From contig WFMW01000001.1 of NCBI GenBank assembly GCA_015488885.1, forward strand, positions 1 through 42,169: 42,169 nucleotides of DNA, in the 5' to 3' direction. Position numbers and translations under genes: made by a program. The notes below the pieces were generated by a model that saw nothing but the letters and a program-made list of their open reading frames with translations, was not told where the DNA came from and did no database searches. Below, one piece after another: positions 1 through 42,169 of the stretch. The stretch's first letter is position 1. Each line of letters opens with the position of its first letter. Source of the DNA: Gammaproteobacteria bacterium. GTDB taxonomy: Bacteria; Pseudomonadota; Gammaproteobacteria; SZUA-229.

Positions 1-307
1 CGGGCTGGTTCGCTTTGGCATAGTTAGCGGATACCTGCAACATGGCAGATAAGGGTGGTATCTGATTAATACTCAGATCTTTGCTGGTTGCTTTTTTCTC
101 TGTGTTTGCCACCTGTTTGATGTTTGTCATGGTATAACCATGCATCTTGAACGAACGCCCGAAAGGGGTAAGTTCGGGGTAAACTGTATGGCAGGATGAA
201 CAGGCAAAACCAGTCTGACGAGCAAAACTCGGCACAGCATTGGCCTGCTGAGATAACATGGAGGAGATACCAATAACCCCCATCAGTAAAACAGTCTTCT
301 TAAGCAT
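1..307 (-). CDS. exported c-type cytochrome, partial (3' end outside window)
   Basis: The reverse strand reads from an ATG at 307 to the window edge without a stop, giving about 102 residues of an incomplete protein. A GGAG sequence lies 9 bases before the ATG. Residues 1-24 form a Sec signal peptide (basic start, hydrophobic core, probable cleavage after QANA). A heme-binding CSSCH follows at residues 36-40, inside PSFARQTGFACSSCH and before a YPELTPFGRSFKMHGY stretch. From memory this combination marks a family of periplasmic or outer-membrane-associated cytochrome-like proteins in chemolithotrophic and methylotrophic proteobacteria. Covalent heme attachment in the periplasm is expected. 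The electron partner and the C-terminal part cannot be seen. It is read divergently from miaB. Confidence 0.75.
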   Translation of the reverse strand, partial: MLKKTVLLMGVIGISSMLSQQANAVPSFARQTGFACSSCHTVYPELTPFGRSFKMHGYTMTNIKQVANTEKKATSKDLSINQIPPLSAMLQVSANYAKANQP

Positions 308-625
308 CTTGGATGACTCCAGTTTTTTTTATGTGAAAATGAAAATTCGCGGTATTGACTCAACTATCGCTTGGCAGAGATAGTAGTATAAATTTTTAAA
401 AATTTTATTGACATATATCAAGAACTTTTTAGATATTCTCTTGTCAAGGTGATTTTTTTGATCTGTTGGCAGGTAAATGCCGAAGGATGCTCATTATTTA
501 TTAATACATTCATCGTGTTAAAATAAATTTGTCGTGTTTTCGTGAAATATTTGAACTGAAAATATAGAAATTCTGCTACCTGGCGTGGTATTCTAGGCAT
601 TCCAGAATCATTTTTTTTATCATTA
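308..625. other. AT-rich divergent intergenic region
   Basis: This 318-base gap separates the cytochrome gene (leftward) from miaB (rightward). It is AT-rich and contains an FNR-like palindrome at 408-421 and a TATACT hexamer on the minus strand at 390-385 that could serve the cytochrome. A 74-codon open frame on the minus strand (418-642) has no recognisable protein features and overlaps the start of miaB, so I regard it as chance. I see no convincing -10/-35 pair for miaB and no strong ribosome binding site before its ATG. Confidence 0.5.
408..421. promoter_or_regulatory. possible FNR/ANR box
   Basis: TTGACATATATCAA matches the FNR consensus TTGAT-N4-ATCAA with one mismatch. It is centred about 107 bases before the cytochrome start codon. 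A minus-strand TATACT at 390-385 would put the site roughly 36-40 bases upstream of the transcription start, close to the usual class II position. This suggests oxygen-responsive expression of the cytochrome. It is an inference from one site; TTGACA inside it could equally be a -35 box of a rightward promoter. Confidence 0.4.
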
Positions 626-2050
626 ATGCGTAAACCCCACAATCAGTTTAGTTCTTCATCATGCCGTAAACTGTATATCAAGACGTTTGGTTGCCAGATG
701 AATGAGTATGATTCCTCCCGGATTGCTGATGTTCTGCAACATTCTCATCAGCTTGAATTAACCGATAAGCCTGAAGATGCCGACGTTCTGTTGCTTAATA
801 CCTGTTCGATACGGGAAAAAGCGCAGGAAAAGGTATTTTCTCAGCTGGGACGCTGGAAAAACTGGAAACGTGACCGACCGGATCTGGTGATTGGGGTGGG
901 TGGTTGTGTTGCCAGCCAGGAGGGCAGTGCTATTCAGAAACGTGCACCTTATGTTGATGTGGTATTCGGGCCACAGACCATTCACCGTCTGCCCGACATG
1001 CTTGACAGTGTTAGTAGTGTGCATAAAAAAGTGGTGGATATCAGTTTTCCCGAGATCGAAAAATTTGACTGTATGCCGCAGCCCATAGCAGAGGGGCCAA
1101 GTGCCTTTGTTTCCATTATGGAAGGTTGCAGCAAATATTGTACGTATTGTGTGGTGCCCTATACACGGGGTGAAGAAGTCAGCAGGCCGTTTGATGATGT
1201 ACTGGCAGAAATAGCCGGTCTGGCCGAACAGGGTGTGCGTGAAGTCAACCTGCTGGGGCAGAATGTGAATGCCTATCGTGGTGATATGAATGATGGTGAG
1301 ACTGCGGATCTGACCTTACTGATTCATTATGTGGCGCAGATAGAAGGCATAGACCGAATTCGTTTTACCACGTCGCACCCAATGGCGTTTAATGACGATT
1401 TAATTCAGGTTTATGCTGACGTGCCGGAGCTGGTCAGTTTTCTGCATCTACCGGTACAGTCCGGTTCCGACCGTATTCTGGCAGCCATGAAACGCGGTCA
1501 CAAAGTTGCTGATTATATTGATATTATTCAGCGTTTAAAACAGGTTCGGCCTGATATTTCTATTTCATCCGATTTTATTGTGGGTTTTCCCGGTGAAACC
1601 GATGCAGATTTTGCGGCTACTATGAAACTGATTGATGAAATCGGTTTTGATCAGTCATTCAGTTTTATCTACAGCGCACGACCGGGCACGCCTGCTGCTG
1701 TATTATTTGATGATACCACCCTGCTCATCAAAAAACATCGTCTGGCAATTCTGCAGGATGCGATTGCTGCCAATGCCGAAGCCATTAATCAGGCAATGAC
1801 TGGCAGTATTCAACGTGTACTGGTTGAAGGTGTTTCAAGAAAGAATGCCGCACAAATGAGCGGACGTAGCGAGAATAATCGGGTGGTTAATTTTTATGGT
1901 GATGCATCACTGACTGGCCAGTTTGTTGATGTGCGGATTACCGATGCTTACCGTCATTCATTACAGGCAGAACTGACTGATCAGGCTGTCATAACACCGC
2001 TGTCTGATAAAGCCGTTATGAATAGAGAAAAACATGGCTGTTCCAGATGA
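626..2050 (+). CDS. miaB: tRNA-2-methylthio-N6-dimethylallyladenosine synthase MiaB
   Basis: Radical-SAM methylthiotransferase that converts i6A37 to ms2i6A37 in tRNAs reading UNN codons. The 474-residue protein has the N-terminal MTTase domain with three cysteines for the auxiliary 4Fe-4S cluster (C23, C60, C94), then the radical SAM motif CSKYCTYC with C168, C172 and C175. The HLPVQSGSD and [12 protein letters not shown] stretches are typical of the family, and a C-terminal TRAM domain covers about residues 385-450. Length is usual (E. coli about 474). The start lacks a clear Shine-Dalgarno sequence, and the first dozen residues before the conserved [11 protein letters not shown] are not conserved. 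It leads the miaB-ybeZ-ybeY-corC-lnt block, an order widely conserved in gammaproteobacteria. Confidence 0.97.
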
Positions 2051-2069
2051 TATGGTCAGATGATATGAT
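2044..2069. repeat. 13-bp tandem duplication at the miaB stop
   Basis: CAGATGATATGGT (2044-2056) is followed directly by CAGATGATATGAT (2057-2069), one mismatch. The first copy contains the miaB stop codon at 2048-2050. It is one of several such short tandem duplications at gene junctions in this window. Confidence 0.85.
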
Positions 2070-2081
2070 TGTCTTCTATCT

Positions 2082-3200
2082 ATGATGCAGAAGGATTCCG
2101 GGCAATCACAGGTGCTAAGTATTCATTTTGATTTAAAGCCTGTTGATAATGCCAGACTGGCAAATATCTGTGGACCCTTTAATCAATATATCCAGCAGAT
2201 AGCGGCTTATTATGCTGTAGATATACATTGTCGTAGCAATCATTTTGAAATTGTTGACGACATACACCATAGTGACGAGCATCGTTTGGAAAGGGTAAAA
2301 ACACTGATTAAGACATTATATAATGTGGCTGATCATGAAGTCCTGTCGCCTTCCATAATACAGCTTTATCTTACTGATAACCGGGATGTAGAAACCAAAC
2401 AACCGGTTGAGCCATCACCGCATGAGCAATCACGGCCAGACTCGGTAAAGCAACTATTCGATGAGGCTGCACTGGATAAGATCAAACTAGATGAGATAGC
2501 ACTGGATGAAGATGATATAAAAACAGAGATTTCCCATCCGTATAGCAGTATAAAAAATCGGCGTGGTAACGTAACCGGGCGCGGTAAATGTCAGCAACAA
2601 TACCTTGAGCAGATAAAAAATAACGACTTAACCCTGGGTGTCGGGCCTGCGGGAACAGGCAAAACCTATCTGGCAGTTGCCAGTGCGGTTGAGGCATTAA
2701 ATAATGACCAGGTTGACCGTGTGATTCTGGTAAGACCGGCGGTTGAAGCAGGCGAACGCCTGGGTTTTTTACCCGGTGATCTGGCACAGAAAATCGACCC
2801 CTATTTACGACCCATGTATGATGCTTTGTTTGAGTTAATGGGGCAGCAAAAAGTGGTGAAGGCACTGGAACGAAATATCATTGAAATTGCGCCACTGGCC
2901 TATATGCGCGGGCGAACTCTGAATGATGCATTTATTATTCTTGATGAAGCCCAGAATACCACGATTGACCAGATGAAAATGTTTTTAACCCGTATCGGTT
3001 TCGGCTCCTGTGCGGTGGTCACCGGTGATATTACTCAGGTAGATTTACCACGTGAAAAAACCTCGGGTTTACGCCATGCATTAAAAATTCTGTCAACCAT
3101 TGAGGGGGTGGGTATCACGCAATTTAATCGAGGTGATATTGTGCGTCATCCACTGGTGAAAAAAATTGTTCACGCCTATGAACTGGATGAGTCTAAATAA
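2082..3200 (+). CDS. ybeZ: PhoH-like ATPase YbeZ
   Basis: PhoH-family P-loop ATPase, a partner of the endoribonuclease YbeY in rRNA and RNA metabolism. In the 372-residue protein the N-terminal part (about 1-95) resembles the small nucleic-acid-binding domain of this family. A charged linker at about 100-165 is rich in Asp and Lys with repeated LDE/LDK units and is probably disordered. The ATPase follows, with Walker A GPAGTGKT at 188-195 and Walker [10 protein letters not shown] with D288-E289. [16 protein letters not shown] and RGRTLNDAF are PhoH signatures. The stop codon overlaps the ybeY start by one base (TAATG), so the two are probably translationally coupled. The start is the first of two adjacent ATGs; no strong ribosome binding site is seen. 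Confidence 0.93.
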
Positions 3201-3748
3201 TGGCTGATTCAATAAAAATAGCGGGTTCAGTAGATATGGCGGGTTCAATAAAAACGCCTGATTCTATTTTACATACCGTAGAAGTTAGTATAGCCGAAAG
3301 TATTAATGTCGAAGATGACGAAGTTCCGCCGCCCAGTTTGCTAAAAAAATGGGTTACTACCACCAGTAAGGTTTCGCTGTCTGCACTGCCGATCATGGTC
3401 AGTTTGCGGATAACTGATGAAGAAGAAATACAACAGCTTAACTATCAGTTCCGACAGAAAAATCAACCCACCAACGTATTATCCTTTCCGCTTCAGAAAA
3501 TAGATGAGGCAGTAATGGCCGACATGAACTACCTGATACTGGGAGATATTGTTTTGTGCGCGACAGTTATTAAACAGCAGGCAAAAGATCAGGGAAAAAC
3601 CACCCTGTCTCACTGGGCGCATATGGTTATCCACGGCATGTTGCACTTACAGGGTTATGATCATATTCAAGCGGATCAGGCAGAACAAATGGAACAGCTG
3701 GAAATTTCACTGTTAAACAAACTGGGTTATATCAACCCGTATCAATAA
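3200..3748 (+). CDS. ybeY: endoribonuclease YbeY
   Basis: Single-strand-specific metal-dependent endoribonuclease needed for 16S rRNA 3'-end maturation and 70S quality control. The three zinc-binding histidines of the family are H145, H149 and H155 in HGMLHLQGYDH. NQPTNVLSFP at about residues 86-95 is the other signature. At 182 residues it is longer than E. coli YbeY (about 155). The extra length is at the N-terminus, where about 25 residues form a loose repeat (IKIAGSVDMAGSIKTPDSI) before the conserved fold begins near residue 27. The ATG is fused to the ybeZ stop (TAATG), so either this extension is real or translation restarts further in. Confidence 0.95.
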   Translation: MADSIKIAGSVDMAGSIKTPDSILHTVEVSIAESINVEDDEVPPPSLLKKWVTTTSKVSLSALPIMVSLRITDEEEIQQLNYQFRQKNQPTNVLSFPLQKIDEAVMADMNYLILGDIVLCATVIKQQAKDQGKTTLSHWAHMVIHGMLHLQGYDHIQADQAEQMEQLEISLLNKLGYINPYQ

Positions 3749-3779
3749 TCCAGATAAGAAGAATAATCCGGGTAAGAAA
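3744..3779. repeat. 18-bp tandem duplication between ybeY and corC
   Basis: AATAATCCAGATAAGAAG (3744-3761) is followed by AATAATCCGGGTAAGAAA (3762-3779), three mismatches. The first copy overlaps the ybeY stop codon. Confidence 0.85.
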
Positions 3780-3824
3780 AATGATTAAAAATAACTTATC
3801 ATCTCAGTATAAAAGGTGAGTGTT

Positions 3825-4754
3825 GTGGATGATGCAAAGAATAAAATGATGACTGTTCAGCCAGAAAAAATCTCTTTTTTTAGCCGTATTAAAAAAGTTT
3901 TCAGCAAGGATAAAAATGAATATGAACTGTTGTTACAGCATATTCGTGAGGCACAGCGTAAGGGTATTATTAGTCTGGATTCATTTACCATGATTGAAGG
4001 TGTGCTTCAGGTGGCACAGATGCGAGTGCGTGATATCATGGTGCCACGTTCACATGTTGTGGCTATTCACACTGGTATGGGTGTTAATGAGATGTTGTCA
4101 ATTGTGGCAGCGTCAGGCCATTCACGTTTCCCGGTGGTTGATGAAAGTCTGGATGATGTTGAAGGTATTCTACTGGCGAAAGACCTGGCGCATTATCAGA
4201 ATACCGAAAGTCTTGCAGGTTTTGAATTAAAGGATATTATGCGCCCCGCCGTCTTTGTTCCGGAAAGTAAACGACTGAATATTCTTTTGAAGGATTTTCG
4301 GAAAAGTCGTAACCACATGGCTATTGTTATCGATGAATATAGCGGGGTTTCCGGTGTGGTAACCATTGAGGATGTGCTGGAAGAAATTGTAGGTGAAATT
4401 GATGATGAACATGATGCAGCGGATGTAACAAATATTGCCCGCAATGGATTTAAACGTTACAGTGTGCGCGGTTTAACGCCAATTGATGAGTTTAACCAGT
4501 TCTTTGGCGAAAAATTTTCTGCTGACAAATTTGATACCATGGCCGGTCTGGTGACGCATGAGCTGGGTCACCTGCCACAACGTGGTGAAGAGGTCACTCT
4601 GGGGAAATATCATTTTAAAATTATCAGTGCCAATTCACGTCGGATAAATACCATGCAGTTAACCCTGTTGTCGGCACACAATGATGTAAGGGGAGAAACT
4701 GCTATGTCAACTGCCGGGTCATCGGCCGATACAAAACATCATGAAGAAGCCTGA
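3825..4754 (+). CDS. corC: CorC/HlyC-family CBS-domain protein (YbeX)
   Basis: Cytosolic CBS-pair protein named for a role in Mg/Co efflux; more recent views connect YbeX to ribosome metabolism through its link with YbeY. Two CBS motifs lie at about residues 65-185 (MVPRSHVVAI, SGHSRFPVVDES, DIMRPAVFVPES, VIDEYSGVSGVVTIEDVLEEIVGEI). A CorC_HlyC C-terminal domain at about 200-290 includes the typical DTMAGLVTHELGHLPQRGE. There is no membrane segment, as in E. coli CorC. I chose the GTG at 3825 because AAGGTGAG stands 8 bases before it; an in-frame GTG at 3816 overlaps that sequence and would add three residues. The C-terminal 20 residues are Ser/Ala-rich and not conserved. It lies 28 bases before lnt. 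Confidence 0.92.
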   Translation: MDDAKNKMMTVQPEKISFFSRIKKVFSKDKNEYELLLQHIREAQRKGIISLDSFTMIEGVLQVAQMRVRDIMVPRSHVVAIHTGMGVNEMLSIVAASGHSRFPVVDESLDDVEGILLAKDLAHYQNTESLAGFELKDIMRPAVFVPESKRLNILLKDFRKSRNHMAIVIDEYSGVSGVVTIEDVLEEIVGEIDDEHDAADVTNIARNGFKRYSVRGLTPIDEFNQFFGEKFSADKFDTMAGLVTHELGHLPQRGEEVTLGKYHFKIISANSRRINTMQLTLLSAHNDVRGETAMSTAGSSADTKHHEEA

Positions 4755-4782
4755 TTGTTTCTGACCGATTACCTTTAGCCTT

Positions 4783-6330
4783 ATGCCTGCTTATCTACAG
4801 GAAGATTTATCCATTTCCCGGTTGCACTGGGTTGTGCTTTTAATACTTGGTGCTGTCGCCGGTGGTTTGTCCACACTGGCTTTTGCGCCTTATAATCATG
4901 TCTGGTTAATTTTTGTTTCACAGGCCATTGTATTTACTGTATGGCAACAGTTAACACCGTTAAAAGCATGGTTTAGCGGCTGGTTGTATGGCCTTGTGCT
5001 GCAGGGGACAGGCGTTGGCTGGATTTATTATAGTTTGCATGTTCATGGCGGTAGCCCAGCCCCCTTTGCTGTTGGCCTGGTATTTTTACTTGCCTGTTAT
5101 CTGGGCATTTATAACGGCTTGACCGCTTACGTTGTGGTACGCTTCTGCCCGCAGAAACCGGTTCTACGTCTGCTGTTTTTTTACCCGGCCAGCTGGGTTG
5201 TGTTTGAATGGTTACAGGGTTATGTTTTAACCGGCTTTGCCTGGATGCAAACCGGTTATACTCAGATTGATACGGCGCTGGCTGGTTATGCACCTGTTTT
5301 GGGTAATCATGCCCTGAGTGGGCTGGTGGCCATGACTGCCGGCGCGCTTTCATTGTTCGTTATCTACCTGTTTCAGTCTATAAAGCAGGGGCATTTACTG
5401 TGGCAGAAAATATTTTATGTGCTGGTGCCTGTGGTTGTTCTGTGGGCGGGTGGCATGCTGCTGAAGCCGGTTAACTGGACGCAGCCACAGGGACATGCGA
5501 TAAAAGTCAGTCTGGTTCAGGGTAATATCCCGCAGTCTCAAAAATGGCTTCGATCAATGCATCAGCACACGCTGGATCTGTATAAAAACTTAACGCTGAC
5601 ACAGGCAAAAGACAGTAAACTGATTGTCTGGCCGGAAACAGCGATACCGGATTTCAGCTATCGGGTACAGCCATTTATTACCTATATGAAACAGGCCATG
5701 GCTGCTCGCCACAGTACATTGGTTTTTGGTATTTTTAGCAGAAATCGTAACGGGAAAATTTTAAATAGCGTATTGAATGTAGATGGTCAGATATACAATA
5801 AACGCCATCTGGTGCCACTGGGTGAGTATATTCCATTACGTCCCCTGATCGATTTTTTTCGGCAATGGGTAGATATTCCCATGTCCGATCTGGCCAGTGG
5901 CGAGGCTAAACAGTCGTTGATGATGGTAGCAGGCATACCTGTTGGTATCTCTATCTGCTTCGAGGAAGCTTTTGCTCGCGACATTAGAGAAACGCTGCCA
6001 GCAGCCCGGCTACTGATTAATGTGAGCAATGATGCCTGGTTTGAAGATTCGTCGGAACCGTCCCAGCATCTTGCTATTGCGCGGATGCGGGCACTTGAAT
6101 CGGGGCGTTATCTGTTGCGGGCAACCAATACCGGTATTAGTGCATTGATCGGTCCTCATGGTAAGGTAATTAAACAGGCACCACTGTTTAAACAGGCAGT
6201 ATTAACCGGCAGGGTTCAGGCATTACGTGGTGCAACACCTTATATTAGCTGGGGTGAATATCCGATTTTGTTAATTTGTCTGTTCCCTCTGGTGTTATGT
6301 CTGTTGAGAAGCTACACTTTGAAGTATTGA
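4783..6330 (+). CDS. lnt: apolipoprotein N-acyltransferase
   Basis: Inner-membrane enzyme that adds the third acyl chain to the N-terminal cysteine of lipoproteins, the last step before Lol sorting. The 515-residue protein has about six membrane helices in residues 15-225. These are followed by a periplasmic nitrilase-type domain with the catalytic triad E285 (WPETAIPDF), K340 (YNKRHLVPLGEYIP) and C392 (GISICFEEAF). LINVSNDAWFEDSSEPSQHL and ALESGRYLLRATNTG are family signatures, and a last membrane helix lies at about 490-510. Length matches E. coli Lnt (512). It is co-directional with corC, the usual pairing. Confidence 0.97.
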   Translation: MPAYLQEDLSISRLHWVVLLILGAVAGGLSTLAFAPYNHVWLIFVSQAIVFTVWQQLTPLKAWFSGWLYGLVLQGTGVGWIYYSLHVHGGSPAPFAVGLVFLLACYLGIYNGLTAYVVVRFCPQKPVLRLLFFYPASWVVFEWLQGYVLTGFAWMQTGYTQIDTALAGYAPVLGNHALSGLVAMTAGALSLFVIYLFQSIKQGHLLWQKIFYVLVPVVVLWAGGMLLKPVNWTQPQGHAIKVSLVQGNIPQSQKWLRSMHQHTLDLYKNLTLTQAKDSKLIVWPETAIPDFSYRVQPFITYMKQAMAARHSTLVFGIFSRNRNGKILNSVLNVDGQIYNKRHLVPLGEYIPLRPLIDFFRQWVDIPMSDLASGEAKQSLMMVAGIPVGISICFEEAFARDIRETLPAARLLINVSNDAWFEDSSEPSQHLAIARMRALESGRYLLRATNTGISALIGPHGKVIKQAPLFKQAVLTGRVQALRGATPYISWGEYPILLICLFPLVLCLLRSYTLKY

Positions 6331-6411
6331 TATCGACACTAAAAGATATCGCTGAATGGAACAGAAAGCATGACGGTTGCTCAAATAACGTCATGGCTTC
6401 AGATTGAAATA

Positions 6412-8667
6412 ATGAAAAAATTGCCTCACCGGTTAGTTATCTTTTTTATGCTATGCCTGTTGGTTTCAACAGCTGTATTGGCTCAGAGTGCAGAAAATAA
6501 GCAGTCAACAGTAAACAGCCAGACAAAATCATTACCGGCTGAAAAAATTTCCAGTCAGCCCTCTCATTCTCATTTATCGACAGAAGTCGATTCAGAGCCT
6601 CTAGCTGAAGGCGTGACTGTGCTGGCAGAACTGCCAGTTTCACCACAGGGCTCTTCGCAGATACAGTTATCCAGTTTGCCATTGTCTGATTCAATAGCCA
6701 CTGACAGCGTCGGTATTAATCAACCTGTTACAGTTAAGCAGTCAACGGATAAGTCATCGTCTAAACAGTCATCGAATACCGAAGTAAAATGGCCTGACGA
6801 TGAATCACTGCTCAGGCTGCGTCAATTGTTTTTACAGGCTGAAGATTACTTAAAAAAAACGGATGATGATAACTTCCTCAGGCTTTCAGCACAGCTTAAA
6901 GACTATCCGTTATATCCCTATCTGCGATATCAGTGGCTGAAAAAACATCTGCGTTCCGACCATCAGGTTAAACAGTTTTTAAGGGTCTATGCATCGTCGC
7001 GTTATGCAGGTATTTTAAAACGCAAATGGTTGTACCATCTTGCAAAACATAAACGCTGGCAGACTTTTTTGCAGTATTATGTTCCAACAGGGAAAACGGC
7101 ATTAAGTTGTTATTATCGCCTGGCTAAATTTGAAATCAGTAACAACGGGTCAGATGAAAGACGGTCTGCACTCAAAGCCGCAGCAAAACTGTGGGCAGTT
7201 GGTTATTCACAACCCGATGAATGTGATCCATTATTTGATCGCCTGAAAAACTCGCCTCTGTTTAATCAGGCATTACTCTGGAAGCGCTTTAATGCAGCAT
7301 TAAACAATAATAAAACTCGGCTTGCTATTTATGTAAAAAAACAGATGGCATCAGCGTATCAACCTACGGCAAACCTGTGGCTAAAGCTGCATCGTCATCC
7401 TGGTCGTTATATTTCAATCCTGTTACAACATCCACAAAGGGAACAGGCATCACCGATGTTTAGTTATGCCATTAAAAGGCTGGCGATGAATGATATCAAG
7501 CAGGCTATAAGCCTGTGGGATGCAAATAAACAGGTATTTCATATTAACAAAAAACACCAGCAAAAAATTGAAAAACGCCTTGCCTTTGCCATGGCATATC
7601 AGGGGGATCCAGATGCCTATGCGCGCTTTGTCAGTTTAACTGAATCTGACCAGAGTAGTCGAGCGTGGCGAGTACGCATAGCACTGTCACAACAGGACTG
7701 GGTACGGGTTATTTCGGCGATACAGGCAATGAGCAACGAACAGCGCATGGATGAAAGTTGGCAGTACTGGCTGGCACGTGCGTATCTTGAGACCGGTAAG
7801 GTTGAAGCAGCTCAGAAACTTTTTTCCATGCTGGCTAAAAAACGTAGTTTTTATGGTTATCTTGCGGCTGATCGGATAAATAGTATGTATCAGCTGGTAG
7901 ACCGGCCACTGGTTGTTAGCCAGAAGCAAATTAATCAATTACAGCATCAGCCTGATTTCCAGATTGTTTATGAGTTCAAAGTTTTAAATTTAGAACGGCA
8001 GGCCAGATTGCAATGGTGGTTTGCACTGAGAAAGCTTGATAAAAAAGCAATAATGGTCGCAGCAAAACTGGCGCAGCAATGGCATTGGGGTGATATGCCG
8101 ATTCTTACTATTGCAAAAGTCAAATACTGGGATGATATTGAAATGCGTTTCCCATTGACTTATTCTGCTAAAATTCATGAAAATGCAAAACGAGAAAAAC
8201 TAAATCCAGCTCTTTTATTCGGTTTGATACGCAGAGAGAGTGTGTTTAATGAACAGGCGCATTCACCGGTTGGAGCGCGTGGCTTAATGCAGCTTATGCC
8301 AGCTACAGGCAGGAAAATTGCCCGCCATTTCAGGGATCCCTGGCGGGGTAGTAAAAGTTTATATGATCCGGTTAAAAACCTTAAGTATGGGGCTTATTAT
8401 TACCAGAAATTACTTAAACAGTTTGATGGACATTATGCGATGGCTCTGGCCGCCTATAATGCCGGGCCAAAACGAGTGAAACACTGGCTGCCCGATGAAA
8501 TCTTGCCCGCAGATATATGGATTGAGACCATTCCATTTAAGGAAACGCGTGAATACGTGATTGCAGTGCTTACCTATACCCTTATTTATCAGCAACGTAC
8601 GCATAGTGATGAATTAAGTATGCGTGATCTGACACAGGATGTGGCACCATCACTTAATGCGCACTAA
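6412..8667 (+). CDS. slt: soluble lytic murein transglycosylase (Slt70 type)
   Basis: Periplasmic exo-lytic transglycosylase that cleaves the MurNAc-GlcNAc bond to give 1,6-anhydro-muropeptides. From the ATG at 6412 the protein has 751 residues with a clean signal peptide (MKKLPHRLVIFFMLCLLVST, cleavage near VLA-QSA). A Ser/Gln-rich linker follows to about residue 130, then the alpha-superhelical U and L domains, then the C-terminal SLT domain. The catalytic glutamate is E609 in GLIRRESVFN, followed by GARGLMQLMPATG and LAAYNAGP. An ATG at 6370 would put 14 extra residues before the signal peptide and is less likely. The low-complexity N-terminal linker of about 100 residues is longer than in E. 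coli Slt70 (about 645 residues in total). Confidence 0.94.
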   Translation: MKKLPHRLVIFFMLCLLVSTAVLAQSAENKQSTVNSQTKSLPAEKISSQPSHSHLSTEVDSEPLAEGVTVLAELPVSPQGSSQIQLSSLPLSDSIATDSVGINQPVTVKQSTDKSSSKQSSNTEVKWPDDESLLRLRQLFLQAEDYLKKTDDDNFLRLSAQLKDYPLYPYLRYQWLKKHLRSDHQVKQFLRVYASSRYAGILKRKWLYHLAKHKRWQTFLQYYVPTGKTALSCYYRLAKFEISNNGSDERRSALKAAAKLWAVGYSQPDECDPLFDRLKNSPLFNQALLWKRFNAALNNNKTRLAIYVKKQMASAYQPTANLWLKLHRHPGRYISILLQHPQREQASPMFSYAIKRLAMNDIKQAISLWDANKQVFHINKKHQQKIEKRLAFAMAYQGDPDAYARFVSLTESDQSSRAWRVRIALSQQDWVRVISAIQAMSNEQRMDESWQYWLARAYLETGKVEAAQKLFSMLAKKRSFYGYLAADRINSMYQLVDRPLVVSQKQINQLQHQPDFQIVYEFKVLNLERQARLQWWFALRKLDKKAIMVAAKLAQQWHWGDMPILTIAKVKYWDDIEMRFPLTYSAKIHENAKREKLNPALLFGLIRRESVFNEQAHSPVGARGLMQLMPATGRKIARHFRDPWRGSKSLYDPVKNLKYGAYYYQKLLKQFDGHYAMALAAYNAGPKRVKHWLPDEILPADIWIETIPFKETREYVIAVLTYTLIYQQRTHSDELSMRDLTQDVAPSLNAH

Positions 8668-8673
8668 ACATTA

Positions 8674-8707
8674 CATACTAAAAGAGTAGTCATACTAAAA
8701 GGGTCGT
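8674..8707. repeat. 17-bp tandem duplication after slt
   Basis: CATACTAAAAGAGTAGT (8674-8690) is followed by CATACTAAAAGGGTCGT (8691-8707), two mismatches. A shorter ACCTAAAAGGG relative lies near 8741. The repeat sits just after the slt stop codon, between slt and the convergent gene at 8779. Confidence 0.8.
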
Positions 8708-8778
8708 CTTATCGTAGTGATCTGGTCTAATAAACTTGTACACCTAAAAGGGCTAAACTTTCCCATGAAATATTCGGG

Positions 8779-9159
8779 TTAAAGGTATTTCAGCTGCTCC
8801 ATTAATGTACGAGTAAGGCTTGCCGCCGACAGATAGCTGCTCAATACCTTGTGTTCAATCATTTCAATATCGAGCATCAGCCAGTCATAACACTCGGCGC
8901 CTGATTCCATCATCATATCAGCCACATCATTGACATCATTTTTGATATAACGAATGATTTCACCCGCCTCTTCAGGGTTAATACTGCCGGAATGTAGTGC
9001 CTTGTTTTTAATCGTCTGTAAGGCTGAATGCAATGAAATATAACCTGGCTGTGTTTGTGACAGGATACTTTCCAGGTCAATGATCATCTGGTTATAGGCA
9101 ATCAGCAGGTGGTTATGCTGACTAAAATTCGGGCGGCGAATATTTGTACTGTTATTCAC
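8779..9159 (-). CDS. YbeL-like (DUF1451-type) helical protein without zinc ribbon
   Basis: A 126-residue, probably all-helical cytoplasmic protein, transcribed divergently from leuS. The central part (SGSINPEEAGEIIRYIKNDVND, given here in part) resembles the N-terminal helical domain of the YbeL/DUF1451 family, in which a pattern like GELTRTEVDELTRAIRRDL is found. In E. coli ybeL is the neighbour of leuS, which supports the match. YbeL-type proteins normally end in a CxxC...CxxC zinc ribbon. Here there is one cysteine only and the protein ends in a helix, so the metal-binding half is missing or never existed. The function of the family is unknown to me. The ATG at 9159 has no strong ribosome binding site. 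Confidence 0.6.
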   Translation of the reverse strand: MNNSTNIRRPNFSQHNHLLIAYNQMIIDLESILSQTQPGYISLHSALQTIKNKALHSGSINPEEAGEIIRYIKNDVNDVADMMMESGAECYDWLMLDIEMIEHKVLSSYLSAASLTRTLMEQLKYL

Positions 9160-9321
9160 CGTATTGTTCCTGATTTCTATTCGGGTTCAGCGTCATTATC
9201 ATGTAAAATCAAGTTGCAAATAAAGAATCTCCGGTAGCAGGAGTTTCCTGAAAACTTTTTAGACACTCTTTTTATAGAACATTAATCCAGGATTATTTAA
9301 AGCATCCGACGAACTGCATAA

Positions 9322-11802
<2,481 letters not shown>

Positions 11803-11852
11803 AACTATAACGTAACTTTCATTGAGTGGTTACAAAACATTAGACAGCACTT

Positions 11853-14102
11853 ATGAGTGGACAGAGTGAATTTGAATTTGAAGGGATAGAACAGCAGCCG
11901 ATCGCCGAATTTACCGAAAAAGCGTATCTGGACTATTCTATGTATGTGATTCTGGATCGGGCATTACCTTTTATTGGTGATGGTCTGAAACCGGTACAAC
12001 GGCGCATTGTTTATGCGATGTCCGAGCTGGGTTTAAAAGCTTCATCCAAGCATAAAAAGTCTGCCCGTACGGTGGGTGATGTGCTGGGTAAATACCACCC
12101 GCATGGTGATAGTGCCTGTTATGAAGCGATGGTATTAATGGCACAGCCCTTTTCTTACCGTTACCCATTGATAGATGGTCAGGGTAACTGGGGTTCCAGT
12201 GATGATCCAAAATCCTTTGCCGCCATGCGCTATACCGAATCAAGATTAACAGCTTATTCAGAACTGTTACTAAGTGAGCTGGGGCAGGGAACAGTTAACT
12301 GGGGACCAAATTTTGATGGTACGCTGGAAGAGCCTGAATCATTACCGGCAAGGTTGCCGAATGTATTGCTTAATGGTGGTACAGGTATAGCTGTGGGTAT
12401 GGCAACGGATATTCTACCGCATAATCTCCGTGAAGTTGCCAGCGCCTGTGTGCGCCTGCTGGAAGCACCTGAAAGCACACTGGAAGATTTGTGCGAACAT
12501 ATTCATGGGCCGGATTTCCCCACCGATGCCGAAATTATAAGCTCACCTGAAGATATCATGGAAACCTGTCGAACCGGGCATGGCAGTGTTCGACAACGTG
12601 CTCGGTTTGAGCAGGAAGCTAATGATATTATTATTACTGCATTACCTTACCAGGTATCGGGTAACAAGATTCTTGAACAGATAGCGATGCAGATGACGGC
12701 AAAGAAATTACCTATGGTAGAAGATTTGCGTGATGAATCTGACCATGAAAATCCAACCCGTCTGGTCATTGTGCCGCGCTCCAGTCGTGTTAATGTCGAT
12801 GAGTTAATGCTGCACCTGTTTGCTACTACCGATCTTGAACGCAGTTATCGCGTGAATATGAATATGATTGGTATTGATGGTCGGCCACAGGTTAAAGGCC
12901 TGCGTTTGTTGTTGGAGGAATGGCTGAAATACCGAACCGTGACAGTACGCCGTCGTTTGCAGTGGAGGCTGGAAAAAGTCAATAAACGCCTGCATGTATT
13001 AGCAGCATTACTCATCGCGTTTTTAAATATTGATGACGTGATTGCGATTATCCGGCAACATGATAAGCCAAAACCGGTATTAATGCAGCGATTTGCTATT
13101 ACCGATACGCAGGCCGAGGCTATTCTGGAATTGAAACTGCGTAATCTTGCCCGGCTTGAAGAAATGAAAATTCGTGGTGAGCAGGAAGACCTGGCCGATG
13201 AGGCGAATAAACTGGAAAAAATTCTGGCTTCAGCCAGGCGACTGAAAACGCTGATTCGCAAAGAAATTATCGCCGACGCTGAAACCTATGGTGATGATCG
13301 ACGTTCCCCCATTGTGAGCAGGCAGGCGGCTCAGGCAATGTCAGAAACAGCACTGGTTTCCAGTGAAGCCATAACTATTATACTGTCGGCAAAAGGCTGG
13401 GTACGGGCAGCTAAAGGCCATGATATTGATGCACAGAAACTTAATTATAAAGCGGGAGACGGTTTCTGTTCTGCAGCACAGGGAAGAACAAATCAACGGG
13501 CTGTTTTCCTTGATTCAAGCGGACGAGCCTATACCTTAGCAGCGCATAAACTACCTTCGGCACGAGGCCAGGGTGACCCCTTGACCGGTTATTTTACGCC
13601 TCCGGTCGGGGCAGACTTTATTGCTGTAATGACCGGTGATCCAGATGATCTTTATCTACTGTCGAGTAATTTTGGCTATGGTTTTGTTGTCCGTCTGGGT
13701 GATATGCAGGCAAATACCAAAAAAGGTAAAGCCATATTAAATGTAGGTAAACAGGCGAGAGCATTACCCCCGGTAAAAATTTTTGAGCTTGCCTCTGATC
13801 AGATCGTGGCTGTTAGCAGTAGCGGTCACATGCTGGTAACGCCACTGGCTCAATTACCACAAATGGCAAAAGGCAAGGGTAATAAAATTATAAATGTGCC
13901 ATCCAAACGGTTGACGACGGGTGAAGAGCTGGTTACCGCAGTAACGGTGCTACCGCAGCAGGCCAGACTGGTTATCCATGCAGGTAAAAAATATAAAACC
14001 ATGAAAACGGCCGAGCTTAAAATGTATACAGGTGAACGTGGGCGGCGAGGTTTAAAACTGTCGCAGGGTTACAGGCAGGTGGACAGGCTGGAGGTTCCTT
14101 AG
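11853..14102 (+). CDS. parC: DNA topoisomerase IV subunit A
   Basis: Breakage-reunion subunit of topoisomerase IV, which decatenates daughter chromosomes. The active-site tyrosine is Y127 in [10 protein letters not shown]. The quinolone-resistance region reads [12 protein letters not shown] with the wild-type serine (S87) and glutamate (E91), so no classic ParC resistance change is present. The N-terminal winged-helix, tower and coiled-coil domains are followed by a C-terminal beta-pinwheel of about 250 residues (from about 495). Length (749) is close to E. coli ParC (752). parE is not adjacent. parC lies near a fimX-like gene here, as I recall for Pseudomonas aeruginosa (parC PA4964, fimX PA4959). 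It ends 21 bases from the convergent gene. Confidence 0.97.
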
Positions 14103-14123
14103 TATTCGCCTCAGTAAAACCGG

Positions 14124-16283
14124 CTAACTTGATATTTCGGTAAAATCATAATCCATGTTTGCAGCGGGTTCCTGCAAAAAATTACCCTGGATAAAGTTTA
14201 TTCCCATACCCCATAATATGGACAGGCTGGTTGCATCAGGAACCTGCTGTGCAATGGTAAATTTGCCAAGTTCCGTTACTCTTTCAGCAATATTTTTTAT
14301 ATCTTCCAGATGTTGTGTATTTTGTGTGAGGTCCTCCATAAGAACGGGCGCAAGACGGACATAATCGACCTGTATATGCTGGAGTAGTTGTAGTGGATTG
14401 GTGCCGGAACCAAAGTCATCCAGAACAAAACCAAACTGAAGTTTTTGCAGTTGTTGCGAGAGTTCCCTTGTATGTTTTAGATTGGTGACGGCAATAGTTT
14501 CTTTAACCACAAATGAAAGCGAATATGGCGGAATGGATTTTTCCCTGGCCTGAAAGGTTAACCAGCTGATTAAGGTTTCATCCTTGAGTGATGCAGCGGA
14601 CAGTTTGATAAAGAAATGGGTTTTACAGCCCAGTTTCCAGCGTTGTGAAACGTGTTTAATGGTTTGATAAAGCACCCAGCGATCGATGGCGATTGACATC
14701 CCCAAATGTTCAGCAGCGGGCATAAAATCAAGGGGCATAATTAACGCAGCCTTGTTAGTGTCATATAGTCGCACAAACACTTCATAACGTTCATTGGTAT
14801 CACCATGTAAACTGACAACAGGTTGAAAATGCAGTACAAAATCATCATTCTTTAAAGCATTAGTCAGTAGTTGTTTATACTGGTTATCAATTTCATGCCG
14901 GGTTAGTTCACCTTTTTCCGGTTTATGGATACATGTTTGGTCTGCTCCTTTTTCAGTTGCCTCCTGCAGAGCCTTTTCGGCACGAACGAGAATACTGTTG
15001 TATTCCGGGGTGTTTGAGTCGATTAATGTTGCACCAATACAGCACGTTGTATTGATACTATTACCATTTATTCTAAATACCAGATCGTTAATGATGTGTT
15101 GAAATTCTACAGCAAGTTTTTCTGCCTGAATCTGGTCACAGTTATAAGCGATATAGCAAAATGATGAGTGAGTATAATGACCAAGAACATCACCATGGTT
15201 AATATTTTTATTCAGAACTTCTGCAGCAGCAGTAATATATTTATCAGCATCTGAGATACCAATGGTCTCTTTTATATCGGCGAAATTATCCAGCTGGATA
15301 ATCATCATAAAGGCCGTTGATGCATGCTTTTCACAATCGGGGATAATGTCCTGCAGTCGTTCGATACAGTACTGACGATTATATATACCAGTCAATTGAT
15401 CTTTCTGACTGAGCTGTTTTAACTGTTCTTCCAGTTCTTCAGCATTTATTTTTTGCTGACGAATAATAATCTGGATGCAGGGTTCATTATCGATATGTGC
15501 GGGCGATAATTCCATTTCACCTTCAAAGTCAATACCATCCGGTTTGTGTAACTGGGTCTGTAATGTTTGAACACCCGTTTCATTTTTGACATAATCACGT
15601 AGAAATTTCTTGAAAGTTTCTCTGTAATCATTGGCAATCATATCAAGAACTGGCATGCCTTCAAGTTCATCTGCTGCATCAATACCAAACAGCTCAAGGT
15701 AAGATTGATTGGAGTAAATATGCATACCTTCATGGATATAGGCAATAGCATCTCTGGAACTGTCAAGGAGTGAATTACAACGAGTTTCAGTTTCCCGCAG
15801 GGCATTCTCCAGTGCCTGGGTTTTTCTGGCGTTAGTTAGTGATTCAAATTCCCTGGCTATAACAAGAAAAAAATATTCGAGATTATCGAATGAGATCAGG
15901 TCAATTGCTCCTGTTTTTATTGCTTCAACAGCGGATGCCTCAATAACTGATGCTGTGGTATTTTTTACAGCAGCGATTATCCGGCAGAGTTTTGTAGCGG
16001 TGCTAGCCGCCAGAAAATCACAGGTATTCTGCAGGCTGATATCTTCTGTACCGTAAAAATAAATAACCAGATCAGGCTGGTGTGACTTAACTGCATTCGT
16101 TAAATCTTCTTCATCTTCTGCACGAATAGATCGGGCTGTATAGCCTGCATGTCTTAAGCCACTGACAATTTGTTGCTCGTTGTCAAAGGAATTATCAATG
16201 ACGATTAGATTAATGGTTTTTTCTTCCACAGCGCTTCCATTAAATATTGAAGAACCATGTGTCTGATCGGTATTGATATACAT
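14124..16283 (-). CDS. FimX-like REC-PAS-GGDEF-EAL protein with degenerate catalytic sites
   Basis: A 719-residue cytoplasmic protein with a CheY-like N-terminal domain (about 24-145), PAS domain (about 165-275), GGDEF domain (about 292-455) and EAL domain (about 467-715). The order and size are those of FimX, a c-di-GMP receptor that controls type IV pilus assembly in Pseudomonas and Xanthomonas. The GGDEF motif is replaced by THSSF (371-375), so no cyclase activity is expected. The EAL motif reads EVF (501-503). The usual metal and catalytic residues are partly lost: K560 where an Asn is expected, V592 for the Glu of the FExTE motif, and RLA (643-645) for KxD. It therefore probably binds but does not cleave c-di-GMP. 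It is the second gene of a two-gene operon, 2 bases after the PilZ-like gene. No pil genes lie in the window. Confidence 0.85.
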   Translation of the reverse strand: MYINTDQTHGSSIFNGSAVEEKTINLIVIDNSFDNEQQIVSGLRHAGYTARSIRAEDEEDLTNAVKSHQPDLVIYFYGTEDISLQNTCDFLAASTATKLCRIIAAVKNTTASVIEASAVEAIKTGAIDLISFDNLEYFFLVIAREFESLTNARKTQALENALRETETRCNSLLDSSRDAIAYIHEGMHIYSNQSYLELFGIDAADELEGMPVLDMIANDYRETFKKFLRDYVKNETGVQTLQTQLHKPDGIDFEGEMELSPAHIDNEPCIQIIIRQQKINAEELEEQLKQLSQKDQLTGIYNRQYCIERLQDIIPDCEKHASTAFMMIIQLDNFADIKETIGISDADKYITAAAEVLNKNINHGDVLGHYTHSSFCYIAYNCDQIQAEKLAVEFQHIINDLVFRINGNSINTTCCIGATLIDSNTPEYNSILVRAEKALQEATEKGADQTCIHKPEKGELTRHEIDNQYKQLLTNALKNDDFVLHFQPVVSLHGDTNERYEVFVRLYDTNKAALIMPLDFMPAAEHLGMSIAIDRWVLYQTIKHVSQRWKLGCKTHFFIKLSAASLKDETLISWLTFQAREKSIPPYSLSFVVKETIAVTNLKHTRELSQQLQKLQFGFVLDDFGSGTNPLQLLQHIQVDYVRLAPVLMEDLTQNTQHLEDIKNIAERVTELGKFTIAQQVPDATSLSILWGMGINFIQGNFLQEPAANMDYDFTEISS

Positions 16284-16285
16284 GG

Positions 16286-18157
16286 CTAAAGGGATGACCA
16301 GATTTCGTCAAAGTTATCTTGAGTTTTTGATGCCAGTTCTTTTTTTGCCTGTTTCTTTGTGCGCTTGTCAACGTCAGTATTAGTATAATAAAATTGCGTA
16401 AAAGAGCCTGTATGTTCACTGACATCCCCAACAGTAATCGCCAGTTTATTGCCCGAAATATTTACAATAAGTTTATCGTTAGACTTGAATGCATGGGCGG
16501 GAAGAATAATACTTGATGCCTGTTTTAATGGCTTTATACCCGGTATCATCAGGCATTCAAAGGGTAGTTCATTAAGCCGGTGAATACGCTGGGCTGTTGC
16601 ACCAGTTACTTTTGGGGATATTACCTGTACGCCAGTTTCCAGACCGTTTTTAAGGGTAAATTGCATCCAGCGTATGGTCCCAATTCGCCAGGCATATTTT
16701 TCATTATTAATCTGTTCATAAAGGGCAATAATTTCACCAATTTGTGCGCGGGATGCTTCATCGGAATTCCAGTGCAGGCAATATCCCCCAGCGCTGAAAT
16801 TAACAATTTCCCAATAGGCATCAGCACAATTTTTGTGCTGGCCAGGTATTTCCTGTGCCAGTTTATTCTGTTCTTCAATATAGGTGTCTGTTAAGGCTGT
16901 CCCACGGGCAACCATGTCCCATGAACCGGTCTGCATGGTATTAATTTCAGAATGTGTAATGTAGCCACTTAAATCTGTTGTTGCATTGTTATCTGTCATG
17001 GCTTCAAGTGTATAGACCGGATCCTGGCTAATTGTCTGTTCAGTACGTACAATACCAGAGCGGGTATTAACACCTTTGGCTTTTTTGTTTTTCGCAAACA
17101 TGGCATTAACGATATTTTTTAAACCAATAACCGTTTCAATTTTTTCTTTATGCCTGGCACGTGAAAAACGCCGTTTCGTATTTGAACTCCAGTTGTGGCT
17201 AATTAACTTAAGTGAAGCTGGGGGAAGCTGGTTGCCAATAGTCAGTTCTGATGTATTTCCTGCTAATTTGTGAATGATTTTTTTTATATGCATAACCAGT
17301 GGTTCTGTATTAAGGAAATATTGTCTTTGGCTAGTTTCCAGGTCACTACTATTCAGGTGTTCGGGTTGAATATCGCAATTGGTTTTTATGCAGAATATTT
17401 TATCGATTTGTGAGGGATCTGCTCTATTGGTTATTTTGCTGTAATTTGCCCACTGAGGTAATTGATGAAACAAACGTTCACTATCGCTCTGGCTTAATGT
17501 GGCGGGTTGAGCCAGGCTGAATAACAGTATTTGTTTATAACATAGATTAACATCTGTTAGATTAACATCTATTTTTTTTACTTCCCGTTCAGTATCAGAC
17601 AGGTCATCATCAAAAACGTCTATATCAAGTAATTGATGACGCTCTGCAAACAGGTATACCTGATGGATATCAAGCCACAGGTTTTTTACTGGTGAGGCAT
17701 AAATTTCACTTGAACGAAGTAGTAATTCAGCCAGGTATCGAATGGTTCGGCAACAGGTAGTGGCGGATAATTTTATATCTGGTTTGCTTTCTCCAGGAGT
17801 GTTCTCTATATCTAACAGAATAATTTTATAACCATAGGCCATTTCCTGTAATAGAGACTGATTTAAATTTACAATTTTTTTACTTTTCTCAGGTAACGGT
17901 ATGGTTCGGTTAATAAAATATTTTTTAAGGTTGTTGAAGATTTCTCTTGCTGGTTGACGCAACATTTCCATGTTCTTGAATCGGTATTTTATGGGCATAG
18001 GTTGCCGATTTAATTCATGTAATATTTGATACACCTGTCTGGTTAATTCACCCATATTAGCATTAGGTAAAGTTGCAAGGTATTTTTTCAGCTTTCGTGG
18101 CTGATCAGGCAGTGCATTTTTTGCCGGTTCAATTTGTTCAGGTATATGTAATTTCAT
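16286..18157 (-). CDS. PilZ-domain-like protein, partner of the FimX-like gene
   Basis: A 623-residue, probably cytoplasmic protein. Residues 1-300 are helical without a motif I recognise. The second half contains NFSAGGYCLHW at 453-463, which matches the (D/N)xSxxG part of a PilZ c-di-GMP-binding domain. A basic stretch, RRFSRARHKEK at 329-339, could hold the RxxxR element, though it is unusually far away (about 120 residues), so PilZ assignment rests mainly on the second motif. From memory P. aeruginosa has a large uncharacterised gene of this kind next to fimX (PA4958), and psd (PA4957) follows it there; psd is also in this window. Its ATG at 18157 leads the two-gene minus-strand operon. 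The C-terminus is Lys-rich. Confidence 0.65.
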   Translation of the reverse strand: MKLHIPEQIEPAKNALPDQPRKLKKYLATLPNANMGELTRQVYQILHELNRQPMPIKYRFKNMEMLRQPAREIFNNLKKYFINRTIPLPEKSKKIVNLNQSLLQEMAYGYKIILLDIENTPGESKPDIKLSATTCCRTIRYLAELLLRSSEIYASPVKNLWLDIHQVYLFAERHQLLDIDVFDDDLSDTEREVKKIDVNLTDVNLCYKQILLFSLAQPATLSQSDSERLFHQLPQWANYSKITNRADPSQIDKIFCIKTNCDIQPEHLNSSDLETSQRQYFLNTEPLVMHIKKIIHKLAGNTSELTIGNQLPPASLKLISHNWSSNTKRRFSRARHKEKIETVIGLKNIVNAMFAKNKKAKGVNTRSGIVRTEQTISQDPVYTLEAMTDNNATTDLSGYITHSEINTMQTGSWDMVARGTALTDTYIEEQNKLAQEIPGQHKNCADAYWEIVNFSAGGYCLHWNSDEASRAQIGEIIALYEQINNEKYAWRIGTIRWMQFTLKNGLETGVQVISPKVTGATAQRIHRLNELPFECLMIPGIKPLKQASSIILPAHAFKSNDKLIVNISGNKLAITVGDVSEHTGSFTQFYYTNTDVDKRTKKQAKKELASKTQDNFDEIWSSL

Positions 18158-18303
18158 CTTTTATTGTGATATTGATTAAGAGTCATGATGACTTACAGTA
18201 TCTATGGTTATAAGTTATTGCCCGTTATTAATAAAATAGTGTGATTAATTAAATAGTTTTTGCAGAATATTTTTCAGGTATAACACTGTATATCAAGTGT
18301 AGC

Positions 18304-19284
18304 CTAGATACTGAAAATTGCTGTTTTTGAGGTTTTTCCCGCTATTTCCTTTACCAGGCGAGGTACCAGATAGCCAGGAAGTTGTGCCTGTAGTTGTTGC
18401 ATTAATACAATAGCGGCCTGCCGGGTAATATCAAAATGCATAGCACCCTGAACAGGGTCAAGGAGGTGCAGATAATAAGGCAGGGTATAGCAGGCATGTA
18501 AACGTTTACTTAAATTACTCAGTGATGTTACATCATCATTGATACCTTTAAGTAAAACGCTCTGGTTTAACAGTGTTATGCCTGCGTCATGTAGTCGTTT
18601 CAGTGCTAGTTGTTCATTTTTTGCCAGTTCATTAGCATGGTTGGCGTGAATAACCAGCGTAATACGAAAGCGGCTGTGCTGAAGTAATTGCGCCAGTTGC
18701 AGGGTAATACGTGAAGGTAAAACAACTGGCAGGCGGGTATGAATCCGTAATGATGTTAATGTGGGAATGGTTTCGAGTTGTGAGATTAAAACGGCAAGTT
18801 TTTCATCATCAAGAATCAGTGGGTCACCACCGCTGAGGATAATTTCCTCTATCTCATTGTGCATTTGAATATAAAGTAGAATGGCCTGCATTGCTGTGGG
18901 GGTATGGCTGGCTTTGCTGTATGGGTAGTGGCGGCGAAAACAGTAACGACAGTGGATGGCGCAGGCACCGGTGGCGATTAATAAGGCTCGGCCATGGTAT
19001 TTATGTAGCAGGCCATCAGCGGGCATGGCGGCGAGGTCGCCAACGGGATCAAGTAAACCTGTCTGCTGGTTTTCGATGGTCAGTGGAAGAATTTGTCTAA
19101 GTAATGGATCGTTGCTGTTTCCGTATTGAATTTTGTTCAGATAAGCGCGTGGAACGAGGCACCTGAAATCGGGTTGTTCGTTGATTTGTGATGTTAAGGT
19201 GTGACTGAGTCCAAGACTAGTCAGTAATTGTGCGGGTGAGGTAATGGCCTCCGAGAGTGCCTGCTTCCAGTTTTCAGTGGCCAA
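18304..19284 (-). CDS. epmB: EF-P beta-lysylation protein EpmB (lysine 2,3-aminomutase family)
   Basis: Radical SAM/PLP enzyme that isomerises (S)-alpha-lysine to (R)-beta-lysine for attachment to EF-P Lys34. The 326-residue protein carries the cluster motif CAIHCRYC (C108, C112, C115). Further KamA-family signatures are FRRHYPYS, EIILSGGDPLILDD and the C-terminal YYLHLLDPVQGAMHF. It lacks the longer C-terminal oligomerisation part of clostridial KamA, as expected for EpmB. The start is a TTG at 19284, supported by TGAGGAA 5 bases upstream; no ATG fits better. It is divergent from efp, whose product it helps modify. Confidence 0.95.
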   Translation of the reverse strand: MATENWKQALSEAITSPAQLLTSLGLSHTLTSQINEQPDFRCLVPRAYLNKIQYGNSNDPLLRQILPLTIENQQTGLLDPVGDLAAMPADGLLHKYHGRALLIATGACAIHCRYCFRRHYPYSKASHTPTAMQAILLYIQMHNEIEEIILSGGDPLILDDEKLAVLISQLETIPTLTSLRIHTRLPVVLPSRITLQLAQLLQHSRFRITLVIHANHANELAKNEQLALKRLHDAGITLLNQSVLLKGINDDVTSLSNLSKRLHACYTLPYYLHLLDPVQGAMHFDITRQAAIVLMQQLQAQLPGYLVPRLVKEIAGKTSKTAIFSI

Positions 19285-19399
19285 TAAAATTCCTCAGTGA
19301 AGTCGTGGTAAAATCAGCGTAATATTAAGTTCCTCAGGAATCTGGTTCCCAGATTTCTGAGCCAGATTATACCCTTCTGTTCGGGTAGCGGAAGTAAAT

Positions 19400-19432
19400 T
19401 TTTATTATTATTTTATTATTATTTTATTATTA
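19400..19432. repeat. 11-bp triple tandem repeat in the epmB-efp gap
   Basis: TTTTATTATTA occurs three times in perfect tandem (19400-19410, 19411-19421, 19422-19432). It is followed by an AT-only stretch to about 19460 just before the efp ribosome binding site. It lies in the divergent promoter region and could act as an UP-type element or simply be slippage. No clear -35/-10 pair is seen in it. Confidence 0.85.
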
Positions 19433-19472
19433 ATATATAAACATATATTATAAATATAAAGGCAAAATACTT

Positions 19473-20036
19473 ATGGCATCATACAGTCCAAATCAGTTTA
19501 AAAATGGATTAAAAATCATTTTAGATAATGACCCCTGCTCAATTACCGAAAATATTGTGGTCAAGCCAGGTAAGGGGCAGGCGTTTAACCGGATTAAGGC
19601 AAGAAATTTAAAAACCGGTCGGGTACTTGAAAGAACATTTAAAAGTACCGAATCGGTCGTAGCGGCTGATGTCGAAGAGACCGATGTGGAATATTTATAT
19701 AATGATGGAGAACAGTGGCATTTTATGGAACCGAGCAGTTATGAGCAGTTTGCGGCTGATAAGGTTGCAGTCGGTGATGCTGTAAAATGGCTGAAAGGTC
19801 AGGAAAAATGCGTGATGACATTATGGAATGGTGAGCCTATTGCGATTACCCCGCCTAATTTTGTCGAACTGGCTGTGGCGCAGACTGATCCGGGGCTTAA
19901 AGGCGATACGGCACAAGGTGGAACCAAACCTGCCACACTGGAAACAGGAACTGAAGTAAAAGTGCCGCTATTTATTGAAGAAGGCGATGTGTTAAAGATT
20001 GATACGCGTACTGGTGATTATGTGTCACGGGCATAG
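19473..20036 (+). CDS. efp: elongation factor P
   Basis: Translation factor that relieves ribosome stalling at polyproline. The 187-residue protein has the usual three beta-barrel domains. The modification site is K34 in [10 protein letters not shown], the lysine modified by EpmA/EpmB in E. coli-type systems, in contrast to the arginine-type EF-P rhamnosylated by EarP. The second domain contains [16 protein letters not shown] and the C-terminus [18 protein letters not shown] ribosome binding site (AAAGGC) stands about 9 bases before the ATG. epmA follows after 18 bases, so both are probably co-transcribed. Confidence 0.98.
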
Positions 20037-20054
20037 TGGGTTGGGTAATGCTGA

Positions 20055-21032
20055 ATGAATAACTGGCGGCCAGGTGCCAGTTTTCGGCTTTTGCAAAAAC
20101 GTGCACGTATGTTGAAAGATATACGTAATTTTTTTGCTGAACGCGATATTATGGAAGTGGAAACACCGCTGTTGTCACGTTTTGCTACTACGGATCCACA
20201 TCTTGATAGTTTGCAGACCCGATTTCGTGATCAGTGCCTGTATCTGAATACCTCACCTGAATACTGCATGAAACGCTTACTTGCTGATAATGCCGTGCCG
20301 ATTTATCAGATAAGTAAAGCGTTTCGTGATAATGAGTCCGGGCCACACCATAACCCAGAATTTACCATGCTGGAATGGTATCGTCCGGGATTTGATCTGC
20401 AACAATTAATGGATGAAGTGACCGGCCTGATCAATATGCTCATGGCTGAAAAACACCCCGGTGTTCGGTTTCAGACAATCAGTTATCAGCAGGTATTTGA
20501 AGATTATGCCGGGTTTAACCCGCATGCGGTAACTGTCGCTGAATGTTTGCAATGTGCTAATCAACATGCCATTGATATCCCTGTCGGGCTGGGTGCGGCT
20601 AATGACGATTTAGATGACTGGCTCGACTGGTTGCTTACTCAGCTGGTATTGCCCCGGTTACCCCGTCAGGAATTTAGTTTTATTTATGATTACCCGGCAT
20701 CACAGGCAGCACTGGCAAGAATTGAAACCAGCTCCAATGGTTATCCGGTCGCCAGACGTTTTGAATTACTCTATGGTGAGCTGGAGCTGGCTAATGCGTT
20801 TTATGAGCTCACAGATGCTGCTGAGCAAAGATTACGTTTTAATCAGGAAAACAGCCAGCGTACCAGTATGGGTAAACCGACGATTGAAATGGACACCAGA
20901 TTACTGACTGCGCTGGAGCAGGGGGTGGTGGACTGTGCCGGCGTGGCTATCGGGCTGGACAGGTTGCTAATGGTATTAAGTGAATGCCATTCTATTGATC
21001 AGGTGCTGGCCTTTTCCTGGCAACAGGCTTAA
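20055..21032 (+). CDS. epmA: EF-P--(R)-beta-lysine ligase EpmA (GenX/PoxA)
   Basis: Class II lysyl-tRNA synthetase paralog without an anticodon-binding domain that attaches beta-lysine to EF-P Lys34. At 325 residues it has the family length. Class II motifs are visible: motif 1 near EVETPLLSRF (residue 35 on), motif 2 around FRDNESGPHHNPEFTMLEWY (about 93-112) and motif 3 GVAIGLDRLLMVL near 300. With efp directly upstream and epmB divergent, the whole lysylation pathway is in one place. EpmC, the hydroxylase, is not seen. The gene ends 6 bases from the convergent sigma-54 activator. Confidence 0.96.
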   Translation: MNNWRPGASFRLLQKRARMLKDIRNFFAERDIMEVETPLLSRFATTDPHLDSLQTRFRDQCLYLNTSPEYCMKRLLADNAVPIYQISKAFRDNESGPHHNPEFTMLEWYRPGFDLQQLMDEVTGLINMLMAEKHPGVRFQTISYQQVFEDYAGFNPHAVTVAECLQCANQHAIDIPVGLGAANDDLDDWLDWLLTQLVLPRLPRQEFSFIYDYPASQAALARIETSSNGYPVARRFELLYGELELANAFYELTDAAEQRLRFNQENSQRTSMGKPTIEMDTRLLTALEQGVVDCAGVAIGLDRLLMVLSECHSIDQVLAFSWQQA

Positions 21033-21038
21033 GCCCGG

Positions 21039-22373
21039 TTAAAGATTAAACTTCTGCATACGTCGCCATAGTGTGCTGCGGTCAATGCCCAGCTTTTCCG
21101 CGGCAAGTGTTCGGTTGCCGCCAGCTTGTTCCAGCGCCAGTTCAATAGCCTGCTTCTGTTGCTCGGCGGTGTCAGCGCAGAAACTATCGACCGATAGCTG
21201 GAAATATTTTCGGATATCCTGAGGCAGGTTGTCAGGGGTAACCTCATTGCCGCTGGCACAGATAACCCCATGCTCAACGGCATTTTCAAGTTCACGTACA
21301 TTTCCCGGCCAGGGATAATCCAGTAACAGATTAAGCGTCGGTTTACTGAAACTAATCTGGCTGGAATAACCACGGTCATGTAAGCGCATGAGGAAATGTT
21401 CAACCAGAATTGGAATATCCCCCGGGCGTTCGTGTAAGCAGGGTAGCTCCAGTGGAATAACCGCCAGCCGGTAATACAGATCGGCACGGAACTTACCCGT
21501 ATCCACCAGTTCGCGCAGGTTTTTATTGGAGGCGGCAATGATTCGCGTATTGATGTGAATGGATTTGTCTGAGCCAACCATTTCAAATGACTGATCCTGT
21601 AGAACTTTGAGTAATTTTGCCTGTAAGTGTAATGGGATTTCGCTGATTTCATCCAGAAACAGAGTGCCTTTGTCGGCAGAAAGAAAACGACCGATACGAT
21701 TTGAAATGGCACCGGTAAAAGCGCCTTTAATATGGCCAAAAAGTTCCGATTCGATTAAAGACTCCGGTATCGCTGCACAGTTTACTTCAACAAAGGGCGC
21801 TTTTGAACGCAGGCTGCCCTGATGGATGATGCGTGCAAGCTGGGTTTTTCCAGTACCGGACTCGCCCTGTAATAATATATAGGCATCGGTTGGGGCAATT
21901 TGTTGAATCTGTGACACAATAGCGAGCATTTTCGGGTCTTTACTGATTAAACCTTGCCGGTCACGTTGTAATACCGAGTCAAGAGTGATGTGCTCGGTTA
22001 AATCCTGCATAATAATCAGCCGGATACCCTTGCCAGTATGGTGTGATCGAACAATGCCTGAATGAAATTGAATATAACGGGTGCAACCATCAACCAGAAC
22101 CTGTTCGGTAAAACGGACAAAATCATCACTGGGTTTACCTGCTGCATCGGCATGACCTGCGTCAATAGCTGCGCGCACCAGACTTTTTTTCAGGTTAATA
22201 GTATTAAGGTGATTGATGGAAGTGATGGGGATATTGGCGGGAAGCCCGAGCAGTTGATACGCCGATGGGTTATGGTACAGAACATCGCCGTTTGGCTGGG
22301 CAATAATAATGCCCTCATCAATAAATGAAACGATGGATTCAAGGATTAAATTAAAATCATCAAAATCTTTCAT
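21039..22373 (-). CDS. sigma-54-dependent transcriptional activator (PAS-AAA+-Fis)
   Basis: Enhancer-binding protein of the NtrC class. From the ATG at 22373 it has 444 residues: an N-terminal PAS-type sensory region (about 1-125, EGIIIAQPNGDVLYHNPSAY), an AAA+ domain with Walker A GESGTGKT (160-167) and the sigma-54 contact loop GAFTGA (217-222), and a C-terminal Fis-type helix-turn-helix (GGNRTLAAEKLGIDRSTLWR, from 418). It has no receiver domain, so it probably senses a ligand or redox state itself and does not answer a histidine kinase. An open frame extends 66 codons further upstream but runs through the palindromic elements of the promoter region, so I do not use it. It faces the RND operon across a region with a sigma-54 promoter, and is its likely regulator. 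Confidence 0.93.
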   Translation of the reverse strand: MKDFDDFNLILESIVSFIDEGIIIAQPNGDVLYHNPSAYQLLGLPANIPITSINHLNTINLKKSLVRAAIDAGHADAAGKPSDDFVRFTEQVLVDGCTRYIQFHSGIVRSHHTGKGIRLIIMQDLTEHITLDSVLQRDRQGLISKDPKMLAIVSQIQQIAPTDAYILLQGESGTGKTQLARIIHQGSLRSKAPFVEVNCAAIPESLIESELFGHIKGAFTGAISNRIGRFLSADKGTLFLDEISEIPLHLQAKLLKVLQDQSFEMVGSDKSIHINTRIIAASNKNLRELVDTGKFRADLYYRLAVIPLELPCLHERPGDIPILVEHFLMRLHDRGYSSQISFSKPTLNLLLDYPWPGNVRELENAVEHGVICASGNEVTPDNLPQDIRKYFQLSVDSFCADTAEQQKQAIELALEQAGGNRTLAAEKLGIDRSTLWRRMQKFNL

Positions 22374-22388
22374 TATTATGGCAGTATC

Positions 22389-22486
22389 TGTTGCAACATC
22401 AAGTGTTGCACAATAACATATTGATAAACAAAATAATATAGCAATAATTTTTACGCTAATGTTGCATGGTGGTGCAGCTGCAACAT
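22389..22486. promoter_or_regulatory. TGTTGCA palindromic elements, probable activator sites
   Basis: A perfect palindrome TGTTGCAACA lies at 22389-22398 and a further TGTTGCA at 22404-22410. An inverted pair ATGTTGCA (22459-22466) and TGCAACAT (22479-22486) encloses a GCAGCTGC palindrome. The two groups sit about 136 and 58 bases upstream of the -24 element, where enhancer sites of sigma-54 activators are usually found. They adjoin the gene for such an activator, so I infer that it binds here. Confidence 0.6.
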
Positions 22487-22527
22487 GCCGTTTATGTATT
22501 AATTTAATGAAAACAATGGCTTGTATG

Positions 22528-22544
22528 CTGGCATGATGTTTGCA
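22528..22544 (+). promoter_or_regulatory. sigma-54 (-24/-12) promoter
   Basis: CTGGCATGATGTTTGCA fits the consensus YTGGCACGRNNNTTGCW with a single mismatch (T for C). The invariant GG (22530-22531) and GC (22542-22543) are at the correct distance. Transcription would begin near 22555 and run into the membrane fusion protein gene. The divergent sigma-54 activator makes the assignment stronger. Confidence 0.75.
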
Positions 22545-22682
22545 TATAGGTTTTCCATACTGTACAGCCACTGTAACTGTGGCTATTATACATCCAGTTA
22601 TAGTAGGTTGCTTTTAAGTTTTATTTTGCAACGAAAAATAGAAATTTCTTGCAATTTATTCGCTTGCAAGGCATTCTTTATT

Positions 22683-22726
22683 ATCCGTGTCCATGAGGCA
22701 TGGCATCCGTGTCCGTGAGGCATGGC
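22683..22726. repeat. 22-bp tandem duplication in the leader
   Basis: Positions 22683-22704 and 22705-22726 are two adjacent copies of a 22-base unit beginning ATCCGTGTCC and ending GAGGCATGGC, with one mismatch. They end 27 bases before the ribosome binding site of the membrane fusion protein gene. Confidence 0.9.
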
Positions 22727-22769
22727 CGAAATTAAATTTATGTAAATGAACATGAAGGTAGCTTTTAGC

Positions 22770-23897
22770 ATGTCGATCAGAAAAAAATTAAAATATCCTC
22801 TCTTTTTATTATCTTTTCTTACTGTTTTTATACAAACAGACATTGTTCAGGCAGATAATATTGTTACTGTCGGTGTTGCGCCGCATGGTGGTTTTGTCAT
22901 TCTTGGGGGGAGTGTCATTCCGCTTAAGGAAGTAACCCTTGCTGCACAGATGCCGGGCAGGGTGGTATCGATTGCCGGTGAGGAAGGTGATAAATTCAAA
23001 GCCGGGGACGAGTTACTGAAAATTAACGACGATAAGCTTCTGGCCATGAGAAAAGCAGCCGAGGCAAAGCTTAATTCTGCACGTGATGCGGTACAGAATG
23101 CGCAGGTACAGTATAACCGTGAATTATGGAACCCACGCGTTTATAACCCACGCCCGATGTCGGGCATGGCGATGCCATCTATGTTTGATGGCTTTTTTAA
23201 TAAAGGGCCAATGTCAGATGTGAGTGGTGGCAATAAGAGTATAGAACGACATGCCGATCTGGTTGGTCAGGGAACGCAGGTTGCCACTGCGCGTTCACGT
23301 GTGCAGGAGGCGGAGTCGGGTATACATGAAATTGATGCTAAATTACGTGATACGGTTGCAGTAGCTCCCTTTGACGGAGTTATTATGAAAAAACTGGTTG
23401 AAATTGGCGATACCGTTCAACCTGGTCAGCATTTACTGGTTTATGCCTATACAAAATTTTTAAGAATTCGTGCAGAAGTCCCTGCGCGTTTAATGCCGGG
23501 GCTTAAAAAAGGCATGGTCGTGCCCGCCAGGCTGGACGTAGGTAATACACAGATTAATGTGCGTGTAGCACAAATTGCGCCGGTAGCGAATAAACAACAA
23601 CATACCGTTACTGTAAAATTTGATTTGCCTGAAGGTGTTCCCGGTGGGCCTGGTATGTATGCTGAAGTCATGATTCCTGACGTGAATTCACCAACACATG
23701 CTTTGCCGGTTATCCCTAAAGATGCCATCCAGAGAAATGGCAGCCTGCCATCGGTAGAAGTGCTGGATAAAGATAATAAACCGCAAATGCGCCTGATTCG
23801 AGTTGGTGAAGATATTGGCGATAATTCCGTGTCCGTTTTGTCAGGCTTAAAACCAGGTGAGCGCATTCTGATACATGGCCAGCAGAGTCATCATTAA
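22770..23897 (+). CDS. RND periplasmic adaptor (membrane fusion protein)
   Basis: Periplasmic adaptor of an RND efflux pump. The ATG at 22770 is chosen for GAAGGTAG 8 bases upstream and for the signal peptide that starts there (MSIRKKLKYPLFLLSFLTVF, cleavage after VQA); 375 residues. The lipoyl half-motifs are GRVVSIAGEEGDKFKAGDEL and VAPFDGVIMKKLVEIGDTVQ. Between them the usual helical hairpin is short and interrupted by a Met/Pro/Phe-rich stretch (RPMSGMAMPSMFDGFF, roughly residues 127-142). Beta-barrel and membrane-proximal domains follow. There is no lipobox cysteine. It is first in the cluster, 93 bases before its permease. No TolC-type outer membrane channel gene is present, so that partner must be elsewhere or lacking. 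Confidence 0.9.
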   Translation: MSIRKKLKYPLFLLSFLTVFIQTDIVQADNIVTVGVAPHGGFVILGGSVIPLKEVTLAAQMPGRVVSIAGEEGDKFKAGDELLKINDDKLLAMRKAAEAKLNSARDAVQNAQVQYNRELWNPRVYNPRPMSGMAMPSMFDGFFNKGPMSDVSGGNKSIERHADLVGQGTQVATARSRVQEAESGIHEIDAKLRDTVAVAPFDGVIMKKLVEIGDTVQPGQHLLVYAYTKFLRIRAEVPARLMPGLKKGMVVPARLDVGNTQINVRVAQIAPVANKQQHTVTVKFDLPEGVPGGPGMYAEVMIPDVNSPTHALPVIPKDAIQRNGSLPSVEVLDKDNKPQMRLIRVGEDIGDNSVSVLSGLKPGERILIHGQQSHH

Positions 23898-23940
23898 TTA
23901 GCTCGTGTTTTTGTTGCTGAGCAAATCAGCGGGTATTTGT

Positions 23941-23954
23941 CGTTCAATTGAACG
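23941..23954. promoter_or_regulatory. perfect 14-bp palindrome between adaptor and permease genes
   Basis: CGTTCAATTGAACG is a perfect inverted repeat in the 93-base gap between the two efflux genes, 37 bases before the permease ATG. It could be an operator for an internal promoter. It has no T-run and only a minimal loop, so it is not an ordinary terminator. Confidence 0.35.
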
Positions 23955-23990
23955 CATAGATGTTAATTGTAGATAAAGTTAAAAATTCTT

Positions 23991-26900
23991 ATGACAGATA
24001 ATAAAGAAAATAAATCACCTGATAGTGCGGCAGAAGATAATCACATAGGCATGGCAGGGCGAATCACCCAGGCATTTATCAACTCACCCTTAACGCCAAT
24101 GTTGATTGTATTGTTTGTTCTGATGGGGGTAGCTGGTATTGCCTTTACACCACGTCAGGAAGACCCGCAAATTTCAGTCCCAATGGTGGATATTTTTGTG
24201 AAATATCCGGGGGCTTCAGCTAAACAGGTGGCCGCTCTGGTATTAAAGCCACTTGAACGCATTATGAGTGAAATGGATGGGATCAAGCATGTGTATGGTA
24301 TGGCGCAACGCGACCATGCGATGGTTACCGTGCAGTTTAGAGTGGGTCAGGATATGGAGCGCTCGCTGACCAAACTATACAGTAAACTTAATTCCAATAA
24401 AGATGTCATGCCGCCAGGGGTAACTGGCTATTTAGTGAAACCCAAGGCAGTGGAAGATGTACCGGGGCTGACGTTAACGCTCTGGTCAGACAAAGTGAAT
24501 GATGCTTCGTTGCGGCTGGTTGCGCTGGATGTTTTACAAAAATTAAGTGAAGTACCCAATACTAATCAGGGGTTTGTTGTCAGTGGTCGGCGTGAACAGC
24601 TTCGCGTTGAAGTCTTACCAGAGAAACTGGATGGTTATGGCCTCACATTACAGCAGATTGCCAATACCATCCGACAGGCAAATAGTGAGAAAAGTGTTGG
24701 TAATGTTGAAGCCTGGGACAAAAGCTTTAAGGTTTATACCGGCTCATTTCTGAAATCAAAACAGGATGTTGAAAGTATTGTTGTGGGTATTAAAGACGGT
24801 ATACCCGTTTATATGCGTGATGTGGCAAATGTTATTTATGGCCCATCGGAAGTTAACAGTTCGGTGAAGATGTATACCGGTGCAGGAAACAAATCTGGCA
24901 TGGTAGCAAATGGTGCCTCTGCTGTAACCATTGCTATTGCCAAGAAAAAAGGCAGCAATGTTGTTTCAGTGAATGAAGCGTTATTGAAAAAAATTAATGA
25001 ATTAAAAGGTCTGATTATACCTTCTAACGTACATGTTTATGTTTCACGCAACTACGGTGTAACGGCTAACGACAAGGTTAATGAATTAATATTTAAGTTA
25101 TTCTACGCCACCGGTCTGGTGACATTGCTGGTCTGGTTCGCACTCGGCTGGCGTCCGGCTTTTGTCGTGCTTGTGGTTATTCCCATAGTGATTTCATTTG
25201 CCATATTCAGTGCGATGATATTGGGCATGACGATTGACCGGGTGAGTTTGTTTGCACTGGTATTCGCTATTGGTATTCTGGTTGATGATGCTATTGTGGT
25301 GATAGAAAATGTGTATCGCCATTGGCGGCTACATAATAACAGCAGTGAAGATGTGACTATTCGTGCTGTTGATGAAGTGGGTAACCCGACTATTCTGGCA
25401 ACTTTCACCGTGATTGCTGCGTTATTACCAATGGGAGCGGTGCGCGGGATGATGGGGCCCTATATGGCGCCGATACCTGTATTAGGTTCAGTGGCAATGC
25501 TATTTTCGCTATTTGCTGCTTTTGCATTTACTCCCTGGCTGGCTAATAAACTCAAACCATCGATGGAGTCACTGGAAAAAGCAGAAATAAAGGAACAGCG
25601 GTTTAATACCCGAATGGGGAACTTTTTCAGGCGAACCCTTTGCCCACTGGCGGAGAATAAATCACTCGGGTATGGGTTTTTAATTTTATTGTTTGTGGTT
25701 TTCTTTGCCAGTTGTACCATGTTTTATACCACTGCAACCAGAGTGAAGTTATTACCACTGGACAATAAAGCAGAATTTGATGTGGTGATAAACTTCCCTG
25801 AAGGTACTTCTTTAATTGACACGGCTAACCTTACTGAAAAACTGGCAAACATAGCACGCAAAAATAAAAATGTGGTGGCTCTGCAAAGTTATGTCGGGAC
25901 AGCTTCTCCCTATAATTTTAATGGCCTGGTGCGACATTATTATTTACGTTCAAAACCCTGGCAGGCAGACATCCAGCTTGAATTGACAGATAAACATGAT
26001 CGTGAGTTAACCAGTCATCAAATAGCTGAGAAAATGCGTGACCTTATGACGCCTGTTGCAAAAGCCGCTGGCGCACGTATTCAGATTGTAGAAATGCCAC
26101 CTGGTCCGCCTGTATTGCAGTCTGTCGTGGCTGTCATTTACGGCCCGAATGATAAAACCCGGCGTCAGTTTGCCCATGATATGACTAAAATGTTTGAAAA
26201 AGCACCAAGTATTGTCGATGTGGATAACCTGATGCAGGCGCCCTATAGTATCTGGCGCTTTGAAGTTGACCGGGATAAGGCATTACGCGAAGGCATTAGT
26301 ATTGATGCCATTAATAAAACGCTTGCCATGGCAATGGGTGGCTTTGTTGTTGGCGATCTCAAGCGTGGCTCGGTGGTTGATCCTACTTATATTATTCTAC
26401 AGGTACCCATGTCTGCCCGTTCCGAGTTTTCACGCCTGGGCGTCATACCGGTAAGATCCAGTAACGGAAAACTGGTACCTTTGTCAGAACTGGGACGATT
26501 TGTAAAAGGTGTAGAACAGGATGTTATCTTCCAGAAAGATCTGCGTAATGTCGAATTTGTGACCGGGGATAGTGGAGGTAAACTCGCTGCACCTATCTAC
26601 GGCATGTTCCAGGTCGATGACATGTTAAACAATTACACTGCACCGGATGGCGTCAAGGTTCCTCATGGATTTCTTGGTGGTGGGTTTTTTGGTCCACCGG
26701 ATAACAGTAAAAAATCGGCCTTTGAATGGGGTGGTGAATGGACAGTTACCTATGAAACCTTCCGTGATATGGGCGGTGCATTTATGATCGCTATTATTCT
26801 GATTTACATGCTGGTCGTGGTTGAATTTAAAAACTTTATTTTTCCTTCCATTATTATGGCGCCGATACCCTTAACGCTGGTTGGCATTATTCCCGGGCAC

Positions 26901-27986
26901 TGGTTGTTTAATGCGGAATTTACGGCAACCTCTATGATCGGCTGGATTGCATTGTCAGGTATTATCGTGCGTAACTCCATTTTACTGGTTGATTTCACCA
27001 GGCATGAAGTGAAGCGCGGCATAGACGTGCGTGATGCAGTAATTAATGCCTGTCAGGCAAGAACGCGTCCCATTGTGATCACGGCGATGGCACTGGTTGG
27101 TGACTCAGCGGTTATTATCAGTGACCCCATTTTTCAGGGGATGGCCATTTCTCTATTATTTGGTGTGATTGTATCTACCGTGCTGACGTTGTTTATTATT
27201 CCACTGGGTTGTATTTCAGCGAAAAAAGCCTATCCCGCAGCCTGTATTGTTGGTGGTGATACCTGTCCTGTTGGAGATACTCCTGCGACAGAATGTTTGA
27301 TAACAGAGCCTGAATATAAAACGCCACTGTGGATGAGTATTTATAGCGCTATTCTTGCTGTCTTCAACTGGTTATTTATTATTGCGCAAATGCTGTTTAA
27401 TCTAGGACGGATGGTGTTTAGTATGTTTGGCTCAAATGATTCTACGCCGCCGCCTGCGTCACCGTCACCCGTTACACCACCTGCACCGCCATCACCATCA
27501 GGCGGGCAGCCGACTGCCGCACCTGCAGAAAAAACCTCAGCAGAAAAAACTTCGACAGCCGCCGAGCCTGAGAAGAAAAATCAGGCAGATCATATGAACA
27601 ATCCAGCATCCACTAAGGCTAGTAAAACAGCAGATAGTGAAGCAATAGATAGTAAAGCAACAACAATAGTGCAAAAAGCAGTAAGTAAACCAGCAGTGAC
27701 AGCAGAAAAAGCCACTGTAGACGAATCATTGCTCACCGCTGAAAAATCGGTGCCAATGAAAAAACCAGCAGATGAAAAGCAAGCGGTTGCAAAGAAAAAA
27801 CAGGTTAAAAAAACAGTTAAAAAAGCGGTAAAAAAGAAAACTGAGGTTAAACCTGAGGTTAAATCTGTTGCTGTAAAAAAATCAGCAATTAAGAAAGTGC
27901 CTGGCAAAAAAACAGCTTCTGGTCGTCGCGGTATACGCTTAAAAATAGATGATGGGGCAACAAAGGACGATGAAGACAGTAAATAG
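23991..27986 (+). CDS. RND efflux permease with a long C-terminal extension
   Basis: Proton-driven inner-membrane RND transporter. The core (about 1-1080) has the expected first helix, two large periplasmic loops and two helix bundles. The proton-relay acids are in GILVDDAIVVIENVYRHW, the pattern of drug/organic-exporting (HAE-like) RND proteins and unlike the heavy-metal type. At 1331 residues it is about 250 longer than usual. The extra part holds a cysteine-containing loop (CIVGGDTCPVGDTPATEC), a hydrophobic segment at about 1112-1147, a Pro/Ser-rich linker (STPPPASPSPVTPPAPPSPS) and a Lys/Ala/Val-rich tail (about 1240-1331; repeats such as KKTVKKAVKKK) like histone H1 or PAKKA-type sequences. 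Whether the tail is cytoplasmic is unproven, but its charge favours it. A 15-bp in-frame duplication (27525-27554) lies in the linker. Confidence 0.92.
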   Translation: MTDNKENKSPDSAAEDNHIGMAGRITQAFINSPLTPMLIVLFVLMGVAGIAFTPRQEDPQISVPMVDIFVKYPGASAKQVAALVLKPLERIMSEMDGIKHVYGMAQRDHAMVTVQFRVGQDMERSLTKLYSKLNSNKDVMPPGVTGYLVKPKAVEDVPGLTLTLWSDKVNDASLRLVALDVLQKLSEVPNTNQGFVVSGRREQLRVEVLPEKLDGYGLTLQQIANTIRQANSEKSVGNVEAWDKSFKVYTGSFLKSKQDVESIVVGIKDGIPVYMRDVANVIYGPSEVNSSVKMYTGAGNKSGMVANGASAVTIAIAKKKGSNVVSVNEALLKKINELKGLIIPSNVHVYVSRNYGVTANDKVNELIFKLFYATGLVTLLVWFALGWRPAFVVLVVIPIVISFAIFSAMILGMTIDRVSLFALVFAIGILVDDAIVVIENVYRHWRLHNNSSEDVTIRAVDEVGNPTILATFTVIAALLPMGAVRGMMGPYMAPIPVLGSVAMLFSLFAAFAFTPWLANKLKPSMESLEKAEIKEQRFNTRMGNFFRRTLCPLAENKSLGYGFLILLFVVFFASCTMFYTTATRVKLLPLDNKAEFDVVINFPEGTSLIDTANLTEKLANIARKNKNVVALQSYVGTASPYNFNGLVRHYYLRSKPWQADIQLELTDKHDRELTSHQIAEKMRDLMTPVAKAAGARIQIVEMPPGPPVLQSVVAVIYGPNDKTRRQFAHDMTKMFEKAPSIVDVDNLMQAPYSIWRFEVDRDKALREGISIDAINKTLAMAMGGFVVGDLKRGSVVDPTYIILQVPMSARSEFSRLGVIPVRSSNGKLVPLSELGRFVKGVEQDVIFQKDLRNVEFVTGDSGGKLAAPIYGMFQVDDMLNNYTAPDGVKVPHGFLGGGFFGPPDNSKKSAFEWGGEWTVTYETFRDMGGAFMIAIILIYMLVVVEFKNFIFPSIIMAPIPLTLVGIIPGHWLFNAEFTATSMIGWIALSGIIVRNSILLVDFTRHEVKRGIDVRDAVINACQARTRPIVITAMALVGDSAVIISDPIFQGMAISLLFGVIVSTVLTLFIIPLGCISAKKAYPAACIVGGDTCPVGDTPATECLITEPEYKTPLWMSIYSAILAVFNWLFIIAQMLFNLGRMVFSMFGSNDSTPPPASPSPVTPPAPPSPSGGQPTAAPAEKTSAEKTSTAAEPEKKNQADHMNNPASTKASKTADSEAIDSKATTIVQKAVSKPAVTAEKATVDESLLTAEKSVPMKKPADEKQAVAKKKQVKKTVKKAVKKKTEVKPEVKSVAVKKSAIKKVPGKKTASGRRGIRLKIDDGATKDDEDSK

Positions 27987-28087
27987 ACCTTGGCACGATA
28001 TATTCACGTATAAAATTCTGGCTCGTTTTTTTGCGCCTGCTTATCGTACAAAACTGTCATCGTGCAAAGCTATCAAAGAGTAAACCT

Positions 28088-28951
28088 ATGGTGGTTAACG
28101 TTAACAATCTGAAATATCTTTGTGCTATGGCTGGCATAGCATTTTCTACGGCTATTGCCGCACATAATAGCAACCCAGGCGGTTCTTCATGGCAAGCTTC
28201 AGTGGGGTCTGGATCATCTGTAACTCATGCAGAGAGAAAACCCGTCACATCATCAACTACCGGGTCAGGGAGTAATGCATCTGATCACAGGCTGACATCA
28301 ATGCGGTATCCACAATGGCCAGCTAAAAATCTATTTACACGAGAAATAATTCCGCCGCCACCACCAGGGCCATATATGTCCACAGCATTAAACAATGGAC
28401 AGATAAAAGAGCCGCATATAAATGGTATGCATAATACCGTTCATTCTCCTGATAAAACGGCCACGGCGGCTAAATTTAATCCAGATACCCCCTGGCCAGA
28501 CGAGAAAACCATGACCAGCCGCTGGCGACCTGATAATGGCTATCATTATATTACATCAGGTAAGGCAGTATCGACACCTGCACGGGTATTCAGGCCGGTG
28601 TCTGGCTATCGTCGATCACTGAATATGCCTGTTACGCCCGGGAGACAGGGGGGTTATCAATTTTCACCTCCGCAGCAGGGTTCTTATGCAAGGAATATGA
28701 ATATATCTGGTAAACATTTATACCAACAGCGTACAATACCAACATCAAATATTGCGCGACGCTCTGGAAGGCGCAATTTAAATAAAAATGTTTATCGATC
28801 AGAACCGCCTCGGGCTTATCAGCCACACTATCGTGCCGATAATCCGGTTACGCAAACACGTGCTCCATCAGCATACAGAATGCCTCCGCAATACAGGCAA
28901 GGCTCTTTTGTGTCAGGACAGGTAGTAGATCGTGATTCAAGACACCCTTAA
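28088..28951 (+). CDS. exported Pro/Tyr/Arg-rich protein, unknown function
   Basis: I do not recognise this protein. From the ATG at 28088 (AAAGAG about 8 bases upstream) it has 287 residues with a signal peptide (MVVNVNNLKYLCAMAGIAFS, cleavage near AIA-AHN). A TTG 57 bases upstream is in frame but would spoil the signal peptide. The mature part has no hydrophobic segment and is of low complexity: Ser/Gly-rich at first, then REIIPPPPPGPYMS near residue 93, then Arg/Tyr/Pro/Gln-rich to the end (PPQYRQGSF). It is basic and probably disordered, with no cysteine in the mature part. It lies 101 bases after the permease in the same direction and 96 bases before a second protein of similar character, so it may be an exported structural or surface component of the same system. 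Confidence 0.7.
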   Translation: MVVNVNNLKYLCAMAGIAFSTAIAAHNSNPGGSSWQASVGSGSSVTHAERKPVTSSTTGSGSNASDHRLTSMRYPQWPAKNLFTREIIPPPPPGPYMSTALNNGQIKEPHINGMHNTVHSPDKTATAAKFNPDTPWPDEKTMTSRWRPDNGYHYITSGKAVSTPARVFRPVSGYRRSLNMPVTPGRQGGYQFSPPQQGSYARNMNISGKHLYQQRTIPTSNIARRSGRRNLNKNVYRSEPPRAYQPHYRADNPVTQTRAPSAYRMPPQYRQGSFVSGQVVDRDSRHP

Positions 28952-28966
28952 GCTACAGTGTTACGG

Positions 28967-28972
28967 TATAAT
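28967..28972 (+). promoter_or_regulatory. possible -10 box before the second exported protein
   Basis: A perfect TATAAT lies 76 bases before the ATG at 29048, but the -35 region 17 bases upstream (ACCCTT) is poor. If real it would be an internal sigma-70 promoter inside the cluster. Low confidence. Confidence 0.25.
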
Positions 28973-29047
28973 AAGCGTCTGAGTATCGTGAGTGGCCAGG
29001 AACAGGTATGGATACAGGGTTAATTTTTGTGGGTGTAGATCAAATTA

Positions 29048-29758
29048 ATGAGTATGAGTCGTTTATTTATATTTTGTGGCATGATCATATCAACTGTAAC
29101 AGCGGTTGCTGCAGATCGTATTAGTGGGAATACCTTTAATTTAATGGATATGCCAGGTTTGCATCCTGTGGTTATGAAGATCGGTCAGTATAACCCATGG
29201 ACATTACCGCCAGTACAGCGCCCCACCTCCTTCCCTCATTATTATAATGCCTGGCAACAAAATGGCCAGTCTACAACAAATCCACAGTCAACAGCAGCAA
29301 ATCCACAGTCAACAGCAGCTTATCCGCGGTATCGGGCGCAACCCGAATTTGTTACCCCGGAGGTATTAAATAATATAAAAAAGCAACAGGTATATACACA
29401 GCAGAACCATTCACCCTGGCAGTATAATGATTACCGCTATAGAGGACGTTCCTATGGTACCAGTTGGTCGGCTAATACCCGCCATCGGTCATCAGATCCA
29501 TGGTTATATAATCCAGATAAATATAAAAATCCGTCATCCAGTTCAGGTTTACTGACAACGCCTGAAAGACTTGATTCGGAGTCATTATTATTTGGGGGGC
29601 AATCATTACCGGCAGTCCCCGATGCAGCGATTGGTGGCGTGCCTCCGATGAATGTTTTCGAACCCTTACCCTCTGAACTATCAGAAAAAAACTATCGTTC
29701 AGGAGGTAGTTATTATCCATTTAGATATGGCCCTTTTGGCGATTTTGTTCCACAATAA
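29048..29758 (+). CDS. second exported Tyr/Pro/Ser-rich protein, unknown function
   Basis: A 236-residue protein I do not recognise, with a signal peptide (MSMSRLFIFCGMIISTVTAV, cleavage after AVA-ADR). The mature protein is rich in Tyr, Pro, Ser, Asn and Trp and looks disordered: NPWTLPPVQRPTSFPHYY, a duplicated NPQSTAA unit (encoded by a perfect 21-bp tandem repeat), repeated YN/YR motifs, and a C-terminus YYPFRYGPFGDFVPQ. It has no cysteine after the signal peptide. Its composition resembles the preceding protein without clear alignment. Both lie between the efflux genes and the LolA-like gene, so a periplasmic or surface role in the same assembly is the simplest guess. Confidence 0.7.
   Translation: MSMSRLFIFCGMIISTVTAVAADRISGNTFNLMDMPGLHPVVMKIGQYNPWTLPPVQRPTSFPHYYNAWQQNGQSTTNPQSTAANPQSTAAYPRYRAQPEFVTPEVLNNIKKQQVYTQQNHSPWQYNDYRYRGRSYGTSWSANTRHRSSDPWLYNPDKYKNPSSSSGLLTTPERLDSESLLFGGQSLPAVPDAAIGGVPPMNVFEPLPSELSEKNYRSGGSYYPFRYGPFGDFVPQ
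29278..29319. repeat. perfect 21-bp in-frame tandem duplication
   Basis: Two identical adjacent copies of a 21-base unit (29278-29298 and 29299-29319) encode a duplicated NPQSTAA heptapeptide in the exported Tyr/Pro-rich protein. Perfect identity suggests a recent event. Confidence 0.95.
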
Positions 29759-29761
29759 AAC

Positions 29762-30562
29762 ATGATCAGAACTTTGGAAATAAACTATTTTGTGAAAAAG
29801 CTCCTTTTTTTATTACTGTTTGTATTTTCTTCTTTTTTTATTACACCAGTATTTGCAATATCTTTTACTGCAGATGCAGTACAGACTCGTGGTAAACAGA
29901 TTAGCCATGCAAAGATAGTCTGGCAGAATAATCGAGTGCGGTTTGATTATGTAAAAGACGGTGTGTCAATGACACAGATATTTGATGCTGCAAAAAATCG
30001 GGTAATCTGGCTGGATAATAAAAATAAACAGTATGTTGAAACAGCGATGCCTGATATTAAAAAGATACAGGCAATGATTAAGCCAGAGAAAACGTATAAT
30101 CCGTGTGTGCAATTTAAGCATGCCAGTTGTATTCATTTAAAAGAAGCAAAAATTAATAATCGTAATACCGATAACTGGTTAATCACTATGCCAACAAAAC
30201 ATGGCGATTATCATATATTTCAGTGGATAGACAAAAAATACAAAGTTGTTTTACGCCAGGAAAACTCTGATGGTTCAGCCTTAAATGCTACGTTGACAGA
30301 TAAGCTAATACTGGATGGGCGCAAAGTCCATAAACTGGATATGTATGCTTATTCTACAAGCGGGAAGGAAACACATGGTGTGCAATGGTATGACAATAAA
30401 CTCAATATTGTGATAAAACAACAGTATGGTAATAATTATATCGATGAATTGAAAAATATTAAACCGGGTAAAATAAAACAGGCAATGTTTGTGATACCTG
30501 AAACGTATAAACGTTATAAAAAAACCATGCTAACCGCTCAGAAGAATGATATTAATCAATGA
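29762..30562 (+). CDS. LolA-like/DUF4412-like periplasmic protein
   Basis: A 266-residue exported protein with a signal peptide (hydrophobic LLFLLLFVFSSFFITPVFA, residues about 14-32). The mature part has the beta-rich pattern of LolA/LolB-like or DUF4412 proteins: FTADAVQTRGKQISHAKIVWQ, VRFDYVKDG, TQIFDAAKNRVIWLDNKNKQY. These are one-sided half-barrels that often bind lipid or lipoprotein acyl chains. Two cysteines (CVQFKHASC) could form a disulfide. It starts 3 bases after the previous stop, so it is tightly linked. A role in carrying a hydrophobic ligand between the membranes is inferred from fold only. Confidence 0.6.
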   Translation: MIRTLEINYFVKKLLFLLLFVFSSFFITPVFAISFTADAVQTRGKQISHAKIVWQNNRVRFDYVKDGVSMTQIFDAAKNRVIWLDNKNKQYVETAMPDIKKIQAMIKPEKTYNPCVQFKHASCIHLKEAKINNRNTDNWLITMPTKHGDYHIFQWIDKKYKVVLRQENSDGSALNATLTDKLILDGRKVHKLDMYAYSTSGKETHGVQWYDNKLNIVIKQQYGNNYIDELKNIKPGKIKQAMFVIPETYKRYKKTMLTAQKNDINQ

Positions 30563-30642
30563 TTCTTTAATACAGGGCTATATGAGCGGCGTTTTATGAA
30601 TGCGATAGACTTCTAACAGCTATTTTACAGGCAGGCACATTT

Positions 30643-31278
30643 ATGTTGACAGTAGTGGGAAATCTAAAAGGTGGTACGGGAAAAAGTACCGTGGCATTTA
30701 ATCTTGCAGTATGGCTGGCTTATGATAATAATGATGTCAGGGCATTCGACCTTGATCCACAATGCACCTTGCTGGATGTTTGTGAGGTAAGGCAGGAAGA
30801 TGGTTTTGAGCCGATTTTTGACGTGTCGGCAGATCTTGACGAGCTGGTAAAACTGGCAGCTGACAAAAACTGTCAACAACCGGTTATTGTTGATATGAGT
30901 GCAAGCAATATGCCAGCAATGGAAAAAGCCATTTCTATCGCGGATCGAATTCTGATTCCCGTTCAGCCTAGTCAGGCAGATATCTGGTCAACTCAGCGGT
31001 TTCTGAAAATCATTACCAGAAATCTCGATAAAAACAGAAACACTGAAGTGCTGGGTTTTATCAATCGTGCTGATACCCATCGAGGTGTTCGCGAAACTGA
31101 GGAAGCTGAACAGGCATTGCAGATGCTACAGGGAATTAAAGAACTGGATATTCGTCTGTATCAACGTACGGCTTATCGGCGTTCTTTTAGTGAAGGACTG
31201 GGTGTATTTGAACTCGACCCTATGGGTAAAGCTTCAAAAGAAATGAAAAAGCTGGCAACGATGTTAGGAGAGCGCTGA
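30643..31278 (+). CDS. orphan ParA/MinD-type positioning ATPase
   Basis: A 211-residue deviant Walker ATPase. The Walker A motif is KGGTGKST (9-16) with the signature lysine K9, the A' motif is FDLDPQ (35-40), and the B-like motif is VIVDMSAS near residue 84. It has no N-terminal helix-turn-helix and no C-terminal MinD amphipathic helix, so it belongs with the small orphan ParAs that position cargo such as chemoreceptors, carboxysomes, conjugation or secretion machines by moving on the nucleoid. The usual small partner (ParB/McdB-like) is absent. Candidate activators are the basic tails of the permease and of the coiled-coil membrane protein in the same cluster. A ribosome binding site (AGGCAGG) precedes the ATG. 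Confidence 0.9.
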   Translation: MLTVVGNLKGGTGKSTVAFNLAVWLAYDNNDVRAFDLDPQCTLLDVCEVRQEDGFEPIFDVSADLDELVKLAADKNCQQPVIVDMSASNMPAMEKAISIADRILIPVQPSQADIWSTQRFLKIITRNLDKNRNTEVLGFINRADTHRGVRETEEAEQALQMLQGIKELDIRLYQRTAYRRSFSEGLGVFELDPMGKASKEMKKLATMLGER

Positions 31279-31368
31279 ATAAGTCATCAATCAGCAATCG
31301 GTTTAATCCAGACCTGGTCTGAGCTTGCTGAATAACCCTGATATGAGATAGTGTAAACGAGGTTGCTT

Positions 31369-32235
31369 ATGAGATTTTTTCGCTGGTTATTAAGTAATAT
31401 AATCCTGATAATTGTAATAATTACTTTAATATATACCTATGTTTACTGGGGTAATCTGACGGGTGCAGAAACACCGGGTGGTAAGGTAATTGCTTATTTG
31501 TCTACACAGTCACCTGTAGTACATCAATTTATTGGCGGTATCAACAACAAGAAACCGCAGGAGGACCGCTCAACGGCGAATGCTTCACCCCCTCTCATTC
31601 AACCACCTGTGGCCATTCGTTATCGTCACAATAATCAGCAATCGCTACAGCATTCTACAGGAAAAGCAAATGCCCATTATACTGCTGAAGCCAACGAGTC
31701 AACCTTAAGCCCTGATGTTAATAAAACTGAAAAAACAGAGAAACACCATCTGTTCAGGCAAAGTACATCAATCCAGCCGGTGCATACAACACCGGTTATT
31801 AAACAGGTGCCACATAATCCTGCTCAGCTTCAGCAGGCGAAGAAGGCAAACAAATTTGTTTCAGCTGCTGTTGAACAGGAACTGGAGAATGCCGGTGCAG
31901 CTGGGGATGTTGCTGCACTTACGCCTGATGCGACCAGAGCAGTGTGGATAAAAGCACGAAAATCTTTTTATCAGCATGAATATGCGCAATCAGAAAAACG
32001 TTATCGGCGTGTCATAGCCATGACAAAAGATAATTTTGATGCCTATGGCGAACTGGGTAATGTTTATTTTAATCAGGGTAAAAATGATAAGGCGGCAGAT
32101 GCATATATGGCTGCAGCAACTATTTTAATAAAACAGGGTAAGGTCGAACGTGCACGTAGCTTAGTTGGATTGATGCATTACCTGAATCAGGACAAAGCCA
32201 GACAATTAAAGCAAAAACTTGAGGCAGCTCAATAA
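31369..32235 (+). CDS. membrane-anchored TPR protein
   Basis: A 288-residue protein with an N-terminal membrane helix (about 8-26, LLSNIILIIVIITLIYTYVY) that is probably an uncleaved anchor. A Gln/Thr/His-rich linker covers about 55-165. A C-terminal pair of TPR-like helix repeats at about 190-285 includes ARKSFYQHEYAQSEKRYRRV and DAYGELGNVYFNQGKNDKAA. With a short basic cytoplasmic start, the TPR part would be in the periplasm, where it could organise protein contacts. The ATG at 31369 is preferred because GAGG stands 7 bases upstream; a TTG two codons earlier is in frame. It is followed after 23 bases by the DUF302 gene. Confidence 0.75.
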   Translation: MRFFRWLLSNIILIIVIITLIYTYVYWGNLTGAETPGGKVIAYLSTQSPVVHQFIGGINNKKPQEDRSTANASPPLIQPPVAIRYRHNNQQSLQHSTGKANAHYTAEANESTLSPDVNKTEKTEKHHLFRQSTSIQPVHTTPVIKQVPHNPAQLQQAKKANKFVSAAVEQELENAGAAGDVAALTPDATRAVWIKARKSFYQHEYAQSEKRYRRVIAMTKDNFDAYGELGNVYFNQGKNDKAADAYMAAATILIKQGKVERARSLVGLMHYLNQDKARQLKQKLEAAQ

Positions 32236-32258
32236 ACTAGTGTTGCAGGAGGTATAAA

Positions 32259-32849
32259 ATGTTCTATTCATTACGTAATTTATTTGCATTAATCGGTTTT
32301 ATTGCTGTGGTAACCGGAATTTATGCCACCGTAAAACTGGCGCCGACACTGGAAAAGCTCCATGGATTTGATGATAAAGCCGCCAGTGTTTATCTGGACA
32401 TGGGCAAAAAGCTTTTAAGTACAGAGAATGCTGCTGAGGCAACGGTATGGAAAGTACCAGTTGAAAAGGGTTTGAGCGTAGAAGATGTTGAGCAGACCAT
32501 GCGTATGGTTGCAAATGAGCATAATATTAAAAATGTTGGTGAATTACCGCTGTCAGTTCAAGTGTCTAAAATGACAGGTAAAAAAACCCGGTTTTATAAG
32601 ATTTATATGTTCTGTAATCCGTTAACTGCCGCAAAAATGCTGGAATATAGTGATGCCTATTCTGCTTATTTACCCTGTCGGATTGCCATGGTTGAAGATA
32701 AAAAGGGCAAATTGGCGCTATACTCATTGAATATGGATGCAATGATTTATGGAGGGGCTCCATTGCCGCCAGCTTTAAAAAAAGAAGCAGAAAATGTGAA
32801 AAAGATTATACTCGATATTATGCACAGAGGCGCGATAGGCGATTTTTAA
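32259..32849 (+). CDS. membrane-anchored DUF302 protein
   Basis: A 196-residue protein with an N-terminal hydrophobic helix (about 5-27) and a DUF302-type domain after it. The domain is recognised by FCNPLTAAKMLEYSDAYSAY and LPCRIAMVEDKKGKLALYSL, in which the two cysteines and the Pro-Cys-Arg pattern are typical. The biochemical role of DUF302 is not known to me; the domain is often found in sulfur and metal-metabolising bacteria. AGGAGG, a perfect ribosome binding site, stands 8 bases upstream of the ATG, the best in the cluster, which suggests strong translation. It ends 1 base before the next gene. Confidence 0.75.
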   Translation: MFYSLRNLFALIGFIAVVTGIYATVKLAPTLEKLHGFDDKAASVYLDMGKKLLSTENAAEATVWKVPVEKGLSVEDVEQTMRMVANEHNIKNVGELPLSVQVSKMTGKKTRFYKIYMFCNPLTAAKMLEYSDAYSAYLPCRIAMVEDKKGKLALYSLNMDAMIYGGAPLPPALKKEAENVKKIILDIMHRGAIGDF

Positions 32850-32850
32850 T

Positions 32851-34038
32851 ATGAGCAAAAAAGATACAGCCGACAAAGATATGTCTGGTAAAAATGTGTC
32901 CAGTAAAGACATATCCAGTAAGGACAGAGCTAAGTCGGCAAAGTCTGAATCAGTAACTACTGATATTAAACAGACATCTGCTAGCATTAATAAAAGTGCG
33001 GTAAACAGTAGTGCCGCAGATGTTAACGCCGACAATGCATCCAGTGCATCGCTTAAACAGCCAGAGGCAAAAAAAACACCGCTAAAAAAATCAACAGATA
33101 AAAAACCTGCTGTGAAAAAACCAGCCGTGAAGAAAACGGCTGAAGAAATACAAAAAGCTAATAATGCTATTAAATCAAAACAGGCGATTGAAGAACTAAA
33201 ACAACGTGCTGCAGAAGCAAAGAAACGTGCACAGGAAAAAATTCTGGAAAAAGCCTATGTCAGTGATAAGCCGATTGATCCATTAGAGCGCCTGGCAAAT
33301 ACCTTTCATCAAAGTGCACGACGTTGGGAAATGGTGGTTTATCCATCGATGTTTGCCTTTGTTTTACTCGCCGGTTACGGTTTTTTCCTTATCTACCGGC
33401 TGACTCATGATATCTCAACCCTGTCACATTCTGTTACCAGAATGGCGGTAATTGTATCGGAAGCCATGCCAAGAATGACCAAGGATATGGGCGTGATGAC
33501 AGGCAGTATTGATAATATGACAGATAATGTTACCGGTATGTCAGGTAATATAAGAAGCATGACAACAGAAATAACCTCAATGTCTGGACAAATGAATACC
33601 TTGACCCCACTGAGTCAGAATATTTCCAATATGACTGGAACGATGAATGAAATGAATCGTTCTGTTTATGGCATGCAACGGGATATGGGAGGTATGAATC
33701 GTACCATTTCCAGCGGGCCATTTGGTATGATGAATGATGTGATGCCATTTCATTCTAATAGAAATGTTACACCGCCACTACCGCCACCAACTTATCGACA
33801 ACCATGGGAAGTGCGTCGTCCTTATGCCGCAGCACCCGTTAAAGCACCCGCAGTGAGAAAACCAGCGTTAGCTAAACAGATAAAAGCGAATAAACTGGAT
33901 CCTCCCGCTACAGTCGGGAAAAAAGTGATGCAACCAATAGAGCCATTACCACAACACAATAATACGATACAAAAGCCTGCTTTGAATGGTTCCGGTCTGG
34001 AAAATCATCAGGTTGTTGCAACGGGAAGGAATGAGTAG
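32851..34038 (+). CDS. membrane protein with basic cytoplasmic part and Met-cored periplasmic coiled coil
   Basis: A 395-residue protein of no family I know. Residues 1-95 are Lys/Ser/Ala-rich and disordered, with KKPAVKKPAVKK near 84-95. Residues 96-132 form a charged helix. One membrane helix lies at about 162-182. Residues 202-282 form a heptad-repeat coiled coil whose core positions are largely methionine: M209, M216, M223, M230, M237 and M244 lie exactly seven apart, with alternate core residues M213, I220, V227, I234, I241 and M248, then a three-residue phase shift near 251-254 and a second run to M282. A Pro-rich part (PPLPPPTYRQPWEVRRPY, about 308-325) and a Lys/Pro-rich tail follow. 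With the basic start in the cytoplasm, the coiled coil would reach about 12 nm into the periplasm. Confidence 0.8.
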   Translation: MSKKDTADKDMSGKNVSSKDISSKDRAKSAKSESVTTDIKQTSASINKSAVNSSAADVNADNASSASLKQPEAKKTPLKKSTDKKPAVKKPAVKKTAEEIQKANNAIKSKQAIEELKQRAAEAKKRAQEKILEKAYVSDKPIDPLERLANTFHQSARRWEMVVYPSMFAFVLLAGYGFFLIYRLTHDISTLSHSVTRMAVIVSEAMPRMTKDMGVMTGSIDNMTDNVTGMSGNIRSMTTEITSMSGQMNTLTPLSQNISNMTGTMNEMNRSVYGMQRDMGGMNRTISSGPFGMMNDVMPFHSNRNVTPPLPPPTYRQPWEVRRPYAAAPVKAPAVRKPALAKQIKANKLDPPATVGKKVMQPIEPLPQHNNTIQKPALNGSGLENHQVVATGRNE

Positions 34039-34040
34039 AA

Positions 34041-35549
34041 ATGTTGAATCGCCCTGAAAAATCTATTCGAGATCGTCTTGAAAAGCTTGAATCACACCTG
34101 AAAAACGAGAATCCCTTATTACTTGATGCGGTGGTCCGTTTTAAAAAACTTGATAGCGTGGCGTATAAAACAGGGTTGCTTAATACCGATAAATCCTATG
34201 CTACTGGCATACCGTGGTGGCCTTTAGTGTCGATATTAGGGACGTTTTCAGCAGGAAAATCCTCTTTTATTAACCATTTTCTGGGGGATAAATTACAGTT
34301 AACCGGTAATCAGGCTGTGGATGATAAATTTACCGTGATTACCTACAGCGGCAGTGACGAAAATCGTGTCTTACCCGGTATTGCATTAAATTCTGACCCA
34401 CGGTTTCCTTTTTACCAGATGAGTGATGAGATAGATAAGGTTGCCAGTGGTGAAGGTCGCCGTATTGATGCTTATTTACAGATGAAAACCTCAAATTCAG
34501 AAAAATTGAGTGGAAAAATATTTATTGATTCTCCCGGTTTTGATGCAGACGAACAGCGTAATGCTATTTTACGTTTAACCGATCACATTGTTGATTTATC
34601 TGATCTGGTACTGGTGTTTTTTGATGCACGTCACCCTGAACCCGGTGCCATGCAGCATACCCTGGATCACCTTGTTGGTAACACCATAAAACGCAGTGAT
34701 TCAGAAAAATTTCTCTATATTTTAAATCAGATTGATACCGCCGCGCAGGAAGATAACCCGGAAGCGGTGGTTGCCGCCTGGCAGCGTGCACTGGCTGCCG
34801 AGGGTTTAACTGCCGGACGTTTCTATACCATTTATAATAAAGAGGTGGCCGTGCCTATTCAGGATGAATCAGTCAGAACCCGGTTTGAGGCGAAATGTGA
34901 TCATGATATGGCTGCCATCGTAGAGCGTATTCATCAGGTAGAGGTTGAACGCTCGTATCGTATCATCGGCGCGCTTGATAATATTGCTAATGATATAGAG
35001 TTTGAGATTGTGCCAGTGATAAAACAGGCAATGAATAAATGGATGCGGCTGGTGTTGACCATGGATGCGATTGCATTTGGTTTATTGTTAACACTGATGT
35101 TTGTGCTTACGCAGTGGATGAATCCGTGGCAGTTATTTCATTTCGACTTTACGAATAATAATATTATTTCCATTATTAAACTGGTGCTTATCGTCGTTGT
35201 TGTGCTAGCCGTGCATTTTTCCGTGCGTCGATTTGCTGCAACAAGAATTGCTGCAAAACTGGCTGTTAAGCATGCAGCGGGTAATGTGCGCGCAGCTTTC
35301 CTTCGTAATACCCATTTTTTACGTAGTATCTTTCGCCCGATTCCAGCCGGTTGGTCGATGCGTACCAAACGTGTCTTGCAGACGGTAATTGCCGATTCCA
35401 GCGAGTTTATTCAGACTATGAACGACCGTTATACTCGACCGTCCGGTATGCTTCCCGATACAGCACTCGATATACCTGAGTCAGATATTGAACCCGTTTC
35501 AGTTAGTCAGGAGCCTGAGCAGAAAGATGTTTCTGAGGTTAAAAGGTGA
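34041..35549 (+). CDS. dynamin-like GTPase with two C-terminal membrane helices
   Basis: A 502-residue dynamin-superfamily GTPase. G1 is GTFSAGKSS (67-75), with a possible G2 threonine near T98 (DKFTVI). G3 is DSPG (163-166) and G4 is NQID (229-232). WWPLVSILGTFSAGKSSFIN resembles EHD and bacterial dynamin-like proteins. After a short helical region come two hydrophobic helices (about 337-358 and 375-396) and a cytoplasmic tail of about 100 residues with a basic first half. This is an integral membrane protein with the GTPase in the cytoplasm. Such proteins bend, fuse or stabilise membranes. GGAAGGAATGAG lies just upstream of the ATG, overlapping the previous stop. It is the last gene of the cluster, ending 3 bases from convergent psd. 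Confidence 0.9.
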   Translation: MLNRPEKSIRDRLEKLESHLKNENPLLLDAVVRFKKLDSVAYKTGLLNTDKSYATGIPWWPLVSILGTFSAGKSSFINHFLGDKLQLTGNQAVDDKFTVITYSGSDENRVLPGIALNSDPRFPFYQMSDEIDKVASGEGRRIDAYLQMKTSNSEKLSGKIFIDSPGFDADEQRNAILRLTDHIVDLSDLVLVFFDARHPEPGAMQHTLDHLVGNTIKRSDSEKFLYILNQIDTAAQEDNPEAVVAAWQRALAAEGLTAGRFYTIYNKEVAVPIQDESVRTRFEAKCDHDMAAIVERIHQVEVERSYRIIGALDNIANDIEFEIVPVIKQAMNKWMRLVLTMDAIAFGLLLTLMFVLTQWMNPWQLFHFDFTNNNIISIIKLVLIVVVVLAVHFSVRRFAATRIAAKLAVKHAAGNVRAAFLRNTHFLRSIFRPIPAGWSMRTKRVLQTVIADSSEFIQTMNDRYTRPSGMLPDTALDIPESDIEPVSVSQEPEQKDVSEVKR

Positions 35550-35552
35550 GAG

Positions 35553-36419
35553 CTAAAGAGTGTATTTTCTGGCCAGCGTCTGCCCCAGTTTAACCGTTTT
35601 ACCGGCCTGTATGCTGCGATCAAACTGTACATCACTGCTACTTAATATGATAACTGTCGAGCCTAAATTAAACCGACCCATTTCTTCACCACGCTGTAGG
35701 GTGATCGTTTGTGTTGCATAATCAAAGCGGGTGATCGTATTGGCTTTTGCTTTAATAATGCCCTGGTGCCAGACTGTTTCGATGGCTGAAACATTAATGG
35801 CACCGACCAGCACCATAACCATAGGCCCGTCTGCGGTTTCAAAATAACACACACAGCGTTCATTTCTGGCAAACAGACCGGGTATGGTTTTCACGGTAAA
35901 ATCAGCCACGCTAAATAAGCGTCCGGGAATATACAACATCTGTTTCAGCGTGCCGGTTACCGGCATATGGATACGATGGTAATCGCGTGGTGATAAATAT
36001 AAGGTGGCGAAATTTCCATGGTGAAAATACTGTTCCAGGGTTTTATTCCCGCCGAGTAAGGTTAACAGGCTGTAATCAAAGCCTTTTGCCTGAAATATTT
36101 TTCCTGAGCTGATGGTTCGCGCCTGGCTGACATTGCCATCGACCGGGCAGACCCAGTGTGTTTTGTCTGCATCCAGCGGTCGGCAGGCGGGTTTTAACGC
36201 ACGGGTAAAAAACGCGTTGAGGTGTTCATAGGCATAGGGGTCAATCTCAACCGCCTCATCCATATTTACCGGGTTAAGCTGAGTGTAAATACGGATAATC
36301 AGGTTTTTCAGTGGCCGATAGCGAATGCGGGCGAGTTTATACATTAACCATGATATAGCATGGTGTGGCAGTATATAAAAAGGCAGCGCCAGTAAATGCT
36401 GTTTAAATGTAGATGGCAT
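35553..36419 (-). CDS. psd: phosphatidylserine decarboxylase proenzyme
   Basis: Makes phosphatidylethanolamine from phosphatidylserine at the inner membrane. The 288-residue proenzyme contains the self-cleavage motif LGST with S254, which becomes the pyruvoyl group of the alpha subunit. VCPVDGNVS (about residue 90) and YLSPRDYHRIHMP (about 140) carry the Asp and His of the processing triad. Length is normal (E. coli 322, Pseudomonas 289). In Pseudomonas, from memory, psd lies close to fimX and the PilZ-like gene, so the RND-ParA-dynamin block may have been inserted into an ancestral neighbourhood. Convergent with the dynamin gene. Confidence 0.96.
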   Translation of the reverse strand: MPSTFKQHLLALPFYILPHHAISWLMYKLARIRYRPLKNLIIRIYTQLNPVNMDEAVEIDPYAYEHLNAFFTRALKPACRPLDADKTHWVCPVDGNVSQARTISSGKIFQAKGFDYSLLTLLGGNKTLEQYFHHGNFATLYLSPRDYHRIHMPVTGTLKQMLYIPGRLFSVADFTVKTIPGLFARNERCVCYFETADGPMVMVLVGAINVSAIETVWHQGIIKAKANTITRFDYATQTITLQRGEEMGRFNLGSTVIILSSSDVQFDRSIQAGKTVKLGQTLARKYTL

Positions 36420-36427
36420 TATTATTT

Positions 36428-36588
36428 AGTTACCAACCATAAACAGCATCGTTATGAGGGTGATTCCGGTGCATGAGATTTTGGTCACAAAACAGGGGCG
36501 TTTGGTTATTCCAAATAACGCTATCTTGTGACCAGAAGATTATGTGCCGGAAGCAGTCGCAGTAGATGCCTGTTTGTGGTCGGTAACT
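36428..36588. repeat. 161-bp imperfect inverted repeat (MITE-like)
   Basis: The arms 36428-36490 and 36526-36588 (63 bases each) match in inverted orientation at 44 of 63 positions by hand alignment, with perfect blocks at the ends (AGTTACC/GGTAACT) and next to the centre (TGGTCACAA/TTGTGACCA). The 35-base centre contains a smaller hairpin, TTTGG-TTATT-CCAAA. It fills nearly the whole gap between psd and pcuC. The shape suggests a decayed miniature palindromic element; a large attenuator or terminator between the two genes is the alternative. A 70-codon minus-strand frame over it is an artefact of the palindrome. Confidence 0.75.
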
Positions 36589-36631
36589 ATTCAGCAATGT
36601 TTCAACAATAGTATCCAGGGTGAGTACAGGG

Positions 36632-37099
36632 TTAATCGGCATAGTCAGGTTTTTTTACCATGGCTGGCACCGTGACAGTCTGGCCATTGCCCAGCGTAAA
36701 CGTAAAATTGACTTTATCACCGGCATGCAGGGTTTTCACCGGATTAAACAGCATCATATGGTAACTGCCGGGTTTCAGGCTCAGTGAGCCGTGTGCCGGT
36801 ATGCTGAGAACAGGCAAATGGTGCATTTCAGCCATGCCATTTACCACCACACTTTGATGAAAACCAATACTGCTGAACAATTTTGAATGGCAGGATTTAA
36901 TTTCAATATTCTGACTGGAGGGGTTTTTAATGGTCATATAAGCGACCATTACCTGACTGACGGGTGGCGCTTCAGCAACCCATACATGTGAGAACTGGAG
37001 CGGCTGCGGTTGTGATGTTTCTGCAAGGCAACCTGTACTAGACAAACCGGCACTAAACAAAAACAGGAGAATCTGAAAAAAACGCATATTAATAATCAT
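36632..37099 (-). CDS. pcuC: periplasmic copper chaperone PCu(A)C
   Basis: Periplasmic Cu(I) chaperone that delivers copper to the CuA site of cytochrome c oxidase or to related assembly factors. From the ATG at 37099 (AGG 9 bases upstream) it has 155 residues with a signal peptide ending near CLA-ETS. The metal site follows the family rule H-X10-M-X21-H-X-M exactly: H81, M92, H114 and M116 (end of motif PGSYHMMLF). An ATG ten codons upstream is in frame but has no such ribosome binding site. It is divergent from prmB and stands alone. A copper-type operator may lie in the gap to prmB. Confidence 0.92.
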   Translation of the reverse strand: MIINMRFFQILLFLFSAGLSSTGCLAETSQPQPLQFSHVWVAEAPPVSQVMVAYMTIKNPSSQNIEIKSCHSKLFSSIGFHQSVVVNGMAEMHHLPVLSIPAHGSLSLKPGSYHMMLFNPVKTLHAGDKVNFTFTLGNGQTVTVPAMVKKPDYAD

Positions 37100-37237
37100 G
37101 GTTGTAAACCTGTGGAAATTTTCTGGCAAGATAGATACTGGGCGATAATTATACAGGGATTATAAGCGGTCTGCCTGAACGATGAAAGTTTATAAGGATA
37201 CTCTGAACAAGTCTGAAATAATGGAGCTTAATTAGAG

Positions 37238-37252
37238 TATACCCCGGGTATA
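37238..37252. promoter_or_regulatory. GC-centred palindrome, possible CsoR-type operator
   Basis: TATACCCCGGGTATA is a perfect 7+1+7 palindrome in the gap between pcuC and prmB, 139 bases from the pcuC start and 56 from prmB. AT-flanked C/G tracts of the form ATACCC...GGGTAT are typical of CsoR/RcnR-family metal-sensor operators, and pcuC encodes a copper protein. The centre is shorter than in most described sites, so this is a suggestion only. Confidence 0.35.
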
Positions 37253-37307
37253 TCTACATTTCTATATCTGGATTAGGGTAGAATAGAGGACTTTAAGTGA
37301 ACCATAA

Positions 37308-38255
37308 GTGATGATTGATAAACGGGAAATTGCCAGCGATCTGTCCAGTCTGCGTGATTTAATCCGCTGGGGCAGTAGCCAGTTTAATGCTGCCGACTTA
37401 AGTTTCACCCAGGGGATGCCGGATGCGCTGGATGAGGCCGTGTATTTATGCCTGCACGCCTTGCATCTGCCACCTGATTTTAGCAGTGATTATTTTGACT
37501 GTACCCTGACCATGGAAGAGCGACTCAAGGTTCTCGATCTGTTTCAGCAACGTATCGAAAAGCGAATTCCTGCGGCTTATATCACCCACGAAGCCTGGTT
37601 TACCGGCTTGAGTTTCTATGTCAATGAAACGGTATTGATTCCGCGTTCACCGCTGGCCGAATTAATTGAACAACAGTTTACGCCGTGGGTGGCAGCTGAA
37701 AATGTTACCCACATTCTGGATTTATGCACGGGTAGCGCCTGTATTGCCATTGCCTGCGCCTATGCCTTTGAACAGGCACAGATAACGGCCAGTGATATTT
37801 CGGCACCGGCACTGGCTGTGGCAGCTATCAATCGTCAAAACCATGGTCTGGAACAGCGCCTGACACTGCTACAGTCTGATTTATTTGACTCGCTGGGAGA
37901 TGAAAAATATGACATTATTGTCAGCAACCCGCCTTATGTGAGCAGACATGAAATGACCCGCCTGGCCGCCGAGTTTGCCTATGAGCCAGCCCAGGCGCTG
38001 GTTGCCGGTGAACAGGGTATGGATATTGTACTGCCCATGCTGGTCGAGGCAGGCAAGCATCTGCGAGCCAACGGTATTCTGGTGGTTGAAGTCGGTTATT
38101 CCAGACCGCAACTGGAACAGTGCTTGCCTGATGTGCCTTTTGTCTGGCTGGATTTTGCCCGTGGTGGTGAAGGCGTGTTTGTATTAACGGCAGAGCAAAT
38201 GGCTGACCATCAGGATGAATTTGAACGCGCAACGGCCTTGCTGAATAAAGAATAA
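37308..38255 (+). CDS. prmB: ribosomal protein L3 N5-glutamine methyltransferase PrmB
   Basis: SAM-dependent methyltransferase that modifies a glutamine of ribosomal protein L3 during 50S assembly. The 315-residue protein has the PrmB N-terminal helical domain (LRDLIRWGSSQFNAADL) and the Rossmann domain with ILDLCTGSACIAIACA for SAM binding. NPPY at 207-210 recognises the target glutamine. Length and N-terminus distinguish it from PrmC/HemK, which modifies release factors. The start is GTG at 37308 or the ATG one codon later; the ribosome binding site does not decide it. Followed by aroC as in pseudomonads. Confidence 0.95.
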   Translation: MMIDKREIASDLSSLRDLIRWGSSQFNAADLSFTQGMPDALDEAVYLCLHALHLPPDFSSDYFDCTLTMEERLKVLDLFQQRIEKRIPAAYITHEAWFTGLSFYVNETVLIPRSPLAELIEQQFTPWVAAENVTHILDLCTGSACIAIACAYAFEQAQITASDISAPALAVAAINRQNHGLEQRLTLLQSDLFDSLGDEKYDIIVSNPPYVSRHEMTRLAAEFAYEPAQALVAGEQGMDIVLPMLVEAGKHLRANGILVVEVGYSRPQLEQCLPDVPFVWLDFARGGEGVFVLTAEQMADHQDEFERATALLNKE

Positions 38256-38296
38256 GTTTTTTCTCATCATTTTAGCTGTTATTTTTTATGGCATGG

Positions 38297-38328
38297 TTTT
38301 AACTATTGATAATTTTAACTATTGATAA
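38297..38328. repeat. perfect 16-bp tandem duplication before aroC
   Basis: TTTTAACTATTGATAA occurs twice in perfect tandem (38297-38312, 38313-38328) in the gap between prmB and aroC, 31 bases before the aroC ATG. Confidence 0.95.
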
Positions 38329-38359
38329 AATGGCTTAACTGATTAATTCAGGATTATAT

Positions 38360-39457
38360 ATGTCTGGAAATACCATAGGAAAACTGTTTAGCGTTACCAC
38401 TGCCGGTGAGTCACACGGCCCCGGTCTGATAGGTATTGTCGATGGCTGTCCCCCGGGGTTGCTGCTTGATGAAACCGATTTACAGCATGACCTGGATCGG
38501 CGTAAACCGGGGAGTTCCCGGCACACTACCCAACGGCGTGAAGATGACCGGGTAAAAATATTTTCCGGTGTCTTTGAAGGCAAAACCACCGGTACCAGTA
38601 TTGGTCTGATTATCGAAAATACCGATCAGCGCTCGAAAGATTATGGCAATATCAAAGACCGTTTTCGCCCCGGCCATGCGGATTACACCTACCAGCAAAA
38701 ATACGGGTTTCGTGATTACCGGGGTGGCGGGCGTTCCTCGGCACGCGAAACTGCGATGCGTGTGGCGGCCGGTGGCATAGCAAAAAAATATCTTAAAGAC
38801 CGCTATGGCATCGAAATTTTTGGTTATATGTCGCAGCTGGGGCCGATTGTCATGCCCATGTTGAACAGGGATGCGATTAACCGCAACGCCTTTTTCTGTG
38901 CTGATGTCAGTTTACTCCCCGAACTGGAAGCCTATATGGATGCCCTGCGTAAAGCCGGTAATTCGGTGGGTGGGAAAATTACCGTGGTAGCCGAAGGTGT
39001 GCCACCGGGTTTGGGCGAGCCGGTATTTGACCGGCTGGATGCTGATCTTGCCCACGCCATGATGGGGATTAACGCCGCCAAAGGCGTAGAAATCGGTGAT
39101 GGCTTTGCCTGCGTTGAAGCCAGAGGTACCGAGTTTCGCGATGAAATGACCCCGCAGGGATTCAAAACCAACCATGCCGGCGGCGTGTTAGGCGGTATTT
39201 CATCCGGCCAGCCAATCGTGGTACATACCGCGTTTAAACCCACCTCAAGTATCCGACTCTCCGGTGATACAGTGAATGTGGCAGGTGAACCGGTTGATGT
39301 AGTCACACTGGGGCGGCACGATCCCTGTGTAGCAATTCGTGCAACCCCTATCTGTGAAGCCATGCTGGCCATTGTACTGCTGGATCAACTGTTACGTTTC
39401 CGGGGGCAGTGCGCCGATGTGGTGTCATCAACACCGGTTATTCCTGCGCAGGAATAA
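38360..39457 (+). CDS. aroC: chorismate synthase
   Basis: Last step of the shikimate pathway: EPSP to chorismate, using reduced FMN. The 365-residue protein begins [20 protein letters not shown] and contains the family signatures [54 protein letters not shown] and [10 protein letters not shown]. Length is normal (E. coli 361). CAGGA stands 9 bases upstream of the ATG. It lies between prmB and an MFS transporter, an order I recall from Pseudomonas (PA1678-PA1682 region). Confidence 0.98.
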
Positions 39458-39505
39458 GCCGAAGCAGAATATTTCTGCTGCATGATTTTTTTAATAGGAT
39501 ATTTC

Positions 39506-39577
39506 TGATAAAACGGCTTTTGATAAAACAGCTTTTGATAAACCACTTTTGATAAATATTCCTGATAAAGCCTTTCC
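39506..39577. repeat. five degenerate tandem units after aroC
   Basis: Five adjacent units beginning TGATAAA and mostly ending CTTT or TTCC: 39506-39520, 39521-39535, 39536-39549, 39550-39562 and 39563-39577, with 13-15 bases each. Just after them AAGTATGGTTA occurs twice (39603-39613, 39620-39630). The rest of the 225-base gap between aroC and the MFS gene shows nothing I recognise. Confidence 0.85.
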
Positions 39578-39682
39578 GAATAATGCCGGGGATACTCTGA
39601 AAAAGTATGGTTAGAAAATAAGTATGGTTAAAATCAGGCTTGCACAGAGTATCTCTGGATGTGGTGATGAATAAATATTGCT

Positions 39683-40831
39683 GTGAATAAACAGGTCGTA
39701 CCATACTGGCGTTTGTCAGCATTTTATTTTTTCTATTTTGCCACGCTGGGTGCGCTCATCCCCTATCTTGGCCTGTATCTTAAAAATGCCAGTTACAGTG
39801 CGCTGGATATAGGCATTCTTATCGGCATTATTCCGGCAACGAAAACCATTGCCCCCTATATCGTCGGCTGGATTGTAGATTACATCCATCAACCTGTTCG
39901 GGTTATCCGTGGCTCCAATCTGCTGGCCGTTCTTTTCTTCAGTCTGGTTTTCTGTGGTCATGGTTTCTGGTGGTTATTTTGGGTAATGGTAAGTTTCAGT
40001 TTTTTCTGGAATGCCTCCCTGCCACAGTTTGAAGCCATTACCCTCAACCATCTGGGTAAAAATACGGCTAGCTACAGTACCATCCGGCTATGGGGATCAC
40101 TGGGTTTTATTTTACTGGTGATGGGTATGGGCGAGCTGTTTCAGAAAGTTAATATCAGCAACCTGCTACCGGTTATTGCCTGCCTGTTAAGCAGTATTTT
40201 TATCGCCAGTCTGTTTGTTCCCTCTGCCTGCAATACCACTGAACACGAACATGAACATGCCTCCATTGTGCATGTTATCCGCCAGCCAGCCGTACTGGCT
40301 TTTTTGCTGGTGTGTTTTTTAATGCTGCTCAGTCATGGCCCTTATTACACTTTTTACAGTATTTATCTGGAAGATCAGGGCTACAGCCCACGTATTATCG
40401 GCCTTATGTGGGCAGTAGGGGTCATGGCAGAGATAGTCGTTTTTATCGTACTGCCGCGATTATTTGATCATATCAGTGCAAGACGATTATTACTTATTAC
40501 CTTTATGCTGACGGCTTTACGCTGGTTACTCATTGGTTTTTTTGTACACTATCCACTTATACTGTTTTTTGCTCAACTGTTGCATGCTTTCAGTTTTGGT
40601 GTCTTTCATGCACTGAGTATTATGCTGGTACATCGATATTTTCGTGGTATTTATCAGGGCAGGGGGCAGGCTTTATATGCCAGCCTCAGTTTTGGTGCAG
40701 GCGGTGCTGCCGGTAGTTTGATTAGTGGCCTGTTATGGGACAACACTTCACCACAGCTGCTGTTTTCTCTGGCGGCACTTGTTGCGGTACTGGCATGGTT
40801 TATAGTCTGGCGATTTATACCCGCCCGATAA
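39683..40831 (+). CDS. MFS transporter (HcaT-like/MFS_1_like)
   Basis: A 382-residue major facilitator with about 12 membrane helices split into two six-helix halves by a short loop that is His/Glu-rich (TTEHEHEHASIVHV, about 187-200). It resembles the 3-phenylpropionate transporter HcaT and the MFS_1_like group (N-terminal YWRLSAFYFFYFATLGALIP, and the loop PVRVIRGSNLLA). The substrate cannot be predicted; the gene follows aroC in several gammaproteobacteria. The start is GTG at 39683 and has no strong ribosome binding site. The His/Glu-rich loop could bind metal, but it is short. Confidence 0.85.
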   Translation: MNKQVVPYWRLSAFYFFYFATLGALIPYLGLYLKNASYSALDIGILIGIIPATKTIAPYIVGWIVDYIHQPVRVIRGSNLLAVLFFSLVFCGHGFWWLFWVMVSFSFFWNASLPQFEAITLNHLGKNTASYSTIRLWGSLGFILLVMGMGELFQKVNISNLLPVIACLLSSIFIASLFVPSACNTTEHEHEHASIVHVIRQPAVLAFLLVCFLMLLSHGPYYTFYSIYLEDQGYSPRIIGLMWAVGVMAEIVVFIVLPRLFDHISARRLLLITFMLTALRWLLIGFFVHYPLILFFAQLLHAFSFGVFHALSIMLVHRYFRGIYQGRGQALYASLSFGAGGAAGSLISGLLWDNTSPQLLFSLAALVAVLAWFIVWRFIPAR

Positions 40832-40946
40832 ATGAATGACTTTGTAGTGCTCATTGCTACCTTAAAACTTAACATTATGCAAGTATCTGGCCACCAATTT
40901 TCTTAGCGAACCGGTTTTTGGGTAGAAAGCGTTTTAAGTGTTTACC

Positions 40947-40977
40947 ATCGTTCCCACACTGGAGTGATGGAAACGAT
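40947..40977. repeat. dispersed palindromic repeat, copy 1
   Basis: ATCGTTCCCACACTGGAGTG and the following bases to AAACGAT make an imperfect palindrome of 31 bases. It is related to copy 2 at 41951-41982 and, from memory, to a CGTTCCCACGCT...AGCGTGGGAA repeat spread through many gammaproteobacterial genomes. The remainder of 40832-41086 holds no gene. Confidence 0.65.
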
Positions 40978-41064
40978 TAAATTTACAATATTTCTAAACT
41001 CTCAAATACAATGGTAGACCCCTTCGTTTATCTTGCAATACCGAGGTGGACCATATATGACCCT

Positions 41065-41086
41065 CAACCCCTTGATTCTAGGGTTG
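41065..41086 (-). terminator. possible hairpin after the toxin gene
   Basis: CAACCC (41065-41070) and GGGTTG (41081-41086) form a 6-bp stem with a 10-base loop directly after the toxin stop codon. There is no T-run on the minus strand, so it would be a weak or Rho-assisted terminator at best. Confidence 0.3.
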
Positions 41087-41503
41087 CTATTCAAACGGGT
41101 TTAATAGTGGTACACCCGTAGCAGAAAAATCACTCACATTACGAGTAACTAATGTTAAGTCATGAATAAGTGCCGTTGCGGCAATTTGTTTATCCAGAGC
41201 GTTCTCATAATGAGGTACACGTAAAAGCCCCCAGACCTGCGCTTCTTCTACCGAAAAATCAAGAATATTATCCGCATAATCAAGCAGTATTGTCTGTAAC
41301 CAGGCTTCCAGTTTTTTTGCCTGCACGGTATCCCCCCTATGGCGAATCAATTCAACCCCTCGACGTAATTCACCCACGGTAATAACGCTGATATAGCACC
41401 GTGCATTTTGTTTGGCCGCTTGCTGAAAAAACTGCATGACCCCCGCATTGACACCCGTATTTTTACGCATTTCACTAATCACATTGGTGTCGAGCAAATA
41501 CAT
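41087..41503 (-). CDS. fitB: PIN-domain toxin of the FitB/VapC type
   Basis: A 138-residue PIN-domain ribonuclease. The start MYLLDTNVISEMRKN carries the first catalytic Asp (D5). The conserved acidic residues follow in ISVITVGELRRGVEL (Glu near 46) and near the end in LDKQIAATALIHDLTLVTRNVSDF (Asp near 105 and 123). FitB and VapC cleave RNA, often tRNA, when freed from the antitoxin. Its ATG overlaps the antitoxin stop by one base (TGATG on the minus strand), a typical coupled toxin-antitoxin arrangement. The FitB name is based on the antitoxin and operator type. Confidence 0.92.
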   Translation of the reverse strand: MYLLDTNVISEMRKNTGVNAGVMQFFQQAAKQNARCYISVITVGELRRGVELIRHRGDTVQAKKLEAWLQTILLDYADNILDFSVEEAQVWGLLRVPHYENALDKQIAATALIHDLTLVTRNVSDFSATGVPLLNPFE

Positions 41504-41739
41504 CAGTCAAACACTTTTGCCGTGGTTTTATCCTGTACTCGCTCAAAATCAGCGTCTTCCCCCACATTGGGGATCTGGCTTAAAACCTCAAGAAAACTTT
41601 TTTTCTCAGGTCTGGTTATTAATACCTGCTGCAGAATACGCCGGTGCTCGGCTTCCGCACTAATACCATGCTGGCTGGCACGGGCTTTCAGCGCATGGGC
41701 AATGTTATCATCAATGTTGCGTACAATTAAACTAGCCAT
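41503..41739 (-). CDS. fitA: ribbon-helix-helix antitoxin of the FitA type
   Basis: A 78-residue antitoxin. Residues 1-40 form the ribbon-helix-helix DNA-binding part (MASLIVRNIDDNIAHALKAR, then ASQHGISAEAEHRRILQQVL). The remainder is the toxin-binding tail. The start MASLIVRNI and the pattern AxxHGxSxEAEHR are characteristic of FitA/StbC-like antitoxins. GAGG lies about 9 bases before the ATG at 41739. The pair is autoregulated through the palindrome upstream. Confidence 0.92.
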   Translation of the reverse strand: MASLIVRNIDDNIAHALKARASQHGISAEAEHRRILQQVLITRPEKKSFLEVLSQIPNVGEDADFERVQDKTTAKVFD

Positions 41740-41776
41740 CGGTTGTTACCTCGTCAAAAGAGTGACTCCCCAATAA

Positions 41777-41793
41777 TGATAGCATTGCTATCA
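41777..41793. promoter_or_regulatory. FitA-type operator
   Basis: TGATAGCATTGCTATCA is a perfect 17-bp palindrome 37 bases upstream of the antitoxin start. A further half-site CGATAGCA lies at 41812-41819. From memory the Neisseria FitAB operator uses TGATAGCA/TGCTATCA half-sites, which is what is seen here. Confidence 0.7.
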
Positions 41794-41929
41794 AATAAAT
41801 CAAGTGTGCACCGATAGCAAATCTGCACCAGACAGGTATCAGGATTGACTTTTAACCCGCGGTCCAAAAACTGCATAGCAGGCAACGGGTACATAGTGTA
41901 TTTTTCTGATACCAATATTTATTAGTAAT

Positions 41930-41982
41930 CGTGACGCAGAGCGTCACGGTATGCATTCCCACGCTGGGGCGATGGGAACGAT
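41930..41982. repeat. dispersed palindromic repeat, copy 2
   Basis: A hairpin CGTGACGC-AGA-GCGTCACG (41930-41948) is followed by ATGCATTCCCACGCTGGGGC and GATGGGAACGAT (41951-41982). The second part matches copy 1 at 40947-40977. The two copies stand on either side of the toxin-antitoxin pair. I recall similar sequences as a frequent intergenic repeat in gammaproteobacteria. Confidence 0.7.
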
Positions 41983-42019
41983 TAAAAAGTTGATAAAAAA
42001 TAATGAATTGATGGCTAAT

Positions 42020-42169
42020 TGAGTATTCCGACCAATCCGGCCACCCATTCCGACGTAAACCGGCCACCTGTTCCGATGCATTCCGGCCACCCCTTTGGGT
42101 TGATTTTTCAGGGATAGATGGATAATACTGCCGGATGCTATTCACTGTCAAAACATGGCATTATTCAAC
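42020..42169. mobile_element. terminus of an IS21-family element (partial)
   Basis: Three tandem units at 42026-42045, 42048-42068 and 42071-42091 each begin TTCCGA and end CCGGCCACC. Multiple repeats of this kind are typical of IS21-family ends, where the IstA transposase binds. No transposase frame lies to the left, so the element probably extends beyond the right edge. The exact outer end (about 42009-42025) cannot be fixed without the other terminus. A 99-codon minus-strand frame through the repeats is an artefact. Confidence 0.65.

Follow-up and report, generated by a model that had tools for sequence, protein, structure and literature searches.

Does the ParA-type ATPase encoded beside an RND pump in a gammaproteobacterial gene cluster act on that pump, and through which part of it? 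ParA/MinD family ATPases of known role mostly position cargo, and many members of the family are called orphans, meaning that their partner was not identified (PMC10241942). The window, which is the whole 42,169-nucleotide stretch of DNA analyzed here, is contig C1 of a 2.63-Mb genome that also contains a SoxB gene. The closest matches of its ParA were in gammaproteobacterial MAGs, one of which is labelled Thiotrichaceae. The cluster runs from an NtrC-type regulator through a membrane fusion protein, an RND permease, two small Pro-rich proteins and a LolA/RseB-fold protein to ParA, which is followed by a TPR protein, a DUF302 protein, a coiled-coil membrane protein and a dynamin-like GTPase. 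The features are as follows.

First gene of the cluster, minus strand: NtrC-type regulator
22746..23897, plus strand: membrane fusion protein of the pump (TIGR01730, 158.5 bits)
23991-27986, plus strand: RND (HAE-1 type) permease, whole open reading frame, 1331 amino acids
23991..27212, plus strand: RND permease core, up to and including TM12 (PF00873; Foldseek)
27327..27440, plus strand: extra 38-residue hydrophobic helix after TM12, residues 1113-1150 (AlphaFold, hydropathy)
27429..27983, plus strand: disordered, putatively cytoplasmic tail, residues 1147-1331 (pLDDT below 50)
27924..27944, plus strand: C-terminal motif RRGIRLK, proposed ParA-binding peptide (conservation, co-loss with ParA)
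28031-28951 and 29048-29758: two Pro-rich, likely exported proteins that matched neither Pfam nor NCBIfam
29762..30562, plus strand: exported LolA/RseB-fold protein (AlphaFold mean pLDDT 87.5; Foldseek)
30643..31278, plus strand: ParA-type ATPase, 211 amino acids (deviant Walker A, KGGTGKS)
31363..32235, plus strand: TPR protein with an N-terminal TM segment
32259..32849, plus strand: DUF302 protein with an N-terminal hydrophobic segment (PF03625, 42.7 bits)
32851..34038, plus strand: membrane coiled-coil protein with a single TM segment; basic N-terminus, residues 1-143
34041..35549, plus strand: dynamin-like GTPase with two TM segments (PF00350, 50.5 bits)

The two Pro-rich proteins between the permease and ParA are weakly conserved within the window's clade. 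In one assembly, G016, the ParA-TPR-DUF302 part occurs twice (G016:C59 and G016:C214; L094 and L100), with a ParA identity of 74-75%.

ParA and the RND permease

Residues K9, G10, G11, G13, K14 and S15 of the ParA Walker A motif were invariant in 21 sequences and conform to KGGxGK[ST]. Conserved basic residues (RTxxRR) near the C-terminus are only suggestive of nucleoid DNA binding by this ParA. Its nearest solved structures are those of TP228 ParF/ParA.

The permease matched PF00873 (ACR_tran) with 459 bits (E 3e-137), and its C-terminal half matched TM7-12 of MdtB, OqxB and AcrB in Foldseek; AcrD was also matched. The PF00873 domain, the TM7-12 fold and an adjoining membrane fusion protein are common to this permease and the HAE-1 RND permeases MdtB, OqxB and AcrB, whereas about 250 additional C-terminal residues ending in RRGIRLK distinguish it from them. 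TM12 ends at residues 1070-1074 (27198-27212) of the 1331-residue protein. Close paralogs of the permease and an ordinary HAE-1 permease, all of the same genome, terminate shortly after TM12, which the window's permease does not. The tail is an added feature, compatible with RND membership, and permeases encoded beside ParA generally extend about 150-300 residues past TM12.

Beyond TM12, a linker leads to the 38-residue helix, whose internal blocks have a pLDDT of 90-94 in the AlphaFold model, and then to a tail that is predicted to be disordered, with pLDDT below 50 from residue 1147 to the end. The tail consists of a Pro/Ser spacer and then a Lys-rich stretch near the end, and the last 80 residues of the permease have a net charge of +18. 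A first-pass annotation had reported about 250 extra residues ending in Lys/Ala/Val repeats, with the tail at 27430-27986. The TM12 end and the PF00873 match bear out this length, the composition is real at those positions, and the interval coincides with the disordered part. Two untailed paralogs in other genomes, L191 (G066/G334:C255) and L247 (G108:C71), instead end in a helix-hairpin-like ISGIGPKIEALLNEAGI domain, a C-terminal extension of another type.

Conservation within the tail

RGI[RQK][LT][KN] was present close to the end of all 71 selected full-length tails, with RRGIRLK its commonest form, and the general form of the tail end in relatives is [R]RGI[R/Q/K]LK. The third residue of the motif was Gln in 20 of 72 distinct tails. 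The motif positions scored 3.1-4.3 bits, compared with mostly 1.2-1.7 bits in the spacer, values that are conditional on the pattern that anchored the tails. A strict back-translated form of the motif gave one match per genome, always at the permease end, in six of nine genomes searched. It was absent from the other three, whose permeases carry the variants RRGIRLN, RRGIRIK and KRGIQLK, and the reversed-motif control gave no match in this search. Thus, a near-invariant short basic peptide, which the first-pass annotation did not mention, lies at 27924-27944 in the window, at a terminus predicted to be disordered.

The composition of the spacer behaved differently, and the share of Lys and Arg in the 54 residues before the motif ranged from 0 to 43% across tails. 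A histone-like (H1-type) tail was therefore rejected as a conserved feature, and the earlier proposal that the Lys/Ala/Val composition is the active feature did not hold among relatives. The suggested search of orthologous permeases did recover the tail and its end motif repeatedly; what was not kept was the basic character of the spacer. Repeats resembling AEKAA break assemblies (L063/L064, L205, L261 and L265), and ortholog tails are often split between contigs.

These data also bear on a tail that would bind nucleoid DNA directly through its lysines and so anchor the pump independently of ParA. The tail is indeed Lys-rich in the window and in many relatives, and direct nucleoid contact is possible where it is. 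However, several tails with little or no Lys or Arg before the motif keep both the motif and ParA, and loss of ParA is accompanied by loss of the tail, so we regard such a tether as very unlikely. Because the Lys-rich composition is not conserved, nucleoid contact, which had been suggested as a possibility for both tails, cannot be the conserved function of the permease tail.

Co-occurrence of the motif and ParA

The sample comprised 369 genomes of the class, most of which are MAGs in which repetitive tails break assemblies. The ParA subfamily was found in 65 genomes and the permease subfamily in 73. The 65 ParA-bearing genomes divide into 57 with the canonical motif, one (G247) with RRGIRAD, three in which the tail is cut off (G195, G333 and G412) and four without a permease of the subfamily in the assembly (G088, G158, G227 and G271). 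In G195 the permease first read was a paralog, and the better-matching copy runs to the end of its contig. The four assemblies without the permease may reflect another client of ParA or missing sequence.

Of the 58 genomes that bear ParA and whose tail end can be read, 57 thus have the canonical motif. Fourteen genomes have the permease without this ParA; the tail of one (G204) is cut off, and 12 of the 13 readable ones lack the motif. The exception, G133, has the motif on a contig that ends before the usual place of ParA. Fisher's test of motif against ParA gave p of about 1e-11, a value computed as if related genomes were independent. Five independent pairs that differ in ParA were identified on a tree of 60 permeases, and in all five the tail differed in the same direction (sign test p 0.06, the minimum attainable with five pairs).

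In several genomes without ParA the remainder of the cluster is retained, but the tail or its motif is gone. For example, four genomes that are 99-100% complete (G339, G342, G125 and G244) keep the genes for the membrane fusion protein, permease, TPR protein, coiled-coil protein and dynamin-like GTPase; the permease motif is missing, the locus contains no ParA, and the ParA homologs encoded elsewhere are all distant. In G182, also without this ParA, the long tail is kept and its motif has decayed, so that the end reads RKSVRIK. In six genomes (G058-G063) ParA is encoded at a distant locus, and the permease keeps the motif or a close variant. Outside the class, all ten readable tails of ParA-bearing genomes end in RRGIRL[KR], and most of these clusters lack dynamin-like and TPR genes within the stretch read.

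Several apparent counterexamples were explained. L125 has a scaffold gap between TM12 and the tail, G102 has a frame break with an intact motif downstream, and in G224, G228, G119, G282, G308 and G326 the motif was found on the ParA contig. In G102 (L316, G102:C6) the frame breaks just before the tail, leaving the motif in another frame, while the sibling G234 is intact; the break is either a sequencing error or real. Clusters with ParA in which both the permease tail and the coiled-coil N-terminus are missing were looked for, and none was seen among the readable clusters.

The earlier proposal that the permease tail is linked to ParA is upheld in that the terminal motif is present or absent in step with ParA. 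These comparisons support a functional tie between the two, and the simplest reading of the sequences is that the motif and ParA serve each other. The motif could instead bind the coiled-coil protein, the dynamin-like GTPase or the TPR protein and follow ParA only through the shared cluster, given that all these genes are usually encoded together. This is quite unlikely, since the ParA-less clusters keep the coiled-coil, TPR and dynamin-like genes yet lose the motif, and in most of the clusters shown from outside the class, which have the motif and ParA, the stretch read contains neither a dynamin-like nor a TPR gene.

Side of the membrane

With their 12 TM helices, RND permeases have two cytoplasmic termini. 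The extra helix after TM12 is, by hydropathy, hydrophobic enough to span the membrane in 29 of the 36 orthologs tested, and for this reason hydropathy does not settle the side on which the tail lies. In the window's permease this helix may be in-plane, re-entrant or spanning. Nine tails with the motif, among them the tail of Thiomicrorhabdus sp. Milos-T2, whose motif reads KRGIQLK, do not have the helix and should therefore lie in the cytoplasm. If the motif does a single job, it should be on the same side of the membrane in all orthologs. The topology check proposed earlier therefore permits a spanning helix, and the nine orthologs without it favor the cytoplasm; the permease tail is most likely cytoplasmic, a placement that is well supported.

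TolA and TonB have Lys/Ala-rich or Lys/Pro-rich periplasmic parts. Together with the hydrophobicity of the helix in the 29 orthologs, this likeness in Lys-rich type is what would speak for a periplasmic, TonB/TolA-like tail unrelated to ParA. With nine motif-bearing orthologs that have no such helix, and with the tail lost together with a cytoplasmic ATPase, we consider this extremely unlikely.

N-terminus of the coiled-coil protein

The coiled-coil protein at 32851 does have KKPAVKKPAVKK before its single TM segment, as had been described. Its likeness to the permease tail proved to be no more than local composition explains. The Smith-Waterman score of the two regions was 92. Full shuffles gave 70 +/- 9, with 30 of 2000 reaching 92, and shuffles within 20-residue blocks gave 81 +/- 9, with 249 of 2000 reaching it. 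The RGI motif was not found in the coiled-coil N-terminus. In relatives this region may be a short basic stretch or may be neutral or acidic, and this holds for the ParA-bearing genomes G129 and G261 as well. As a lineage-specific feature that is absent in many ParA-bearing clusters, the basic N-terminus was rejected as the ParA partner. Thus, of the idea that both tails recruit ParA, the part concerning the permease tail survives as a probable reading, and the part concerning the coiled-coil N-terminus, which is not conserved, does not.

Comparison with known ParA partners

Stimulation of ParA/MinD ATPases comes from short partner peptides that are positively charged and usually N-terminal (PMC7993993, PMC10241942, PMC12204374). 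The motif of ParB mixes aliphatic with basic residues and docks at the interface of the ParA dimer (PMC12462528), and ParG, the partner of ParF, uses a disordered, flexible N-terminal region (PMC5393062). RRGIRLK is proposed as the ParA peptide for several reasons. First, known partners use short basic peptides. Secondly, the other candidate, the coiled-coil N-terminus, is not conserved. Third, this ParA is closest to ParF, whose partner uses a disordered region.

The cluster shares a deviant-Walker-A ATPase with the ParA-ParB, TP228 ParF-ParG, MinD-MinE, PomZ-PomX, McdA-McdB and PpfA-TlpT systems. It is also like the known partner systems in that a disordered terminus carries a short basic/aliphatic peptide and in having one partner per ATPase. 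However, the known peptides are N-terminal, whereas the permease motif is C-terminal and is placed on an integral membrane transporter without a separate adaptor protein. Nothing in the permease motif corresponds strictly to the central basic residue of the ParB motif, since the third position is Gln in the 20 of 72 tails noted above. A known partner peptide of a different ParA subfamily has basic residues, then [RK]-G-[LI] and a further Leu, comparable to KKKGRRGIQLKGDL in relatives; this apparent likeness is short and concerns the opposite end of the protein.

Proposed mechanism

We consider it likely, from the sequence comparisons, that the tail makes the RND pump a cargo of the clustered ParA and that RRGIRLK is the cargo peptide. 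A flexible cytoplasmic spacer of variable composition past TM12 would carry the motif, which would bind the ATP-bound, nucleoid-associated ParA dimer and so tether the pump. The motif would probably also stimulate the ParA ATPase, like the N-terminal peptides of ParB, ParG, MinE, PomX and McdB. As RND permeases are trimeric, three copies of the peptide would be displayed on every pump, and a ParA gradient would distribute pump assemblies at intervals along the nucleoid. Direct binding, ATPase activation and pump positioning are what we infer from the tail, its predicted disorder, the conserved motif and its repeated joint absence with ParA.

The same co-occurrence data would fit a ParA that binds the tail to gate or switch the assembly or activity of the pump and not its position, as positioning is itself an inference. 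ParA/MinD ATPases of known role mostly position cargo (PMC10241942), and we regard a regulatory role as unlikely. Positioning by way of the motif is the reading we retain.

Occurrence in sulfur oxidizers and significance

SoxB was found in 60 of the 65 ParA-bearing genomes and in 95 of the 304 others. In three genomes of one family (G103:C30, G235:C36 and G412:C132) a few kb separate SoxB from the permease, for example at 42570-44294 with the permease at 36455-39673 in G103:C30. This association hints at sulfur oxidizers and does not thereby identify the pump substrate. The LolA/RseB-fold protein matched LolA3, RseB and LolA-superfamily proteins in Foldseek (E about 1e-6 to 1e-5), and it hints at a lipophilic substrate. 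Halothiobacillus neapolitanus, likewise a sulfur oxidizer, has several ParA-type ATPases, each with its own cargo, and no transporter cargo is described among them in the available portion of that study (PMC10241942).

The open-access literature searched contained no relevant paper on ParA with RND pumps or on such sulfur-oxidizer clusters, nor this cargo class and adaptor arrangement. On balance we lean towards a ParA that positions or partitions an inner-membrane RND pump through a C-terminal peptide on the pump itself, in sulfur-oxidizing Gammaproteobacteria and in genomes outside the class. Comparative genomics singles out a seven-residue motif as the candidate ParA partner site, on an unexpected carrier, a multi-pass efflux-type transporter. 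If this is true, membrane pumps would join the cargos that are spaced by ParA, and the motif would be a directly testable peptide.
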